Of a stretch of DNA of 64,000 nt, positions 1 through 64,000 are shown one piece after another. The notes under the pieces are model-generated. The model saw only the letters and a program-made list of their open reading frames with translations, had not been told where the DNA came from and ran no database searches. Both the position numbers and the translations under genes were made by a program. The stretch covers positions 186,001 to 250,000 of the forward strand of contig JAJFIS010000019.1 in the NCBI GenBank assembly GCA_021774735.1, given 5' to 3'. The stretch's first letter is position 1; each line of letters begins with the position of its first letter. Origin of the DNA: Alphaproteobacteria bacterium (GTDB taxonomy: Bacteria; Pseudomonadota; Alphaproteobacteria; Sphingomonadales; Kordiimonadaceae).

Positions 1-1336
1 TAAAAGCAGTGATCTCTTGCTCATTTGGCGCTCTAAACACCTTTGTCGGCAAGACAAAATCTTCATAAAAGCTGAAGGCATAATCCATCATTTTATCAAG
101 CAGAGGGTATGTCTCAGCGTTTGCTTCTTCAACATAACGGCTGACAAAACCCCAGAGGGCTTCTTTGTTTTCGGCGTGGGATGCGCTGACCAAATTTAAA
201 AGCAAAGCAAAGGTGATCGGCATTTTGGCCGAAGGAATTTCATCGCCGTGGATATGCCAAACAGGGTTCTTATATTGTTCAAGTGGATCTTGGTCCTGAT
301 ATTTTTCTAAAAAGGTAAGATATTCATCAACAGTTTTGGGAATAATATCAAAATGCAGGCGCTTGGCCTTGCGCGGGCTTTGGAACATATAAAGGGACAG
401 GCTCTCGTCGCTGGCATAGCGTAGCCATTCTTCAATCGACAGGCCATTACCTTTAGACTTGGAAATTTTCTGGCCTTTGTCATCAAGGAAAAGCTCATAA
501 ATAAGTCCTTCGGGTGGATGTCCACCCAAAATGCGACAAATGATATTGGAAAGCTTAACGCTTTCGCTCAAATCTTTGCCGGACATTTCATAGTCCACAC
601 CCAGAGCGTCCCAGCGCATGGCCCAATCGACCTTCCATTGGCATTTGACGAAGCCACCCGTTACCAATGTTTCGGCGGCTTCTCCATCACTATCGGTAAA
701 GCCGATCAAACCTTTTTTAGCATCGATCAGGGTTACAGGCACTTGCAAAACATGACCATTTTTTGGGCAAACAGGCAGGAAGGGCGAATAGGTTTTGCGG
801 CGCTCTTCCCCAAGGGTGGGTAGAATGACATTTATTATTTTGTCATAGTTTGCGCAGATTTTCAGCAGCGTCTCGTCAAATAATCCGTCATTATAACAGT
901 TGGTGGAACTGTAAAAATCATAAGTGAAACCAAACTGGTCCAAAAAAGTTTGAAGACGGGCATTATTATGGGCACCGAAACTATCATGGGTACCAAAGGG
1001 ATCTGGCACCCGGCTTAGCGGCATGCCCAGCATGGGTTCTAGCACATGTTTGTTCGGTACATTATCGGGCACTTTGCGCAAGCCGTCCATATCATCCGAA
1101 AAACAGATGAGCTTGACCGGAATATCGCTTATTTCTCGGAAGGCCCGCATAACCATACTGGTACGAGCAACCTCGCCGAAGGTGCCAAGGTGTGGTAACC
1201 CTGATGGGCCGTAGCCAGTTTCAAATAGTATATAGCCTTTGTCTGGTGTCTGGCCGCCGACGCGTTTGAGCAGCTTTTCCGCTTCCTGAAAAGGCCAGGC
1301 TTTGGATTGAAGCGCTATATCCGCGTTGGTGGTCAT
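1..1336 (-). CDS. lysK: Lysine--tRNA ligase, class I (3' end beyond window)
   Basis: Charges tRNA-Lys with lysine in the cytoplasm. The reverse-strand reading from the ATG at 1336 is open to the window edge, giving about 445 residues of an enzyme usually near 530, so the C-terminus is missing. The class I signature is present: an HxGT-type first motif (HLGTFGE, near residue 50) and a KISKSKG version of the KMSKS loop near residue 285. This is the class I, archaeal-type enzyme that many alphaproteobacteria use instead of class II LysS. It is transcribed divergently from the helicase at 1490. The intergenic region holds repeated ATTAAGTC motifs. Identity is secure; only the end is unknown. Confidence 0.95.
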   Translation of the reverse strand, partial: MTTNADIALQSKAWPFQEAEKLLKRVGGQTPDKGYILFETGYGPSGLPHLGTFGEVARTSMVMRAFREISDIPVKLICFSDDMDGLRKVPDNVPNKHVLEPMLGMPLSRVPDPFGTHDSFGAHNNARLQTFLDQFGFTYDFYSSTNCYNDGLFDETLLKICANYDKIINVILPTLGEERRKTYSPFLPVCPKNGHVLQVPVTLIDAKKGLIGFTDSDGEAAETLVTGGFVKCQWKVDWAMRWDALGVDYEMSGKDLSESVKLSNIICRILGGHPPEGLIYELFLDDKGQKISKSKGNGLSIEEWLRYASDESLSLYMFQSPRKAKRLHFDIIPKTVDEYLTFLEKYQDQDPLEQYKNPVWHIHGDEIPSAKMPITFALLLNLVSASHAENKEALWGFVSRYVEEANAETYPLLDKMMDYAFSFYEDFVLPTKVFRAPNEQEITAF

Positions 1337-1489
1337 ATTTTTATCCTTAGTATTAAAAGCTATTAAGTCGCGCGGAACCTATGGTTTTGTGCTGCATGCG
1401 TCAAGCAAAACAATCTTATCTATTAAGTCTATCATAACGACTTAATCGGGTCTTTCAATCTGGCACAACGGCGTTATGCTCTGACGCTT
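1337..1489. promoter_or_regulatory. lysK/helicase divergent intergenic region with three ATTAAGTC motifs
   Basis: The motif ATTAAGTC occurs at 1362-1369 and 1422-1429, and its exact reverse complement GACTTAAT at 1439-1446. The last two form an 8+8 bp inverted repeat with a 9-base spacer. The first two share a 10-base core, CTATTAAGTC. This arrangement suggests a regulator binding site serving one or both divergent genes. No regulator is assigned. Confidence 0.4.
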
Positions 1490-4246
1490 ATGGAAGATCT
1501 TGTTACATTCGCTGAAAGTAAGAGCTTAAGCTTAAATGACATTCCGGTCATGGTTGTTGGAGCCGCTGGTGCTGCGCAATTAACTGCGGACGGTGAATAT
1601 ATTGAGCTAACATTAGACGAGGCCGCTGCGGAAATACAGGGCACTCCCCATTTGTTGACTGCCGCACCAATGATTGCCCGTCGCCTTGGCCTTGGTAGCT
1701 TTCGTGCTTTTGATACGCTTGAACTATTTGCTTTCGTGCGTCCAGCCCGCTTTTGCCTGCCGGACATATCAGGGCTTATGCGGGCTTTGTTGTTAAATGA
1801 TCCTCTCGATAGCGCCGCCGATCGGCTGCTAGCCACCCGTAAGGCAGCTGAGTATTTATTGAGCGATGCCGCCAGTGAAACCTACCGCTACAGGGCAGGC
1901 TCTGGCCGAGTGGCAGCGATGATGGCGAAGGCAGGTTGGTGCTGGGGGCCGCTTATCAGTGGTGCGCTCGCCAATGTTGTTGACCATAGCCGAGAAGATG
2001 GTTTGGCGGTCTGGTCGGTGCTTGATGATTTTGGTGATGATCCGCCGCCTCCACCCATGGGGGATGACCCGGTTGGTACGGATGAAACAGCTGAGCGCCT
2101 ATCTGCTCTGCTCGGAGCCAAGTCAGAGGACCGCCCTGCTCAACAGCGTTATGCTCAAGCGGCAACTCATGCCTTTAGTCCTAGGGAATTTGAAAGCGGT
2201 CCTAACTTTCAGCTTTTGGAAGCGGGTACTGGCACGGGAAAAACGTTAGGCTATATAGCGCCAGCTTCGCTGTGGGCGGAGAAAAATGACGCCCCAGTGT
2301 GGCTATCTACCTATACTAAAAACCTACAAAGGCAATTGGACCAAGAACTTATTAAGCTCTACCCAGACCCCGGTAAGCGCGCAAAGCGGGCGGTTGTGCG
2401 TAAAGGACGGGAGAATTATGCCTGTCTTTTGAATATTGAAGAAACCCTGCGCGCGGTTATGAGCCGTACAGCTACTATCAATGGCGGCCAAGACCGGGAT
2501 AAAGTCCTGATTGGGCTCATTGTGCGGTGGGTGCGTTTCAGCCGTGACGGGGATATGATCGGCGGTGATTTTCCAAGTTGGCTTGGGGGGCACTTTGGTG
2601 CAGCACGCATTGCTGGTCTGACTGACCGGCGCGGGGAATGCGTCTATGCGGCCTGCCAGCATTACCGAAAATGCTTCATTGAAAAAACTATTCGCAGGGC
2701 CCGAAAAGCCGACATTGTCGTCGCTAACCATGCCTTGGTTATGATTCAAGCCGCCACCCGTTACGGCGATCCTGACCTGCCCAAGCGGTTGGTATTTGAT
2801 GAAGGGCATCATGTTTTTGATGCGGCCGACAGTGCTTTTGCGGCGCATCTTTCAGGCGGAGAGGGACGCGAGCTGCGGCGTTGGTTGCGGGGCCGAGAAA
2901 GTGGCGGTAGTTCCCGGGCGCGGGGTTTAAAAGCGCGTATTGATGAACTGATTGAAGGAGATGATAGGGCCCGAAAGCTATTGGACGCTATTTTGTTTGA
3001 AAGCCGAATTTTACCCGCTGATGCATGGCTCGCCCGGGTGGCTGGTGCCGCGCCGGTGGGGGCTTATGAAAATTTCCTGATGCATATTCGCGCCCAAGTT
3101 ATGGCGCGGGCAAATAGCAGCGGTGTTCATTCCCTTGAAGCCAGCACCGCTGATCCAGGGCCGCAAACCCTGCAAGCGGCCTCAGACTTAGCAGATGCAC
3201 TTGATATGTTAGCGCGCCCAATGGTGGCGCTGGCGACAGCTTTGCTTGCTAAACTTGATGATGACGCAGAAGTGCTGGATAGCAGTAGCCGAGGTAGGCT
3301 GGAAGCGGCTGCGCGAGCGCTGCGCCTGCGGGCAGAAAGCGTTGCTATGTGGCGACAAATGGCGCTCTCGATTATGGACGCAAAAGAAAATGATGTTTTT
3401 GTCGATTGGTTTGAGATTGACCGCATTGATGGACGAGAGCGTGATATAGGCCATCGTCGTCATTTCATTGATCCAACCAAGCCTTTTGCAGAGGTAGTGC
3501 TATCTGGCATGCACGGTGCCATTATCACCAGCGCGACCCTGCGCGACCGGGCTGCGGAAAGCGATAATTGGCAGGTGGCCGACATGCGCACAGGCGGTCA
3601 ATATCTTGATATCACGCCTAAACGGTTATCGCTTTTGTCCCCCTTTGATTATGCTAATCAGACCAAAGTGTTTGTGGTTACTGATGTCAATAAAAACGAT
3701 CCTAAGCAAGTTGCTGCTGCTTATAGGGAACTGTTTATGGCGACTGGTGGCGGGGGTCTTGGCCTTTTTACCGCGATCAGCCGCTTGCGCACTACATGGG
3801 CGGCAATTGTCGCTGACTTAGAGCTATCGGATATTCCCCTTTTTGCACAACATATTGACCCCATTGACACCGCAACATTGGTAGATATGTTCCGTGCCAG
3901 CGAGGATAGCTGTTTGCTGGGCACAGACGCGGTGCGCGACGGGGTTGATGTGCCGGGTAATTCGTTGCGGCTGATCGTGTTTGACCGGGTGCCGTGGCCG
4001 CGCCCGACTTTGATGCACCGAGCCCGCCGCGCCGCCTTTGGTGGCCGGATATATGATGAAATGTTGACCCGGTTAAAGTTGTTGCAGGCTTATGGCCGAC
4101 TGATTAGACAAGCTGATGACCGGGGTGCTTTCGTAATGTTAGACCCTCAAACACCATCGCGGTTGTTGGAAGCCTTGCCGGAAGGTGTGGAGATTGAGCG
4201 ATTGGGTCTCGCTGATGTTATTGATAAAGTAGGCAAGTTTTTGTGA
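1490..4246 (+). CDS. DinG/XPD-family ATP-dependent DNA helicase
   Basis: Superfamily 2 helicase of the DinG/Rad3 (COG1199) type, predicted to unwind DNA during repair. In the 918-residue product, a poorly conserved N-terminal region (about 1-235) precedes the helicase core. The core has Walker A (AGTGTGKT, near residue 247), a DEGHH Walker B box (near 442) and a C-terminal motif VI region (QAYGRLIRQ, near 866). Four cysteines at about 311, 384, 389 and 395 are spaced as in the 4Fe-4S domain of XPD-type helicases. The ATG at 1490 was chosen because an in-frame stop lies at 1424; no strong Shine-Dalgarno is visible. Alphaproteobacteria carry this long variant, sometimes simply called DinG. The exact DNA substrate cannot be told from sequence. 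Confidence 0.85.
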   Translation: MEDLVTFAESKSLSLNDIPVMVVGAAGAAQLTADGEYIELTLDEAAAEIQGTPHLLTAAPMIARRLGLGSFRAFDTLELFAFVRPARFCLPDISGLMRALLLNDPLDSAADRLLATRKAAEYLLSDAASETYRYRAGSGRVAAMMAKAGWCWGPLISGALANVVDHSREDGLAVWSVLDDFGDDPPPPPMGDDPVGTDETAERLSALLGAKSEDRPAQQRYAQAATHAFSPREFESGPNFQLLEAGTGTGKTLGYIAPASLWAEKNDAPVWLSTYTKNLQRQLDQELIKLYPDPGKRAKRAVVRKGRENYACLLNIEETLRAVMSRTATINGGQDRDKVLIGLIVRWVRFSRDGDMIGGDFPSWLGGHFGAARIAGLTDRRGECVYAACQHYRKCFIEKTIRRARKADIVVANHALVMIQAATRYGDPDLPKRLVFDEGHHVFDAADSAFAAHLSGGEGRELRRWLRGRESGGSSRARGLKARIDELIEGDDRARKLLDAILFESRILPADAWLARVAGAAPVGAYENFLMHIRAQVMARANSSGVHSLEASTADPGPQTLQAASDLADALDMLARPMVALATALLAKLDDDAEVLDSSSRGRLEAAARALRLRAESVAMWRQMALSIMDAKENDVFVDWFEIDRIDGRERDIGHRRHFIDPTKPFAEVVLSGMHGAIITSATLRDRAAESDNWQVADMRTGGQYLDITPKRLSLLSPFDYANQTKVFVVTDVNKNDPKQVAAAYRELFMATGGGGLGLFTAISRLRTTWAAIVADLELSDIPLFAQHIDPIDTATLVDMFRASEDSCLLGTDAVRDGVDVPGNSLRLIVFDRVPWPRPTLMHRARRAAFGGRIYDEMLTRLKLLQAYGRLIRQADDRGAFVMLDPQTPSRLLEALPEGVEIERLGLADVIDKVGKFL

Positions 4247-4350
4247 GATGAATTTCACTATATCCTTGAACCAAGTTCCTGACTTGCTTACCGTTTGAAT
4301 GAGTAGCCGAAGGCATTTTGCCAATGCTGGAACCCGTTAGGAGAGACACC

Positions 4351-4764
4351 ATGTCGATAATTTCACCGGAAACCGCTTTAGTTTATACAATGGTGACCGT
4401 TTCAGCGTCCGACGGTAATATGACCGATAGCGAACTGACCCGCATGACAGGCTTGGTAGGCTATACACCCGCTTTCCAGAATTATAACTTGGAAAGATTG
4501 CGCCAAGACACCAGCAGCTGTATTGAAATATTGCAATCTGAGGAAGGGTTGGACGCCGTTTTGGGTTTGGTGGAAGAAGCTGTTCCCGACAGCCATATGG
4601 ATTTGGTTTACGGCCTTGCCTGTGAGGTAGCAGCGTCCGACGGCACCCTTACCCAAGAAGAATTACGCCTGCTGGAGATGATTCGCCATTATTTCAATCT
4701 TGACCGGCTGACCGCTGCCGCCATTGAACGCAGTGTGGCCGCTCGGCAACGTACTTTTAGCTAA
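4351..4764 (+). CDS. TerB-like (tellurite-resistance B fold) protein
   Basis: Small acidic, all-helical, probably cytoplasmic protein of 137 residues. Two similar halves each carry a VxASDGxxTxxEL-type segment (near residues 15-28 and 90-103), the pattern of TerB-fold proteins, where the acidic loop may bind metal. The ATG at 4351 was chosen over an in-frame TTG at 4318 and ATG at 4324 because AGGAGAG lies just upstream of 4351. TerB domains occur in tellurite-resistance and phage-defence loci and also as lone housekeeping-type genes. No other ter genes are nearby, so the role here is unknown. It stands alone between the helicase and the convergent TPR gene. Confidence 0.7.
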   Translation: MSIISPETALVYTMVTVSASDGNMTDSELTRMTGLVGYTPAFQNYNLERLRQDTSSCIEILQSEEGLDAVLGLVEEAVPDSHMDLVYGLACEVAASDGTLTQEELRLLEMIRHYFNLDRLTAAAIERSVAARQRTFS

Positions 4765-4780
4765 CAGCTTATGGATAACT

Positions 4781-5617
4781 TTAATCGTCAGCTAGAATAA
4801 TTTTATCGATGGGGAATGTGTCGGGCATTTTCCATGTCTGGGTTTTCTTGAGCTTCTTTATGGTCGGGAACGGGCTTGCCGCTGCTATGGCCGCTCGAAC
4901 AGCTTTTGGTTTTTTAAGGACGATGGCCGCTTTAATATTAGCGGCTTTAGTTTGAAAAATTTTTTCAAGGGCATCGGTCGGCGTAAGGGCTTGAATTTGA
5001 TCAACTACCTTGATGGTCGCCGGATAATGTTTAGGACCACGCCGAGCGAGAAACTTGCAATATTCTAATAGAAAAGCGACATCATCCCCGCCAATGGCAA
5101 CCCCCTTTTCAAAATATTTTCGGGCAGTGCGCATTCTGCCACCTAGTGCCATGCGGGCGAGAAAACCTTCAGCGCTAACTTCAGCGTGCCAGCCCCCTAA
5201 TGCGCCGACGGCAATTTGGCTATTAGGGTAATCATGCGCCAGTTTTTCCATGATGCGCCGCGCCGTTTTACCGAGCCCTATTGCAGTTTTGCGCTTGGCT
5301 TCAAAACCAATGGCCATGGCAGCAGTTAAGCGGGCCTCCAGGGCACTTGGGTCCAAAAGTAAGGATTTTTCGATATCACTTAACGCCGCATGCAAAAGTA
5401 CGACGGCCTCTTCGCCTTTTTCATGGAAGGCGCCTTTCATTAGGGCTGCTCGGGCCGCGAGCGAATATCCAAGGGCGGTACCATCGGCGCGGCCATGCTC
5501 CATAACACCGTTATAATTTCCCCGCTCGAACATATCATTGATTTGGGAAAGGTCGGCACTAATGGCCGCCGGCGCGGGTAAAGTAATGAACAGAAATGTA
5601 AGTAATAAATATTTCAA
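4781..5617 (-). CDS. Secreted TPR-like protein
   Basis: Predicted periplasmic protein of 278 residues. A signal peptide is clear (hydrophobic residues 3-20, Ala-rich cleavage region). The rest is helical and shows loose tetratricopeptide-like units with alanine-rich pairs of helices (about 45-100 and 160-200), so protein-protein contact is the likely role. The start is a TTG at 5617 preceded by AAAGGG at good spacing. The gene begins 12 bases after trkH on the same strand, which suggests co-transcription, though a role in potassium transport is only a guess. No catalytic motif is visible. Confidence 0.6.
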   Translation of the reverse strand: MKYLLLTFLFITLPAPAAISADLSQINDMFERGNYNGVMEHGRADGTALGYSLAARAALMKGAFHEKGEEAVVLLHAALSDIEKSLLLDPSALEARLTAAMAIGFEAKRKTAIGLGKTARRIMEKLAHDYPNSQIAVGALGGWHAEVSAEGFLARMALGGRMRTARKYFEKGVAIGGDDVAFLLEYCKFLARRGPKHYPATIKVVDQIQALTPTDALEKIFQTKAANIKAAIVLKKPKAVRAAIAAASPFPTIKKLKKTQTWKMPDTFPIDKIILADD

Positions 5618-5629
5618 GATGTACCCTTT

Positions 5630-7078
5630 TTAGTCGCGCCAAAAGCCCGGCGTTATCATGACCAATATAGTGAAAAGTTCCAGCCGGCCAAGTAACATTC
5701 CCGCGCTTAGTAACCATTTGGCACTGTCAGGCACAGCTTCAAAGGTGCTGGCGGGGCCAATAATGTCACCCAAGCCCGGGCCGACATTGGCGAGCGCTGT
5801 GCTGGCACCCGACAGGGCAGTGATCCAATCAAGACCGGTTAGTGTAAGGGCTATGGCCAGTGTTATCAGGCTGAAAAGAAACAAGACAAAGAAGCTCATG
5901 ACCGAACTTACCACCCCTTCCGAGATGGGGTTGCGGTTATAGCGGGCGATAAAAATGCCGTTTGGCTGAACCATGCGCGACATCCAACTTTTCATGCTTT
6001 TAAACAACACCATAAACCGGAATATTTTAATACCACAGCTGGTACTACCGGCGCAGCCACCGATGAGCATAACAAAAAAGAAGAGCGAAGCTGAAAAACT
6101 GCCCCAAGCGCCGTAATCAGTAGTGGCAAACCCGGTTCCGGTCATGATGGAAATGATGTTAAAGCTGCCATAGCGAGCGGCGTCGAACCAGTTGAAGCCT
6201 TTCCAAATCACCAACCAGACAATAACGCAGAAGCATAATATGCTGAGCGTAAACAAGAAAACCCGCACCTGCTCATCGCGCCATATTGCTAAGGTTCGAC
6301 CGCGCAAAACTTGCAAGTAAAGCACGAATGGGATCGAACCAATGATCATAAATAGGATGACGATGGCATCAATGGCAGCGCTATCAAAACTACCTATTGA
6401 ACCATCGGATGTGGAAAAACCACCAGTAGCAATGGTTGTCATGCCGTGAATAATAGCGTCAAAGGTGGGCATTCCGGCCATCATTAATAGCAGCGCACAA
6501 AGGGCAGTAAAGCCAATATAAGCGCCCGTAATGGCAAAGGAGAGTTGGCGCGCGCGCGGGATAATGTTGTCAGCAGTGTTAAAACTTTCCGTTCGAAACA
6601 GCTGCATACCACCAATGCGCAACATGGGCAGCACAGCCACCGCCATCACAATGATGCCAATGCCGCCAAGCCATTGCAGTAAGCCGCGCCACAGCAAAAT
6701 ACCCGGCGGCGCATCATCCAAGCCAGTAAGGATGGTTGAGCCAGTAGTTGTTAGGCCGCTCATGGCTTCAAAATAGGCATCTGTGTAGGATATACCGAGC
6801 TCACTAGCCCAAAGAGGCAGGGCCGCAGCAGCGGGCAGGATGATCCAAGCCAGTGACGTTAATAAAAAGGCTTGTCGCAGGTTCAAGCTATCGCTGGTAT
6901 CCCTGTTGGCGAGAAACATTTGTAAGCCAATGGCCGCGACCAAGCCGCCAAAAAACAAAAACTGACCCCAGTCAGGGCTTCCTACCCACAGGTCGGCCAT
7001 CGCTGGTAAGACCATGCTAATGCCCAACAAAAACACCAGTGGCCCAAGGGCATATATAACAGGTCTGAGGTTGATCAT
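5630..7078 (-). CDS. trkH: TrkH-family potassium uptake channel subunit
   Basis: Integral inner-membrane protein of 482 residues that forms the K+ pore of the Trk system; it normally works with the cytoplasmic NAD-binding subunit TrkA, which is not in this window. The four-repeat architecture is visible. Each repeat has a selectivity-filter-like glycine loop: TTTGS near residue 110, a TGGFST loop near 220, a TGFATTD loop near 315 and a NVGPG loop near 430. Length and hydrophobicity match the family. The TPR gene follows 12 bases downstream. The start ATG at 7078 is unambiguous. Confidence 0.93.
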   Translation of the reverse strand: MINLRPVIYALGPLVFLLGISMVLPAMADLWVGSPDWGQFLFFGGLVAAIGLQMFLANRDTSDSLNLRQAFLLTSLAWIILPAAAALPLWASELGISYTDAYFEAMSGLTTTGSTILTGLDDAPPGILLWRGLLQWLGGIGIIVMAVAVLPMLRIGGMQLFRTESFNTADNIIPRARQLSFAITGAYIGFTALCALLLMMAGMPTFDAIIHGMTTIATGGFSTSDGSIGSFDSAAIDAIVILFMIIGSIPFVLYLQVLRGRTLAIWRDEQVRVFLFTLSILCFCVIVWLVIWKGFNWFDAARYGSFNIISIMTGTGFATTDYGAWGSFSASLFFFVMLIGGCAGSTSCGIKIFRFMVLFKSMKSWMSRMVQPNGIFIARYNRNPISEGVVSSVMSFFVLFLFSLITLAIALTLTGLDWITALSGASTALANVGPGLGDIIGPASTFEAVPDSAKWLLSAGMLLGRLELFTILVMITPGFWRD

Positions 7079-7111
7079 GGCAGCTTGCTATCTCTCATGA
7101 AACACTAGAGG

Positions 7112-7552
7112 CTAATTTATCTGGTGGGCGTGTATGGGGCTATCAAGGGAAAAAGCTGGAATTTCTACTTTGAAACTTTCCCCCTTATTGTTCACCATAC
7201 CGTAAGACCCGCGCATAAAGCCATTATCTGCCGCAAGTTGAGAGCCACTGGAATAATTGTAGGTTGCGCCCGGTGCTATATGGGGTTGGTCGCCAACAAC
7301 GCCGTCGCCCCGCACCTCTTGTGTCAAGCCATTTGCATCGGTAATAACCCAGTGACGGGTCAGTAATTGCACGCTTGCATCACCTTGATTGGTAATATTG
7401 ATGCTATAGCCCCAAAGATAGGAGCCTTCGTCTGGGTTACTTTGGTCCTCGAGAAAGAAAGCCTTCACCTGCACGGAAATATTTTGCGTGATAGCTTCAA
7501 ATAAATCAGGATTTTTTGCTCGCTGACTTGCTGGTTTGGTCATCTTATTCAT
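7112..7552 (-). CDS. apaG: ApaG-family protein
   Basis: Single-domain immunoglobulin/fibronectin-like beta protein of 146 residues, cytoplasmic. The family pattern is easy to read: an N-terminal strand of type ISVQVKAFF, then WGYSINITNQG, LLTRHWVITD, a GDGVVGDQP loop and the terminal GSYGMV strand. In enterobacteria ApaG is linked to cobalt/magnesium resistance and Ap4A metabolism, but its biochemical activity is unsettled. The protein is slightly longer than the usual 125-130 residues because of an N-terminal tail; an ATG three codons in is an alternative start. It lies between metZ and trkH on the same strand. Confidence 0.93.
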   Translation of the reverse strand: MNKMTKPASQRAKNPDLFEAITQNISVQVKAFFLEDQSNPDEGSYLWGYSINITNQGDASVQLLTRHWVITDANGLTQEVRGDGVVGDQPHIAPGATYNYSSGSQLAADNGFMRGSYGMVNNKGESFKVEIPAFSLDSPIHAHQIN

Positions 7553-7626
7553 AAGCGTCCCATATGCTTAGTCCTGTTATACATTAGCATAGGCATATCA
7601 TCATTGATCTGTCCAGTTAGGTGACT

Positions 7627-8838
7627 TTATCGATTTTGGACTGTTTTTAAGGCTTGGGTTAAGTCTTGGATCAGATCACCGGCATCTTCAAGACCAATGC
7701 TAAGGCGAATAAGACCCGGGGTTATGCCCAATGCCATGCGCGTTTCTTCTGTGAGCGCTTTATGGGTGGTGCTCCAACAATGGGTGGCGATGGAGCGGCT
7801 ATCGCCTAAGTTATTAGAAATATCAAAAATCTCTAAAGCATTTAAAAAGGCAAAAGCTTGGTCGCGGCCACCAGTTAGGGTCATAACGACCATCGTACCG
7901 CCCCGTTTCATTTGGCGCTCAGCAAGTTCTTTTTGGTCAAAAGCAGGCAAGGATGGATGGCGTACATCTTCGACGATCGCGCTCAAGGCCGCTGCCACTT
8001 TTTCGGCATTGTCGCACATGGCACCTACCCTAAGCGGCAGTGTTTCCAAGCCCTTCAACATCACCCATGCATTAAAAGGCGACATAGCAACGCCGGTGTG
8101 GCGGTAAAAGGGATAGAGATATTCCTCGTCAAAGGCGCTGTCACATAGGATAATACCGCCCAAACAGCGTCCTTGGCCGTCGATATGCTTAGTGGTGGAA
8201 TAACAAACAATGTCAGCGCCGAGCTCCAGCGGGGACTGCAAAATTGGTGTTGCGAACACATTATCGACAATAAGGCGCGCACTGCCCGCATGGGCAATGT
8301 CGGCGAGCGCGCTAATATCGACCATCTCCAATGTTGGGTTGGCTGGGGTTTCGCAAAATAGCACCTTGGTGTTGGGGCGAAGCGCGGTCTGCCACGCAGA
8401 TAAGTCACCGCCTTTAACGACGGTGGTCTCGATACCGTAGCGGGGAAGCAGTTCATCCAATAGCCAGCGGTTTGAGCCAAAAAGTGCCTCAGCACCAATC
8501 ACATGGTCGCCGCACTTTAGCTGACAAAGCAAGGATGCCGTCATAGCCGCCATGCCGGTGGCGGTGGCGCGGCCAACATCTGCCCCTTCAATCAAGGCCA
8601 TGCGTTCTTCGAACATGGCAACCGTCGGGTTTGTTTGGCGGCTATAGACGAAGCCTTCACGCTCGCCGTTAAATCGGCCTTCGGCCTCTTCAGCGCTGTC
8701 ATAGGCAAAACCAGAGGTTAATATCAGGGCTTCTGACATTTCATCAAAATCAGAACGCACCGTGCCTGCGCGGACCATTTGGGTTTGGCGTGACCATTTC
8801 TGCGTAATGCTGCGGTCTTTTCCGGTTTTAGATTTCAT
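7627..8838 (-). CDS. metZ: O-succinylhomoserine sulfhydrylase
   Basis: PLP-dependent enzyme of the Cys/Met metabolism family, predicted to make homocysteine directly from O-succinylhomoserine and sulfide in methionine synthesis. The 403-residue length, the SRxxNPT segment (about 66-72) and the PLP lysine in the STTKHIDGQGR motif (Lys217) are typical. The MetZ assignment over cystathionine gamma-synthase/lyase rests on overall resemblance (GQGRCLGG loop, N-terminal TxxVRxG) and is probable, not proven. A possible promoter lies upstream (TTGACC at 8905-8900), but its -10 is weak. I looked for a SAM-II riboswitch in the leader and did not find a convincing one. Confidence 0.88.
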   Translation of the reverse strand: MKSKTGKDRSITQKWSRQTQMVRAGTVRSDFDEMSEALILTSGFAYDSAEEAEGRFNGEREGFVYSRQTNPTVAMFEERMALIEGADVGRATATGMAAMTASLLCQLKCGDHVIGAEALFGSNRWLLDELLPRYGIETTVVKGGDLSAWQTALRPNTKVLFCETPANPTLEMVDISALADIAHAGSARLIVDNVFATPILQSPLELGADIVCYSTTKHIDGQGRCLGGIILCDSAFDEEYLYPFYRHTGVAMSPFNAWVMLKGLETLPLRVGAMCDNAEKVAAALSAIVEDVRHPSLPAFDQKELAERQMKRGGTMVVMTLTGGRDQAFAFLNALEIFDISNNLGDSRSIATHCWSTTHKALTEETRMALGITPGLIRLSIGLEDAGDLIQDLTQALKTVQNR

Positions 8839-9019
8839 CGGGCTTCCTAGAATTTATCGGGCTATTATGGGCGCGCAGCCTGCCGCTATGCAGCACAAAG
8901 GTCAAGCAAATTGGCCTTTACCACTTCAACTATTTCCATGAGACATTGGCTTGATTTCGGGGGCGCTTCTGTTAAGTTGACGCCGAGTGCGGACATATCT
9001 GTCCATAGGTAAACAAGAT

Positions 9020-9093
9020 GCGGGCGTAGCTCAATGGTAGAGCAGCAGCTTCCCAAGCTGACGACGAGGGTTCGATTCCCTTCGCCCGCTCCA
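9020..9093 (+). tRNA. tRNA-Gly (anticodon CCC)
   Basis: A complete 74-base cloverleaf with encoded CCA can be drawn. The acceptor stem GCGGGCG pairs with CGCCCGC, the D arm is GCTC/GAGC, and the T arm is GAGGG/CCCTT around the TTCGATT loop. The anticodon loop TTCCCAA gives anticodon CCC, reading GGG. One mismatch (G27-A43) closes the anticodon stem, as in several related tRNAs. An A+T-rich serine hydrolase gene begins 38 bases downstream. Confidence 0.97.
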
Positions 9094-9131
9094 AAACACT
9101 TTAGCCGTTTGTATCTTTGGAGTGACCTTTT

Positions 9132-10604
9132 ATGAGTAAGATAAGTAGTTTTTTGGTATTTTGTGTAATTCTTGCTCAAACATCATCGACCAAGATATTG
9201 GCACAAGACGCTGAATCTTCTTTCTTAGATAAGAGCATACAAGAACAGCTTGTGAAAATAGAGCAACGGTTTGGCGTTGTTGGGCAGTCTGTTAGAATTC
9301 TTAAGGATGGGGTCCTCTTATTTGAGGGCAGACAGGGGGCCGCTAACCTTCAGTTAAAATCCGCTTTAACAGAAGATAATAAGTTCCCCGTTTATTCTAT
9401 TTCAAAGCTCTTCACCAATGTCCTTGTTATGAAACTTGTCGAAGATGAAAAGTTGGACCTTGAAAAGTCCATTCGTCATTATTTACCAATGCTTCCACAA
9501 AGTTGGCAAGGGGTAACCGTTTCAGATGTATGGAATCATATGTCAGGTTTGCCTGAATTTTTCTCTGTTGATTTCATGGAAAACAAAGAAATTACTAATA
9601 GGCTAGAAATATTAGAAATGGTTAAAGACAATCCGTTTGAGTATGAAACAGGCACACGTACCAGTTACAATCAAACAGGATTTACGGTGCTCACGGCAAT
9701 ATTAGAGAAATTATATGGAAAACCTCACCCGCAGTTAGTTAAGGAAATGATATTTGAACCCTTAAACTTATCAAATTCGGGCTTTGCTGGTTCACGTGAG
9801 ATTATTGAGCAAATGGTGACCTCATACAGCCCTCAAGACGGGGTGTTAATGATAAACCAAGACCTAAACTGGCCAGCTTATTCATTTTCCTTTAGTGCTC
9901 TGTATAGCACCCCTGACGACCTAACAAAATTTATGAACGCTGTTTACAACGAACATTTTGTTAACAGGGCAACACTTGAGTTGTTATGGCAACCGATGGC
10001 TCGAACTAATGGGCACTTGGGCGGGTTTGCTCAAGGCTGGTACTGGGGTAAACGTGGCCCATTTAAGTATGTTGGGCACACAGGTGGCAACCATACTAAA
10101 CTTCGTCAATATTACATGGATGGGAATGACGGCGCTACATACACAATTGCCTACCTAACTAATGGAAGTCGAACGAATATATATATAGACCATTTGGTTG
10201 ATGAAGTGATGGCTATTGTTGACACCGAAGCTTTTGTTCTTGAAAAATTAGGGGTAGATTTGTTTGATTTAGCATTCTCTTCATCCACCTCAAGCCAATT
10301 AGACGCTTTAATTGAAAATTACAAAGTGAATGGAGGGGATGCTGAAAATGGTTTAAATGGTTTTATAAATCAGAAAGCATACGCCCTTTTATTTTCAGTT
10401 GGAGCAGAGGTTGCTTTACCTCTATTTGAATTGAACGTAAGACTATTTCCCCAATCCGCAAATTCATGGGATAGCTTGGCTGAGGTATGGTTAATGAAAG
10501 GGGAGCGGGCATTAGCTATCCAACATTATGAAACTGCACTTAGGATAGACCCAAAATTGCAAAGCGCTCTTCAGCAATTAAAAAAGCTTAAAAAACAACA
10601 TTAA
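9132..10604 (+). CDS. Secreted serine hydrolase (beta-lactamase/PBP class C fold) with C-terminal TPR
   Basis: Predicted exported acyl-serine hydrolase of 490 residues. Residues 1-24 form a signal peptide. The class C beta-lactamase/esterase fold shows the catalytic SxxK motif (Ser89-Ile-Ser-Lys92), a tyrosine motif YNQ (Tyr179) replacing the usual YxN, and a GHTGG box near residue 315 equivalent to KTG. Residues about 430-490 read as TPR repeats (NSWDSLAEVW, ALAIQHYETAL). Family members include esterases, D-amino peptidases and true beta-lactamases, and the substrate cannot be told from sequence. The gene is clearly more A+T-rich than its neighbours and starts 38 bases after tRNA-Gly, suggesting horizontal acquisition, although no integrase or att repeat is visible. 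Confidence 0.85.
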   Translation: MSKISSFLVFCVILAQTSSTKILAQDAESSFLDKSIQEQLVKIEQRFGVVGQSVRILKDGVLLFEGRQGAANLQLKSALTEDNKFPVYSISKLFTNVLVMKLVEDEKLDLEKSIRHYLPMLPQSWQGVTVSDVWNHMSGLPEFFSVDFMENKEITNRLEILEMVKDNPFEYETGTRTSYNQTGFTVLTAILEKLYGKPHPQLVKEMIFEPLNLSNSGFAGSREIIEQMVTSYSPQDGVLMINQDLNWPAYSFSFSALYSTPDDLTKFMNAVYNEHFVNRATLELLWQPMARTNGHLGGFAQGWYWGKRGPFKYVGHTGGNHTKLRQYYMDGNDGATYTIAYLTNGSRTNIYIDHLVDEVMAIVDTEAFVLEKLGVDLFDLAFSSSTSSQLDALIENYKVNGGDAENGLNGFINQKAYALLFSVGAEVALPLFELNVRLFPQSANSWDSLAEVWLMKGERALAIQHYETALRIDPKLQSALQQLKKLKKQH

Positions 10605-10636
10605 TGACAAACAGAACACCTTGAGGAGATATATTG

Positions 10637-10984
10637 ATGACTGTCACTATTTGGCATAACCCACGTTGCAGCAAATCCCGTAAAACATTGGCCTTGTTGG
10701 AAGAAAATGGAGTGGCCCCCACGGTGCAGCTATATTTGGATGACGGCCCCTCCGCAGAAGAAATAACGCGCGTTTTAACCATGCTCGGGATGGAGCCCAG
10801 AGACCTGATGCGTAGTGGTGAAGCTGAATATAGTGAACAGGGCTTGGATGATAGTTCACTTGAGGCTGCAACATTGGTGGCGGCGATGGCAGCAACACCG
10901 AAACTGATCGAGCGTCCTGTGGTTATTAATGGCGATAAAGCCGCAGTGGGGCGTCCGCCTGAATCTGTGTTGGAAATTCTTTAG
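10637..10984 (+). CDS. arsC: ArsC-family (glutaredoxin-type) reductase
   Basis: Small thioredoxin-fold protein of 115 residues related to glutaredoxin-dependent arsenate reductase. The HNPRCSKSR motif near the N-terminus places the active-site cysteine at residue 11, and a RPVVIN segment near residue 92 and a GRPPE segment near 103 follow the ArsC pattern. The start is the ATG at 10637 behind a GAGGAG ribosome site; a TTG one codon earlier is less likely. No arsR or arsB is adjacent, so it may act as a general ArsC/YffB-like reductase. It ends 14 bases from the convergent MATE gene. Confidence 0.85.
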   Translation: MTVTIWHNPRCSKSRKTLALLEENGVAPTVQLYLDDGPSAEEITRVLTMLGMEPRDLMRSGEAEYSEQGLDDSSLEAATLVAAMAATPKLIERPVVINGDKAAVGRPPESVLEIL

Positions 10985-10998
10985 CTTTTTTATAGGTG

Positions 10999-12339
10999 CT
11001 AATCTTTCAAGCGGCGTTCTAGCAATGGGTACAGGATCAATTGGCCGAACCCGCGCATGCCAAGAAAGACCAATATAGCAACCCAAAGGCCGTTAAAGCC
11101 ATATGCATCGGTGAGCGGCTCTAATGCCAGAGCATAAACCGCAAAGGCAATGGCCATGGTGACCAGCATGCCCTTAGCGTCAGTGGCCCCTATGAAAATA
11201 CCATCAAATTGATAAGACCAAACGCCGACGATGGGCAGCAATATGATCATGATGTTGGCATTATTAACTAAGGTTTTAACGGGCTCTAGGTCGGTTAATT
11301 GGGCGGTGATAGCATTGCCAAAAAAGCCAAAAAGCGCCACATAAAAAAAGCTGGCACCAAGGGCCCAGATAAATGTTCTGATGACCCAATAGCGGAATTC
11401 AACCCTGTTACCTGCGCCGTATGCGGCCCCGGTTAAGGCTTCTGCAGCATAGGCAAAGCCGTCTAACCCAAGTGATATTAGCAGCAAAAAAACATTTAAT
11501 ACATGGGTGGCGGCTAGGGCTTCCGGCCCCAGAGCGCTGGCAGTTCGGGTTACCATTGTCAGCGCTGTTATCAGCAAAATAGTGCGGGCGAGCAATAGGG
11601 TGTTCACTTTAAACAGGGCAATAAAATCGCCCATATGCCATGTTTGTGGGTTAAAAATTGCGGTCTGTAATTTCTGACCACCAAGCAAGCGGAACATTAC
11701 GACAATCCCGGCAATGACAGTTATCCATTCGGCGATGAGGGTGCCGTAAGCAATGCCCGCGACGCCCATGTTAAAGCCTAAAACAAAAATTAAATTCAGC
11801 GCACCATTGGTGATATTCAATATAAGCTGCAAAAGCAGCGCAATTTTAGTGCGGGCCGTGCCGATGAGAAAGCCATTGATAGCGTAAAACATTAAGGTGG
11901 CAGGCGCTGACCAAATACGAATATCAAAATAAGCGGCAAAGGGCGCACCAACGCCGGCGGGTGGGTTCAAAATGGTGAAGGCGGCATTTTTCAACGGCTC
12001 AGCGAGGATTAAAATTACCACCGATATAGCGATGGATGTTACCATCACCCGCACCATTAAGCGGCGCAGGGCTTGTCTGTCGCGGCGGCCATGGGCTTGG
12101 GCGACGAAGCCGGTGGTGCCCATGCGCAAAAAACCAAAGGTCCAAAAAACATAGGTAAAAACGGTGGATGCAATACCAATGGCCGCCAAATGCACACTGC
12201 TCGGCAAGTGACCAATTGCCCATGTATCAATCAGCCCAACCAGCGGCGTACTGCTACCCGCGAGGATAGCCGGTCCGGCGATAGCCCATATTTTTCGGTT
12301 TGCCCCGATTTTCCACGGGCATGCTGTCGCATTGGTCAT
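10999..12339 (-). CDS. MATE-family efflux transporter (DinF/NorM-like)
   Basis: Inner-membrane multidrug and toxin extrusion antiporter of 446 residues, with about 12 hydrophobic segments in two homologous halves. The N-terminal half begins with the IAGPAILAGSSTPLVGLIDT segment typical of the DinF branch, and the GFVAQAHGRRD loop near residue 85 matches family loops. Substrate is unknown; relatives use Na+ or H+ gradients to export cationic drugs or dyes. It is divergent from the ECF sigma gene at 12435 with only 95 bases between starts, so shared control with the metal-sensing cassette is possible but unproven. Confidence 0.88.
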   Translation of the reverse strand: MTNATACPWKIGANRKIWAIAGPAILAGSSTPLVGLIDTWAIGHLPSSVHLAAIGIASTVFTYVFWTFGFLRMGTTGFVAQAHGRRDRQALRRLMVRVMVTSIAISVVILILAEPLKNAAFTILNPPAGVGAPFAAYFDIRIWSAPATLMFYAINGFLIGTARTKIALLLQLILNITNGALNLIFVLGFNMGVAGIAYGTLIAEWITVIAGIVVMFRLLGGQKLQTAIFNPQTWHMGDFIALFKVNTLLLARTILLITALTMVTRTASALGPEALAATHVLNVFLLLISLGLDGFAYAAEALTGAAYGAGNRVEFRYWVIRTFIWALGASFFYVALFGFFGNAITAQLTDLEPVKTLVNNANIMIILLPIVGVWSYQFDGIFIGATDAKGMLVTMAIAFAVYALALEPLTDAYGFNGLWVAILVFLGMRGFGQLILYPLLERRLKD

Positions 12340-12434
12340 TCAATAGCTTTCAAACTTATTGGCAAATCCATTGGCGGCGAAGGAGCCATCCACTATGCTT
12401 CGTATCATAAATAGACTTCGAGACAAATGATCAT

Positions 12435-13052
12435 ATGTTTCTTGTCTGTGTGTTGACCCAATTGGTGACAGAAAGTGCAATATTGAAGGACGGACTAGCG
12501 CATAACGCCTTAACTGATGAAGCGCTTATTGCCTTGATTGCAGATGGTGATGCGGGTGCCTTTACCGCACTGGTGCGTCGCCACAGTGAGCGATACCACG
12601 CTTTGGCGATGCGGATGCTGCGAGATCGTCACCGGGCTGAGGATGTGCTGCAGATATGCTTTGCGCGCCTCTGGCAAAGGCCTGACCGCTTTAGGGCGGA
12701 TGCGGGTAAATTTACCAGCTGGTTCTACCGGGTTGTTTCCAACGCTTGTTTGGATGAGCTGAGGAAGAGGCCACTTAGCCCCCTGCCAGAAGGCTATGAC
12801 CCGGTTGATGATAGCCCGTCAGCGCTGGACGAAAGAGTGGCGGAAGACAAGCGGCGCATGGTGGCGGCGGCGATGGCGATGTTAAACAACCGACAGAAAT
12901 TGGCGGTGACGCTTTGTTATTTTGATGATTTGAAAGTGGGCGAAGCCGCAGAAATAATGGGTTTGAAAATGAAAGCGATGGAATCACTGCTAGTTCGTGC
13001 CCGGCGGCAAATGCATAAAAGCTTGATAGCCAATAAAGAGAACAACGTATGA
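12435..13052 (+). CDS. ECF-type RNA polymerase sigma factor
   Basis: Extracytoplasmic-function sigma-70 factor of 205 residues, lacking regions 1 and 3. Region 2 spans about residues 38-105 (ALVRRHSERYHALAMRM, then the HRAEDVLQ and ARLWQ helices and FTSWFYRVVSN). Region 4 spans about 140-195 (LNNRQKLAVTLCYFD, then the helix-turn-helix with GLKMKAMESLLVRARR). The N-terminal extension before residue 25 is longer than usual, so a downstream GTG or TTG could be the real start. The stop overlaps the next ATG by four bases, and the third gene overlaps likewise, marking a tight operon with its probable anti-sigma factor and metal sensor. Confidence 0.92.
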   Translation: MFLVCVLTQLVTESAILKDGLAHNALTDEALIALIADGDAGAFTALVRRHSERYHALAMRMLRDRHRAEDVLQICFARLWQRPDRFRADAGKFTSWFYRVVSNACLDELRKRPLSPLPEGYDPVDDSPSALDERVAEDKRRMVAAAMAMLNNRQKLAVTLCYFDDLKVGEAAEIMGLKMKAMESLLVRARRQMHKSLIANKENNV

Positions 13053-13414
13053 CCGACGAAAGTAATTTTGAAATAATTGACCAAAAGCTTAAAGAGCAAC
13101 TGCAATTGGTATCAAAGCCAGAGCCTGCAAGTGCTGCTTTAATATCTCGGCTGGAAGCTATTTCTGGTCGTCTACCTCAGCAACATTTGAGACATGGTTT
13201 TTTGGCATCATTTCTATTTTGGCTCCAAGATCAAAGGAGTGATTTTATACCGGCAATGTTTTTGCCGCAATTTGGCACCTTGACCGCTGTTATGGCGCTT
13301 GGTTTTTTTATTGGTATGCAAGAACCAGAAGCGACCGCCATAGACGAATATGATATGAGCATCTATTTAACCGGCGAAATGGATAACAGCTTGATAGAGG
13401 ACGGTGAAGAATGA
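13049..13414 (+). CDS. Probable membrane anti-sigma factor (CnrY/NccY-like position)
   Basis: Unrecognised small protein of 121 residues between the ECF sigma gene and the periplasmic sensor gene, overlapping both by four bases. The N-terminal 60 residues are charged and helical (cytoplasmic by inference). A single hydrophobic segment follows (about residues 71-91, FGTLTAVMALGFFIGM), then a short acidic tail predicted in the periplasm. This size and topology match membrane anti-sigma factors of CnrYXH-type systems, which lack a zinc-binding ASD motif; none is seen here either. The function is inferred from position and topology only. Confidence 0.6.
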   Translation: MTDESNFEIIDQKLKEQLQLVSKPEPASAALISRLEAISGRLPQQHLRHGFLASFLFWLQDQRSDFIPAMFLPQFGTLTAVMALGFFIGMQEPEATAIDEYDMSIYLTGEMDNSLIEDGEE

Positions 13415-13872
13415 AAGATACCCCACGTTATATAATCATTATCTTACTGGCATCCTTGGCCGTGAATGTCTTCATTTTTGGTATATGGATTGGCCGGGAA
13501 TATTCGGGCACCCATCAAGGTATGCGAAAGCCGATAGATTTTAACTTGCGGGCTATATCGCGGACCTTGCCGGAGGAGCAGCAACAGATGTTACGCAAGG
13601 CCCTGCGAGAGTATGGCCCTAAAATGCGGCAGCAGGCTGAAGCGCAGCGCAAATTGCGCCTTGAAATTCGATCAGTGATAATGGCTCCAACCCTAGACAC
13701 AGAAAAATTAGCTGAATTGCTGGCACGCGAGCGGGCATTTTTTGGGCAGGTGCGGGCGCCAATGCATCAGGCAATGCTGGATATTCTGCCCAAACTTCCC
13801 CAAAGTGAAAGATTGAAATGGGTGGCGGCTATTGAAGCTGCTCAACAACGTAATAGGCGTAAAAGGCGCTAG
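13411..13872 (+). CDS. Periplasmic heavy-metal sensor/resistance protein (CnrX/CpxP-like)
   Basis: Membrane-anchored, mostly helical protein of 153 residues. An N-terminal hydrophobic anchor (about 8-27) precedes a region rich in Arg, Glu and Gln. A RTLPEEQQQMLRKALREY segment and a second helical hairpin ending in a basic tail resemble the Metal_resist/Spy/CpxP class (PF13801). In CnrYXH-type systems this protein binds Ni or Co in the periplasm and signals through the anti-sigma factor. The overlap with the preceding gene supports that role. No conserved His/Met cluster is obvious, so the ligand is unknown. Confidence 0.72.
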   Translation: MKDTPRYIIIILLASLAVNVFIFGIWIGREYSGTHQGMRKPIDFNLRAISRTLPEEQQQMLRKALREYGPKMRQQAEAQRKLRLEIRSVIMAPTLDTEKLAELLARERAFFGQVRAPMHQAMLDILPKLPQSERLKWVAAIEAAQQRNRRKRR

Positions 13873-13967
13873 ATTTTATATAAATATTTTGGTGATCTTA
13901 TTGTTCACATTGGTAAAATTTTAGTGAACTAGCGACATATCTGCCTAAATATGCTAGGCTATCAACC

Positions 13968-14843
13968 ATGATTGCTGCAATTACATTGTCGTCCACAGGT
14001 GTGGCCCCAGTAGGCTTGACCAAGGTTAACCCTTCGGGGGAGGCTTTTTTCGCACGTAATTCGGCGCAAGAAGCACTTGTTGCGGAGCCATCACCTCCTC
14101 CTGCTGCACCCCCTGCCGAAACCCGCTCTGCGGTTGAAACGGCAGCACGTTTTGCCCCGGTAAATTTGGGCGGAAAGTCAGCGATTGATGCGCAAGTGAT
14201 CGCCTCAAATGCACCATCACGGGCACCAGCGGCACCCCTCCCACGAGCTCAGCAGTCAACATCTACGCCCCAGCCCCAGCAATCTATACCATCACCGCAG
14301 GGACGGGCACTTGCTAAAAATTTTAGTGAGGCAACCAGAATTTCACCCGAAGAAGCGGTGGTGATTGCACGGTTGCAAGCGCGTGACCGAGAGGTAAGAG
14401 CCCACGAAAATGCGCATGCCGCAGCAGGAGGCAGCTTTGCGGGAAGACCGCAACTTGAGTTTCAAACAGGACCAGATGGCCGCCAATATGCGGTTGCGGG
14501 CAGTGTTTCCATTGATGTTAGCCCAGTGAACGGTGATCCAGCGGCAACCCTGCGTAAGGCTGAAACGGTGAAACGTGCGGCGCTCGCTCCAGCACAGCCA
14601 TCATCGCAGGACCGCTCCGTTGCGTCAGCCGCCGATGCCCTAGCGCGGGAGGCGCGGGCGCAATTAGCCGAAATAAAACGAGAGGAAGCGGCTGAACTTC
14701 GCGGAGAGACGCCAAAAGGTGAAGAGGGTTTAGCGTCTATTAATAATAGCGAGAACCCTGCGCCAATTACAACGACACCAAGTTTCGTATCACAGGCACC
14801 CGAACAGCCAGTTTCGATCAACTTGACAAATCTTATAGCGTAA
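13968..14843 (+). CDS. SprA-related putative zinc metalloprotease
   Basis: Protein of 291 residues with a long Pro/Ala/Gln-rich, probably disordered N-terminus (about 30-115) and a conserved centre of the SprA-related family. The centre shows the family landmark AxDREVRAHExAHAAAGG, with an HExxH zinc-protease motif at His146-Glu147 to His150, followed by FQTGPDGRQYAVAGSVSIDVSP. A charged coiled-coil-like C-terminal part carries several EARAQLAEIK-type segments. No clear signal peptide is seen. Substrate and role are unknown. It follows the metal-sensor operon after 95 bases, which include a GTTCAC/GTGAAC inverted repeat (13903-13929). Its 3' end overlaps the convergent pyrD by 11 bases. Confidence 0.78.
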   Translation: MIAAITLSSTGVAPVGLTKVNPSGEAFFARNSAQEALVAEPSPPPAAPPAETRSAVETAARFAPVNLGGKSAIDAQVIASNAPSRAPAAPLPRAQQSTSTPQPQQSIPSPQGRALAKNFSEATRISPEEAVVIARLQARDREVRAHENAHAAAGGSFAGRPQLEFQTGPDGRQYAVAGSVSIDVSPVNGDPAATLRKAETVKRAALAPAQPSSQDRSVASAADALAREARAQLAEIKREEAAELRGETPKGEEGLASINNSENPAPITTTPSFVSQAPEQPVSINLTNLIA

Positions 14844-15906
14844 CATCTGCACCAATTGCATCCTTGATCGAGCCGTAACCATCAGCCTTTAAGGCCAGGG
14901 TTAATTGACGCTTGATCCGGGGAATTAATCCGGGGCCCTCAAAAACGAGAGCGCTGTAGAGCTGCACCAAACTGGCGCCAGCACGAATTTTGCGGTAAGC
15001 ATCATCGCCGCTGGCAATACCACCAACGCCGATAAGCGGCAGTTTACCTTTAGTTAGCTGGTAAAATTCTTTCAATATTTCGGTGGATATATCCATTAGC
15101 GGCGCGCCAGAGAGACCCCCTGCTTCTGTTCTGTGACACGAAATAAGACCCTCAGGCCGGGTGATTGTGGTATTGGCGATGATCAGCCCGTCAATGCCAT
15201 GCACCGTCACAGCCCGGACAATATCTTGTTTATCAGCGTCTAAAAGGTCAGGCGCTATTTTTAATAGGATGGGGATATAAGCGTCTCCGGACTTTAGCTT
15301 TTCTTTTCGGCGGTCGATTATTTTACCAAGCAAGTCCGAAAGCGCGTCATAAGACTGCAGGGCCCGCAAGCCCGGTGTATTAGGCGACGAAATATTGATA
15401 GTGAAATAATTACTAAGGCCATAAAGAGCATCAAAGCAGGTGATATAATCAGCCGTGCGGTCAGCGCTATTTTTATTGGCCCCAATATTAGCACCGATGA
15501 TGCCGGGTTGGGCTTTGCGTTTTTCTAGGCGGCCCTTAAAGGCGGCAAGGCCAGCATTATTAAAACCATAACGATTGATAACAGCCTTATCTTCTTTTAG
15601 GCGAAAAAGTCGGGGCTTGTCATTGCCGGCTTGGGGCTCAGGTGTCACGGTGCCAGCCTCAACAAAGCCAAAACCAGCTTTAAGCATGGGGCCCATAACG
15701 TCAGCGTTTTTATCGAACCCTGCCGCAAGGCCAATGGGGTTTGGCATATCTAAACCAAATATATTACAGGCCAAAATTGGGTCATCATCAGGGCTAAAGC
15801 AAACAGGGCTAAGGCCCGCAGATAAGGCCTTTAGGGTCATCTCATGGGCTTTTTCGGGGTCAAGCGTGAAGATGAAAGGCTTTATAATGGGGTAAAGGTC
15901 GATCAT
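14833..15906 (-). CDS. pyrD: Dihydroorotate dehydrogenase (quinone), class 2
   Basis: FMN enzyme of de novo pyrimidine synthesis that oxidises dihydroorotate to orotate and passes electrons to quinone at the inner membrane. The 357-residue length, an N-terminal helix for membrane association, AAGFDKN near residue 62, the INISSPNTPGLR segment carrying the catalytic serine (near 172), GGLSGAPL and the C-terminal VQLYSALVFEGP are all class 2 hallmarks. Its ATG overlaps the stop of the DUF952 gene, so it is translated as the last gene of a three-gene operon. Confidence 0.96.
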   Translation of the reverse strand: MIDLYPIIKPFIFTLDPEKAHEMTLKALSAGLSPVCFSPDDDPILACNIFGLDMPNPIGLAAGFDKNADVMGPMLKAGFGFVEAGTVTPEPQAGNDKPRLFRLKEDKAVINRYGFNNAGLAAFKGRLEKRKAQPGIIGANIGANKNSADRTADYITCFDALYGLSNYFTINISSPNTPGLRALQSYDALSDLLGKIIDRRKEKLKSGDAYIPILLKIAPDLLDADKQDIVRAVTVHGIDGLIIANTTITRPEGLISCHRTEAGGLSGAPLMDISTEILKEFYQLTKGKLPLIGVGGIASGDDAYRKIRAGASLVQLYSALVFEGPGLIPRIKRQLTLALKADGYGSIKDAIGADVTL

Positions 15907-16316
15907 CGGATTATGTCACCAAAGGCTGTTTTGCTAACGGTCCATGGCGCATCCATTTCGCGCATAATTTCACTGAAGGCAGTTATATCACTGCGGGCTA
16001 AAATGCCATAGAAATGGGGAAAGCGATCGCCACTATGGGATATTTCCCACTTCAAATATTTTTGCGAGTCCTTGCCAAAATCAACCCTTGCCAACATTAA
16101 ATGATCTGCTGCGGCATAATGATGGGCTAATGTTGATGGCACTTGCGCTTTTGAAGACAGGTGAATGAAACCATCCCGCTTGTCATCACTAGACCCCGCA
16201 AAGCTGCCACTAGCTTCAAAAGCATGCCATTCGCTTTGAGTGAATATTTTATAAACTGCACCATCCTTCATAAAGTTGGTGATACCCGCTTGATGGGCCA
16301 TGTGCAAGGGGGTCAC
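15903..16316 (-). CDS. DUF952 family protein
   Basis: Cytoplasmic protein of up to 137 residues with the full DUF952 pattern: VYKIFTQSEWHA, the DGFIHLSS core near residue 50, a HHYAAAD segment and a FPHFYG loop. The family resembles ADP-ribosyltransferase-like folds, but no activity is established. The GTG at 16316 overlaps the preceding stop as GTGA, which favours it. ATG codons at 16301 or 16271 would give shorter versions. The stop overlaps the pyrD start, indicating translational coupling. Confidence 0.85.
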   Translation of the reverse strand: MTPLHMAHQAGITNFMKDGAVYKIFTQSEWHAFEASGSFAGSSDDKRDGFIHLSSKAQVPSTLAHHYAAADHLMLARVDFGKDSQKYLKWEISHSGDRFPHFYGILARSDITAFSEIMREMDAPWTVSKTAFGDIIR

Positions 16317-16717
16317 TGTTTCTTTTCTGGTGGTAGAATTTTGGTTTTTGGCTCAAGGGTGAAGCTTTTTATCGGGCATTTTAGGCCGCTGCGGGTGCGG
16401 ACGGTGTCTGTTTTCACGCATAACCGGTTCACACTTGGGGTGAAGGCAGTATAATTATGGAACTTGAGGTCATGGCAAACGCTTTGCAGCGCAACAGCAA
16501 CATTAAAATCCCCTTTCATTAGAAACCGTATATTTTTATCATCAAGAATTTTGTATCCTTGGATCATATCACTATTAATGCAGCGAGGATGGCTACTATC
16601 AAAGACCCCTTGGGGTGTGCTATCATCACCGGTGGCAAACGCAGGGCTCACAGTAAGCGCCAAAAAGGTCAGCACAGCGCTAGCAGGATGCTTCAAGGGT
16701 TTCGGACATTTGATCAA
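16313..16717 (-). CDS. Small secreted cysteine-containing protein (DUF6491-like)
   Basis: Predicted periplasmic protein of 134 residues. It has a signal peptide (hydrophobic stretch about 13-27 ending in SPAFA). Mature residues include four cysteines, about 46, 81, 99 and 114, which could form two disulfides. The spacing and the LDDKNIRFLM segment resemble the small secreted DUF6491 group, a tentative match. The start is a TTG at 16717 with AAGGA six bases upstream. It is the first gene of the operon leading to pyrD. Function unknown. Confidence 0.6.
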   Translation of the reverse strand: MIKCPKPLKHPASAVLTFLALTVSPAFATGDDSTPQGVFDSSHPRCINSDMIQGYKILDDKNIRFLMKGDFNVAVALQSVCHDLKFHNYTAFTPSVNRLCVKTDTVRTRSGLKCPIKSFTLEPKTKILPPEKKQ

Positions 16718-16935
16718 TGTTTTTCCTTGCTGGTTTTGGAGCGGCGGTTCCCATTATGGACAGCCCGCCTGAATATAGTATGAATTGGCATCTATTTTGA
16801 GCAACAGAAATATAGGGGCTCATGGTTTAATAATAAAGACATGCCATAGTTCAGCCCCCTTGTAGAATGAAGCTCGGCACACAATCTATAGAGCATCGCT
16901 CTGCTACAGTTGGCTGTAAACATTAAGGAATTGCT
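16718..16935. other. Intergenic region with long imperfect inverted repeat
   Basis: This 218-base divergent region contains GGGGCT (16815-16820) and ATGG (16822-16825) matched by CCAT (16844-16847) and AGCCCC (16853-16858). Together they could form a bulged stem-loop. It is upstream of both neighbouring genes, so it is not a simple terminator. TAAGGA lies just before the ATG at 16936. No gene is seen. Confidence 0.35.
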
Positions 16936-17958
16936 ATGGGCCGGGAAATTTGGTTGTGGATCAAGGAAAAACTTGGGCTGTTGCTGTCGTGGATAGGGCA
17001 AAAGGTAGCTTGGCTTTTTAAGCGTCTATGGGAATGGCTGCGTGATTTGTCTGGTGCTACATGGCGAAAGGTGGCGTGGATAACGCCGCTCGCCTTTATG
17101 GTTTATATTCTTATTGGCATGGCGGTGGTTTACCGTATTGATGACACACCCCTTCCAACCAGCTCTGTTGCAGAGGGTGAAAGCCATTTGGTCGCCGTGA
17201 TGGTTACCCTTATTAACAGGGAGGCGCTTGAGAATAGCTGGACCCCTAATGACCCAGTGTTTTTACCCGGCTGGTGGCTGGATAATACCCCATCCTTTCA
17301 ACGCGGCATCATTGGCGCGCTTTCCCGCACATCATTAGAGTTGCGTGATCAAATTGGTCGCACTCGTGGCTCTAGCGCTGTAGACGCTGATTTGAATTTG
17401 GCGGCTGGGCAATTGGCGATCGAGCCTAATCGCTGGTATATGGATTTCTCAACATCAATTTTACCCACCAACACCAGCGATTATTTTTACCGCGAAGCCG
17501 CTAAAAGCCTGGCGCGTTATAATGGAAGGTTAGGCAAAGGTGAGGCTGTGTTTGAGCGCCGTTCCGATAATTTGCTCGAGACTTTAAACCGAATCGCCTT
17601 GGACATTGGTAGCAACTCAGCCGCTTTGGAGCAATATATTGACGAGCATAGTGGTGGCTTTGCCCCTGACCTTGGTGCTGATGATCTGTTTTATGAGGTC
17701 AAAGGTCAAGTATTTGCCTATAGTATGGTTCTGCGCGCGCTTAGGGCAGATTTTGCTGAAGTAATTGAGGCCAAGCAGCTTGATAATTTGTTCGATAATA
17801 TGATTGCGTCGATAGATTCAGCGGCTAAATTAAATCCGGTGATTATTGTGAATGGAAAATTTGGCGGCATGATACCTAATCACCTTTCCGAACAAGGTTT
17901 ATATGTTCAGCGATCACGGGCGCAGATGCGGGAAGTGACCAATATTTTGTTAAAATGA
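16936..17958 (+). CDS. DUF2333 family membrane protein
   Basis: Single-pass membrane protein of 340 residues found mainly in proteobacteria. A Trp-rich, basic N-terminus (1-45) is followed by one transmembrane segment (about 52-72) and a large, probably periplasmic domain. The domain carries the family pattern WTPNDPxFxPGWWLDNTP, FQRGIIGALSR, and a RSDNL segment near residue 212. Function is not known. The ATG is preceded by TAAGGA at good spacing. The neighbouring universal stress gene is on the same strand 71 bases later and may or may not be co-transcribed. Confidence 0.85.
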   Translation: MGREIWLWIKEKLGLLLSWIGQKVAWLFKRLWEWLRDLSGATWRKVAWITPLAFMVYILIGMAVVYRIDDTPLPTSSVAEGESHLVAVMVTLINREALENSWTPNDPVFLPGWWLDNTPSFQRGIIGALSRTSLELRDQIGRTRGSSAVDADLNLAAGQLAIEPNRWYMDFSTSILPTNTSDYFYREAAKSLARYNGRLGKGEAVFERRSDNLLETLNRIALDIGSNSAALEQYIDEHSGGFAPDLGADDLFYEVKGQVFAYSMVLRALRADFAEVIEAKQLDNLFDNMIASIDSAAKLNPVIIVNGKFGGMIPNHLSEQGLYVQRSRAQMREVTNILLK

Positions 17959-18029
17959 CTGGGCTGTCCTTCCTGTGGCTTTAAATAGATCGCTTGCCAA
18001 GGCTGCCAAAGCCTGTCAATTTTAGTGCC

Positions 18030-18548
18030 ATGGAAACTGATTTAGCACCACAGGACGGCGAACACACAATTTTGCCAATGAGGAAACGATCACGCAAAAT
18101 GATGGTCGTGGTTGATGGCTCTCCCGAATGTCGGGTGGCCATTCGCTTTGCTGCAGGTCGCGCGGCTCATATTGAAGGCGGAGGTCTCATTCTATTTCAC
18201 TGCATTCGCCCTGGGGAGTTCCAGCATTGGATGGCGGTGGCAGATAGGATGCGCGAAGAAGCTTATACAGAAGCGCAAGAAATGCTCGATGATGTTACCG
18301 AGCGTGTACAAGCTTATTGTTCCGTAGCCGCCGAGGTGGTGATCGCTGAAGGGGACCCAAAAGTTGAAGTGGTTAATTTTATCGAGCGCCGAGATGATGT
18401 TTTCTCACTTGTTTTAGGGGCGAACTCTGACGGTGACCCGGGTCCACTGGTGGATTACTTTTCAGGCCCGCTCATTAACAATTTAAAGTGCCCATTGGCG
18501 ATCGTGCCCGGGGGCCTCACTTACGCTGAGATCGACGCGCTGGTCTAA
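18030..18548 (+). CDS. Universal stress protein (UspA) family
   Basis: Single-domain UspA protein of about 172 residues. The nucleotide-binding fold begins with MMVVVDGSPECRVAIRFA and ends with LINNLKCPLAIVPGG. The glycine motif before this (GANSDGDPG) deviates from the ATP-binding GxxGx9G(S/T) consensus, so ATP binding is doubtful. The ATG at 18030 was preferred to a TTG at 17994; neither has a strong ribosome site. This USP is the type that alphaproteobacteria often encode near nifU and trpS genes. Its stop overlaps the convergent epimerase-like gene by four bases. Confidence 0.85.
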   Translation: METDLAPQDGEHTILPMRKRSRKMMVVVDGSPECRVAIRFAAGRAAHIEGGGLILFHCIRPGEFQHWMAVADRMREEAYTEAQEMLDDVTERVQAYCSVAAEVVIAEGDPKVEVVNFIERRDDVFSLVLGANSDGDPGPLVDYFSGPLINNLKCPLAIVPGGLTYAEIDALV

Positions 18549-19453
18549 GGCGCTCCTTTGGATCCATATTCTGAAAATATTGCTCGTAAACCAGCTTTAT
18601 AATCTGGGTATAATAGTTTGATGCCCAGCTCTTCTTTCATGCGATCGTTGCGTACTTTTTTATTGTCGCGGTAAAAGCTTTTTGCCATATCGCTTAGGCC
18701 CGCATGGTCAAAATCTATGCCCGGAGGTACGGGTAAACCGACAAGATCAGCTGCAAATTCTGCAACATCTTGCGGCGGCGCATGTTCGTCATCACAGACA
18801 TTATAAAGCCGTGTAGGCCCTGCCATTTTGGCGGCAGAGCTGAGCACAGCTACGATGTCATCCACATGAATGCGACCAAACATTTGCCCGGGCTTTATAA
18901 TGCGCCGCGCTCGGCCAGCATGAAGGGCAGCAATAGAGTTTCGGGAGGGGCCATAAATTCCGGCTAGCCTAAAAATTTGTACACTGGTATTTTGAGTCTC
19001 GAATGCCTCAAGCCATAAATTCTCAGCCCTTAGGCGGTTGACGCTCCTTTCCATGCTTGGGATGCAGGGCGTTTCTTCGTCAACCCAGTTACCACCATGA
19101 TCACCGTAAACGCCGGTTGTGGATAAGTAGCCCACCCAGCGCAGGTCAGGCAGTTTTTGAATGTGGCCCTTTAATTGATTTAGAACGGGGTCTCCAATTC
19201 TGTTTGGCGGGATGGTCATCAGAATATGGGTTACGCCCTCAAAGGCTTCCATGGCAAAAGGAAAAGTCCCATCAAAGGGATAGACGCGGTAATGCAACCT
19301 TTCCAATATGGCTGCTTGCTCAGGCTCTCGGGTGGTTCCTGAAATCTTCCAGCCCTTTTTCTGCAATGCTGCTGTCAAGGCTTGCCCAACATAGCCGAGG
19401 CCAAAACAGAAAATATGCGGCGTTTGTTCACGGGTTTTAGCTGTTGCTTTCAT
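18545..19453 (-). CDS. NAD(P)-dependent epimerase/dehydratase-like SDR (YeeZ-type)
   Basis: Extended short-chain dehydrogenase of 302 residues. The dinucleotide-binding motif is GLGYVGQAL (near residue 20) rather than the classical GxxGxxG, as in YeeZ-type proteins. YLSTTGVYGDHGG carries the strand before the active site, where the usual YxxxK tyrosine is not obvious: the candidate region is SMERSVNRLRAE, with no tyrosine. IFRLAGIYGPSRN and RIHVDDIV follow the family. The missing tyrosine suggests a non-oxidoreductase or altered activity. Substrate unknown. Transcribed alone, convergent with the USP gene. Confidence 0.78.
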   Translation of the reverse strand: MKATAKTREQTPHIFCFGLGYVGQALTAALQKKGWKISGTTREPEQAAILERLHYRVYPFDGTFPFAMEAFEGVTHILMTIPPNRIGDPVLNQLKGHIQKLPDLRWVGYLSTTGVYGDHGGNWVDEETPCIPSMERSVNRLRAENLWLEAFETQNTSVQIFRLAGIYGPSRNSIAALHAGRARRIIKPGQMFGRIHVDDIVAVLSSAAKMAGPTRLYNVCDDEHAPPQDVAEFAADLVGLPVPPGIDFDHAGLSDMAKSFYRDNKKVRNDRMKEELGIKLLYPDYKAGLRAIFSEYGSKGAP

Positions 19454-19549
19454 TGGAGGTCCTAATTTTGTGCCGCATGATTTAAATTTATTTATCCATT
19501 ATATCACTTCGGCCTTGAAATTGCCGCAGCACGGCGGCACCTTGCCGGA

Positions 19550-20404
19550 ATGAAACAGAAAATGCTTATTAGTTTAATTGTTATGTCCTTGAGCACTGTG
19601 GCGCATAGTGCGTCGCAAGACAAGTCACCGGCGAGCCCATTTCTTGTGGATGAAGCTCGCTATCAAAATTGTTTGACCTTTGCTGCTCGCGCGCCTGACC
19701 GGGGCATTGCAATGGCGCTGGAGTGGAAAAGCGCTGGCGGGGGTATTCCTGCCAGGCACTGTGTTGCGGTTGGCCTTTTTACACTAGGGGAATATAGGGA
19801 AGCAGCAGCCCGTTTTGATGCCATTGCTGATGACGCCCGCATGGGGCGCGGTATGCCGTTGTCTGGCAGTAAGCGCATTACAGCTGGCTCGGCACTGGTG
19901 TCTGACTTGTTTTCGCAAGCAGCCAATGCATGGTTGTTGGCAGGTTATTTAACCGAAGCGGAAGAATCTAACAGTAAAGCGGTGGCGCTAGCGCCTAAGG
20001 GTTCTGATCAATATTATGAGCATATTATCGATAGGGCTCGTATTTCTGCGGCGGATGAAGATTATGCTTTGGCGCTTGAGGATTTGCGCTTGGTGCTGAG
20101 TGCCATGCCAGACCGCACAGACATTCAGGTGTTGGCGGCAACGGCCTCCCGGGCGCTTGGGGATGTGACAAGCGCTGCTAATTACTTGGAAAAAGCCTTG
20201 GCGCTTGAGCCGAGCAATCCGGTCGCACTTGTTGCTCGTGGGCGACTGTTTAGGCAAATTGGCTCCCCAAATTTGGCGCGGGCAGACTGGCTTAAGGTGA
20301 TGCTGGAAAATGCCGATACTGATATCGCCGATGAAGCAAGGGCAGCGCTTGAAGCTATGGAAATTGCGTTAATGGCGGATAAAGAGCCTAAAAACCAACC
20401 TTAG
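19550..20404 (+). CDS. Secreted TPR-repeat protein
   Basis: Predicted periplasmic protein of 284 residues. It has an N-terminal signal peptide (hydrophobic 5-19, cleaving after AHSA) and several tetratricopeptide repeats in the second half (for example YALALEDLRLVLSAMPDR and AANYLEKALALEPSNP, near 175-230). Two cysteines (near 40 and 66) could bridge. TPR proteins usually hold partner proteins; none is identified. The 3' end overlaps the convergent Mur ligase gene by 17 bases. A GC-rich inverted repeat (TGCCGC/GCGGCA, 19522-19539) lies directly before the start. Confidence 0.72.
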   Translation: MKQKMLISLIVMSLSTVAHSASQDKSPASPFLVDEARYQNCLTFAARAPDRGIAMALEWKSAGGGIPARHCVAVGLFTLGEYREAAARFDAIADDARMGRGMPLSGSKRITAGSALVSDLFSQAANAWLLAGYLTEAEESNSKAVALAPKGSDQYYEHIIDRARISAADEDYALALEDLRLVLSAMPDRTDIQVLAATASRALGDVTSAANYLEKALALEPSNPVALVARGRLFRQIGSPNLARADWLKVMLENADTDIADEARAALEAMEIALMADKEPKNQP

Positions 20405-22085
20405 CTTCATATAAGTCCGGCAGATTATTTTCAAATAATACAGCGTCTTTTATATCAACATTATCCTGCACCCAGGCTTCAGCCTCGGCTTGGGTATTAA
20501 AGGACATGACCGAAGCATGGCCGTCATTTGTGCGCTGGGCTTCGGCTAAAAATGTTGGGATGCGTTCGGGTGTGACGATCAAAATAATGTCTGCATGTTG
20601 GGTCGCGGCTGCCCCAAGCTTTGCGTGTTCGCGCTCATGTTCGCTGCCAAGCTCGACCATGCCGGGGGTGACCAATATACGCCGTCCGCCGGGCTTTACC
20701 AGCACGTCCAGCACCTGCAGCGCTGCGATAAAGCCTTCTGGGTTGCTGTTATAAGCGTCATTGATAACCGCTGGTTCATGGTTACCAAAGCTGACCTCCG
20801 CCCGGTGGCGAATTTGGCCCATGGTGCGCATGGACCCACGAATAACCGACCAAGGCAGCCCAACCATCCGCGCAGCCATAACGGCGAGCGTAATATTATC
20901 CGCCTGGTGGATGCCATATAGCGGTGCTTTCAGCTCATATGTTTCACCGGCCTCACTTAAGGTAAGCGTTAAGCCTCCTGCGGTCATCTCCACATTGTCG
21001 AGCGTGATGTCTTGTCCCGTTAAGCGGTAGTTGCCCGGTGTTTTGGCTATGCGGTCAGCCAGCAGTTCGGCCTTGATGCCGTTTGTTGATACTGCGACCA
21101 TGCCACTGCGTTTAAAAACTGCTTCCGCAAGCTCAAATTTAGCGCGCGCAACGGTCTCCAGTGATTTAAAGCGTTCATAGTGTGCCGCACCAACTGCGGT
21201 TATAAGGCCATAATCTGGCGGCGCAAGCGCACAAAGGCGCTCGATAGAACCGGGGCCATAAGCGCCCATTTCCACAATGAAATAGGCGTGATCAGCGGTA
21301 AGACTTTCGCGGATAACCCGGGTTATGCCCATATCGGTATTTACACTGCCCGGGGTCGCCAATGTTGGCTTAGCGGCAGATAAGATATGGTTGAGGATAT
21401 GCTTGGTGCTAGTTTTACCAAAAGAACCGGTGATAGCGATAATGGTGGGGTTTAGGGTCGCTAATTTTTTGATAGCTTCTGCGCGAAAGCCAGCTTTGAT
21501 GCGCTCTTCAAAGGGTTCTAATATTTTGTTCGCTAGCGTCAGCAGAAAGGGCAGGGCTTGCACAAATAAAAGCAAAAGACCAATAAAGGTGGGAAGCCGC
21601 CAGTCATAACTTTCTACCGGGCTGGTGAATATATCCCAGCTTAAATCAAGACTAAGCCGTAGACCATTATCGGCCATCATTGCGGTGGTAAGGATGAGCG
21701 CTGTTGCAACCAATGTAAGGGTGATATAAACCCAGAAAATACGGCTCGCCCGCATGGTCATCACCAGCGGTTTCTTACTATTTTGCAGAATGCGCTGGCT
21801 CAGGATTATGCCGTGGATGAAGCCAACGAGCACCAAGGGCACGGATAGGGAAACAAGCTCAGCCATGACCCCTTGTTGTGCTAATATTGCCAGCAAGCCC
21901 GCGAGCAACAACCAAATACTGGTCCGGCGATCTAGTGCCCCTTGGGCCACAGCCCACGCATAAAAGCGGTGGCTGTCATACTCCTCTTGCTGGTAAAACA
22001 TCAGCAGCGCTTTGCCTCGGACAAAGGCAAGTACTAGGGATAAAAGCAGAGTGAGCAATGCGGTTGGCAGGATAAAGGGGATCAT
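20388..22085 (-). CDS. Membrane-fused MurF-like Mur ligase
   Basis: Mur ligase family protein of 565 residues. Unlike soluble MurF (about 450), it carries an N-terminal membrane part of about five hydrophobic segments (about 5-200). The ATP-binding motif ITGSFGKTSTK (near 220), the central domain with EMGAYGPGSIERL, and NDAYNSNPEG (near 450, equivalent to the MurF signature) show a complete amide ligase of the tripeptide/D-Ala-D-Ala adding type. Its start overlaps the stop of an alpha/beta hydrolase gene, and a Ddl gene precedes that, so the operon encodes a dipeptide maker and a dipeptide-adding enzyme away from the usual mur-fts cluster. I infer a dedicated, membrane-located second MurF/Ddl pathway. 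Acceptor unknown. Confidence 0.82.
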   Translation of the reverse strand: MIPFILPTALLTLLLSLVLAFVRGKALLMFYQQEEYDSHRFYAWAVAQGALDRRTSIWLLLAGLLAILAQQGVMAELVSLSVPLVLVGFIHGIILSQRILQNSKKPLVMTMRASRIFWVYITLTLVATALILTTAMMADNGLRLSLDLSWDIFTSPVESYDWRLPTFIGLLLLFVQALPFLLTLANKILEPFEERIKAGFRAEAIKKLATLNPTIIAITGSFGKTSTKHILNHILSAAKPTLATPGSVNTDMGITRVIRESLTADHAYFIVEMGAYGPGSIERLCALAPPDYGLITAVGAAHYERFKSLETVARAKFELAEAVFKRSGMVAVSTNGIKAELLADRIAKTPGNYRLTGQDITLDNVEMTAGGLTLTLSEAGETYELKAPLYGIHQADNITLAVMAARMVGLPWSVIRGSMRTMGQIRHRAEVSFGNHEPAVINDAYNSNPEGFIAALQVLDVLVKPGGRRILVTPGMVELGSEHEREHAKLGAAATQHADIILIVTPERIPTFLAEAQRTNDGHASVMSFNTQAEAEAWVQDNVDIKDAVLFENNLPDLYEAKVGF

Positions 22086-22837
22086 AAGACCTCTTTCAAG
22101 AAAGGTTTTATCTGCGCTTCAAGCTGGTGGGCCCCTCGGCTGAGAATATCCAGATGGCCGAAGCCTTCAAGCTCAACATATTGGCTATTTCTGATCAGGG
22201 CTGCATATTTCTGGCCAATCTCAGGGGGTGTTTCGCTGTCTTCACTACCATAGAGCAATAATGTGGGGCAATTTGTTGCCGCCGCTTCAGCTATGAGGTT
22301 TTCAGTTACAACACTCACAAAAGTATCGCGCATGTCTCCTGCATTACGGTAATCGGCACTGCCAAAGCGATGGGTATAGGCTTGCCTGAAAGAGGTTCTG
22401 AGTATTTTATCCGAAAGTCGTGCCAGACGACCTAATATAATTAAGCTGCTAGCGCGCAGATTCCACATTTGACTGCGATCGCGCTTCAACCCTGCACCAC
22501 CGATCATTATGACCGCGCGCACCAGTGCCGGGTGTCTTGCCGCCATTTGTACCGAGACCCGACAGCCAAAACTGTGACCAATTAAAATCACCGGACCTTT
22601 TAAGGTTAGGTTTTGGCGTTTTAAATGTTTGGCTAGAGCATCGGCATAATCGGCAGTACCTGCGCCTTTATGTAACATCGGCGTTTGGCCAAAGCCCGGC
22701 AGATCAAACAATACATGACGGCCAAAGCGCTTCAACAATTTTGCGAGCGGCACAAGCGCATGGTGGTCTTGGCCCCAACCATGAAGCCAGATAAAAACCG
22801 GCTGCCCGGCGGGGTCTCCTATATCACTTCTATGCAC
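22082..22837 (-). CDS. Alpha/beta hydrolase
   Basis: Alpha/beta-hydrolase fold protein of 251 residues. The oxyanion region is WLHGWGQDHHA (near 20), the nucleophile elbow is GHSFGCR (serine near 89), the acid is probably the aspartate in LLYGSEDSETPP (near 200), and the histidine lies in GFGHLDI (near 228), completing the triad. No signal peptide is seen. The start is a GTG at 22837, eight bases after the ddl stop, and the stop overlaps the MurF-like start, so the three genes are one operon. Substrate is unknown; an ester or amide linked to cell-wall precursors is suggested only by context. Confidence 0.82.
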   Translation of the reverse strand: MHRSDIGDPAGQPVFIWLHGWGQDHHALVPLAKLLKRFGRHVLFDLPGFGQTPMLHKGAGTADYADALAKHLKRQNLTLKGPVILIGHSFGCRVSVQMAARHPALVRAVIMIGGAGLKRDRSQMWNLRASSLIILGRLARLSDKILRTSFRQAYTHRFGSADYRNAGDMRDTFVSVVTENLIAEAAATNCPTLLLYGSEDSETPPEIGQKYAALIRNSQYVELEGFGHLDILSRGAHQLEAQIKPFLKEVL

Positions 22838-22845
22838 GCTTATCC

Positions 22846-24066
22846 TTATCCGGCTTGAAAGATTGTGGCGCCCCCAGCGGCAGCACCGGTGCTGCCAAGG
22901 CGGGCCTTTGACAAGCGAAAGCCTTCGTCAATCATATGGCTAGTGAGCTCAACAAAGCTCATGGGATTGGGCGCATCTTGCCATAAGAAATAAGCAAAAC
23001 TGCCGGGAATGGTGTTGACCTCATTAAACCAGACCTCGCCGCTTTTACTGTCACAGAGGAAATCAATCCGCACGGAGCCAGCAAGCGCTAACATGTCAAA
23101 AATTTTGGCGGCAGTGGTGCGAATGAATGTTTCTTGGGCCACTGTCATGCCATCGGGGTTAATCACTCGGTTGAGGCTTACCATACCTTCGCTGGGGGCA
23201 TCCAACTTGGGGCTGCCAGCTTTGCTACCCGCTAAATATTTGCCTTTAAAGTCCAAAAGGTCTGCCTCGCGCTCTGGCTGTTCAATGGCCGATGTTTCTG
23301 CTTTGCCATCCTCGCCCATGCGGACGGCGATATTATATTCACTTAAATTATCCACAAAAGGTTCAATGATGGCTTGATTATCGAGGCGAAACACAGCCAG
23401 TAATGCGGCGATCATTTCATCCATATCACCCGCTCTAGAAACGCCGACGCTGCTGCCGAGATTCACGGGCTTAACGATATAAGGAAAGCTGGAATTTGGC
23501 ATAGCTTCTTTCAACATCTTAGCCACATTTTTCTCATCCAGAAAAACGCCTTCAATAGGGCGGTCAATGAGCAGGTCATCCAGCACATTAATGTCCGCCG
23601 CCCGGGCAGTTTGCTTGGTGAAAGCTTTGTCCATGGTTACCGCTGCACCCAGCAGTCTGCAGCCAGTGTAGGGAATGCGGGCAAACTCAAGCAAGCCTTG
23701 CAGGGTGCCATCCTCACCGTTGCTGCCATGAATGGCGGGCACCATGATGTCAAAGGGGATAGTGTCTATTTTTTCGCCGAGTAGTTTTTTGCTGCGGCTT
23801 AAAAGCTGTGGTTGGGCCATGTTGACAGCATTTAAGTCTAAATTCACCGCAGTTAGGTCAGCGCTTTGGCCGTTTTCTACCGGATATAAACTGCGTTTTT
23901 TAAGGGCAGAGCCTGTCCACCACTGCCCTAGAGGGTCAATGTAAATCGGCAGGCCAGTGAAACGGTTGCTATCAAGGGCATCAAGAAATTGAAGGCCGGT
24001 TAAAATACTAACGTCATGTTCGACGCTTCGCCCTCCAAAAATAACAGCGACAATTTTCTTGTTCAC
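22846..24066 (-). CDS. ddl: D-alanine--D-alanine ligase
   Basis: ATP-grasp ligase of about 406 residues that joins two D-alanines. The N-terminus has AVIFGGRSVEHDVS, which holds the GG and EHDVS motifs of Ddl, and then HGSNGEDGTLQG, VKPVNLGSSVGVSR, and the C-terminal FNEVNTIPGS metal-binding segment. The omega-loop reads GKY, as in D-Ala-D-Ala ligases, not the histidine form of VanA-type D-Ala-D-Lac ligases. The protein is 40-100 residues longer than common Ddl enzymes, with an expanded middle region. The GTG at 24066 has AGGA six bases upstream; a GTG at 24087 is the alternative start. It is the first gene of the ddl/hydrolase/MurF-like operon. Confidence 0.88.
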   Translation of the reverse strand: MNKKIVAVIFGGRSVEHDVSILTGLQFLDALDSNRFTGLPIYIDPLGQWWTGSALKKRSLYPVENGQSADLTAVNLDLNAVNMAQPQLLSRSKKLLGEKIDTIPFDIMVPAIHGSNGEDGTLQGLLEFARIPYTGCRLLGAAVTMDKAFTKQTARAADINVLDDLLIDRPIEGVFLDEKNVAKMLKEAMPNSSFPYIVKPVNLGSSVGVSRAGDMDEMIAALLAVFRLDNQAIIEPFVDNLSEYNIAVRMGEDGKAETSAIEQPEREADLLDFKGKYLAGSKAGSPKLDAPSEGMVSLNRVINPDGMTVAQETFIRTTAAKIFDMLALAGSVRIDFLCDSKSGEVWFNEVNTIPGSFAYFLWQDAPNPMSFVELTSHMIDEGFRLSKARLGSTGAAAGGATIFQAG

Positions 24067-24306
24067 AGCGGGTCCTAGCCTTATCACCTCAGGGATTATT
24101 GAAAGTATAATGCCCTTGTTTCTTCTGTCTTATCTAAGCTGAGCGGATTGTTAAAGCCCATTTTCATTCTTTTTAGCGCGAAAAGCCACTTAAGCCAATA
24201 AGCATGGCATGATAATGGCAGAAATCACAAAAGCGTGGTTGCCGTGGACAGTTAGCCCCTCGCACCGTAAGCTGGTTCTCAATAGATAGAAAATTGGGAG
24301 AATGAA

Positions 24307-25233
24307 ATGGTATCAACCTTTAAATCTAATAGAAAAGCTACAGCATGCCTAGCTTTAGCCGCAGGCTTGTTCTTTTCATCAAATACATTGCTGCTAGCAC
24401 AAGACGGTGACCGTTTTGCCAAGGTGAAAATAACCACCGAGAAGGTCAGCGATAATCTTTATGTATTATTTGGTGCTGGCGGTAATATCGGTGTCTCGGT
24501 TGGCGAGGATGGTATTTATCTTATCGATGACCAATACGCACCGCTGTCAGGGCGCATTTTAGATGCCCTAAAAATACTAAGTGATCAGTCCTTGCGCTAT
24601 GTTATCAGCACCCACTGGCATGGGGACCATACGGGCGGCAACGAAAACATGGCACAGGCTGGCGGGCAAATCATTGCTCACGACAATGTGCGCATCCGCA
24701 TGAGGGCGGGAAGTTACATCAAGGCATTTGATATGCAAGTTGCTCCCGCAAAGCCAGAAGCTCTTGCTGTAATAACCTATAGTGATGCCATGTCCTTGCA
24801 TTTAAACGGCGAGGAAGCCCGCATAAAGCATGTGGAAAATTCCCATACCGACGGCGACAGCATGGTTTGGTTCAGAGCTAGCAATGTTGTTTATATGGGT
24901 GATACTTTCTTTAACCTGCGTTACCCCTTAATTGACCTTAGCTCAGGTGGCTCGGTGGACGGGGTTATAAATGTGGCGACCGCAACCCTGAGCCAGATTG
25001 ACGATCAAACCATCATCGTTCCGGGTCATGGCCCTGTTACCAACAAAGCTGGCTTAAAGGCATATCGCGATATGCTGGTAACCTTGCAGGAGCGGGTGTC
25101 GGCGCTTAAGACTACTGGAAAAACCAAGGATGCGGTGATTGCTGCCAACCCATCAGTTGACTTTGATGATGTGTGGAGCACCAATGATAGCTGGCGCGAT
25201 CTTTTTATAGGTATTATTTATGATGACGTCTAG
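24307..25233 (+). CDS. Secreted metallo-beta-lactamase-fold hydrolase
   Basis: MBL-fold enzyme of 308 residues with a signal peptide (hydrophobic 11-31, ending in LLAQ). All metal ligands are visible: the THWHGDHTGG motif (near 102), the third histidine in ENSHTDGDS (near 180), the aspartate in YMGDTFF, and the last histidine in PGHGP (near 238). This matches the two-zinc site of the superfamily. The family spans beta-lactamases, SoxH/QuiP-type cyclase-like proteins and quinone-related hydrolases, and this protein looks closest to the latter broad group. It is divergent from the ddl operon and ends before a strong bidirectional terminator. Confidence 0.86.
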   Translation: MVSTFKSNRKATACLALAAGLFFSSNTLLLAQDGDRFAKVKITTEKVSDNLYVLFGAGGNIGVSVGEDGIYLIDDQYAPLSGRILDALKILSDQSLRYVISTHWHGDHTGGNENMAQAGGQIIAHDNVRIRMRAGSYIKAFDMQVAPAKPEALAVITYSDAMSLHLNGEEARIKHVENSHTDGDSMVWFRASNVVYMGDTFFNLRYPLIDLSSGGSVDGVINVATATLSQIDDQTIIVPGHGPVTNKAGLKAYRDMLVTLQERVSALKTTGKTKDAVIAANPSVDFDDVWSTNDSWRDLFIGIIYDDV

Positions 25234-25251
25234 CTGGCGTTAACTTAATGA

Positions 25252-25281
25252 AAAACGGCTTGGAATTTTCCAAGCCGTGTG
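25252..25281. terminator. Bidirectional rho-independent terminator
   Basis: A perfect 11-base inverted repeat (ACGGCTTGGAA at 25255-25265 and its complement at 25268-25278) with a two-base loop lies between the two convergent genes. Reading leftward it is followed by a run of five T, so it ends the DUF4136 transcript well. Rightward the following GTGTGTTT is a poorer T tract. Confidence 0.85.
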
Positions 25282-25304
25282 TGTTTAGCGCATAATGATG
25301 AGGC

Positions 25305-25946
25305 TTATTCTTCTTCAGGCGGCTCGATAACAATTTTCATTGTTTCGCCGTTGCGCCCAGGAAAACCCTCAAACAAAGCTTCCAACATATAGGGCATTAG
25401 TTTGGGCAAATGCTTTTGGCGGCTTTCACTTTCAACAACGCCTTCGAACAACACATCTCCTAAGTTGCCATCTTCACCGTCTGGGTAGCGTAAGCTAACT
25501 TTTAATGTGGCGGTATAAACCGTGGTTGCTCTGACGTTATCGCCCCGGTCATAGAGGAAAGGGTCATAGGCCCACCAATAGGAGCTATGGTGACCATAGC
25601 GACGACCACCATAATGGCCAAAACCAATATTTACTCGGGGGTAACTGGTCAGTTTTTCCCGGCCTTCAGAGATAGCATATTCCATAACGGCGATCAGCTC
25701 TGGAGCTTCGCCGTCAGCGGCGGCATAGCCATAGTGAGATAATTGCCCACCCAACATTTCGGCGTAAGTAGCAAACTCAAGGCTACCGTTCAGCTCAACA
25801 TCTTTGGCAACAATATTAACTAGCGCGCCATTAGCAGGTGGCAAACTGGCATGAAAGCGGGTTACATCGCCTTTAAAGGCAGGGCCTGAGCAAGCAGCTA
25901 TGAGCGCTACTGTCCCGACGAGAAGAAATGTTTTCAGTGCCTGCAT
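25305..25946 (-). CDS. DUF4136-type lipoprotein
   Basis: Predicted membrane-anchored lipoprotein of 213 residues. The signal peptide ends in a lipobox (IAAC) near residue 20. The DUF4136-like beta region includes TRFHASLPP, YGYAAADGEAPELIAVMEYAI and a central Tyr/His/Gly-rich stretch (FGHYGGRRYGHHSSYWWAYDP) that is commonly variable. The ATG at 25946 was chosen because AAGGAG is eight bases upstream; the ATG at 25952 is too close to it. Function unknown, possibly envelope structure. Single gene, convergent with the MBL gene. Confidence 0.78.
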   Translation of the reverse strand: MQALKTFLLVGTVALIAACSGPAFKGDVTRFHASLPPANGALVNIVAKDVELNGSLEFATYAEMLGGQLSHYGYAAADGEAPELIAVMEYAISEGREKLTSYPRVNIGFGHYGGRRYGHHSSYWWAYDPFLYDRGDNVRATTVYTATLKVSLRYPDGEDGNLGDVLFEGVVESESRQKHLPKLMPYMLEALFEGFPGRNGETMKIVIEPPEEE

Positions 25947-26082
25947 AGTCATGTCTCCTTAAATATATTATTGCAGCTTAAGGGGCAGTTTGGCTCAATT
26001 ACAAGCCAAGAAATGTCACTTTATCGTCACAAGACTGAACAGAAGCTGAATGAAGTTTAATCAGGGTTGCTATGGGCTCGCT

Positions 26083-27084
26083 CTATATAAAACCGACGAC
26101 CTGCTTAACTTCCTGCAAAATTGGCTCTGCTATGGCTTGGGCCCGTTCACCGCCGCGCACTAAAATACGGTCTATTTCTGCCGGGTCATCCATCAGACGC
26201 GCCATCTCAGTGGTGATAGGCGCCAGCTTTTCTACTGCCACATCGGTGAGCGCTTTTTTAAAGTCACCAAAACCACGGCCCTCAAACTGAACGCAAACCT
26301 GATTGCGTGTCGCATCGGTTAAGGCCGCATATATACCGACGAGATTAGTAGCCTCTGGGCGGCCTTCTAGGCCAGCGGCGGTTGCGGGCAATGTTTCAGC
26401 GTCAGTTTTGGCCTTGCGAATTTTAGCCATGATGGTGTCCGCGTCGTCGGTCAGGCTGATGCGGCTATACTGCGACGGATCAGACTTGCTCATCTTCTTG
26501 GTACCATCGCGCAGGCTCATTACCTTGGCACCCTCGCCCATAATCACAGGCTCGACGATGGGGAATATTTCGGTTTTAAAATCATGATTAAATTTTGTTG
26601 CAATATCCCGAGTTAGCTCCAAATGCTGTTTCTGGTCTTGGCCAACGGGCACATGGGTCGCTTTATAGAGCAGAATATCCGCCGCCATAAGGTTAGGGTA
26701 AACATATAGACCGCAGCTCGCTTTTTCGCGGTTTTTGCCAACCTTGTCCTTAAATTGGGTCATGCGGTTGAGCCACCCAAGGCGGGCGACACAATTGAAA
26801 ATCCAAGCTAGTTCAGCGTGACCGGGCACCCGGCTTTGATTAAAAAGTATCGATTTTTCAGGGTCAACACCCGTCGCTATATAGGCCGCAGCTGCTTCAC
26901 GGGTTTGCTGCGTTAAAGTGGCCGGGTCCTGCCATGTGGTGATAGCATGCATGTCAACAACGCAGTAGATACACTCATAGTCATCTTGCAATTTTACCCA
27001 GTTGCGAAAAGCCCCCAGATAATTACCAAGGTGCATATTGCCGGTTGGCTGAGCGCCCGAAAAAACCCGCTTTTGGTCAGACAT
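26083..27084 (-). CDS. trpS: Tryptophan--tRNA ligase
   Basis: Class I aminoacyl-tRNA synthetase of 333 residues that charges tRNA-Trp. The HIGH motif appears as [11 protein letters not shown] (near 15-25), the KMSKS loop as [10 protein letters not shown] (near 205), and the Rossmann core CVVDMHAIT and [22 protein letters not shown] follow the family exactly. It is on the same strand as murJ, 82 bases downstream, in the mutS-glnD-murJ-trpS order common among alphaproteobacteria. Confidence 0.97.
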
Positions 27085-27166
27085 GCTTATGTATCCCCGT
27101 TATTGGTGGTGGCTAAATATAGAGCCTGCCAATTGCGCGCTCTTATGGCAGGGCGTGGCTTTTTGG

Positions 27167-28723
27167 TCAAGTGGCGCCTTTGACCAGTTTTTTAATATCA
27201 GCGATATGTACCAATTTTAGTAGCAATATCGACAGCAAGTAACTCAATAGCCCACCCCCAACCAGCATACCAAGGGCCAAGACCCGCTCCAGGCCATCAC
27301 TTTGGAAGGCGGGTGCCAATATTTGGGTTAAGCCATAAAGGCTTGCCCCCATGAGAACACAGGCGAGTATAGTTTTCACCAGTGGTATTATCAGTGGTTT
27401 TTTAATCTTGTAAAGGTCTCGGCCATGAAGGCCGCCGTATAGCATTGCCACATTCGACCAAGCTGCAATGGCGGTAGCAAGCGCCAAACCCGCATGTTGC
27501 AATGGACCGATGAGTAATAGGTTTAAGATTAGATTTATGCCGACAGCAATGATGGCATAGCGCACCGGGGTGCGAGTGTCTTTGCGGGCATGGTATGCGG
27601 GCGTGAGGATTTTACTAACCACATAGGCAGGCAAACCAATGGCAAAAAACATCAGGGCATAGGCGGTGGCAGCAGTGTCAGCGCCATTAAATTCGCCGCG
27701 CTCAAACAGGCTGGCGATAAGCTCATCTGGTATAAGCAATAATGCTGTGGCGGCGGGCAGGGTTAATAGCATTGCATAACGCAGGGCACCGTTCATGGCT
27801 AATTCGGCTCCTCGGTCATCCCCGCGCCCCAGTGCTCGGCTAATGGTTGGCAGTAAAACTGTGCCAACGGCGACGCCGATGATGCCAACGGGCATTTGGT
27901 TCAGCCGATCAGCGTAAAAGAGCCAGCTGACAGAACCCTCTGGTAGGAAGCGCGCGGCGAGCAACAGGTCCACCAGCAAATTTATCTGCATAACGCCAGC
28001 CCCAATGGCGGCGGGAAGCACAATTTGCACCAGTTCACGGGTGCCGTCGGTGATGCGCGGCATCCGCCACTGTAACTTCATCTCAGTTCGGCGCAGCGCA
28101 ATCGCCAACCATAGCAGCTGCACAGCACCGGCGGCGGAAATGCTTATGGCGAGCCAGCGGGCCACCATGCTGCCATCCGTACCATTGGTCGTAAGCAAGG
28201 CGATGATCATACAAATGTTCAACAGAATGGGTGCAGCAGCGGCGCTCATAAAACGGTCAAGCCCGTTCAGGCAGCCCGCGAAAAAAGCCAGCAGTGACAC
28301 CAGCGGCAGATAGGCAAACAAGGTTCTCGACAGTTCCAAGCTTAGGGTAAATTTCTCGCTGTCGCCGTCAAAGCCACCGGTTAAGCCCCACATCACCCAA
28401 GGCATGGCAAGCTGCATCAGCGTGAAGAAACCAATGAGCATGGGCATGAAAACTGAAAAAGTTTCTTCGGCAAAACGGGCGGCTTCTTTGATGTCCCCCT
28501 CGGCCAAGCGGCGAGAAAATAGGGGCACAAAGCCCGCTGAGAAGGCCCCTTCAGCAAATAGACGGCGGAAAAAATTGGGTAATTTGAAGGCGATGAAAAA
28601 AGCATCGGCGACCATGCCAGCGCCTAAGTAGCGGGCCATAAGCATGTCGCGGACAAAGCCTAATATGCGACTGAGCACTGTAAAGGCACCGACGCCAATT
28701 ATGCGCTTAATCATGGTGCTCAC
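27167..28723 (-). CDS. murJ: Lipid II flippase MurJ
   Basis: Inner-membrane transporter of 518 residues that flips lipid II for peptidoglycan synthesis. The N-terminus SRILGFVRDMLMARYLGAG, the LPNFFRRLFAEGAFSAGFVPLFS segment (near 50-72) and about 14 hydrophobic segments identify the MOP-superfamily MurJ. The GTG at 28723 overlaps the glnD stop as GTGA. An ATG three codons later is also possible. Being coupled to glnD is a normal alphaproteobacterial arrangement. Confidence 0.95.
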   Translation of the reverse strand: MSTMIKRIIGVGAFTVLSRILGFVRDMLMARYLGAGMVADAFFIAFKLPNFFRRLFAEGAFSAGFVPLFSRRLAEGDIKEAARFAEETFSVFMPMLIGFFTLMQLAMPWVMWGLTGGFDGDSEKFTLSLELSRTLFAYLPLVSLLAFFAGCLNGLDRFMSAAAAPILLNICMIIALLTTNGTDGSMVARWLAISISAAGAVQLLWLAIALRRTEMKLQWRMPRITDGTRELVQIVLPAAIGAGVMQINLLVDLLLAARFLPEGSVSWLFYADRLNQMPVGIIGVAVGTVLLPTISRALGRGDDRGAELAMNGALRYAMLLTLPAATALLLIPDELIASLFERGEFNGADTAATAYALMFFAIGLPAYVVSKILTPAYHARKDTRTPVRYAIIAVGINLILNLLLIGPLQHAGLALATAIAAWSNVAMLYGGLHGRDLYKIKKPLIIPLVKTILACVLMGASLYGLTQILAPAFQSDGLERVLALGMLVGGGLLSYLLSILLLKLVHIADIKKLVKGAT

Positions 28724-31479
28724 GCTGGGGCCTCCTGCTCTTCTATGTGCGATATCATTGTTTCCCCGCGCACTGCCCCTAATAGTTTTTTCTCAATATT
28801 ATTCAAGCGGATTTTATTTTCAATTTTTTTACCCAAAAGATCACATACATAAAATACATCGACAGCTCTTTCGCCATATGTGGCGACATGAGCTGAAAAA
28901 ATAGATAACTTTAAGCGGTAAAGCGCCTCTGCCAGATCAAACAAAAGCCCCGGACGGTCTTTAGCGTTAACCTCTATTATCGTTGATCGGTTGGAGGCGC
29001 CATTATCGATAATAACAGCGGGCTCAACATGGAAGGCAGCATCTTTTTGCGCCAGTGCCTGCCGAAAACTTGGTCTTTCTGTTGCAGCATTAGGGTTTTT
29101 CAGGGCTGAAACTATCATATCTTTTAAGCGTATCAGGCGCTCTTCGGTAACATCGGCCGTGTCATCTATTGACTGGATGTCAAAATTATCGATGGCCATT
29201 CCATCGCGGGTGGTGTGTACCCGGGCACCAATGATTGTTGCTCCAGCTTTGCTAAGCGCTCCACTCATTTGGGCAAATAGCCCTGGGTGATCACGGGTAA
29301 AGATGCTGACGGTGGTGAGCCCGCGGGTTTGGTCAACCAATGTTGCAACACCTAGCACCTCCCCTGCTTGGTGTGTATCTTTCATCAAAATTGCATTTAG
29401 AGCCAGAACATCAACCTCTTCAGCGATCCAGTATGCATCACTAAAGCGGGATGCATGCGCGTCGGTTTCCGTTTGGGGCCATTCGTTTAAGCTCTCCCGC
29501 AGATTAGTCTGCTTTTGTGCAACGCGTTCACCCCTAGCTATGGTCGCATGGCCTAGCAATAACATCTCCTCACTGGCATAATATAAATCGCGCAGCAATT
29601 GGCCTTTCCAACTGTTCCAAGTGTTGGGGCCAACGGCGCGAATATCGACCACCGTTAATGCTAGCAATAATTTTAAACGCTCCGGACTTTGCACGACCGC
29701 GACAAAATCACTGATAGTCTTATTGTCGCTTAAATCACGCTTAAAAGCGATATGACTCATTAAAAGGTGGTTACGCACTAACCATGCCACGCTTTCTGTT
29801 TCCGCCAGGGTTAAACCTAAACGCGGGCAAAGCTTTTCAGCAACCTCAGCCCCTAATATGCTGTGGTTGCCCCCGCGCCCTTTGGCAATATCATGCAGGA
29901 ATACGGCAATATAAAGAACCCGCCGCGACACAACTTTGGGCACAACGGCAGAGGCCACAGGGTGATCATCAATCAATAGTCTTGCTTCAATTTTTGCCAG
30001 TAAGCCAACGGCGCGAATGGTATGTTCATCCACTGTATAATGATGATACATGTCATATTGCATCTGGGCGACGATGCGTCCAAAATCGGGGATGAATTTA
30101 CCCAAAACCCCAGCCTCATTCATCTTACGCAAGCTATCTTCTTTGGTGGTTTTAGCCGTGAGCAGAGATAAAAAAATGTCATTAGCTACTGGGTCACGAC
30201 GTAACTTACTGTCGATGCGGGATAGATTTTGCTGAATGGCATGCAAGGCCTGTGGGTGGATATCATAACCCGCATCATTGGCCACTTGAAATATTTTTAG
30301 CATATGGAGGGGTGTGGTGGTAAAGTCGTCTAGCCCAACAATATTTAATCGATCTCCGTCTAGCCGGAAGTCCTCAAATTTTTTAGTGGGTAGAAGGCGG
30401 GCAAGAAGAGGCTTCTTTTGCTCTCGGGTTTCAAGTACAGCACAAAAAATTCGGGTTAAGTCCCCCACTTGTTTGGCAATGAGAAAATAATGTTTCATGA
30501 AACGTTCAACACCACTGGCACCGGGGCGGTCTTTGTAGCGCAAAAGTTCTGATATTTGCCGTTGCAGGTCAAAGGATAGGCGCTCTTCGGCCCGCGCAGA
30601 TAGATAATGCATAGCCACGCGTACGGTCATTAAAAAGCTTTCAGCTTTACGAAAATGGCGATATTCTTGTCTTGTCAGCATACCAGCGGGAACCAACTCT
30701 GATATGCTATTAACGCCGTAAAGATATTTTGCTATCCACCACATGGTTTGCAGGTCTCTAAGGCCTCCTTTGCCTTCCTTGACGTTAGGTTCTACCACAT
30801 AACGCGTATCACCCATCCGAATATGGCGTGCGTCACGTTCGGCTAATTTATCTTCAACAAACTTGGGGCCCGATCCGGTGATTACGCGGCGGACAAAGCT
30901 TTTTTTAGACTCGGCGAAAAGTGCTCTATCACCCCACAGGTAACGCGCCTCTAACATTGAAGTGCGAATGCTCAGGTCTTGCCGTGATAATGTTATACAG
31001 TCTTTGGGACTTCGGGTGGAGTAGCCCACTTTCAGATGGAGGTCCCATAGAATATAAAGCATATATTCTGCGACATTTTCGGCCCAAGGGGTTGCCTTAA
31101 AAGGTGTTAAGAACATTAAATCTACGTCGGAAAATGGAGCAAGTTCACCGCGACCATAGCCGCCGGTGGCCACTAAGGTTAAGCGTTCGGCCGTTGTTGG
31201 GTTTGCCAGCGGGTAAATATGATGGGTAACGAAATCAAATAAGACCCGCAATATTTGATCCATCAAATAGCATTGTGCCTTAGCGTTAGTGGTGCCTTTG
31301 TCGGTTTCTTCCATGAAACGACGACGGACTTCCTCGGTGCCGCGTTCAAGGGCAACTTTTAAAATCTCAATTAAAGCTTCGCGTTTTTCTTCTAGGCTTC
31401 CTTCTGTCGCTTTTTCATCAAGCACGGCCAGCAATATTTTGCGGTTAATGATATCAAGCCTATTTTTGGGGGTGGACAT
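28720..31479 (-). CDS. glnD: [Protein-PII] uridylyltransferase/uridylyl-removing enzyme
   Basis: Bifunctional sensor of glutamine, 919 residues. It adds or removes UMP on PII proteins and so controls nitrogen metabolism. Domains in order: nucleotidyltransferase with GGYGRGELAPFSDVDLMFL (near 110-128, two aspartates binding metal), the long helical linker, the HD domain with VFLHDIAKGRGGNHS (near 490) and two C-terminal ACT domains (about 710-790 and 835-905). All catalytic motifs look intact. It starts one base before the mutS stop on the same strand and overlaps murJ. Confidence 0.97.
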   Translation of the reverse strand: MSTPKNRLDIINRKILLAVLDEKATEGSLEEKREALIEILKVALERGTEEVRRRFMEETDKGTTNAKAQCYLMDQILRVLFDFVTHHIYPLANPTTAERLTLVATGGYGRGELAPFSDVDLMFLTPFKATPWAENVAEYMLYILWDLHLKVGYSTRSPKDCITLSRQDLSIRTSMLEARYLWGDRALFAESKKSFVRRVITGSGPKFVEDKLAERDARHIRMGDTRYVVEPNVKEGKGGLRDLQTMWWIAKYLYGVNSISELVPAGMLTRQEYRHFRKAESFLMTVRVAMHYLSARAEERLSFDLQRQISELLRYKDRPGASGVERFMKHYFLIAKQVGDLTRIFCAVLETREQKKPLLARLLPTKKFEDFRLDGDRLNIVGLDDFTTTPLHMLKIFQVANDAGYDIHPQALHAIQQNLSRIDSKLRRDPVANDIFLSLLTAKTTKEDSLRKMNEAGVLGKFIPDFGRIVAQMQYDMYHHYTVDEHTIRAVGLLAKIEARLLIDDHPVASAVVPKVVSRRVLYIAVFLHDIAKGRGGNHSILGAEVAEKLCPRLGLTLAETESVAWLVRNHLLMSHIAFKRDLSDNKTISDFVAVVQSPERLKLLLALTVVDIRAVGPNTWNSWKGQLLRDLYYASEEMLLLGHATIARGERVAQKQTNLRESLNEWPQTETDAHASRFSDAYWIAEEVDVLALNAILMKDTHQAGEVLGVATLVDQTRGLTTVSIFTRDHPGLFAQMSGALSKAGATIIGARVHTTRDGMAIDNFDIQSIDDTADVTEERLIRLKDMIVSALKNPNAATERPSFRQALAQKDAAFHVEPAVIIDNGASNRSTIIEVNAKDRPGLLFDLAEALYRLKLSIFSAHVATYGERAVDVFYVCDLLGKKIENKIRLNNIEKKLLGAVRGETMISHIEEQEAPA

Positions 31480-31480
31480 T

Positions 31481-34237
31481 TTAGCTCCCTGCCCCTTTCG
31501 CCTTTTGGGATAGTTCTTTCAAACTATAGAGCGCCTCCAAGGCTTCTCTGGGGCTCATGCTGTCTGGATTTATATCATAAATTGCGTCAGTTAATTTATC
31601 CCGTTCTGGTGAACCTTTGACCTCGGTATTTTGTACTGTTTTAAATAGGGGCAAATCTAGTGCAAGTCCCCGGCCCTTGTCGCTGCCCTCCGCAGTTTCA
31701 AGCCGTTCTAATACTTGCCGTGCCCGGGCAACAACAGTATTTGGCAGCCCCGCTAGCCGTGCCACTTGAATACCGTAAGACCCATCGGCTGCACCCTTGC
31801 CCACTTCATGCAGGAAAATAACCTCGCCGTCCCATTCGCGTACTTTCATGGAGCGTAGTGCCAGCGACGATAGTGTTTCTCGCAGGCTGGTCAGTTCGTG
31901 GTAGTGGGTGGCAAAAAGCGCCCGGCTTTGGTTGACATCATGCAAGTTTTCAACTGCCGCCCATGCGATAGACAGTCCATCATAGGTGGCGGTGCCACGA
32001 CCAATTTCATCCAATATTACCAGCGAGCGTGGTGTTGCTTGGTTTAAAATGGCGGCGGTTTCGACCATTTCCACCATGAAGGTCGAGCGGCCATGGGCCA
32101 GATCATCTGATGCTCCCACTCGGCTAAAGAGACGGTCCACTATCCCTATATGTGCGGCAGTTGCTGGGACAAACCCACCCATTTGAGCCATGATAGCTAT
32201 TAGAGCATTTTGGCGCAGAAAGGTACTTTTGCCGGCCATATTTGGTCCGGTAATCAACCATAGGCGTTCAGTTGCAGCAAGGTCACAGTCGTTAGCGACA
32301 AAAGGGGTTTGGTCACTAGTCAACAAGGCAGCTTCGACCACAGGATGGCGCCCCGATGATATTTGAAAAGTAAGACTGTCATCTACCTTGGGGCGGGCAA
32401 AATTTGATACAGAGGCGAGCTCAGCATTTGCAGAAGCAACATCAAGTGCTGCAATGGCTGATGCGGCATTAGCGACACTGCCACTTATGGCGAGCGTAAG
32501 AGTAACAAGGCTGTCAAAAATTTCTTGCTCGAGCGCAAGTGCGCGGTCACCGGCCTCTGATATTTTACCCGCCAGTTGTGCTAGCTCACTTGTGGAAAAG
32601 CGTACAGAATTCGCCAGTGTTTGGCGGTGGATGAAGGTTTCATTTAGCGGTGCTTCCAGCAGAGCATCACCGTTTTTGGCCGTTACATCCACATGATAAC
32701 CAATGACATTATTATGTTTAATCTTGAGCGTGGTGATTTTTGTTAAACTGCGATATTGGCTCTCAAGCCCTGCAATAAGTCGGCGGCTTTCATCGCGCAG
32801 CATGCGAAAGTCATCCAGCGCGGCATTAAACCCTGATGCAACCAAACCGCCATCGCGGGCATTCAGTGGTAGTTCGCTCGCTAGTGCGCGGGAAAGTTCG
32901 TCGATCAAGCCATCATGAGCACCGAGGTCCTTTATGACCGTGGTCAGCTCAACGGGCAAGCGCTTCAATATATCTTCCCGTCCTGTCAATTGTCCCTTAA
33001 GTTCCCGCGCAGCAAGAAGGCCGGCATTTATGGCTCCCAAATCCCTTGGTCCGCCACGATCTAGAGACAAGCGAGAAAGGGCCCTGTCCATATCTGGTGT
33101 ATGTTTCAGGGTTGTCCGAAGTGTGCTGCGCTCATTGGGGTGTTGAACAAAAAACTCGACAGCATCAAGGCGGTCATTAATCAGATCAGCATCGGTTAAG
33201 GGCGCGGCCATTCTGTGGGCCAGCACCCTTGCCCCCGCCCCGGTGATGGTGCGGTCGATGGCAGCGAGCAGGCTACCTTTTGGGTCACCTGACTGTGTGG
33301 TTATGAGCTCTAATGACCTGCGGGTGGCCGCATCAATCATCATCAGGCTATCATGGTTTAGACGCTTGGGTGGTTGCAAGCGGGGCATTTTGCCTTTTTG
33401 AGTATCTTCAATATAACCCAGCAACGCGTCCATGGCGGCCAGGTCCGCGCGCTCAAAAGCGGCAAAGCCATCAAGGGTTGCTACGTCAAACAGGCTTTTC
33501 AGTCGCTGGCTTCCCTTGCCGCTATCAAAATTATAACTGGCAAGGGGGGTTATGACCGCGCGCCAAGTGAAGAGCAGATCATCTAGGGCCGGGTTATTCC
33601 CCATGTCACTGGCAATTAATAACTCACCCGGTTGGAGCCGCGCCAAATCAGCGTCTAGGCTGTTAAAGTCAGTGGGTTGGATGAAACAATTGCCCGTTGC
33701 CATGTCGGCCACAGCAATGGATAATTGCTTTTGGGCGCGGCCAAGAGCAACAAGGTAGTTATGGGAGCGGGTGTCTAAAAGGCCATCTTCGGTGATGGTG
33801 CCGGGCGTAACAAGGCGTACTACTTCACGCTTCACAACGGCTTTTGATCCGCGCTTTTTAGCTTCCTTTGGATCTTCAACTTGTTCGCAAACTGCGACGC
33901 GAAAGCCTTTGCGAATCAGGCGAGACAGGTATGTTTCTGCTGCATGAACGGGTACGCCGGCCATAGGAATGTCATCGCCGTCATGCTTACCGCGCTTGGT
34001 TAGGGTAATATCTAGGGCAGTGGACGCCTGTTCTGCGTCGCGGAAAAAAAGTTCATAAAAGTCACCCATGCGGTAAAAAAGCAGAGCATCGGGGTGCGCG
34101 GCTTTAATCGTCATAAATTGGGCCATCATTGGGGTGGTCCCGGGTGCCTTAGCGCCGTTCAACCATTTTTGGCTATCCTCACTTGGCGCATCTACAGCAC
34201 CCGTTTGGGAAGCTCCCGCCTTGTTTTTTGCCAGCAT
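31481..34237 (-). CDS. mutS: DNA mismatch repair protein MutS
   Basis: Mismatch-recognition ATPase of 918 residues. The N-terminal mismatch-binding loop [12 protein letters not shown] (Phe-x-Glu near 55-63), the connector, lever and clamp domains, and the C-terminal ATPase with Walker [10 protein letters not shown] (near 672), Walker [10 protein letters not shown] (near 745) and the [13 protein letters not shown] segment are complete. The first 35 residues are an alphaproteobacterial-style extension. The start ATG at 34237 is on the minus strand, divergent from maeB; a 40-base inverted repeat sits between them. Confidence 0.97.
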
Positions 34238-34278
34238 AGTTCCCTAAAATCCCTTATACTGTAAAAAGATAATGGTTT

Positions 34279-34318
34279 CCCCACCCAGCATAGGTTACCT
34301 TATGGCCAGTGGGTGGGG
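34279..34318. repeat. Long inverted repeat in the mutS/maeB intergenic region
   Basis: Nine-base perfect arms CCCCACCCA (34279-34287) and TGGGTGGGG (34310-34318) enclose a second partial stem (CATAGG with CCTTATG). The region is upstream of both divergent genes, so it is more likely a regulatory element or maeB leader structure than a terminator. Confidence 0.5.
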
Positions 34319-34383
34319 TATGACCCTAAATCATATCATCAGAGTTCGCTACCCGATAAGTGTTTGAAGCTAGGGAAAAATAT

Positions 34384-36699
34384 ATGCCGATTAAAAACTC
34401 TAAATTTTCTGACGAAGAAGCCCTTCGTTATCATAGCATTGGGCGTCCGGGCAAAATTGCGATTGTGCCGACAAAGCCGATGGCAACTCAGCGTGATCTT
34501 TCGCTAGCTTACAGCCCAGGTGTTGCCGTGCCAGTTAAGGCAATCGCCGATGATGTTGATAAGGCTTATGACTATACCAGCAAAGGCAATTTGGTCGCGG
34601 TTATCACCAATGGTACTGCCATTTTGGGCCTTGGGGATTTGGGCGCTGCTGCATCCAAACCGGTGATGGAGGGTAAATCTGTTCTCTTTAAACGGTTTGC
34701 GGATGTAGATTCGATTGATCTGGAAGTTGATACCAGAGACGTGGAAGAATTCATCAATTGCGTCAAATTGCTCGGCCCCAGTTTTGGCGGCATAAATTTA
34801 GAAGATATAGGTTCACCCGCTTGTTTCATCATCGAAGAGCGCTTGAAAGAGCTGATGGACATTCCCGTTTTTCATGATGATCAGCATGGCACGGCAATAA
34901 TTACCGCTGCGGGCTTTATCAACGCGCTTGATCTAACAGGCCGCGATATGGCGACGACCAAAGTTGTAGCAGTTGGTGCGGGCGCGGCTTGCATTGCCTG
35001 TATTGAGCTTATTAAAGCTATGGGTGTCGCTCACCAGAATGTAACCATGTGTGATCAAACGGGGGTACTTTACGCGGGACGCACAGAAGGTATGAACCAA
35101 TGGAAATCTGCCCATGCCATTGAAACAGATGACAGGACACTGATGGACGCGGTTAAGGGCGCGGATGTGCTTATTGGTTTGAGCGCCGCTGGTGCTGTGA
35201 CCAAAGAAATGGTAGCAGAAATGGGGGAAAGGCCGATAATTTTTGCTATGGCTAACCCGGACCCGGAAATTACACCAGAGGATGTTCATAGTGTTAGAAG
35301 TGATGCTATCGTTGCCACGGGGCGTTCTGATTATCCCAATCAGGTTAACAATGTTTTGGGCTTCCCCTATATTTTCCGTGGTGCATTGGATGTGCGAGCG
35401 CGGACGATAAACCATGAAATGAAAATTGCGGCGGCTCAAGCCTTAGCTGAGCTTGCTCGCGAAGATGTGCCCGATGAGGTTGCTGCGGCTTACGGCGGCA
35501 CCATGCCCAAATATGGTCCGGATTATATTATTCCAGCCCCATTTGATCCGCGGTTGATTGAATTTATCCCCCCCCTTGTGGCGCAAGCGGCGATGGATAC
35601 GGGTGTTGCAAGAAAATCTATTGAGGATATGGATCATTACCGGCAAGAATTATCCGCGCGGCTGAACCCAACGGTGAGTACTTTGTCGCGGACCTTTGAA
35701 GAGTTGAAAACAAAACAGCGCCGGGTGGTTTTCGCGGAAGCCGAAGAAGAAAAAGTTCTTAGGGCGGCGGTTGCTTTTAAAACCTCAGGATACGGCGAAC
35801 CGGTTTTGGTTGGTTTTGAAGCGCCGATCCGCGAACATTTACGGTCAATGGGCATTGATGACAAGGCTTTTGAAATTCGTAATGCTGCCAATAGCGCAAG
35901 ACGGGATGATTACATTAAATATCTCTATGAGCGCTTGAATAGACGCGGCTATTTGCTGCGAGACGTGCAACGACTTGTGAACCGAGACCGAAATGTTTTT
36001 GGTGCTTGTATGGTGGCGACGGGCGACGCTGACGCCATGGTGACCGGCACCACGCGCCAATTTTGGCGGATAATGAAAAATATTCGCCGGGTTATCGACC
36101 CTATTCCCGGACAGCGCGCCTTTGGCCTGTCGGTTTTAACCAGTCATGAGCGGACGGTGTTTATCGCTGACACAACGGTGAATGAATTTCCTGACCCTGA
36201 ATATTTAGCAGAGATTGCTATCCGTTCAGCCAAGGCTGTACGCAGATTTGGCCAAGAGCCTCGGGTGGCTTTCTTGTCTTTTTCTAATTTTGGCAATCCG
36301 CCATCGGTTAAAACCAAGCATCTGCGTAGTGCTGTGGAACTTTTGGATGCCCGCGATGACATTGATTTTGAATATGACGGTGAAATGCAGGCCGATGTAG
36401 CCTTGAACCGTGACTTGCGGGAGCAATACCCTTTCATGCGGCTGTCAGGCCCAGCAAATGTTCTTATCATGCCCGGCCTGCATGCGGCGAATATTTCCTA
36501 TAAGTTACTTTCAGAACTGGGTAATGTGCGGGTGATTGGACCATTGTTATTGGGTCTAAGCCATTCAGTGCAAGTGGCACGGATGACATCAACAACCACC
36601 GACCTTGTCAATACCGCGTGCCTTGCTGCCAGCACGGCTATTGCGCTTGAAAATGAGCGAGAAGCTGCAAAAAAGGATACAGAAAAAGATACTGACTAA
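34384..36699 (+). CDS. maeB: NADP-dependent malic enzyme (MaeB type)
   Basis: Converts malate to pyruvate and CO2 with NADP+. The 771-residue product has an N-terminal malic enzyme domain (about 1-430; PGKIAIVPTKPM, SLAYSPGVAVPV, PVFHDDQHGTA and the GAGAACIAC dinucleotide loop) and a C-terminal phosphotransacetylase-like domain (about 440-765), the MaeB architecture. In known cases the C-terminal domain is regulatory, binding acetyl-CoA, and is not an active acyltransferase. The ATG at 34384 was preferred to a GTG at 34360 because it matches family starts and AGGG lies upstream. Confidence 0.96.
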   Translation: MPIKNSKFSDEEALRYHSIGRPGKIAIVPTKPMATQRDLSLAYSPGVAVPVKAIADDVDKAYDYTSKGNLVAVITNGTAILGLGDLGAAASKPVMEGKSVLFKRFADVDSIDLEVDTRDVEEFINCVKLLGPSFGGINLEDIGSPACFIIEERLKELMDIPVFHDDQHGTAIITAAGFINALDLTGRDMATTKVVAVGAGAACIACIELIKAMGVAHQNVTMCDQTGVLYAGRTEGMNQWKSAHAIETDDRTLMDAVKGADVLIGLSAAGAVTKEMVAEMGERPIIFAMANPDPEITPEDVHSVRSDAIVATGRSDYPNQVNNVLGFPYIFRGALDVRARTINHEMKIAAAQALAELAREDVPDEVAAAYGGTMPKYGPDYIIPAPFDPRLIEFIPPLVAQAAMDTGVARKSIEDMDHYRQELSARLNPTVSTLSRTFEELKTKQRRVVFAEAEEEKVLRAAVAFKTSGYGEPVLVGFEAPIREHLRSMGIDDKAFEIRNAANSARRDDYIKYLYERLNRRGYLLRDVQRLVNRDRNVFGACMVATGDADAMVTGTTRQFWRIMKNIRRVIDPIPGQRAFGLSVLTSHERTVFIADTTVNEFPDPEYLAEIAIRSAKAVRRFGQEPRVAFLSFSNFGNPPSVKTKHLRSAVELLDARDDIDFEYDGEMQADVALNRDLREQYPFMRLSGPANVLIMPGLHAANISYKLLSELGNVRVIGPLLLGLSHSVQVARMTSTTTDLVNTACLAASTAIALENEREAAKKDTEKDTD

Positions 36700-36716
36700 T
36701 ATCTAGTCTGGGTGAG

Positions 36717-38171
36717 CTAAGTAAAATCACGCGGGTCCAACTTCCAAGTTTTTAACTTGCGGTACAGGGTTGATGGGTTGACATCTAGATGTTTTGCAGC
36801 CTCGTGAACCTTACCGCCGGTGATGATGAGTGCGCGCTCAATAGTTTCTCGCTCAACCCTCTCCAAAGGCAATATAGACGAAATAGTCATATCAGCAATT
36901 CGGCGTCCTATGTTCGGCGTATATTGTATTTGCTCGCTTATACCACTTTGTGACCCGACGAATGTTTCAGCATCAGCGCCACTTCGACCTTGCATGGACG
37001 GCAACATTGATGCTTGAAGCGTGTCGCCATTATTGAGCACGACAGCACTGTGAATAACATTGGATAGCTCGCGTACATTACCCGGCCACCGGTGTGTCAG
37101 CAGCATTTTTTCACACTCGGAGCCAAGTGCTTTAAAATTTTTATCTTCTTGGGCTGAAAATTGGTGGAGCAACACGCGCGCTATTTGCAGCACATCATCA
37201 CCACGGTCCCGCAGGGGCGGCAGCGCCAAAGAAATAACATGTAAGCGGTAATAAAGGTCTTCGCGGAAAGTACCATTTTGAACTTGCTGCCATGGATCTC
37301 GGTTGGTGGCACAAACAAAGCGTACATCCACTGAATGGGTCACGTTATCGCCTACCCGCATATATTGCCCTGTTTGGATAAAACGCAGGAGTTTTGATTG
37401 AAGCTCCATCGGCATTTCGCAAATTTCATCTAAGAATAAAGTTCCACCATCCGCCCTTGCTGCGGCACCTTGGCGGTCTTCCGTTGCCCCAGTGAAAGCG
37501 CCACGCTTATGACCGAAAATCTCACTTTCAATCAGGTTGGCAGGGATGGCAGCACAGTTTAGGGCGACGAAGGGTTGGTCAGTGCGGGGACTAAGGTGGT
37601 GGATAGCATCTGCCGTTAATTCCTTACCCGTACCAGATTCGCCAACAATAAAAACACTAGCGCGCGAAGGGGCCGCGCCTTCGATGGTATGGTATAAATT
37701 CTGCATCACCGGACTGCTGCCAACAAATTTTTGAAAATTTGGCATGTCTTGGTGGTCTGATATTTGTGCTATCAGGCGGTTTAAGCGGCCAATTTCAAGC
37801 ACATTGCGCATGGTTGTTAGCAGGCGATCAGCGTTAAAAGGCTTCAATAGAAAGTCGGATGCACCTTTTTGCATAGCCTCCACTGCCGTGGTCACGGAGC
37901 CATGCGCTGTAATAACAATAACGTTACTCGAGAGATTATGATTTTGGATGAATTTCAATATTTCAAATCCATCCATATCAGGTAACTTGAGATCAAGTAA
38001 AATGACATCAGGCGTGGATTTTTCGAGAAGCTCCATCGCCTCAGAGCCCGTAAAAGCTGTTTGTATGTCACCATTTAAAGACCCTAGGTATAATTCATAG
38101 GTCTTGGCGAGCGTTAAACTATCCTCGACAATTAAAATTGTTGGAGCTGGAGCTGCCATGTTTTTGCTCAT
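36717..38171 (-). CDS. Sigma-54-dependent response regulator (LuxO/NtrC type)
   Basis: Two-component activator of 484 residues. Receiver domain (about 10-125) has acidic pocket Glu16-Asp17, phosphorylated Asp60 in LLDLKLPDMDG, ITAHGS and LLKPF. The AAA+ domain (about 145-390) has Walker A GESGTGKE, the sigma-54 contact loop GAFTGA, and LFLDE. The C-terminal Fis-type helix-turn-helix ends with STLYRKLKTWKL. The receiver's opening VEDSLTLAKTYELYL resembles LuxO of quorum sensing more than NtrC. No kinase is adjacent. RpoN, which it needs, is encoded at 42.9-44.5 kb. A LuxO-type box lies in its own upstream region (38218-38230), suggesting autoregulation or control of the divergent PilZ gene. 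Confidence 0.93.
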   Translation of the reverse strand: MSKNMAAPAPTILIVEDSLTLAKTYELYLGSLNGDIQTAFTGSEAMELLEKSTPDVILLDLKLPDMDGFEILKFIQNHNLSSNVIVITAHGSVTTAVEAMQKGASDFLLKPFNADRLLTTMRNVLEIGRLNRLIAQISDHQDMPNFQKFVGSSPVMQNLYHTIEGAAPSRASVFIVGESGTGKELTADAIHHLSPRTDQPFVALNCAAIPANLIESEIFGHKRGAFTGATEDRQGAAARADGGTLFLDEICEMPMELQSKLLRFIQTGQYMRVGDNVTHSVDVRFVCATNRDPWQQVQNGTFREDLYYRLHVISLALPPLRDRGDDVLQIARVLLHQFSAQEDKNFKALGSECEKMLLTHRWPGNVRELSNVIHSAVVLNNGDTLQASMLPSMQGRSGADAETFVGSQSGISEQIQYTPNIGRRIADMTISSILPLERVERETIERALIITGGKVHEAAKHLDVNPSTLYRKLKTWKLDPRDFT

Positions 38172-38217
38172 TTTCTATCTGAGAAATGTTTATATTCTGG
38201 TAGAATCGCGGAAATTG

Positions 38218-38230
38218 TTGCGAAATGCAA
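38218..38230. promoter_or_regulatory. LuxO-type activator binding site
   Basis: TTGCGAAATGCAA differs at one base from the LuxO consensus TTGCAWWWTGCAA and sits inside a larger perfect repeat TTGTTGC/GCAACAA (38215-38233). A half-like copy, TTGCATTTG, occurs at 38244-38252. It lies 47 bases upstream of the response-regulator start, between it and the PilZ gene. Consensus knowledge comes from Vibrio; its use here is inferred. Confidence 0.55.
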
Positions 38231-38299
38231 CAAACTTTAATCATTGCATTTGAAAAAATAGACAATTAGAGCTTTTTAATAACTATTTGGAAAGAAGCT

Positions 38300-38319
38300 G
38301 AGCATACAGTATTATGCTC
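38300..38319. repeat. Inverted repeat before the PilZ gene
   Basis: GAGCATA (38300-38306) and TATGCTC (38313-38319) form a perfect 7+7 bp repeat with a 6-base loop, in the 238-base space between the response regulator and the PilZ gene. No T run follows directly. It could be an operator or part of an RNA. Confidence 0.4.
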
Positions 38320-38409
38320 GTATCTTAAAAATTTGGCCCTTTTTCTGTAACTAGGGCAATCGGGCATGTAAAATCGGGCTTAATTGACCGGCCGTATTTG
38401 GACAGTAGA

Positions 38410-38811
38410 ATGAACAGCAACAAAACAGCTGATACTCTTCCTGAAGATAAGACCGATGATGAAAGCGAGCAGGGGTCTGACCGTGGCAGTCGCCTCTATC
38501 GTCGCCGGTCCATTCTTTGGCCTGCAAAATTGTGGGTTGGAAAACATGAATTTCAAGCCCAGCTGTGGAATGTGTCTTTGGGCGGCGCTAAAGTACGCGT
38601 AGACATTCCTTTGAAAGAAGGCGCGTGCGCTGATATACAAATTCCAGCGAAGAACATTGAATTGCCCACCGAAGTTGTTTGGCAATCAGGGGAGCTTCTT
38701 GGGGTAAAGTTTCAATTGGCGCCTGAGCGGATTAAGGACATATTTGATGGCGCGGCCATTATTCTTGGTCTTGATGGTGAAGACAGTTCCGACGGTGAAG
38801 ATAATAGCTAA
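38410..38811 (+). CDS. PilZ-domain protein (probable c-di-GMP binding)
   Basis: Protein of 133 residues with a charged N-terminal tail and a PilZ domain at about 28-118. The first c-di-GMP motif reads RLYRRRS and the second NVSLGGAKV (N/DxSxxG), both intact. There are no other domains, so it is likely a diffusible adaptor. The ATG at 38410 was preferred to a TTG at 38398. Its stop overlaps the next start as TAATG. It is divergent from the sigma-54 activator and may be its target. Confidence 0.85.
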   Translation: MNSNKTADTLPEDKTDDESEQGSDRGSRLYRRRSILWPAKLWVGKHEFQAQLWNVSLGGAKVRVDIPLKEGACADIQIPAKNIELPTEVVWQSGELLGVKFQLAPERIKDIFDGAAIILGLDGEDSSDGEDNS

Positions 38812-39152
38812 TGCATGAACGTTTGACGACGGCGATGTGGGTTTCAGCTCATATTAAGGTGTGCCATGCTTTGGGAACACCTGCCTTTGTTATAAACCGA
38901 GGCGATTCTGAGCGCGGTGGTCTGCTATTGAAGATTAATCAATTTGCAAGTGGCTGCCAATTATTACAGCCTCAAACCGATATGGACGGCAACCGCTTTT
39001 GGATGGATATTGCCGGGGATAAGGTCTTGGACGAAAAACGGGCCGATGAAATGATCAAAAAGCGTCTAGCATTTGATATGGATTTATGGGTTTTGGAGAT
39101 TGAGGACGCGGATAGTATCTATGCCCCCGACGCGCCTATAAGCCGGAATTAA
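38811..39152 (+). CDS. DUF1491 family protein
   Basis: Cytoplasmic protein of 113 residues with the DUF1491 pattern: RLTTAMWVSAHIKVCHALGTPAFVINRGD at the N-terminus, a GGLLLKIN strand, a WMDI strand and a C-terminal DMDLWVLEIED. The family occurs almost only in alphaproteobacteria and has no known function. It is translationally coupled to the PilZ gene (one-base overlap). Confidence 0.85.
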   Translation: MHERLTTAMWVSAHIKVCHALGTPAFVINRGDSERGGLLLKINQFASGCQLLQPQTDMDGNRFWMDIAGDKVLDEKRADEMIKKRLAFDMDLWVLEIEDADSIYAPDAPISRN

Positions 39153-39188
39153 TTTGAAATAAAAATAACTAGATTTGTGCGGCAAAGC

Positions 39189-39217
39189 TTGACCTTTGCG
39201 CCATTGCTTCATAGGTA
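39189..39217 (+). promoter_or_regulatory. Probable housekeeping promoter for def-fmt-truA
   Basis: TTGACC at 39189-39194, a 17-base spacer, and TAGGTA at 39212-39217 fit a sigma-70-type promoter. Transcription would begin near 39224, about 60 bases before the def ATG. Confidence 0.5.
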
Positions 39218-39284
39218 GGTCCCATAAATCTATTTTAAAGGCAACGGTCAAATTATCACTTGAGCCTAGATGAAGAGACACAAT

Positions 39285-39806
39285 ATGGCCCAACCGCTTA
39301 CAATCATTAATGTGCCTGATCCCTTGTTGAAGACCATTTCGCAAGAAGTCTTGCGCGTTGATGATGCGCTGAAAAAGCTGATGGACCAGATGGCTGAAAC
39401 TATGTACCGCGCTCCCGGGATTGGGCTTGCGGCTATTCAAGTTTCGGTACCAAAGCGGCTTTTAGTGATTGATACGTCAGATAAAGAAGGTGAGCAAACG
39501 CCTCAATTTTTCATCAACCCCAAGGTTGTTTGGTCCAGTGAGGAAACAAATATCTATAATGAGGGCTGCTTAAGTGTGCCCGAGCATTATGCCGAGGTCG
39601 AGCGACCCGCAGAAATACGTCTTGAGTATTTGGATTATAACGGCGTGCCCCATGTGAGTTTATTTGATGGCTTAGACGCCACATGTTTGCAGCATGAAAT
39701 TGATCACCTAGACGGCATTGTATTCATTGATTACTTATCGAAGCTAAAACGCAATATGATTGTAAAAAAAGTGGCGAAAGCCACAAAAGACGCGGTTGTT
39801 TTATAA
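39285..39806 (+). CDS. def: Peptide deformylase
   Basis: Metalloenzyme of 173 residues that removes the N-formyl group from new proteins. The three family motifs are complete: GIGLAAIQV (motif 1), EGCLSVPE (motif 2, cysteine ligand) and HEIDHLDG (motif 3, two histidines and the catalytic glutamate). The ATG at 39285 fits family length; the ATG at 39270 would add five residues. It is followed by fmt and truA in a compact operon, the normal def-fmt pairing. Confidence 0.97.
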   Translation: MAQPLTIINVPDPLLKTISQEVLRVDDALKKLMDQMAETMYRAPGIGLAAIQVSVPKRLLVIDTSDKEGEQTPQFFINPKVVWSSEETNIYNEGCLSVPEHYAEVERPAEIRLEYLDYNGVPHVSLFDGLDATCLQHEIDHLDGIVFIDYLSKLKRNMIVKKVAKATKDAVVL

Positions 39807-39827
39807 AAAGGCCTACAGCGGAGAGAA

Positions 39828-40763
39828 ATGATGCGACTGGCTTTTATGGGCTCTCCAGATTTTGCGGTACCAACGCTTAAGGCGCTTTTGCAAGCGGGCC
39901 ATGACATTGCGGCAGTTTACACTCAGCCGCCTGCCCGCGCAGGCCGAGGAAAGAAAGAGCGCATTAGTGCTGTGCATGCTGCGGCTAATGAAGCAGGGCT
40001 GCCGGTTTTTACGCCAATGAACTTTAAGGATGAGATTGAGCGGTCTTCTTTTAAAGCCCTAAAACTAGATGCCGCAGTTGTGGTTGCTTACGGCCAGATT
40101 TTACCGCAGGCAATGTTAGACGCTCCAAAGTTTGGCTGTGTTAATATTCATGCCTCTCTTTTGCCTAGGTGGCGGGGGGCCGCTCCCATTCACCGCGCTA
40201 TCATGGCAGGTGATACCAAGACCGGAATTTCCATCATGCTTATGGAAGCCGGCTTGGATACTGGCCCCGTTTTGCGTGAAGAAGCCATAGCGATTAAAGT
40301 CACTGATACAACGCAAGATCTGCATGACAATTTGGCGCAGCTGGGTGCAGACCTCATTGGTTCAACATTGCAAGCTTATGTATCAGGTCAAATTCAGCCG
40401 AAACCTCAAGCTGAGAATGGCATTTGTTATGCGTCTAAAATTGATAAGGCAGAAGCACAAATAAACTGGCAAAAACCAGCTGTAGAAATTGACCGGCTGG
40501 TGCGGGGCCTGTTTCCTTTCCCGGGCGCGTGGTGCTTGGCTGAGGGTGAGCGGGTGAAAATATTAGGTGGAAAAATAGAGGCGCAGAAGGCCCATGATGA
40601 TTTTTCTGCTGTGGGTACGGTGCAACCGGGTGATGGTTTTATTGTGGCAACTGGTGACGGCCTTTACCAAGTGGAAATAATGCAGCGAGCGGGTAGAGCT
40701 CGGATGAAAGTGGCAGATGCATTGCGTGGTTTTGGTCTTGCTTCTGGTACGATATTGAGATGA
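39828..40763 (+). CDS. fmt: Methionyl-tRNA formyltransferase
   Basis: Formylates initiator Met-tRNA using 10-formyl-THF, 311 residues. The N-terminal catalytic domain has MGSPDFAVPTL, the SLLPRWRGAAPI loop with the HxSLLP active-site region (near 106-118) and the GISIMLMEAGLDTG segment; the C-terminal OB-like domain begins near 205. GGAGAG precedes two adjacent ATG codons (39828 and 39831). Located between def and truA. Confidence 0.97.
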   Translation: MMRLAFMGSPDFAVPTLKALLQAGHDIAAVYTQPPARAGRGKKERISAVHAAANEAGLPVFTPMNFKDEIERSSFKALKLDAAVVVAYGQILPQAMLDAPKFGCVNIHASLLPRWRGAAPIHRAIMAGDTKTGISIMLMEAGLDTGPVLREEAIAIKVTDTTQDLHDNLAQLGADLIGSTLQAYVSGQIQPKPQAENGICYASKIDKAEAQINWQKPAVEIDRLVRGLFPFPGAWCLAEGERVKILGGKIEAQKAHDDFSAVGTVQPGDGFIVATGDGLYQVEIMQRAGRARMKVADALRGFGLASGTILR

Positions 40764-40766
40764 CAT

Positions 40767-41504
40767 ATGCAGCGGTTTAAACTCACTATTGAATATGACG
40801 GACGACCCTTTTCGGGCTGGCAAATGCAAAAGAATGCGGTGACAGTTCAGCAAGTTATGGAAGAGGCGGTCCATTCAATTTGCGGTGAGAATATTCGCGT
40901 ATTTGGCTCTGGCCGTACGGACGCTGGCGTTCACGCCTTGGGCCAAGTGGCGCATTTGGATATGGAAAAAGTCATTAAGGCTGACCGGTTAATGGGGGGG
41001 ATGAATTTTTATCTCCGGCGTTATCCGGTGGCCGTATTAGCTTGCAAAGAGGTTAGTGATGATTTCGACGCCCGTTTTTCTTCTCTGAAACGCCACTATA
41101 TTTACCGAATATTGAACCGGCGCGCCCCGGCGGCGGTTAGGCGCGGCTTGGTGTGGCATGTGCCGGTACCGCTGAATGCTGACGCTATGCAAGACGCTGC
41201 GCAAGTGTTGGTTGGCCATCATGACTTCACTACTTTTCGGGCGGTTCAATGCCAATCAAAAAGTCCGAAAAAAACCTTGGATAAACTAGAGGTTATCAGG
41301 CAGGGGGAAGATATAACGGTTCATGCTTCCGCGCGTAGTTTTTTGCACCACCAAGTGCGCTCAATGGTGGGTACGCTTAAATTAGTAGGGGAAGGGAAAT
41401 GGACGAAAGCGGATGTAGCAATGGCCCTTGCAGCGCGGGACCGGCAAGAACTAGGGTTGAATGCCCCACCTGATGGGCTATATTTTGTCCGCGTTGAATA
41501 TTAA
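40767..41504 (+). CDS. truA: tRNA pseudouridine(38-40) synthase
   Basis: Isomerises uridines 38-40 in tRNA anticodon stems, 245 residues. The catalytic aspartate lies in GRTDAGVHALGQV (near 52), with FDARFSSLKRHYIYRI and SFLHHQVRSMVGTL following the family. It begins three bases after the fmt stop and ends the def-fmt-truA operon, convergent with ptsN. Confidence 0.97.
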   Translation: MQRFKLTIEYDGRPFSGWQMQKNAVTVQQVMEEAVHSICGENIRVFGSGRTDAGVHALGQVAHLDMEKVIKADRLMGGMNFYLRRYPVAVLACKEVSDDFDARFSSLKRHYIYRILNRRAPAAVRRGLVWHVPVPLNADAMQDAAQVLVGHHDFTTFRAVQCQSKSPKKTLDKLEVIRQGEDITVHASARSFLHHQVRSMVGTLKLVGEGKWTKADVAMALAARDRQELGLNAPPDGLYFVRVEY

Positions 41505-41517
41505 ATATATAATGTGA

Positions 41518-41979
41518 TTAGGCGGCATTGGCGGTGGGTGATGCCATTAAGCTAAACATTGTTTCTGCATTTGATGCCCCCCGTAAGCGGGTGCAAATTT
41601 CCCCGTCACGCAGCAGACGGGATACACGGGCTAATGCTTTTAAGTGATTGGCCCCAGCGTCTTCCCCCGTAAGCAGTAAACAAATTAGGTCAACAGGGGC
41701 ATCATCAACTGAATCAAACTCTACAGGAGCAGATAAGCGCGCAAAGACCCCAATAATTTTATCAAGGCCATTAATGCGGGCATGGGGGATAGCAATGCCA
41801 CCCCCAACACCGGTACTGCCTAATTTTTCCCGCTGCATAAGCGCGTCAAAAACATCGGCCTCATCAAGGTCCGCAAGGGGTGCCGCATAAGCGGACAGCT
41901 GTTGCAGCGCCTGCTTTTTGCAGCTGACCCGTAGGTCAGGTAAAATATGCTCAGGTAAAATAATCTGGTTAAGTTCCAT
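41518..41979 (-). CDS. ptsN: Nitrogen-regulatory PTS EIIA protein
   Basis: EIIA-Ntr of 153 residues, the end point of the nitrogen-related phosphotransfer chain that tunes potassium and nitrogen regulators. The phosphorylated histidine lies in the GIAIPHAR motif (near 66), with LICLLLTGEDAGANHLKALA downstream as usual. The ATG at 41979 gives the normal length; an ATG at 42021 would add 14 unmatched residues. It lies downstream of rpoN and hpf in the conserved order. Confidence 0.95.
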   Translation of the reverse strand: MELNQIILPEHILPDLRVSCKKQALQQLSAYAAPLADLDEADVFDALMQREKLGSTGVGGGIAIPHARINGLDKIIGVFARLSAPVEFDSVDDAPVDLICLLLTGEDAGANHLKALARVSRLLRDGEICTRLRGASNAETMFSLMASPTANAA

Positions 41980-42045
41980 ATATGTAATAGACAGATGCAG
42001 CAGCCTTTGCCCGAAAGACATTGTTGGCTGCTGTCTGGTTATCCC

Positions 42046-42633
42046 TTATGCGTTTTCGGCGTTTGGAGAAAGCCAACCAATATTGCCGTCTTCGCGTTTA
42101 TAAACCACTTCCAATCCATCATGCTTGCTATTACGAAACATAAAGACAGGAACATCGGCCAGGTCCATCATCATCACGGCGTCACTTACTGTAACGCGGG
42201 GGATAGTCATTTTGGTCTCGGCGATAATCAGAGGCTGGTCGCTAAGTTCAGCGGCGGCCTCATTTGTGTCCTCATCGCTTTCAGGCATAAGGACAGAATT
42301 ACGCGCAAGTTCCAAAACCACATCTCGGTCTGGCACATGGTGGTGGTTCTTAATGCGTCGTTTGTATCGACGCAACTGTTTTTCTACACGCTCAGAAGCA
42401 TCTTCAAAGCTTGCATAGGGGTCTTTAGCCTCTCCGCGACTTTGAAGTTTAATACCTTGATTGGGATGTAGGGTGACATCCACTCGGTAGCTATGGCCTT
42501 CTTTATTTAACGTAACGTCAGCATTGATAGATCGGTTGAAATATTTATCGGCGATGGAGTTAAGTCGGTCTTCAATATGTGTGGTAAGAGCTTCACCTAC
42601 ATTGATTTTTCGTCCGGTAACATTGATATCCAT
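42046..42633 (-). CDS. hpf: Long-form ribosome hibernation promoting factor
   Basis: Ribosome-binding stress protein of 195 residues. The N-terminal S30AE domain (about 1-105; MDINVTGRKINVGEAL and RVDVTLHPNQG) sits in the decoding region, and the C-terminal domain (about 130-190; VFMFRNSKHDGLEVVYKREDGNIG) mediates dimerisation into 100S particles, as in alphaproteobacterial long HPF. The ATG at 42633 begins the family consensus; upstream in-frame residues do not match. An AT-rich inverted repeat lies upstream (42778-42802). Confidence 0.95.
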   Translation of the reverse strand: MDINVTGRKINVGEALTTHIEDRLNSIADKYFNRSINADVTLNKEGHSYRVDVTLHPNQGIKLQSRGEAKDPYASFEDASERVEKQLRRYKRRIKNHHHVPDRDVVLELARNSVLMPESDEDTNEAAAELSDQPLIIAETKMTIPRVTVSDAVMMMDLADVPVFMFRNSKHDGLEVVYKREDGNIGWLSPNAENA

Positions 42634-42777
42634 GGTATGCCAATTTTCCTTCTTTTGGCTGACGGCATGGGGTGCCAACAGCGATTATGGGCACTGGGCC
42701 CAAGGGGGGCTGAAAAATATGATTCACCAGAATGGTTGAGGCATATTTTCCTATGAGTTAATCATTGCGACTAACAG

Positions 42778-42802
42778 ATTAATAATATCATAAATTATTA
42801 AT
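42778..42802. promoter_or_regulatory. AT-rich inverted repeat upstream of hpf
   Basis: Perfect nine-base arms ATTAATAAT (42778-42786) and ATTATTAAT (42794-42802) with a seven-base spacer lie in the 269-base gap between rpoN and hpf. It could be an operator or promoter-linked element for hpf-ptsN; A+T richness makes chance more likely than for a mixed-sequence repeat. Confidence 0.35.
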
Positions 42803-42902
42803 TTAGGTAGGGGTTGACATTGATTTTTCGTAAAGAAATGTAAATAATATTTTCGCAATACGCCACATAATCAAGATTTAGTGGTTAACAGTGCAAAAAA
42901 TA

Positions 42903-44462
42903 CTATAAAGCCATATTTTTGATTCGCCGCCGCTGCACTGATGATGGAATGCGCATTGATTCGCGGTATTTAGCAACGGTACGTCTAGCTATATCGATGC
43001 CTTCATCAACCAACAGAGCAACAATTTTATCGTCGGATAGAATTTTCTTCGGCGGTTCATTATCGATAAGCTCGCGGATGCGGTCTCTAACCGCTTCAGC
43101 GCTGTGGGCATCGCCACCATCAGCCGCTGATATGGCCGAGGTGAAGAAATATTTCAGCTCAAACATGCCGCGCGGAGTTGCCATAAACTTGCCGCTCGTA
43201 ACCCTTGAAACTGTAGATTCGTGCATTTCAATTTCGTCGGCAATTTCTTTGAGAGTTAAAGGCTTCAGGTGACGGACACCATACTCAAAGAAAGCCTCTT
43301 GATATTTCAATAATTCGCTCGACACTTTTAGAATTGTTTTAGCCCGCTGATCCAAGGCTTTAACGAGCCAATTAGCATTTGTAACGCATTCACTAATGAA
43401 GGATTTCGCTTCCTTACCGGTTGCCGTTTCGTTCAACTCTGCCAGATAATGGTTGTTCATCAATACCCGTGGCAGAGTGTCTGAATTCAGCTCCACGGTC
43501 CAAAGTCCCGATGCATTTTTAAAGACAAACACATCAGGGATTACCGGCGCAGCTACGCCGCCACCAAAGGCAAGTCCTGGCTTAGGGTCAAGCTCGCGAA
43601 TTTCCCGGGTCATGTCAGTAAGGTCTTCGCTGTCGACGCCGCAAAGGCGCTTTAGAGTTGTCATTTCGCGTTTAGCTAGGAGCGGAAGGTTTTCAATGAG
43701 CATCTGCATGGCGGGGTCAAACCGGTCGCGTTCTATTAGCTGAATGGCCAAACACTCGCTGAGCGAACGGGCAAACACACCAGCGGGCTCTAGTGTTTGC
43801 ATAGCTCCTAAAACCGCTTCAACATCCTCAACATCACAGCCCAAACGTTCAGGAATTTCATCGGCTGCATCGCTGTCTATATAACCAGATTCGTCAACCA
43901 AATCGATCAAATGCATCGCTATCAGACGGTCCCCCGGATCTGATAGGGTCACAGTCATTTGCCGGGTCAGATAATCTTGCAGATTTTCTTCACCTTCCAG
44001 AGTTTGTTCCAGTGTTCGGTCATCGGCGGAAGGCCCAACGCCGCGCACACTGCCAGCTATCTCGGGTGCCCCAGATGGACCATCGCTGCCAACACGGTCA
44101 GAAACAGCATCATTATTAAAGACATTATTTTCCATATTGGCGTCAAGCGCGGCGTCATTACCGCTGCTACTATCACCCATGTTGGTTAAGGCTTGATCAG
44201 CTGTCATGGCTTGGTCACCAATATCGGGTAAGGCCTCTTCACTGCCGCCAGTAATTTTCCCATCTTGAGCGTCAGCTTGGTCGGGCTCTGCAACCCCTGT
44301 AGTTTCGCTGACCTCCAAAAGTGGGTTACTTTCCACCTCTTGGGCAACAAAGTCGACAAGTTCAAGATTGTTAAGTTGGAGAAGCTTAATCGCCTGCTGC
44401 AGCTGAGGGGTCATGACCAGCTGTTGGGATTGTCTTAAATCTAGGCGCGGCGTTAAGGCCAT
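42903..44462 (-). CDS. rpoN: RNA polymerase sigma-54 factor
   Basis: Sigma factor of 519 residues for NtrC-type activated promoters. The glutamine-rich N-terminal activator-interacting region (LRQSQQLVMTPQLQQAIKLL) is followed by an acidic linker (about 55-150), the core-binding domain (about 160-330), the helix-turn-helix with ADEIEMHESTVSRVTSGK (near 385) and the C-terminal RpoN box ARRTVAKYRESM (near 495). All parts are present. It lies between lptB and hpf in the standard order, and it serves the activator at 36.7 kb. Confidence 0.97.
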   Translation of the reverse strand: MALTPRLDLRQSQQLVMTPQLQQAIKLLQLNNLELVDFVAQEVESNPLLEVSETTGVAEPDQADAQDGKITGGSEEALPDIGDQAMTADQALTNMGDSSSGNDAALDANMENNVFNNDAVSDRVGSDGPSGAPEIAGSVRGVGPSADDRTLEQTLEGEENLQDYLTRQMTVTLSDPGDRLIAMHLIDLVDESGYIDSDAADEIPERLGCDVEDVEAVLGAMQTLEPAGVFARSLSECLAIQLIERDRFDPAMQMLIENLPLLAKREMTTLKRLCGVDSEDLTDMTREIRELDPKPGLAFGGGVAAPVIPDVFVFKNASGLWTVELNSDTLPRVLMNNHYLAELNETATGKEAKSFISECVTNANWLVKALDQRAKTILKVSSELLKYQEAFFEYGVRHLKPLTLKEIADEIEMHESTVSRVTSGKFMATPRGMFELKYFFTSAISAADGGDAHSAEAVRDRIRELIDNEPPKKILSDDKIVALLVDEGIDIARRTVAKYRESMRIPSSVQRRRIKNMAL

Positions 44463-44483
44463 TTAGGCGCAATCTTTCTTATG

Positions 44484-45290
44484 TTAAAGTGAAAAATTAT
44501 CCCCCAGATATACGCGGCGTACATCTGGGCTTTTTAAAACTTCATCGGGCTTGCCTTCAAACAAAACATTGCCGTCATAAATAATGTAAGCGCGGTCAAT
44601 TATATCAAGGGTTTCGCGCACGTTATGGTCAGTGATCAAAACCCCAATACCTCGCTCTTTTAGATGTTTAGTCAGATCCCGGATGTCCGCAATGGCGATA
44701 GGGTCAATGCCGGCGAAGGGTTCATCTAATAATATAAAAGCGGGACGAGCTGCCAATGAACGTGCGATTTCGCAGCGGCGACGCTCCCCCCCCGATAGGG
44801 CCAGCGCGGGTGTGTCACGCAAATGGGTTATGGAAAATTCATCCAAAAGTTCATCGAGCATGGCGTTGCGTAACTTGCGGTCTTTTTCGACCACCTCAAG
44901 CACTGCGATTATATTTTCACTGACAGTCATACCACGGAAGATGGAAGTTTCTTGTGGTAAGTATCCTATACCCATGCGGGCACGACGATACATGGGCAGG
45001 GCTGTAATATCATGGTTGTCTAATTGTACGCGGCCATTATCAGGGGCGACGAGACCGGTTAGCATATAAAAACAGGTAGTTTTTCCTGCCCCATTCGGGC
45101 CGAGAAGGCCAACGACCTCGCCTCGGTTTACTTCCAGCGAGACGTCTTTGATAATGTCGCGCCCACCATAAGACTTGGCGATGCCATATGCCGCCAGACA
45201 GCCTGAAAAAGGGGCACTATCAATATCCACCGCAGCGTCATTAGCGGGAGTGGTTTCACTGTCCATATGCTGTGTTTTTCTTTTCGTCAT
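44484..45290 (-). CDS. lptB: LPS export ABC transporter ATP-binding protein LptB
   Basis: ATPase of 268 residues that powers lipopolysaccharide extraction from the inner membrane with LptFG. Walker A GPNGAGKTT (near 70), the ABC signature LSGGERRRCEIAR (near 165), Walker B FILLDEPFAGIDP and the H-loop TDHNVRETL are intact. There is an N-terminal tail of about 25 extra residues, so the start may lie at the internal ATG at 45266. It is 225 bases from lptA on the same strand. Confidence 0.95.
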   Translation of the reverse strand: MTKRKTQHMDSETTPANDAAVDIDSAPFSGCLAAYGIAKSYGGRDIIKDVSLEVNRGEVVGLLGPNGAGKTTCFYMLTGLVAPDNGRVQLDNHDITALPMYRRARMGIGYLPQETSIFRGMTVSENIIAVLEVVEKDRKLRNAMLDELLDEFSITHLRDTPALALSGGERRRCEIARSLAARPAFILLDEPFAGIDPIAIADIRDLTKHLKERGIGVLITDHNVRETLDIIDRAYIIYDGNVLFEGKPDEVLKSPDVRRVYLGDNFSL

Positions 45291-45515
45291 ATATCTATTC
45301 AACCTGTCAAAGATTAGAGAATCCTTAACGGCCCTGTAAATTGGCGCATTTCCTGCATAAACATATCTATGTTAATCATGAAAGCAATGGTTTGGCTAGC
45401 GCTATTGATAAAAAGGTAAAATAACAACACATTACTAGACTTGATTCAGTCAGTTTTATCAAACAGTTGCACGTTTTGTTCAACCGTTGGATATTTTATG
45501 TGCTTTGGCGGTGGC

Positions 45516-46055
45516 CTAATCAGATGTCTTTTCTTCGCCGGTGTCTTTTTTGGGAACTTTGAAGGATCCACGCACTCGGCCTTTGTTACCACCACCATCA
45601 AGCTTGGTGATTCCAGTGATCAAATTTAATTCCATGTGGGTGCCGGTTAAAACGGTATCACCGCGCACAATGCGGACATTGCCGCCTAGCGTTATCAGGC
45701 TATGTTCCACATCATAAATACCCCATTCGCTGGTTATTTCTTCTACTGAAGAGGTAACAGATACATTGCCATTAATATCAAGACGGTTAAAGGTTGGGTT
45801 ATCATTACCCTCCTCCATTTTATAAAATGCTGTCAGAGTTTGGCATTTTAAAGTCATGCCCCCTTGGATGATTTCCACATGGCCATTGAAAAGTGCTCGG
45901 CCATCTTTTTGTTGAAGCTCCCAGTGATCAGCGGCAATATCAAGCGGTTGTTCTGGGTCATGGTCTTTAAAGCTTGAAACCTGTTGAGCCAGTGTTGAGG
46001 CAGAAGCCACGGCCATGAGAAATACAGCGAAAAGGGTCGATATAATGGAGCGCAT
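45516..46055 (-). CDS. lptA: LPS transport periplasmic protein LptA
   Basis: Periplasmic bridge protein of 179 residues that carries LPS between membranes. It has a signal peptide (about 1-23) and one OstA/LptA domain with repeated beta strands (LDIAADHWELQQKDGRALFNGHVEI, GNVSVTS and GNVRIVRGD). The start overlaps the lptC stop as TGATG; a GTG one codon earlier is an alternative. The acidic C-terminus is poorly conserved. Confidence 0.93.
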   Translation of the reverse strand: MRSIISTLFAVFLMAVASASTLAQQVSSFKDHDPEQPLDIAADHWELQQKDGRALFNGHVEIIQGGMTLKCQTLTAFYKMEEGNDNPTFNRLDINGNVSVTSSVEEITSEWGIYDVEHSLITLGGNVRIVRGDTVLTGTHMELNLITGITKLDGGGNKGRVRGSFKVPKKDTGEEKTSD

Positions 46056-46765
46056 CACGGGGTATCTTTCTTGGCTAATTTGGGGGCTGTATGGGTTCTA
46101 TTCGGGGTGATATGCAGGCGGACCCTGCCATTGAAATGGGCGATGGTACGGCGTAGGTCAATCGAAAGGCTATCGGCGCGCATGGTACCAATGGGGGTCG
46201 TGCCCGTAACCCCACCGTCGCTTGAGGCTGTGCGATCTTTCAGGTTAATCAGAGCACTGTTTAGGGTCAGGCTATAGCCTGTATCGGTAACAAAGGAGAC
46301 CGGACCCGCAATTGATAACTTGGAGTTTTCTGTTTCAAAGACACCCTTTTCCGCTTTAATTGATGCATTGGTGCCCGGTTCGGTTTCCATTACGGCTGTA
46401 ATATTGGTCAAGCGAATTGTTGGCGCAGTTGGGTGGTCTTGCACCCCAGTGAGAGCCCTAACCTCAAAGGGGCGATCTTGATTGTCAGTACCACTATAAT
46501 GTAGACCTTGCATATGTACTTGGTCACCCGTTCGGGCCACATCGTCGTGGGACAGGGTAAAGCTGACTTCTTTTTGGACGAGTAGCGGCCAGAGCATGGT
46601 CAACAGTGCAAATATGACCGCAACTACTGGCAGAGCTCGCTGCATTAAATTCACAAAACCGTCCCAGCGACCGTCATTGGTAGCAAGGCTACTCGGTAGC
46701 AAGGCGTTGCGGGCCTGCTCTCGGGCGTCCTCTAAGCTGGAATAATGGTCAGCAGTTTGGCTCAT
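46055..46765 (-). CDS. lptC: LPS export protein LptC
   Basis: Inner-membrane protein of 236 residues that passes LPS from the LptBFG complex to LptA. One transmembrane anchor (about 46-66) follows a charged cytoplasmic tail, and the periplasmic part has LptC-type beta strands (SKLSIAGPVSFVTDTGYSL and GTTPIGTMRADSLSIDL). Its stop overlaps lptA and it follows the RNase D gene by 26 bases, all typical of alphaproteobacteria. Confidence 0.9.
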   Translation of the reverse strand: MSQTADHYSSLEDAREQARNALLPSSLATNDGRWDGFVNLMQRALPVVAVIFALLTMLWPLLVQKEVSFTLSHDDVARTGDQVHMQGLHYSGTDNQDRPFEVRALTGVQDHPTAPTIRLTNITAVMETEPGTNASIKAEKGVFETENSKLSIAGPVSFVTDTGYSLTLNSALINLKDRTASSDGGVTGTTPIGTMRADSLSIDLRRTIAHFNGRVRLHITPNRTHTAPKLAKKDTP

Positions 46766-46791
46766 GGGGTCTGGGTCCTGGCGTTAGCGGA

Positions 46792-47403
46792 TCAGTGGGA
46801 GAAAATATCAGTGGCACCAAAACCCTGTAGATCAAGGGCTGTGCGCACGGCCAAGAAGTTAAAGGCGGCATGGGCTGCGTCGGTACGCCCTTCGCGAGCC
46901 AGCATAATATCCAGCTTAGCTTTTAGTTGGTGCAAATAAAGCACGTCAGAGGCCGCATAGGTCTTTTGTTCTTCGCTAATGGTGTCTGCACCCCAATCAC
47001 TGCTTTGTTGCTGCTTGTCCAAGGTGACGCCAGCCAATTCGCGGCACAGGTCTTTCAGGCCGTGACGGTCAGTATAGGTGCGGACAAGTTTTGAAGCGAT
47101 TTTGGTGCAATATATCGGTGCAGTGTCAACCCCCAAATATTGGTGCAACACAGCTACATCGAAGCGGGCATAATGAAATATTTTTAAAATATCAGGGTCG
47201 GCCATTAAAGCTTTTAAGTTGGGTGCATCATAAGCACCAGCTCTAAAGCGCACCAAATGCGCGTCCCCATCACCGCTGCTTAGCTGTACAACACATAAGC
47301 GGTCACGGTGAGGATTTAGGCCCATAGTTTCGCTATCAACCGCAACGCTGGTGCCAAAGTTTAAACCTGCGGGAAGGTCGCCTTCATAAAAATGGATGGC
47401 CAT
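46792..47403 (-). CDS. Ribonuclease D family 3'-5' exonuclease
   Basis: DEDD exonuclease of about 203 residues, the short RNase D-like form found upstream of lptC in alphaproteobacteria. Exo motifs: VAVDSETMG (DxE, near 23-28), the FHYARFDVAVL segment with aspartate (near 75), and YAASDVLYLHQL (YxxxD, near 160). It lacks HRDC domains. The ATG at 47403 has AGGAG at nine bases; extending to a TTG at 47526 adds 41 unrelated residues and was rejected. Confidence 0.92.
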   Translation of the reverse strand: MAIHFYEGDLPAGLNFGTSVAVDSETMGLNPHRDRLCVVQLSSGDGDAHLVRFRAGAYDAPNLKALMADPDILKIFHYARFDVAVLHQYLGVDTAPIYCTKIASKLVRTYTDRHGLKDLCRELAGVTLDKQQQSSDWGADTISEEQKTYAASDVLYLHQLKAKLDIMLAREGRTDAAHAAFNFLAVRTALDLQGFGATDIFSH

Positions 47404-47528
47404 ATTTGTCTGCTCCTGAAAATGACACGCGGATACCGATTTAGTCTTGTCATTATAAACAGCAATTAGGCATAGAAAAGGCAAACTTGCGATTAGGGCA
47501 CTTTTAACAACTGTTTTATTGTTCAAGG

Positions 47529-47735
47529 TCAGTTATTCAGTGAAAAAACATCTTCCACTGCCACACCGAAATAGCGTGCTATCTTCAGTGCAATAACGGT
47601 AGAGGGGACAAATCTACCAACCTCGATGGTGCTAATGGTTTTGCGGGTGACGCCAATGCTATGGGCGAGATCACTTTGGCTTAAGCGGTGTTCAGCGCGG
47701 TAAACCCGAATGCGATTATTTAGGGCGCTGCTCAC
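47529..47735 (-). CDS. XRE-family transcriptional regulator
   Basis: Compact DNA-binding protein of 68 residues, essentially one helix-turn-helix (LSQSDLAHSIGVTRKTISTIE, about 18-38) followed by VPSTVIALKIARYFGVAVEDVF. It is the SdpR/YozG-like type usually paired with a membrane protein gene. The GTG start overlaps the preceding membrane-protein stop as GTGA. It probably represses its own operon, and a 25-base inverted repeat upstream of the pair (48308-48332) is the likely operator. Confidence 0.88.
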   Translation of the reverse strand: MSSALNNRIRVYRAEHRLSQSDLAHSIGVTRKTISTIEVGRFVPSTVIALKIARYFGVAVEDVFSLNN

Positions 47736-48241
47736 ATGTCGGCCCTTTCATCTAGGCTTTTACTATCATCCCATTCGTCCCCGTTCCCTTCATCCCCGTC
47801 GGGGCGGGTTAGATAAAAGAATGCAATACCAAAGGCCCCAAAGCTAATGGCCATCATTAAGTCGAGCGTGAAATCAACAGGTAGGTCGGCCCAAAATCTT
47901 TTAGGGACCATGGCTAAAGCGATCAAGCTTAAAATAATGACATTAAAGGCAGCCATGCCCGCTTTTTGGTACATAGCGGCAATATAACTATCACTTTGTG
48001 TGCAATTTTTTTCGGCTTGTCTGAGTTTTTTAAAGCGAAACAGGCCTGGAATAATAATGAGCACAATCAATATGGCCAAAACACGCTGGATTATATTGAG
48101 CATGTTCCATATGTCCTCAGACGCCCAGTGCTCAATCAAGCGCAGGCCCATGGCAAGAGATACAAGCATCACCGCTATGGCTGTTCGCCGTAGAAACCCA
48201 TCAGCTATCTCTGCGGGGGATTGGTTATTACGGTCAAACAT
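47732..48241 (-). CDS. Four-helix inner-membrane protein, partner of XRE regulator
   Basis: Membrane protein of 169 residues with four hydrophobic segments (about 18-36, 48-68, 92-112 and 126-146) and an acidic cytoplasmic tail. I do not recognise the family precisely. Gene order and overlap with the XRE gene are like those of small membrane-protein/regulator pairs in which the membrane protein may sense or sequester the regulator; this is inference only. Confidence 0.65.
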   Translation of the reverse strand: MFDRNNQSPAEIADGFLRRTAIAVMLVSLAMGLRLIEHWASEDIWNMLNIIQRVLAILIVLIIIPGLFRFKKLRQAEKNCTQSDSYIAAMYQKAGMAAFNVIILSLIALAMVPKRFWADLPVDFTLDLMMAISFGAFGIAFFYLTRPDGDEGNGDEWDDSKSLDERADM

Positions 48242-48307
48242 TGATTATCCTTCTTTTGGTTACAGCGTCTGAAAAAATGGGTCAGGCTAACTGTGTGGTG
48301 TGGTAAT

Positions 48308-48332
48308 TTAACGTATCATTTTGATACCTTAA
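48308..48332. promoter_or_regulatory. 25-base inverted repeat, likely operator for the XRE pair
   Basis: Arms of 11 bases with one mismatch (TTAACGTATCA and TGATACCTTAA) around a three-base spacer, 67 bases upstream of the membrane-protein start and 154 bases before the TetR gene. The position fits autorepression by the XRE protein; the TetR protein is an alternative binder. Confidence 0.55.
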
Positions 48333-48485
48333 GGTTACATATAGGGAAGATAGATACCCATGTCAAGGAATGAATGTTTCACAAAAATTTCAACTGATAG
48401 GCATTTACCTAAAGCTTGATAGGGTTTATTGCTAGTGAGGTGAAGCTGGTACTGTGGCTGGAAGGCATGGATACGGATATGAAAT

Positions 48486-49163
48486 ATGGCGCGTAAATTA
48501 CTCGTTGGCGGATCAAGCCATGGCCGTGACAGCCTTCGGCCCCGAAGCCGTATTCAAGCTAAAAACGAAGAATGCATTTTGGATGCTGCTGAAGAAGTCT
48601 TTGCTGACTTTGGTTTTCGCGGCACTACTATGGACCAAATCGCTGCAAGCGCTGATATGTCTAAGCCCAATGTGCATTATTACTTTAAACGCAAAAGCGA
48701 TATATACAGCGCCGTTCTGCAGCGAGTTTTAAATATTTGGCTAAGCCCGTTTGATGAACTTGATGTGGACAGAGACCCAGAGCAGGAACTATCAAAATAT
48801 ATTAAATTAAAGATAGAATATTCTCGTAAATACCCGGCGGCCTCTAAGGTTTTTGCTAGTGAAATTTTGCAAGGCGCGCCCATATTACAGTCGATCTTAG
48901 AGACCGACCTAAAGAGCCTAGTTGAACGCAAAATTGGCGTTCTAAATCAGTGGATGGAGGACGGTAAGTTGGTACAAGTTGAGCCCTACCATCTTATTTT
49001 TCTTATTTGGGCTGCCACCCAACATTATGCGGACTTTATGCCGCAGATCAAAGCCGTGACTGGCAAGAAAAAACTATCCAAGAAAGACTTTGAGGCCGCA
49101 GAAAGCTCGATCTGCAAGATTATTCTACGGGGTATTTTGGTGGACAATAGTCACGTTAACTGA
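48486..49163 (+). CDS. TetR-family regulator, RutR-like
   Basis: Repressor of 225 residues. The N-terminal helix-turn-helix domain (about 25-85) shows the ILDAAEEVFADFGFRGTTMDQIA pattern and SKPNVHYYFKRKSDIY. The ligand domain has the RutR-type FASEILQGAPIL segment (near 120) and WAATQHYADF. RutR of E. coli responds to uracil and controls pyrimidine use; this gene converges on preA-preT, supporting that role. A RutR-like palindrome lies at the preT promoter (51932-51947). Confidence 0.85.
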   Translation: MARKLLVGGSSHGRDSLRPRSRIQAKNEECILDAAEEVFADFGFRGTTMDQIAASADMSKPNVHYYFKRKSDIYSAVLQRVLNIWLSPFDELDVDRDPEQELSKYIKLKIEYSRKYPAASKVFASEILQGAPILQSILETDLKSLVERKIGVLNQWMEDGKLVQVEPYHLIFLIWAATQHYADFMPQIKAVTGKKKLSKKDFEAAESSICKIILRGILVDNSHVN

Positions 49164-49186
49164 TCACCATATTTTTTTGACAAGCT

Positions 49187-50488
49187 TTATTCTTGACCAG
49201 CGGACGGATTGTTAGCATTGGTCGTCCAATTAGCATAACTGCTATCAATGGGCTTATCCGTGCGCGGGTCAGTGCCTTCCGCCATCTGCTCTAAGCTGAT
49301 GCAGCCTTCAATGGGGCAAGTTATGACACATAAATTACAGCCAACGCATTCATCGTCGTTCACTTCGTAATATTTTTCACCGTCTTTCACCGTGTTGATC
49401 GCTTGGTGGGATGTATCTTCGCAGGCGATATGACAGCGACCACATTTTATGCACAGGTCTTGGTCGATCTTGGCTTTGGTGATATAATTGAGGTTGAGAT
49501 ATTTCCAGTCTGTAACATTCTCAACCGCGCGGCCCGTAACATCACCCACTGTGTCATAACCCTTCTCGTCCATCCACCTACCAAGGCCACTGGTCATTTC
49601 TTCAATAATTTTAAAGCCGTAAACCATCGCCGCCGTACAAACCTGCACATTGCCAGCACCCAGCGCTATAAATTCCGCTGCGTCGCGCCAATTACTGATG
49701 CCGCCGATGCCAGAAATGGGCGTGCTCAAAGTTTCAGGGTCGCGGGCAATTTCCGATACCATGTTCAGCGCGATCGGTTTCACCGCCGGGCCGCAGTAAC
49801 CACCGTGGGTGCCTTTGCCGTCCGTATGCGGGTTGGGGGCCATGGTGTCCAGGTCAACACTGATGATGCTATTGATAGTGTTGATCAGCGAAACAGCATC
49901 TGCGCCGCCTTTTGTCGCTGCGCGGGCAGCATAGCGAATATCGGTAATGTTTGGCGTTAGTTTCACAATCACCGGCATGCGGCTAAATTGTTTGCACCAG
50001 CGGGTGACCATTTCGACATAATCAGGGATTTGGCCAACAGCCGCGCCCATGCCGCGCTCCGACATGCCGTGCGGGCAGCCAAAGTTCAGCTCAATGCCGT
50101 CAGCGCCAGTGTCTTCCACCATTGGCAGAATGCGCCGCCAAGATTCTTCTTCGCAGGGGACCATCAGCGACACAACTACCGCGCGGTCCGGCCAGTCGCG
50201 CTTAACCTGCTTAATCTCGGCCAAGTTAATATCCAGTGGTCGGTCGCTAATCAGCTCAATATTATTCAGGCCAATGACCCGGCGGTCATCTGCGTGCATG
50301 GCACCGTAACGGGGGCCGTTAACATTCACCACCGGTGGGTCTTCACCCAAAGTTTTCCACACAACGCCGCCCCAACCGGCTTCAAAGGCGCGGACAACAT
50401 TATAAGCTTTGTCGGTGGGCGGGGCAGAAGCGAGCCAAAAAGGGTTTGAGCTTTTAATGCCAGCAAAGTTGGATCTGAGATCAGCCAT
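49187..50488 (-). CDS. preA: NAD-dependent dihydropyrimidine dehydrogenase subunit PreA
   Basis: Catalytic subunit of 433 residues that reduces uracil and thymine in the reductive degradation pathway. The FMN barrel (about 5-320) has the catalytic cysteine in LNFGCPHGMSERGMG (near 150). Two 4Fe-4S ferredoxin clusters follow at the C-terminus (CIKCGRCHIAC near 350, CVGCNLCVITC near 385). It starts one base inside the preT stop (TAATG), so the two subunits are coupled. Confidence 0.96.
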   Translation of the reverse strand: MADLRSNFAGIKSSNPFWLASAPPTDKAYNVVRAFEAGWGGVVWKTLGEDPPVVNVNGPRYGAMHADDRRVIGLNNIELISDRPLDINLAEIKQVKRDWPDRAVVVSLMVPCEEESWRRILPMVEDTGADGIELNFGCPHGMSERGMGAAVGQIPDYVEMVTRWCKQFSRMPVIVKLTPNITDIRYAARAATKGGADAVSLINTINSIISVDLDTMAPNPHTDGKGTHGGYCGPAVKPIALNMVSEIARDPETLSTPISGIGGISNWRDAAEFIALGAGNVQVCTAAMVYGFKIIEEMTSGLGRWMDEKGYDTVGDVTGRAVENVTDWKYLNLNYITKAKIDQDLCIKCGRCHIACEDTSHQAINTVKDGEKYYEVNDDECVGCNLCVITCPIEGCISLEQMAEGTDPRTDKPIDSSYANWTTNANNPSAGQE

Positions 50489-51876
50489 TAGCCTTGCTCC
50501 CCGTCTGTGGTTAAGGTGGCAGTAGTTAAGCTTGTGTGAATTGCCTCGGCGGCCACTTTACCGTCCTCAACGGCGGATACGGTCAGGTTTTCACCCTCTA
50601 GGATACAGTCACCGCCTGCCCAGATGCGCGGGTTGGATGTTTGGCGGGTCTCACCCACATCAATGCGGCCCCATTTCATGTTGATGTCATTAAGGTCAAG
50701 TTCACTGTCGAGCTTCTGGCCGATGGCTTTAAAGACCATATCAGCGGGCAGGGTGAAGATGTCGCCGGTGCCTTGGCACTTACCAGCATCGTCAATAAGC
50801 GTGCGCTCAAAGACAATCGCGCTGACATTGTCGCCTTCTGCTTTAATCTCGGACGGTTGCGCGTTGAGGATAATATTCACACCGTTGGTCTGTGCTAATT
50901 CTTGTTCAAATAAGCTGGCGCCCATGGCGTCTTTGCCGCGCCTGTACACCAGTGTCACCGTGTCAGCGCCGAGCTTTTTAGACTGCACCGCCACGTCAAT
51001 CGCTGTCATGCCGCCGCCGATAACAACCACATTGCTGCCGACAGCCATGCTGCTTAGGTCGTCTGTTTGGCGCAGGGTCTCAATATAGCTCACCGCGTCA
51101 ACAACGCCGTTATTGTCTTCGCCCACGATGTTCAGCGCGTTAACCCCGCCGAGGCCAATGCCAACAAATATATGAGCATAATCACCGAGCAGGCTATCCA
51201 AGCTGAAATCAGTGCCGAGTTTTACACCGTAGCGCAGCTCGATGCCGCCGATGGCTAAAATATAATCGGCCTCGCGCTGGGCGATGTCATCTAAGGCCTT
51301 GTAGGCGGCGATGCCATATTCATTTAGGCCGCCTGCCTTTGCGCGCGCTTCAAAAATGGTAACGCTGTGGCCATAGCGCGCTAAGCGGTGGGCGCAGGCA
51401 AGCCCGGCGGGCCCCGCACCGACAACCGCAACTTTGTGGCCAGTATCTTCGCCTCGCGTGAATAATTGCCGGCCATCATCAAATAATGCATCAGTGGCAT
51501 AGCGCTGCAGTTGGCCAATGATGACGGGCTTTTCTTCGGCCTCGGTGCGGACACAGGCTTCTTCGCATAATTGCTCGGTTGGGCAAACGCGGGCGCACAT
51601 GGCCCCCATAATATTCTGCTCTAAAATAGTTTCAGCGGCACCGATGGCATTGCCGCCAGATATTTGGCGAATAAACAGGGGAATATCAATAGAGGTCGGG
51701 CAGGCCGTAACGCAGGGTGCGTCATGGCAGAAATAACAGCGGCTGGCATCAATGGACGCCTGATGCGGGCTCAGGGCCGGGTGCAGATCACAGAAATTCG
51801 CCTGCGTTTCACTATGCGTGAGCCGACCAGAAACAATGCCTCTTGTGATGCTTGTATCATCATTATTTTGCACCAT
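50488..51876 (-). CDS. preT: NAD-dependent dihydropyrimidine dehydrogenase subunit PreT
   Basis: Electron-input subunit of 462 residues. N-terminal Fe-S cysteines (CYFCHDAPCVTACPTSIDI, near 45-65), an FAD-binding loop VVGAGPAGLACAHRLA (near 150) and an NAD(P) loop VVIGGGMTAID (near 285) give the GltD-like oxidoreductase layout. It takes electrons from NADH and hands them to PreA. The ATG at 51876 has AAGGG eight bases upstream; an ATG at 51939 lies inside the putative operator and was rejected. Confidence 0.93.
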   Translation of the reverse strand: MVQNNDDTSITRGIVSGRLTHSETQANFCDLHPALSPHQASIDASRCYFCHDAPCVTACPTSIDIPLFIRQISGGNAIGAAETILEQNIMGAMCARVCPTEQLCEEACVRTEAEEKPVIIGQLQRYATDALFDDGRQLFTRGEDTGHKVAVVGAGPAGLACAHRLARYGHSVTIFEARAKAGGLNEYGIAAYKALDDIAQREADYILAIGGIELRYGVKLGTDFSLDSLLGDYAHIFVGIGLGGVNALNIVGEDNNGVVDAVSYIETLRQTDDLSSMAVGSNVVVIGGGMTAIDVAVQSKKLGADTVTLVYRRGKDAMGASLFEQELAQTNGVNIILNAQPSEIKAEGDNVSAIVFERTLIDDAGKCQGTGDIFTLPADMVFKAIGQKLDSELDLNDINMKWGRIDVGETRQTSNPRIWAGGDCILEGENLTVSAVEDGKVAAEAIHTSLTTATLTTDGEQG

Positions 51877-51931
51877 TTCAATTTCCCTTACGTTGCCTGA
51901 CCTGAAGCCTTTACCCCACAGCTTAAAATTA

Positions 51932-51947
51932 TTTACCATTTGATAAA
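51932..51947. promoter_or_regulatory. RutR-like operator over the preT promoter
   Basis: TTTACCATTTGATAAA is a 7+2+7 palindrome with one mismatch, the same layout as the RutR site TTGACCAnnTGGTCAA. It lies 56 bases upstream of the preT start, between a possible -35 (TTGTAA, 51958-51953) and weak -10 sequences on the minus strand, where a repressor would block transcription. Confidence 0.55.
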
Positions 51948-51982
51948 ATATTTTACAAGAAAATTTAGGTTTAGGGGGGAAT
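51948..51982 (+). repeat. Direct repeat, copy 1 (left of parDE)
   Basis: A 35-base sequence beginning ATATTTTACAAG, found again at 52598-52632 with 31 of 35 bases identical. The copies are 650 bases apart and enclose parDE. This copy also holds the preT -35 region. Confidence 0.8.
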
Positions 51983-51990
51983 GATGAAGA

Positions 51991-52302
51991 TTAGAGCCAG
52001 CTATCTTTGTCCATTCTAGCGTGGAGAACCCGGATGATTTCTACGGTCTGCCCAGTAGGTTTATAGAAGACAAGATAGCGTGAATATTCTTTTATAGCGA
52101 TATAGCGGATGCTAGCAAGTTCCGGCTTATCTGTATGATATGAGACCCCAAGGTAAGGCAAGTCAGACAGCTTCTCATAGGTCTCAGCCGCTAAATCATA
52201 TAACCTTAATCCGGCCTCAAGGTTATCCAGTGCAATGGTATGGACATGTCTATCAAGATCCATTTCTGCTTGAGGTCTTATAAGATAAGCTTGTTTCCTC
52301 AC
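51991..52302 (-). CDS. parE: ParE/RelE-family toxin
   Basis: Type II toxin of 103 residues. It shows the ParE pattern: an N-terminal AYLIRPQAEMDLDR strand-helix, an LGVSYHTDKPELASIRYIAIKEYSRYLVFYKPTG core and terminal VEIIRVLHARMD. ParE toxins poison DNA gyrase; RelE relatives cut mRNA. The preceding antitoxin has the ParD form, so ParE is preferred. The gene overlaps parD by four bases. Confidence 0.9.
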   Translation of the reverse strand: MRKQAYLIRPQAEMDLDRHVHTIALDNLEAGLRLYDLAAETYEKLSDLPYLGVSYHTDKPELASIRYIAIKEYSRYLVFYKPTGQTVEIIRVLHARMDKDSWL

Positions 52303-52544
52303 AGAGAGGCCTTTTTTAAGAGGGCGGTTTTTTTATTCGCCCAATAATGTTCATCCGGTGTAATTCCCGTTCCGCTGGCCAATCCTTCTGTGAGTAAATG
52401 ATCTAATTGTTCCCCGCGCTTATGGTTGCGAATTAAGGTGGCGACGAAATCACTGGCACTGGAATAGCCACCAGATTCAATCGCATCATTTATCCAGTGG
52501 CGTAAATCTGGGGCAAGCGAGACTGTTAATCGTTCAGTTGGCAT
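52299..52544 (-). CDS. parD: ParD-family antitoxin
   Basis: Antitoxin of 81 residues with a ribbon-helix-helix N-terminus (ERLTVSLAPDLRHWINDAI, then SSASDFVATLIRNHKR) and a flexible toxin-binding C-terminus. AAGGAG precedes the ATG. It should repress its own promoter, and a repeat-rich site lies just upstream (52563-52587). The module lies between 35-base direct repeats and is the only toxin-antitoxin pair seen in the window. Confidence 0.9.
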   Translation of the reverse strand: MPTERLTVSLAPDLRHWINDAIESGGYSSASDFVATLIRNHKRGEQLDHLLTEGLASGTGITPDEHYWANKKTALLKKASL

Positions 52545-52562
52545 GGTATTTCTCCTTCATAT

Positions 52563-52587
52563 GCATAATAATTCATAATAGTTATGC
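52563..52587. promoter_or_regulatory. Probable ParD operator
   Basis: GCATAA (52563-52568) and TTATGC (52582-52587) are perfect inverted arms, and CATAATA is repeated with a 10-base period (52564 and 52574). Helical-turn spacing fits ribbon-helix-helix dimers. It is 19 bases upstream of parD. Confidence 0.5.
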
Positions 52588-52597
52588 AGATAAGGGC

Positions 52598-52632
52598 ATA
52601 TTTTACAAGGAAATTTAAGTTTAGAAGGGAAT
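52598..52632 (+). repeat. Direct repeat, copy 2 (right of parDE)
   Basis: Partner of the repeat at 51948-51982; four mismatches in 35 bases. It lies upstream of both parD and the lipoprotein gene. The two copies may mark the ends of an inserted parDE cassette or a duplicated promoter segment. Confidence 0.8.
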
Positions 52633-52735
52633 AGACAAGAATTTAAAGCCAACAAAAGCGCGGTGATTGGAGCGATAGTTGCAAATGCAATTCAGCCCTT
52701 TATAGTTATGGCTTATGTCTGGGTTGGGGTTTTGG

Positions 52736-53752
52736 ATGACTAAATTAGTTACAGTATTTATTTTGTTTGCGCTCGGCGCTTGTTCGCCTGAAAGTGGATG
52801 GTCACCTGACTCTACTGAAACCCGTCAATATTTTCACTATGGAGAAGGGGATCAGGGAGCTTGCCAACCTGAATGTAGGGGATTTGATCTCTATGTTTTT
52901 GATGACGGTGAATTGGTTTATTTTGGAGCTGAGGGTAACCAAGTGAAGGGTATCCACCGGGTGCGTATGTCCCCATCAATTTTTAAAGAGATTGAAACGC
53001 TACTTTTCAAATCCAGGTTTCAGAAATATGAAGACAGTTATACGATGTGGAACAGCCATTGCTGGGCAGATTATAATACGGATGAAGGCACCCTGTGGAT
53101 TAGTGCCAACACCATTAACCTGAAGAAAAAACTACATTTAGATTATGGGTGTAGCTGGTCATCAGGTGGCATGGGTATTCGTTTTATGGCTTTAGGGTTC
53201 AAAAAACTTATTCCCGCTCAAAACTTGGTGGGTGCAGAGCAGTATGAAAGAGACAATGACTATTATTTTATTGAGGATGAAGAAATAGCAAAAAGCATTA
53301 AGGCTCTAGGCGAGGATACAATAGCTGATCGTCATGACCCGCTTTTCGCACCCTACTATGAAACCATAATGGCTTTTGCTTTACGCCATAATCTACTTGT
53401 TGAAAAACATTATCATGATGGGCCTATTTGGAAATTGAATTTTGAACACCCACTTGGTGGTAAAGCTTCGATACATATATTAATCCAATCTGGTAAAATC
53501 ACTGTATCAACTAGCTGGTGGCAATATGATGAAGTCGGGACCACGCGCTATACAAAATCTGGCCATATCATAGATATTTCAGCTTCTTCTATACCGATGT
53601 CAGACGCATTAATTGAGGTTCTGAAAGAAAATTTAGCATTTCAACTGGATGATTGGTCGAGTGTGTATGATATTGGTGCAAGCACGTTTGGCGGCCATAC
53701 ACCTTCAGAGCTTAGGGCCTTGGAGCCAAAATGGCCGAAGGTAAGGCCATGA
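52736..53752 (+). CDS. Lipoprotein with DUF6438-like domain
   Basis: Predicted lipoprotein of 338 residues. The signal peptide ends in the lipobox LGAC (near residue 16). The next region (about 35-130) has a CQPECRGFDLYVFDDGELVYFGAEGN pattern like DUF6438, and two further cysteines (near 110 and 139) may bridge. The C-terminal half (about 180-335) is unrecognised. The ATG at 52736 gives the cleanest signal peptide; an ATG at 52715 is possible. The gene is A+T-rich and ends 20 bases from the 3' end of tRNA-Leu, so transfer is plausible. Confidence 0.65.
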   Translation: MTKLVTVFILFALGACSPESGWSPDSTETRQYFHYGEGDQGACQPECRGFDLYVFDDGELVYFGAEGNQVKGIHRVRMSPSIFKEIETLLFKSRFQKYEDSYTMWNSHCWADYNTDEGTLWISANTINLKKKLHLDYGCSWSSGGMGIRFMALGFKKLIPAQNLVGAEQYERDNDYYFIEDEEIAKSIKALGEDTIADRHDPLFAPYYETIMAFALRHNLLVEKHYHDGPIWKLNFEHPLGGKASIHILIQSGKITVSTSWWQYDEVGTTRYTKSGHIIDISASSIPMSDALIEVLKENLAFQLDDWSSVYDIGASTFGGHTPSELRALEPKWPKVRP

Positions 53753-53772
53753 TGGTGTATTGACTGAGAATT

Positions 53773-53859
53773 TGGTGCCCTGAAGAAGACTCGAACTTCC
53801 ACGTCTATACAGACACTAGCACCTGAAGCTAGCGCGTCTACCAATTCCGCCATCAGGGC
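53773..53859 (-). tRNA. tRNA-Leu (anticodon CAG)
   Basis: An 87-base tRNA with encoded CCA: acceptor GCCCTGA/TCAGGGC, a D arm with GCGG and GGTAGACGC features, anticodon loop TTCAGGT giving CAG (reads CUG), a long variable arm and T loop TTCGAGT. The long variable arm is typical of leucine tRNA. A short open frame over it on the same strand is an artefact. Confidence 0.97.
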
Positions 53860-53911
53860 ACCTTGAATTGATCGGCGGGAAATAGCCTTTATTATAGGCT
53901 TTTGTCAAGGT

Positions 53912-54823
53912 TTATTCAGCTTTTAGTAGCGCGTTCAGGGCATCTTTATAGCTGCGGCTAACGGGTATTTTTGCCCCTGAGTGCAGCTCCAATTGGCTGC
54001 CACCGCTCAGTAAGGCTTGGATCTCACGAATATCGTCCACACGCACAATATAACTGCGGTGTACGCGGATGAAATTGTCTGGGTTCAGGCGCTTTTCCAA
54101 ATTTTGTAAAGTTTCCCGCAGCAGACATTCCTCCGCGCCGGCAAAAACCCGTACATAATTGGCCGAGGACTGAAAATAGCTGATGTCTTTAAGGCTTAAA
54201 AGCCGGTCGCCGCGCCCCCTTTTGACCATGATAGTGTCTGCACCCACAAGGGAGCGCCGCTGAAGCTTTCTAGTTTGGTGCAGCCTGTAAGTCCAAATTA
54301 TGATGATGAAACTTAAATAAACCGGCAGGTCTTTTGAAAATTCATAGGCGAGCATTTCAAGAAAGCCAAAAAAGCCACCCTCAAAGGCATGGAGATAGGT
54401 AAAGCCGCGCATCAAAAAGGCAAGCTCGCGCAGTGCCATCATTGTGAGCACATGAGTTATGGAAAAAATGACCGCACCACCCGCATGGGCCGCGATGGTT
54501 TTAACGCCATGATCCAACGTTAAGGGAAAGCGCTTCAACCAATAGTGGATGAAAGGCACCAACAGGAAGATCGCAAAGGCGCTGCTGGCTTCATTAACAA
54601 CCAAGCGGTACATGAAAAACTCAATGCTCCGGCGGGCATAGTCCATGATGATAATATAGCTGTTAAGACTCGCGAAAAAGCCAATCAGCAACAGCCAAAA
54701 ACCCGCTTCCAGTGATCGTTTTGTCCATACGGACTTGAACATACTTTGGCCTGTGTCGCTCAATGGTGTTTCGTCAGCTATTGGGGCCATTAGGCTGTTA
54801 AATCCTTCATTTTGGCGCTTCAT
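53912..54823 (-). CDS. LytTR-type membrane-associated transcriptional regulator
   Basis: Regulator of 303 residues. Four or so hydrophobic segments (about 40-60, 78-98, 110-132 and 160-182) precede a C-terminal LytTR DNA-binding domain (about 205-300; LLSLKDISYFQSSANYVRVF, IRVHRSYIVRVDDI and IPVSRSYKDAL). This puts a DNA-binding domain directly on a membrane sensor, without a receiver. The ligand is unknown. It is divergent from the beta-barrel gene at 54971, a possible target. Confidence 0.85.
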   Translation of the reverse strand: MKRQNEGFNSLMAPIADETPLSDTGQSMFKSVWTKRSLEAGFWLLLIGFFASLNSYIIIMDYARRSIEFFMYRLVVNEASSAFAIFLLVPFIHYWLKRFPLTLDHGVKTIAAHAGGAVIFSITHVLTMMALRELAFLMRGFTYLHAFEGGFFGFLEMLAYEFSKDLPVYLSFIIIIWTYRLHQTRKLQRRSLVGADTIMVKRGRGDRLLSLKDISYFQSSANYVRVFAGAEECLLRETLQNLEKRLNPDNFIRVHRSYIVRVDDIREIQALLSGGSQLELHSGAKIPVSRSYKDALNALLKAE

Positions 54824-54970
54824 CCCAAGGAGCGGTCATTCATCCCAGACCAACTTTTGGCCTTAATGGCTTTCATGTCAAGAGGCAGGCGTGCTTCCAC
54901 TTTGGTCGTACGTCATGAAAATACACAGTGAATATAAATGGTCACGACATTTGAGAAAAGGATATTTGAG

Positions 54971-55636
54971 ATGAAGATGAAATATGGAGCGAATTATGGG
55001 TTGAAGCTGAGCGGTCTTTTGCTCCTTTATAGCTTTATAACAGTACCCGCCTGCGCCCAAGATGGGCAAGAGGCAAAGGATAAAGCTTTTGACGGTTTTT
55101 ACGCCGGAGTAGAAGGAGGATACCAAAATATCTTTGGCGGGGCTTTGGTGGGTGGTCGCGATCTACTCGCCCAAGACAGCAAAGCTATCATCGGTGTGCT
55201 CGCGGGATGGCGCAAACAATTTGGTGGTGGATTTGTCATAGGCCTTGAAAGCCAGTGGGCTTGGACCGATGGTCAATTGAACTTCACGGACCCAGCCTCT
55301 AGTCTAACCATCGACTATGATAACAATAGCCAAGTTGGTTATGGCCTTACCTTCGGTCATGTGGTGGGGAGCCAGCAAAAGACATTGCTGTATCTATATG
55401 GTTATCAGACCGACAGGAACTTTGACGTTTCTATTGTCGGCCCTGCGGGCACAGGAACTCAGCGCGACCGGCAAGGGATGATTCGCTACGGCATCGGCTT
55501 CGAGCATGCGGTTCGGGACGCTTTGCATTTTCGTTTAAACATTGGCGGCGTGAAGGTGGACTTCGGTGATGCGGACACCAACATAGATGTGGAAAATAAA
55601 ATAGATGTCACTTTGGGGCTGGTTTATCAATTTTAA
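54971..55636 (+). CDS. Outer-membrane beta-barrel protein
   Basis: Predicted outer-membrane protein of 221 residues with a signal peptide (about 1-30, ending in PACAQ). FDGFYAGVEGGYQN, alternating strands such as FVIGLESQWAWTDGQLNF, and the C-terminal aromatic residue of DVTLGLVYQF are features of OmpA-like/OMP_b-brl porin-type barrels of eight strands. The ATG at 54971 has AAAGGA upstream. Function unknown. Confidence 0.8.
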   Translation: MKMKYGANYGLKLSGLLLLYSFITVPACAQDGQEAKDKAFDGFYAGVEGGYQNIFGGALVGGRDLLAQDSKAIIGVLAGWRKQFGGGFVIGLESQWAWTDGQLNFTDPASSLTIDYDNNSQVGYGLTFGHVVGSQQKTLLYLYGYQTDRNFDVSIVGPAGTGTQRDRQGMIRYGIGFEHAVRDALHFRLNIGGVKVDFGDADTNIDVENKIDVTLGLVYQF

Positions 55637-55686
55637 TAAGCTTTTTAGGTACATTGAAAAAATTCCCTGGGTGGATGGTTGCTTAT

Positions 55687-57144
55687 TCAGCTTTCAACAT
55701 CGGCCGTTTCAGCGGCGGGAAATTCCACCCAAAAGATGGACCCTTCGTCTAAAGTGCTTTCATATCCAATTTGGCCGTTCATCGATTCTGTTAATTTTTT
55801 ACAAATGGCAAGCCCAAGTCCAATGCCCCCAACACCGCTGTTGCTTAGATCAATGCGATCAAAGGGTGAGAAGATAAGCGCGGCCTTATCTTCAGCTATC
55901 CCAATACCAGTATCTTTAACATATATTCTAATATGGTCGTCGGGCACTGCGTAACAGCCAAACTCTAAAGACCCTTTTGGTTTATTATATTTAACGGCGT
56001 TAGAGATAAAATTTAAAATGATTTGTTCAAGCCTAGCATGATCAACCAATATTTTTCTATTGGCGCTTTTAATTCCTGTAAAGGATATATCGCCACTTTC
56101 GGTAATTTGGCGAATGGTTGGAAGGCATGCTCTAAAAACGTCACTTGGCATGATTGGCTCAATTTGAAATTTTAACTTCCCGGCTTCAATTTTGGAAAAA
56201 TCCAAGACATCAGAAATGAGATTGTTAAGCTGTCGGCCAGCATCAGCAATAATTTTAAGGCGCTCATTCCGCTCTTCTTTATTATTTGCACCAATACCCA
56301 TTTCAAGGGCTTCTGCGAAACCAATAATGGCATTTAAAGGGGTGCGTATTTCATGGCTCATCGTGGCTAGAAACTCAGACTTTGCTTCATTGGCCGAGTT
56401 GGCTTTTGTTGCATCTATTAAGGCTTTTTCCGTTTCAGTTTGATGCCTTTGAACTTCACCTGCCATGCTTTTAAAATTGGTGGCTAACTCTCCTATTTCG
56501 TCATTTCTTGGCGTGGATATATCTATTTTGAAATCACCATCATGTATTTTTTTTGTGGCATAGGAAAGGGCAATAACAGGTTTTATAATAACATGGTTTA
56601 TCCACCATAAAAATAAAGTGGTAGAGATGACGGACATAATAATTATGGCGACCAAAAGCAAAGGAAGGGTGTGGTTAAGTTGGGTCAACTGTGGCTCTAA
56701 GTCCACCCAAACCTTTAAGGTGGCTAGATGATCGGAGTAGAGGGAGATATCTTCCTCTAATTTGATAATATAATTGCTCAATAAAGGTTCATTAACGCTT
56801 AGGGGATACAGCAACTTACCTTCTGCATCAAACAGTTCAATATGTTTCCAAGAGGGGTGTTCTGACTTAATAATGTCCAAGCTTTCCCATGTCACAGCAA
56901 TATTATCTTCGAGCAGTTCAGGGATCAAACTATTGGCCCTTACCCGAACTTCTTGCGCAACAACATCTTCTAGCCACAGCCTATTCTCATTGGCCGAATT
57001 AGGAATGACAAATAAATATACAGAAAGAAGAGTGACACCAATTAGGGTAAAAATAACAGCAGATATTTTAAGCTTTATAGAAATGAACATTTTTCTATCA
57101 AGTTTTTTGGTGGCATGATGTGCTTTGATCTCTTTGCTTTGCAT
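55687..57144 (-). CDS. Sensor histidine kinase (HAMP-HisKA-HATPase)
   Basis: Membrane kinase of 485 residues. Two transmembrane segments (about 23-46 and 162-182) frame a periplasmic sensor loop, followed by HAMP (about 185-235), HisKA with MSHEIRTPLNAI (phosphorylated His264) and a HATPase domain (about 345-478; N box NAVKYNKPKGS, DTGIGIAEDKAALIF, GIGLGLAICKKL). No receiver domain. No response regulator is adjacent. It starts 16 bases after a PhnD-like binding-protein gene, so a binding-protein-coupled sensor is inferred. Its genes are A+T-rich. Confidence 0.9.
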   Translation of the reverse strand: MQSKEIKAHHATKKLDRKMFISIKLKISAVIFTLIGVTLLSVYLFVIPNSANENRLWLEDVVAQEVRVRANSLIPELLEDNIAVTWESLDIIKSEHPSWKHIELFDAEGKLLYPLSVNEPLLSNYIIKLEEDISLYSDHLATLKVWVDLEPQLTQLNHTLPLLLVAIIIMSVISTTLFLWWINHVIIKPVIALSYATKKIHDGDFKIDISTPRNDEIGELATNFKSMAGEVQRHQTETEKALIDATKANSANEAKSEFLATMSHEIRTPLNAIIGFAEALEMGIGANNKEERNERLKIIADAGRQLNNLISDVLDFSKIEAGKLKFQIEPIMPSDVFRACLPTIRQITESGDISFTGIKSANRKILVDHARLEQIILNFISNAVKYNKPKGSLEFGCYAVPDDHIRIYVKDTGIGIAEDKAALIFSPFDRIDLSNSGVGGIGLGLAICKKLTESMNGQIGYESTLDEGSIFWVEFPAAETADVES

Positions 57145-57160
57145 ATAACTATCCGCCAGA

Positions 57161-58018
57161 CTATTGATATAGCGTCTTTAGCCCCATGTTTTTTAATTCT
57201 AAATAATCTTCAATGGTTGCTTTATGTATTTGTTCAAGATTAACAGCTTTTAGCAATTTTCGTCCCCGTTCTGTTGCGGCAATTGAGAAAAAGGCCTTGG
57301 TTATAATTTGCACATGCTCTTTGGGTATGCGGTCATGAGAAACTATAGGGTGGGAATTGATGTGGGGGGTTTTGAAAATAACTTTTAAGGCATTTTGAAT
57401 TTCTTTTGGTTGCTTGTTAAGGGTGCTCATGACCCCACCACCTGCAGCGGCTTCCCCCAGTATAACATTTAAATAAACAGAAGAATGTGTTTGTACATAG
57501 TTTGGTTGGAAAGGGATGCCATCCTTATGCAGCTGTGCTCGAATTAGCATGCTAGCTCCCAGCGCATTTGGCGCAGGAAAGGCAATTTTTTTGCCGCGCA
57601 TGTCTTTAAGGTTTGAAAGGAGCGAATTTTTTTTGACCACCAAAATACCGTAAAGCTTTTTTTTACCATTACGAACCATAGGGCGGTAACTACCTTTTTC
57701 AGCAGCAATAAGGCTATGATAAGGGTTCATATAGGCCAAATCAAAGTCGCCGCGTAAAAATTTGTCTTCAAAATCTGGAATGGTGGGAGAGCTGCGAAGT
57801 TCAAACTTGAAGCCTGTTTCTTTTTCTAACATATGTAAAATAGGCACCCAGTTGATAACTATATGGCGCAGGGTAAATTGCGGAACAATACCAAAGGCGT
57901 ATGTTGGCCGCGCCTCATCAGAATGTAAATGCTCATGGCCAATCGAAGGTGTTGAATATGAAAATATAAACACACAACAGAAAGCTCTGAGCAAAAATAG
58001 AATATTAATATTAGTCAA
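57161..58018 (-). CDS. PhnD-like periplasmic phosphate/phosphonate-type binding protein
   Basis: Substrate-binding protein of 285 residues with a signal peptide. PhnD-family landmarks: TYAFGIVPQFT (near 40), the FDLAYMNPYHSLIA segment (near 90), GKKIAFPAPNALGASM (near 140) and HSSVYLNVILGEAAAGGGV (near 175). No ABC transporter genes are nearby, so it probably serves the adjacent kinase as a ligand detector, as LuxP serves LuxQ. The TTG at 58018 has GAAGGA upstream and gives a good signal peptide; a GTG at 58048 is the alternative. Ligand unknown. Confidence 0.8.
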   Translation of the reverse strand: MTNINILFLLRAFCCVFIFSYSTPSIGHEHLHSDEARPTYAFGIVPQFTLRHIVINWVPILHMLEKETGFKFELRSSPTIPDFEDKFLRGDFDLAYMNPYHSLIAAEKGSYRPMVRNGKKKLYGILVVKKNSLLSNLKDMRGKKIAFPAPNALGASMLIRAQLHKDGIPFQPNYVQTHSSVYLNVILGEAAAGGGVMSTLNKQPKEIQNALKVIFKTPHINSHPIVSHDRIPKEHVQIITKAFFSIAATERGRKLLKAVNLEQIHKATIEDYLELKNMGLKTLYQ

Positions 58019-58055
58019 ATTTGTTCCTTCTATACTATGATTTAGCACAATATCA

Positions 58056-58097
58056 ATATGGTAATATTTCTATATAATATGGTAATATTTCTATATA
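58056..58097 (+). repeat. Two perfect tandem 21-base repeats
   Basis: The 21-base unit starting ATATGGTAATATTTC occurs twice without gap (58056-58076 and 58077-58097). Each holds the small palindrome AATAT-4-ATATT on the minus strand. They are directly upstream of the PhnD-like/kinase operon, so they may be operators. Confidence 0.75.
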
Positions 58098-58278
58098 TTA
58101 GTTAAAAGCTTTAATCATTACTATATGCAATATGTCTACAATGAAATTATGTATTAACAGTTAAATTCTTTGTCGTGGCTATAGCGGTATTATCATTTTG
58201 CTTGGCAAGTATGCTAGGGTTGGCTAATTTCAGCCAGAACGTAATAATTGATCAACGACCTGAAGGCAGATCACCGGC

Positions 58279-58920
58279 ATGGACGCTATAAACAAACTCG
58301 TTAAAGGCTACGCAAAATTCCGCAATAAATATTTTGAAGAAGGCAAACATATCTATTCCGGTCTGGTCGAAAATGGTCAGTTCCCAGAGATAGCTGTCGT
58401 GGCCTGCTCTGATTCGCGCGTCGATCCGGCGATCGTCTTCCAATGTGACCCCGGTGACCTCTTCACTATCCGCAATGTTGCGAATTTGGTACCGCCCTAT
58501 GAGCCCAGCAAAGGCCACCACGGCACCAGCGCGGCGCTGGAGTTTGCCGTTGAAAATTTAGAGGTGAAGCATGTGATTGTGCTGGGGCATAGTCTTTGCG
58601 GTGGCATTCAGGCGCTTATTCATAATGATCACGCCGAATGCGACAGCCACTTTATCAGCCAGTGGATGTCTATAATGTCGGATGTACCGAGAAAAGTATT
58701 AGCGTCTGGGCCAGCACATTCCACTGGGGACGCGGCGAAGGACTGCGAAATGGCAGCGATCGGATTATCGCTGGACCATCTGATGCAATTTCCCTTTGTT
58801 CAGGAAAGGGTGGAGGCAGGCGCTTTGAAGCTCCACGGCTGGTATATTGATATTATTAGCGGCGAATTGATGAATTTTGATCCTGAGAGCCGAAAGTTCA
58901 TCACCGCTAAAATAGCTTAA
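58279..58920 (+). CDS. Beta-class carbonic anhydrase
   Basis: Zinc enzyme of 213 residues that interconverts CO2 and bicarbonate. The zinc and active-site residues are present: Cys43-Ser-Asp45-Ser-Arg47 and GHSLCGG (His104, Cys107). Length and the C-terminal HGWYIDIISGELMNF segment fit bacterial beta-CAs. It converges with the SDR gene after seven bases. Cytoplasmic, no signal peptide. Confidence 0.95.
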   Translation: MDAINKLVKGYAKFRNKYFEEGKHIYSGLVENGQFPEIAVVACSDSRVDPAIVFQCDPGDLFTIRNVANLVPPYEPSKGHHGTSAALEFAVENLEVKHVIVLGHSLCGGIQALIHNDHAECDSHFISQWMSIMSDVPRKVLASGPAHSTGDAAKDCEMAAIGLSLDHLMQFPFVQERVEAGALKLHGWYIDIISGELMNFDPESRKFITAKIA

Positions 58921-58927
58921 ACATTTA

Positions 58928-59734
58928 TCATTTAGGCTCCGGCGTAGCACTAGAACCTGCCAATATACCGCCGTCCACATGTATTTCTGTGCCGGTGATA
59001 TAGCTGCTGGCATCGCTGGCGAGATAGAGCGCGGCGTATGCCACATCATCGGCCAAACCCATCCTACCAAGGGGTACGCCGGCAGCAACGCCCGCTATGG
59101 CCTCAATACGCGCGGCACCTTCACCCAACATGGGGTCCCACATGGGGGTTAATATAGCCCCCGGGTGGATGCTATTGCAGCGAATGTTGTAAGAATTTTC
59201 AGCGCAGTAAAGTGCTACCGACTTTGTGTGATTGCGCACCCCGGCTTTGCTGGCTGCATAGGCGGTGGCAGCCGGAATGCCAACAACACCAGACCTTGAT
59301 GAAATATTGATAATGCTACCACCGCCGCGTTCTTTCATGGCGCTAATGGCATATTTGCAGCCTAGCGCAACGCCGTCTAAATTCACCCGGTGTACCTCTT
59401 TCCAGCTATTCATATCTAAATGCTCAGGGTCGTGAGGACCGAGGGTGTTGCTGAGGCCGGTGGTGCCCGCGTTATTGACCAGAACATCAAAGCCACTGAT
59501 ATCTTGACAAACCTTTTTCCAGCTCGCTTCAAGTGTTACATCAAGGTGCATATATTTGGCGCGACCTCCGAGAGTGCCTGCAGCATTTTCACCGGTTCCT
59601 TCTTGAATGTCGGTTAAAATCACTGTAGCACCAGCACGGTGAAATGCCTGGGCAGTGGCAAGACCAATGCCCTGTGCTGAACCGGTTATAAGGGCGGTTT
59701 TGCCGCTTAAGGTAAAAGGGTTTGTTTGGGCCAT
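58928..59734 (-). CDS. SDR-family oxidoreductase
   Basis: Classical short-chain dehydrogenase of 268 residues. NAD-binding TGSAQGIGLA (near 16), NNAGTTG (near 95) and the active-site SSRSGVVGIPAATAYAASKAG segment (Tyr and Lys of YxxxK near 160) are complete, with the C-terminal GTEIHVDGG. A hydroxyl group on a ring or steroid-like substrate is usual for the group; the substrate here is unknown. The ATG at 59734 has AAGGA upstream; an upstream in-frame ATG at 59761 is rejected. Confidence 0.88.
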   Translation of the reverse strand: MAQTNPFTLSGKTALITGSAQGIGLATAQAFHRAGATVILTDIQEGTGENAAGTLGGRAKYMHLDVTLEASWKKVCQDISGFDVLVNNAGTTGLSNTLGPHDPEHLDMNSWKEVHRVNLDGVALGCKYAISAMKERGGGSIINISSRSGVVGIPAATAYAASKAGVRNHTKSVALYCAENSYNIRCNSIHPGAILTPMWDPMLGEGAARIEAIAGVAAGVPLGRMGLADDVAYAALYLASDASSYITGTEIHVDGGILAGSSATPEPK

Positions 59735-59768
59735 GATTGTTTCCTTATGAAAAATAGGCATAAAAAAT

Positions 59769-59786
59769 CCCGCCAGAATGAGCGGG
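59769..59786 (-). terminator. Hairpin with T run just upstream of the SDR gene
   Basis: CCCGC and GCGGG arms (59769-59773 and 59782-59786); on the minus strand the stem is followed by ATTTTTT. It lies 35 bases before the SDR start codon, so it could be an attenuator of the SDR transcript or a terminator of antisense transcripts. The stem is short. Confidence 0.35.
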
Positions 59787-59938
59787 TTTCATGCAAATAA
59801 AGTCTGCATAGATGCCAGATACTGGGGTGGTAGATTTAAACTATGGTGGCAACTTTGGTCACTGGCTTGGTCCTTATTTTTCAAGAATTGTTAATATTCT
59901 ACCATATGAATTTGTAAATTTGCAAGGCAAACAGGAAC

Positions 59939-59967
59939 TTGAGGTGGAAAAATATAAGTAATAAAAT
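59939..59967 (+). promoter_or_regulatory. Probable cspA promoter
   Basis: TTGAGG (59939-59944), 17-base spacer, TAAAAT (59962-59967) fit a housekeeping promoter. Start of transcription near 59974 would leave a leader of about 137 bases, typical of cold-shock mRNAs. Confidence 0.5.
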
Positions 59968-60056
59968 TACGCAAAGCCCCTTTACATATGGACATCTTAG
60001 GGTTAGAGAGAGCCCGCAGTGGTTATTCTACTGTTTAATGATGCCCGACTAGATAC

Positions 60057-60100
60057 TTTCTTACGCTACTTTTCTGGCTTTTTTTAAATCGCGTAAGAGG
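60057..60100 (+). promoter_or_regulatory. cspA leader stem sequestering the Shine-Dalgarno
   Basis: TTTCTTACGC (60057-60066) can pair with GCGTAAGAGG (60091-60100): eight Watson-Crick and two G-U pairs around a 24-base loop. The right arm contains the AAGAGG ribosome site, with the ATG at 60111. Such a stem could limit translation unless altered, for example by temperature. Confidence 0.55.
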
Positions 60101-60110
60101 ATAAATTATC

Positions 60111-60320
60111 ATGGCAAATGGTACAGTTAAATGGTTTAACGCCACAAAAGGTTTTGGCTTCATTCAACCTGAAGATGGCGGCAACGACGTTTTCGTTCAC
60201 ATCTCAGCTGTTGAAGCGGCAGGTCTTAGCGGCCTGAAAGACGACCAGAAAGTTTCTTATGAAATGGAAGAAGACCGTCGTGGTCGCGCTTCTGCTGGTA
60301 GCCTTCAGCTGCTTGACTAA
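60111..60320 (+). CDS. Cold-shock protein, CspA family
   Basis: Single cold-shock domain of 69 residues that binds RNA and single-stranded DNA. RNP1 (KGFGFIQ) and RNP2 (DVFVHIS) are intact. The start is fixed by the family N-terminus MANGTVKWFN and AAGAGG at ten bases. A strong terminator follows. The long leader with an SD-pairing stem suggests post-transcriptional control. Confidence 0.97.
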   Translation: MANGTVKWFNATKGFGFIQPEDGGNDVFVHISAVEAAGLSGLKDDQKVSYEMEEDRRGRASAGSLQLLD

Positions 60321-60343
60321 TTTGGTTTTTTTAAACTGAACGG

Positions 60344-60374
60344 AAAAAGGTTGGCTTTGTGCCAGCCTTTTTTT
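60344..60374 (+). terminator. Rho-independent terminator after cspA
   Basis: AAAAAGGTTGGC (60344-60355) and GCCAGCCTTTTTTT (60361-60374) form a stem of about 11 pairs with one G-T and a TTTGT loop, ending in a T run. It follows the cspA stop by 23 bases. Confidence 0.88.
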
Positions 60375-60503
60375 GTGGGCAAATACTCAGCTAGCCTGTT
60401 TAAATATGTGTTCAAATAATTTCCATTTTCTTGACCCGAGTCATTTCATGCCGTCAATTTTGGCCTACCATGTTGCCTTCGGCGTAAAAAACAGGAGAAT
60501 GAT

Positions 60504-60953
60504 ATGTTTAATAACCCATCCCTAATTACCCGTATTGCAATAGGAAAAGGCCTTGGGGCGCTTATTGGTTTTATAATCTTTTTTATGATTCCCTATCTAG
60601 CTCCTGAAACCAGCTTGATGCTCCGGTGGGGTATCGTATTATGGTACACGACCATGGGTGCCATCATTGGTGTCTTCGGTGTTTTTACCTGGCACCCCAT
60701 TCTTAAGCTACCAATGCCATGGTGGTTCCGGGCCCCGCTTTTGGGTGGCTGGTTAAATTTCACTTTGGTTTTCTTTGCCTATGATGAATTTGCTCGCATG
60801 ACCCATGCCATCTTTGGGGAAGGTGGCCTGATGCTTTCGCCTTTCTGGGCGGTGTTAGAGGGTGCCCTTGTTGGTCTGTTTATTGGCTTTTTCGCCACGC
60901 ACTTCGGCGGTGAAGGGGCCATAACGGTAAGTGAGGACGAATCTGTAAGTTAG
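60504..60953 (+). CDS. Small polytopic membrane protein
   Basis: Integral membrane protein of 149 residues with about four hydrophobic segments (about 14-30, 40-60, 76-94 and 112-132) and an acidic C-terminus. I do not recognise the family. AGGAG lies just upstream of the ATG. It stands between cspA and sulP and may be independently transcribed. Confidence 0.65.
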   Translation: MFNNPSLITRIAIGKGLGALIGFIIFFMIPYLAPETSLMLRWGIVLWYTTMGAIIGVFGVFTWHPILKLPMPWWFRAPLLGGWLNFTLVFFAYDEFARMTHAIFGEGGLMLSPFWAVLEGALVGLFIGFFATHFGGEGAITVSEDESVS

Positions 60954-60993
60954 AACTGAATTTTTCTGCATTTCTATGTGATCTGCTCTTTCC

Positions 60994-61022
60994 TTGACTT
61001 GGGGGCAGGCCAGCTATATGTA
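60994..61022 (+). promoter_or_regulatory. Probable promoter for sulP-usp
   Basis: TTGACT (60994-60999), a 17-base spacer, and TATGTA (61017-61022) form a good sigma-70-type promoter about 75 bases before the sulP start. Confidence 0.55.
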
Positions 61023-61099
61023 CGCACGCCTCACAAAAACTTTCTACTGTGACGCGTTCGAGCAGGCTTGCCCGCGACCCTTATTAAACAAGGAATAAA

Positions 61100-62581
61100 A
61101 TGTTTTTATCTCAATTGCGCTCTGAGTGGCTTGGTAATGTGCGCAGCGACCTTCTCGCGGGAATGGTAGTGGCGCTTGCCCTCATCCCCGAAGCTATCGC
61201 CTTTTCCATTATCGCCGGCGTTGACCCCAAGGTGGGCCTATACGCCTCTTTTTGTATGGCAGTGGTCATTTCCATCGTTGGGGGCCGACCGGGGATGATT
61301 TCAGCCGCCACTGGCGCTATGGCCTTGGTTATGGTAACTTTGGTGAAGGATTACGGGCTGGACTATCTGCTCGCGGCAACGGTGCTCACAGGTGTCCTGC
61401 AAATTCTCGCTGGTATTTTTAAGCTAGGATCCTTGTTGAGGTTTGTTTCGCGCTCAGTGGTGACGGGCTTTGTTAATGCGCTGGCTATCCTTATTTTCAT
61501 GGCGCAAATTCCGGAATTTGTTGGTGCGGGTTGGCAAATGTACGCCGTGGTCGCGGCGGGTCTGGCCATCATTTATCTATTTCCTTATGTCACTAAAGCG
61601 GTGCCTTCCCCCTTGGTGGCGATCGTGGCATTAACAGCTTTCAGCCTTTATGTGGACTTAGATATTCGCACTGTGGGTGACCTTGGTGCTTTGCCGGATG
61701 CGCTGCCAAGCTTTTTCATTCCAAACATTCCGTTCACATGGGAAACGCTGACTATTATTTTCCCCTACTCGGCAACGCTCGCGGCGGTGGGATTACTCGA
61801 ATCGCTCATGACAGCGGTTATTATTGATGATTTAACCGATACGCCGAGTGCTAAAAACCGCGAATGTGCCGGTCAGGGCATCGCTAATATTACCGTTGGG
61901 TTTTTTGGTGGCATGGCAGGCTGCGCCATGATTGGTCAGTCAGTGATTAATGTTAAATCAGGTGGCCGTGGGCGGCTATCCACCTTTTTTGCCGGAAGCT
62001 TTTTACTGTTCCTTCTGCTCGTACTTGGTGATTGGGTAAGCCAAATCCCGATGGCAGCCTTGGTGGCGGTGATGATCATGGTTTCGATCGGAACTTTCAG
62101 TTGGGCTTCGGTCCGCAATCTGCGTACCCACCCTAAATCCTCAAGCCTTGTGATGGTTTCAACCGTTATTGTGGTTGTGATGACCCATGACTTAGCCATG
62201 GGGGTTTTGGTTGGTGTCTTGATGAGCGTATTGTTCTTCGCCCGCAAAATTGCTCATTTGTTTGCGGTGGAAAGTAGCCTTTCAGCCGATGGTAAACACC
62301 GCTCTTACCAAGTTTTGGGGCAGGTGTTTTTTGCCTCCGCTGCCCAGCTCACTGCTAGCTTTGATTTCAAAGAAGTGGTTGAAAAGGTCACCATTGACAT
62401 GAGCAGAGCCCATTTTTGGGACCTTTCGGGGGTTGGTGCGCTAGATAATATCGTGCTGAAGTTCCGCCGTGAAGGAACCGAGGTTGAACTTTTGGGCCTG
62501 AATGAAGCTAGTGCAACAATAGTTGAGCGCCTTGGTATTTATGACAAGCCCGATGCGCTTGATTTAATGCTGAAACATTAG
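61100..62581 (+). CDS. SulP-family anion transporter
   Basis: Inner-membrane transporter of 493 residues. The N-terminal segment [31 protein letters not shown], the [12 protein letters not shown] loop, and [26 protein letters not shown] are diagnostic for SulP proteins. A shortened STAS domain (about 400-490) ends the protein. Family members move sulfate or bicarbonate. The carbonic anhydrase 2 kb upstream hints at bicarbonate, but this is inference. It is followed after 10 bases by a USP gene. Confidence 0.93.
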
Positions 62582-62591
62582 GGGATAGACA

Positions 62592-63452
62592 ATGAAAAAA
62601 ATTATTGCATGTTTGGATGCCTCGCCCCACGGCGATAGTGTTTGCACGGTCAGCCAATGGGCGGCCACAGCCACCAAATTACCCGTTGCATTGCTCCATG
62701 TTGTAGCCCCGCACAGTGAGCGTGCTGCTGGGGGCGACCTAAGCGGTCAGATAGGCTTGGGTGCCAAAAGTGATTTACTTGAAGAGCTGACACGTCTTGA
62801 CCAAGAACACGGCAAGCTAGAGCAGAAAAAAGGCCAGCTTATTTTAGACCATGCTAGGGAAACTTTAGAAGCAGGTGGTTTGGGTGAAATTGAAAGCCTT
62901 CATCGGCGGGGGGCCCTGCTGGAAACCATCGCTGAACTTGAAGGCGACGCAGACCTTATCGTCATCGGCAAGCGCGGCGAAGGTGCGGGAAGCAATCTCG
63001 CGCATTTGGGCAGTAACTTAGAGCGTCTTGTGCGGTCAGCGCATGTGCCAATTTTAGTTGCACCGCGTGTGGTTGAGAGAACGCCTAAGCGCTTCCTTCT
63101 GGCCTATGATGGTAGTGAAATGAGCAATAAAGCAGTTGAATATGCTGTAGGTAGCCCGCTGTTGAAGGGCCTTGAGGGTCATATTTTAATGGTGGGCGAA
63201 CAGGGGGACATGGCACAAGAAGCCCTAGATGAAGCATCATCGAAGTTGCAAGCAGCAGGATACAGTGTTTCAGCCTCTATTGAAGGCGGCGATAGTGTCG
63301 ACAGCGTGGTTAACGGTTATATTCAAAGCCACAATATTGACCTGCTGGTTATGGGGGCATATGGCCATTCCAGGATCCGCTCCTTCTTGCTGGGCAGCAC
63401 AACAACCGCGCAAATTTTGCATTCAAAGGTGCCTATCCTACTGTTCCGTTAA
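62592..63452 (+). CDS. Tandem universal stress protein
   Basis: Two UspA domains in 286 residues. The first (about 1-155) has ACLDASPHGDSV and IVIGKRGEGAGSNLAHLGSN; the second (about 158-286) has LLAYDGSEMSNKAVEYA and the ATP-binding GxxGx9G(S/T) motif GAYGHSRIRSFLLGSTT. It sits 10 bases after sulP in one operon. USP partners of SulP transporters are common and may sense ATP or energy state. Confidence 0.93.
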   Translation: MKKIIACLDASPHGDSVCTVSQWAATATKLPVALLHVVAPHSERAAGGDLSGQIGLGAKSDLLEELTRLDQEHGKLEQKKGQLILDHARETLEAGGLGEIESLHRRGALLETIAELEGDADLIVIGKRGEGAGSNLAHLGSNLERLVRSAHVPILVAPRVVERTPKRFLLAYDGSEMSNKAVEYAVGSPLLKGLEGHILMVGEQGDMAQEALDEASSKLQAAGYSVSASIEGGDSVDSVVNGYIQSHNIDLLVMGAYGHSRIRSFLLGSTTTAQILHSKVPILLFR

Positions 63453-63545
63453 CCAAACAGCCCATCTTGAAATAAGCGGAGCAAGGCTTATATAAATTTG
63501 TACCTATGGTGCAAATTGGGCGGTAACTGGAACAGGGGCATATAT

Positions 63546-64000
63546 ATGGTGGATAGCATATCAGGCGAAAACGTTCAGATTGACGCTGATGCGATACCCT
63601 CCGTTATTGATATAACCTTTGAAGGCTTATCGGAAAACTTCCCCAAAATGCTCTTCCTGCTATCGATTGTGGCTTGGCTGGCATTATTCACTATTGTGCT
63701 CGGCGTGAAGTTTCTTTCTGGTGACCTTAGCTGGCTGCTTGGTCAGTGGTGGCTATACATCCTGTTCATAGCCCCAATTGGTGTTTTTTATTGGTTCTCT
63801 GGCGCTCTCGCCCGGTCAAAAAGCTATGCCCTGCGCGAACTAGACATCCACTATCGTTCGGGCTTGATCTGGCAAAAAATAATCTCGCTGCCCTATAACC
63901 GTATCCAACATGTTGAAGTGGAAAGTGGCCCGGTTGAGCGCTATTTTAAAATGGTGAGCTTAAAAATTTTCACCGCAGGGGGCAGCAGAGCCGATATGAG
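63546..64000 (+). CDS. PH-domain membrane protein (bPH2-type, partial at window end)
   Basis: The reading frame is open from the ATG at 63546 to the window edge (151 codons seen). Two hydrophobic segments (about 36-57 and 66-92) are followed by YALRELDIHYRSGLIWQKIISLPYNRIQHVEVESGP, typical of bacterial PH-domain (YdbS/YdbT-like) membrane proteins. The rest lies outside the window. Function is not well known. Confidence 0.8.
   Translation, partial: MVDSISGENVQIDADAIPSVIDITFEGLSENFPKMLFLLSIVAWLALFTIVLGVKFLSGDLSWLLGQWWLYILFIAPIGVFYWFSGALARSKSYALRELDIHYRSGLIWQKIISLPYNRIQHVEVESGPVERYFKMVSLKIFTAGGSRADM

Follow-up and report, generated by a model that had tools for sequence, protein, structure and literature searches.

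The addition of D-Ala-D-Ala to the stem peptide counts as an unvarying, soluble step of cell-wall synthesis that nearly all bacteria share. Ddl makes the dipeptide, and Ddl, MurF and MraY all serve as drug targets. A locus in an alphaproteobacterial genome (2.78 Mb, listed as 100% complete) raises the question of whether this step can pass to a membrane enzyme. Within the window, the whole 64,000-nucleotide stretch of DNA that was analyzed, a ddl gene lies beside genes for an alpha/beta hydrolase and for a MurF-type ligase fused to membrane helices, here called TM-MurF. A sequence-only reading of this DNA took the trio for a second dipeptide-ligation pathway acting on an unknown acceptor. Instead, the three genes seem to have supplanted the normal MurF in many unrelated bacteria, the normal enzyme then being broken or gone. 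The same reading saw in it the window's best candidate for an undescribed system, and we likewise found no description of a membrane MurF, or of a replacement for an absent murF, in the open-access literature searched, although a prior account in subscription papers or preprints is possible. Nor is a membrane MurF among the 12 members listed in a survey of Mur-domain proteins (PMC11915815).

The operon and its products

The three genes are packed on the minus strand as one operon, as the sequence-only reading had it. By ORF coordinates, the TM-MurF and hydrolase frames overlap by 4 nt, and a gap of 8 nt separates the hydrolase from ddl. The features are as follows:

22846..24087, minus strand: ddl, D-alanine--D-alanine ligase, 413 aa; Pfam Dala_Dala_lig_N and Dala_Dala_lig_C
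22082..22837, minus strand: alpha/beta hydrolase, 251 aa, GTG start; Pfam Abhydrolase_1
20388..22085, minus strand: TM-MurF, membrane-anchored MurF-type ligase, 565 aa; Pfam Mur_ligase_M and Mur_ligase_C
21453..22085, minus strand: membrane domain of TM-MurF, residues 1-211, five helices, replacing the UDP-binding N domain
20433..21434, minus strand: Mur middle and C domains of TM-MurF, residues 218-551
21411-21431, minus strand: P-loop of TM-MurF, TGSFGKT

The Ddl has both its N and C domains and a D-Ala-D-Ala-type omega loop, whose Lys-Tyr pair (K283-Y284, at about 23236-23241) is invariant in 75 homologues. Searches with the protein and with the Ddl N-domain family returned no other Ddl match in the genome; this is therefore the housekeeping Ddl. 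A single Ddl is also present in 19 of the 21 cassette genomes tested, and two Ddls in the other 2. The hydrolase carries a full Ser-Asp-His triad (S89/D200/H228), invariant in 80 homologues, and a conserved lid motif, GSxDY.

TM-MurF departs from the known ligases at its N terminus. The N-terminal Mur_ligase domain (PF01225) was not found by Pfam search, and the UDP-binding domain is absent from every homologue aligned. In its place, the AlphaFold2 model (56 aligned sequences, mean pLDDT 93) puts helices at residues 2-33, 54-70, 75-102, 111-137 and 163-211, ahead of the Mur domains, and hydropathy agrees on five membrane helices. The membrane domain is joined at the boundary between the N and middle domains and displays, towards the cytoplasm, a conserved basic loop with K104, R112 and R115, as well as conserved QQEEYD and KKxLVxTxRA motifs; both motifs probably lie on the cytoplasmic face, because the ATP-using domains must be cytoplasmic. 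Fold search with TM-MurF returned MurF and other Mur ligases, while nothing matched the membrane domain. In the remainder of the protein the P-loop TGSxGK and residues E272, H302 and K316 are invariant in 91 homologues, and a C-terminal ENxLPDLYE motif includes ENDLPD where MurF has KGS. Motif conservation, hydropathy and the structural model thus all support the initial description of a MurF-type ligase with an intact P-loop and about five helices.

MurF (TIGR01143) is the best NCBIfam model for TM-MurF, at 217 bits against a cut-off of 288.6, covering it at profile positions 65-403 only; the seven TM-type homologues scored reach 204 to 247 bits. The two enzymes share the Mur middle and C domains, the P-loop, the catalytic residues and a linkage to Ddl, and MurF is the closest match in sequence and fold. 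TM-MurF, however, lies outside the dcw cluster, and in a quick tree (MurF rows L032 and L039 ignored as probably wrong ORFs) its sequences make up a single clade (support 100) that excludes MurF. The catalytic features of MurF are all in place, but the UDP-binding domain is missing and the score stays under the curated cut-off, so TM-MurF is best regarded as MurF-like in its presumed working, yet not as a plain member of the MurF family. Mur ligases use their middle and C domains to make an acyl phosphate, from which the peptide bond is then formed. Families and intact active sites point to the same ligase activity in TM-MurF and to D-Ala-D-Ala chemistry in the operon, consistent with the sequence-only reading.

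We found at least 80 TM-MurF loci in GTDB species genomes. Going by record titles, which may err for metagenome-assembled genomes (MAGs), the matches listed include Pseudomonadota, Bacteroidota, Bacillota, Chloroflexota, Cyanobacteriota, Melainabacteria, Chlamydiota, Poribacteria, Omnitrophota, Bdellovibrionota, Balneolota and Acidobacteriota. Among the matches listed with enough flanking sequence, 68 of 74 loci have the hydrolase and 58 of 62 have ddl, so the association of the trio is not due to chance; neighbours are missing at a few loci (L139, L173, L193). A genome search for the same three-gene order had been proposed, and the two partners do recur beside TM-MurF across many phyla, but in varying order: hydrolase-ligase-ddl is the commonest, and ddl is divergent in many alphaproteobacteria. 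Catalytic residues are conserved in all three proteins. Two plasmid murF relatives that we inspected were set aside: they are annotated as ordinary MurF beside Ddl (one scored vanG-like) and lack the hydrolase.

Normal murF in genomes with the trio

The source genome retains a dcw cluster on contig C20, with genes named by homology: mraZ, rsmH, ftsI, murE, murF, mraY, murD, ftsW, murG, murC, murB, ftsQ, ftsA and ftsZ. No ddlB was found between murB and ftsQ in this cluster. Its murF has kept its full length, but reaches 258 bits where the cut-off is 288.6, lies on a long branch in the quick tree and has lost 17 of 54 near-invariant positions in comparison with 14 normal MurFs. The dcw MurF is probably inactive or nearly so, because the metal-site Glu, which we take to be the Mg2+-binding residue of Mur ligases, has become Lys162. 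The initial reading had allowed that the operon enzymes would simply be the canonical ones if the genome held no other murF or ddl. This holds for ddl and nearly holds for murF, of which only the degenerate copy exists; for the ligase, "simply canonical" fails, as it belongs to a separate clade devoid of the UDP-binding domain.

The decay of murF is graded among near relatives: the gene is intact in Kordiimonas, full length and degenerate in the source genome, and reduced to a 332-aa remnant in MAG M2405. In other genomes (G117, G058, G038, G069 and G137, the last on a partial contig) murE is followed by mraY and murF is missing. The first four of these also pass from murB to ftsQ with no ddlB, while retaining ftsI, ftsW, murG, murC and murB. 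In Blastochloris and several MAGs murE adjoins mraY, in G050 and G021 MurE is fused to a truncated MurF remnant lacking the P-loop and C domain, and G142 has a truncated murF remnant.

To compare genomes, we counted as normal any MurF scoring over the family cut-off. Among 142 evenly drawn alphaproteobacterial genomes, normal MurF is missing in 10 of the 11 with TM-MurF, G115 being the exception, versus 13 of the 131 without it (Fisher p=1.7e-8, genomes counted as independent); many sampled genomes are MAGs, where the absence of a single gene may be an assembly gap. In Bacteroidales all six TM-MurF genomes lack normal MurF, versus 1 of 73 others (p=2.5e-8, genomes again counted as independent), and three of the six keep a frame the size of a MurF-Alr fusion. 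The 41 Tissierellales divide into 23 with TM-MurF and no MurF over the cut-off, 12 with both, 6 with normal MurF only and none with neither. In Cyanophyceae, TM-MurF occurs in 1 of 60 genomes, Chamaesiphon, which is also the sole genome without a canonical MurF match. Isolates with TM-MurF as their sole MurF include Blastochloris sulfoviridis, Actibacterium atlanticum, Chamaesiphon polymorphus, Peptoniphilus stercorisuis and Gracilimonas amylolytica. Since normal MurF is kept beside TM-MurF in G115, in Kordiimonas and in the 12 Tissierellales, an extra or different role of TM-MurF is possible in these genomes.

On account of the co-occurrence pattern and the gene decay, we regard it as highly probable that the operon is a self-contained replacement for the ddlB and murF of the dcw cluster. 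A membrane enzyme in the place of MurF, in alphaproteobacteria as well as in some Bacteroidales, in many Tissierellales and in a cyanobacterium, would alter the pathway maps and annotations of many bacteria, and would account for genomes that seemingly lack murF.

Candidate acceptor and alternative readings

In the proposed mechanism, Ddl would supply D-Ala-D-Ala, and TM-MurF, held in the membrane, would activate the carboxylate of the stem peptide with ATP and join the dipeptide to it, yielding the pentapeptide required by transpeptidases. The stem tripeptide as the recipient is inferred from the replacement of murF. The most far-reaching version, to which we assign a probability of roughly 0.4, is that in bacteria with TM-MurF only, MraY first transfers phospho-MurNAc-tripeptide to the carrier, and lipid I or II then receives D-Ala-D-Ala from TM-MurF. 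The textbook order would be turned round, and a dedicated serine hydrolase would belong to the pathway. With such a ligase, the sequence of the lipid-linked steps could be tested directly.

As for the acceptor itself, we lean slightly towards lipid I/II with a tripeptide rather than UDP-MurNAc-tripeptide, because the UDP-binding domain has given way to a membrane domain whose cytoplasmic face is basic and conserved, and because MurT, also without that domain, sets a precedent. In that case the step of MraY would precede the addition of the dipeptide. The MurT of the MurT/GatD lipid II amidotransferase works at the membrane on lipid I/II and uses no UDP precursor (PMC6085368, PMC6113224). In the S. 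aureus structure, as its authors note, the pyrophosphate is located where the N domain meets the middle domain, the point at which the lipid would come out of the membrane; a UDP-binding domain would, in their view, probably clash with the membrane (PMC6113224). MurT differs in lacking membrane helices, in amidating D-Glu and in having a glutaminase as partner; TM-MurF is partnered by Ddl and a serine hydrolase, and its lipid acceptor is a presumed one. Pfam search found no DUF1727-type MurT match in TM-MurF, and there is no GatD among the operon neighbours. Another comparison is offered by the poly-gamma-glutamate synthase CapB/PgsB, which is associated with the membrane. It is also a Mur-domain ligase of an envelope polymer standing apart from MurC-F (PMC11915815), but the polymer is a different one, Ddl or hydrolase partners are lacking, and no CapB/PgsB model is among the Pfam and NCBIfam matches of TM-MurF.

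TM-MurF could also replace MurF on the soluble UDP-MurNAc-tripeptide. The helices would then serve only as a tether close to MraY and MurG, and binding of the substrate would fall to the middle and C domains or to a partner, for instance the N domain of a retained pseudo-MurF. The closeness of the middle and C domains to MurF in sequence and fold agrees with this possibility, as does the retention in several genomes of an open-frame pseudo-MurF with a recognisable N domain. However, a pseudo-MurF is altogether missing from most of the inspected genomes with TM-MurF only, and both the absence of the UDP-binding domain from every aligned homologue and the example of MurT argue against this possibility. 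We consider a soluble substrate a serious but rather less probable alternative.

The second pathway of the sequence-only reading, accessory to normal synthesis and directed at an acceptor other than the peptidoglycan stem, would suit the genomes with both MurF types and the 2 of 21 with two Ddls. It is improbable and was rejected, since in most alphaproteobacterial cassette genomes, as in the source genome, the Ddl is the only one and the normal murF is decayed or missing, while ftsI and the rest of the dcw cluster are retained; the replacement recurs in other phyla. A van-like resistance cassette, remaking the end of the stem peptide and destroying D-Ala-D-Ala with the hydrolase, is brought to mind by the grouping of a Ddl-family ligase with accessory cell-wall genes (here a hydrolase and a MurF-like gene) and by VanG-type ligases among the relatives of the operon Ddl, but is very improbable: no VanH, VanT or VanX/VanY is found among the neighbouring genes, the hydrolase resembles esterases and lipases rather than the zinc dipeptidase VanX, and the Ddl, usually the only one of its genome, keeps the invariant D-Ala-D-Ala-type loop and is a housekeeping enzyme.

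Returning to the replacement of MurF by the trio, the invariant triad says that the hydrolase is likely to be active, and the gene linkage says that it is part of the pathway. Fold search returned generic esterases and lipases only (ABHD6, a bacterial membrane phospholipase A and BioH), matches that point to no particular substrate. Our best guess, a doubtful one, gives it the task of removing membrane-linked precursors that are wrongly charged or have come to a dead end. The trio also points to a conserved hydrolase in a core pathway.

The divergent gene for a metallo-beta-lactamase-fold protein, noted earlier next to the operon, is indeed present. As a component of the system it was rejected: of the three close relatives checked, one lacks it at this position, and in the other two it is syntenic, adjoining the operon.

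Degenerate MurFs and a split Ddl

L012:5559-6989, dcw murF of the window genome, in the dcw cluster on contig C20
L201:2597-4078, degenerate dcw MurF of Pseudooceanicola nanhaiensis
L107:10154-12565, truncated pseudo-MurF
L103:397-2670, truncated pseudo-MurF
L196:2590-3588, truncated pseudo-MurF
L065:1474-2690, Ddl of the MAG G050, broken into two frames

The dcw murF of the window genome is full length and has lost the metal-site Glu together with other invariant residues; the product is likely a pseudoenzyme. The dcw MurF of P. nanhaiensis is strongly degenerate though full length, and the TM-MurF cassette of this species lies at a separate genome site. In the three truncated pseudo-MurFs the N domain is still recognisable, while the working P-loop and the C domain are gone; two of the three are fused to MurE. 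All retain an open frame, and therefore may serve a non-catalytic role or else be in recent decay. The two-frame Ddl of G050 reflects either real decay or a sequencing error.

Tissierellales with both MurF types

Normal MurF and TM-MurF occur together in 12 of the 41 Tissierellales genomes (for example G164, G254 and G269). Since both sets are kept, a specialised role alongside normal synthesis is possible there.

The divergent neighbour

24307-25233, plus strand, metallo-beta-lactamase-fold protein, divergent to the trio

This apparently secreted protein weakly matches SoxH-related PQQ-relay hydrolases. Its gene adjoins the trio in two loci of close relatives (L114 and L115) and not in a third (L116).
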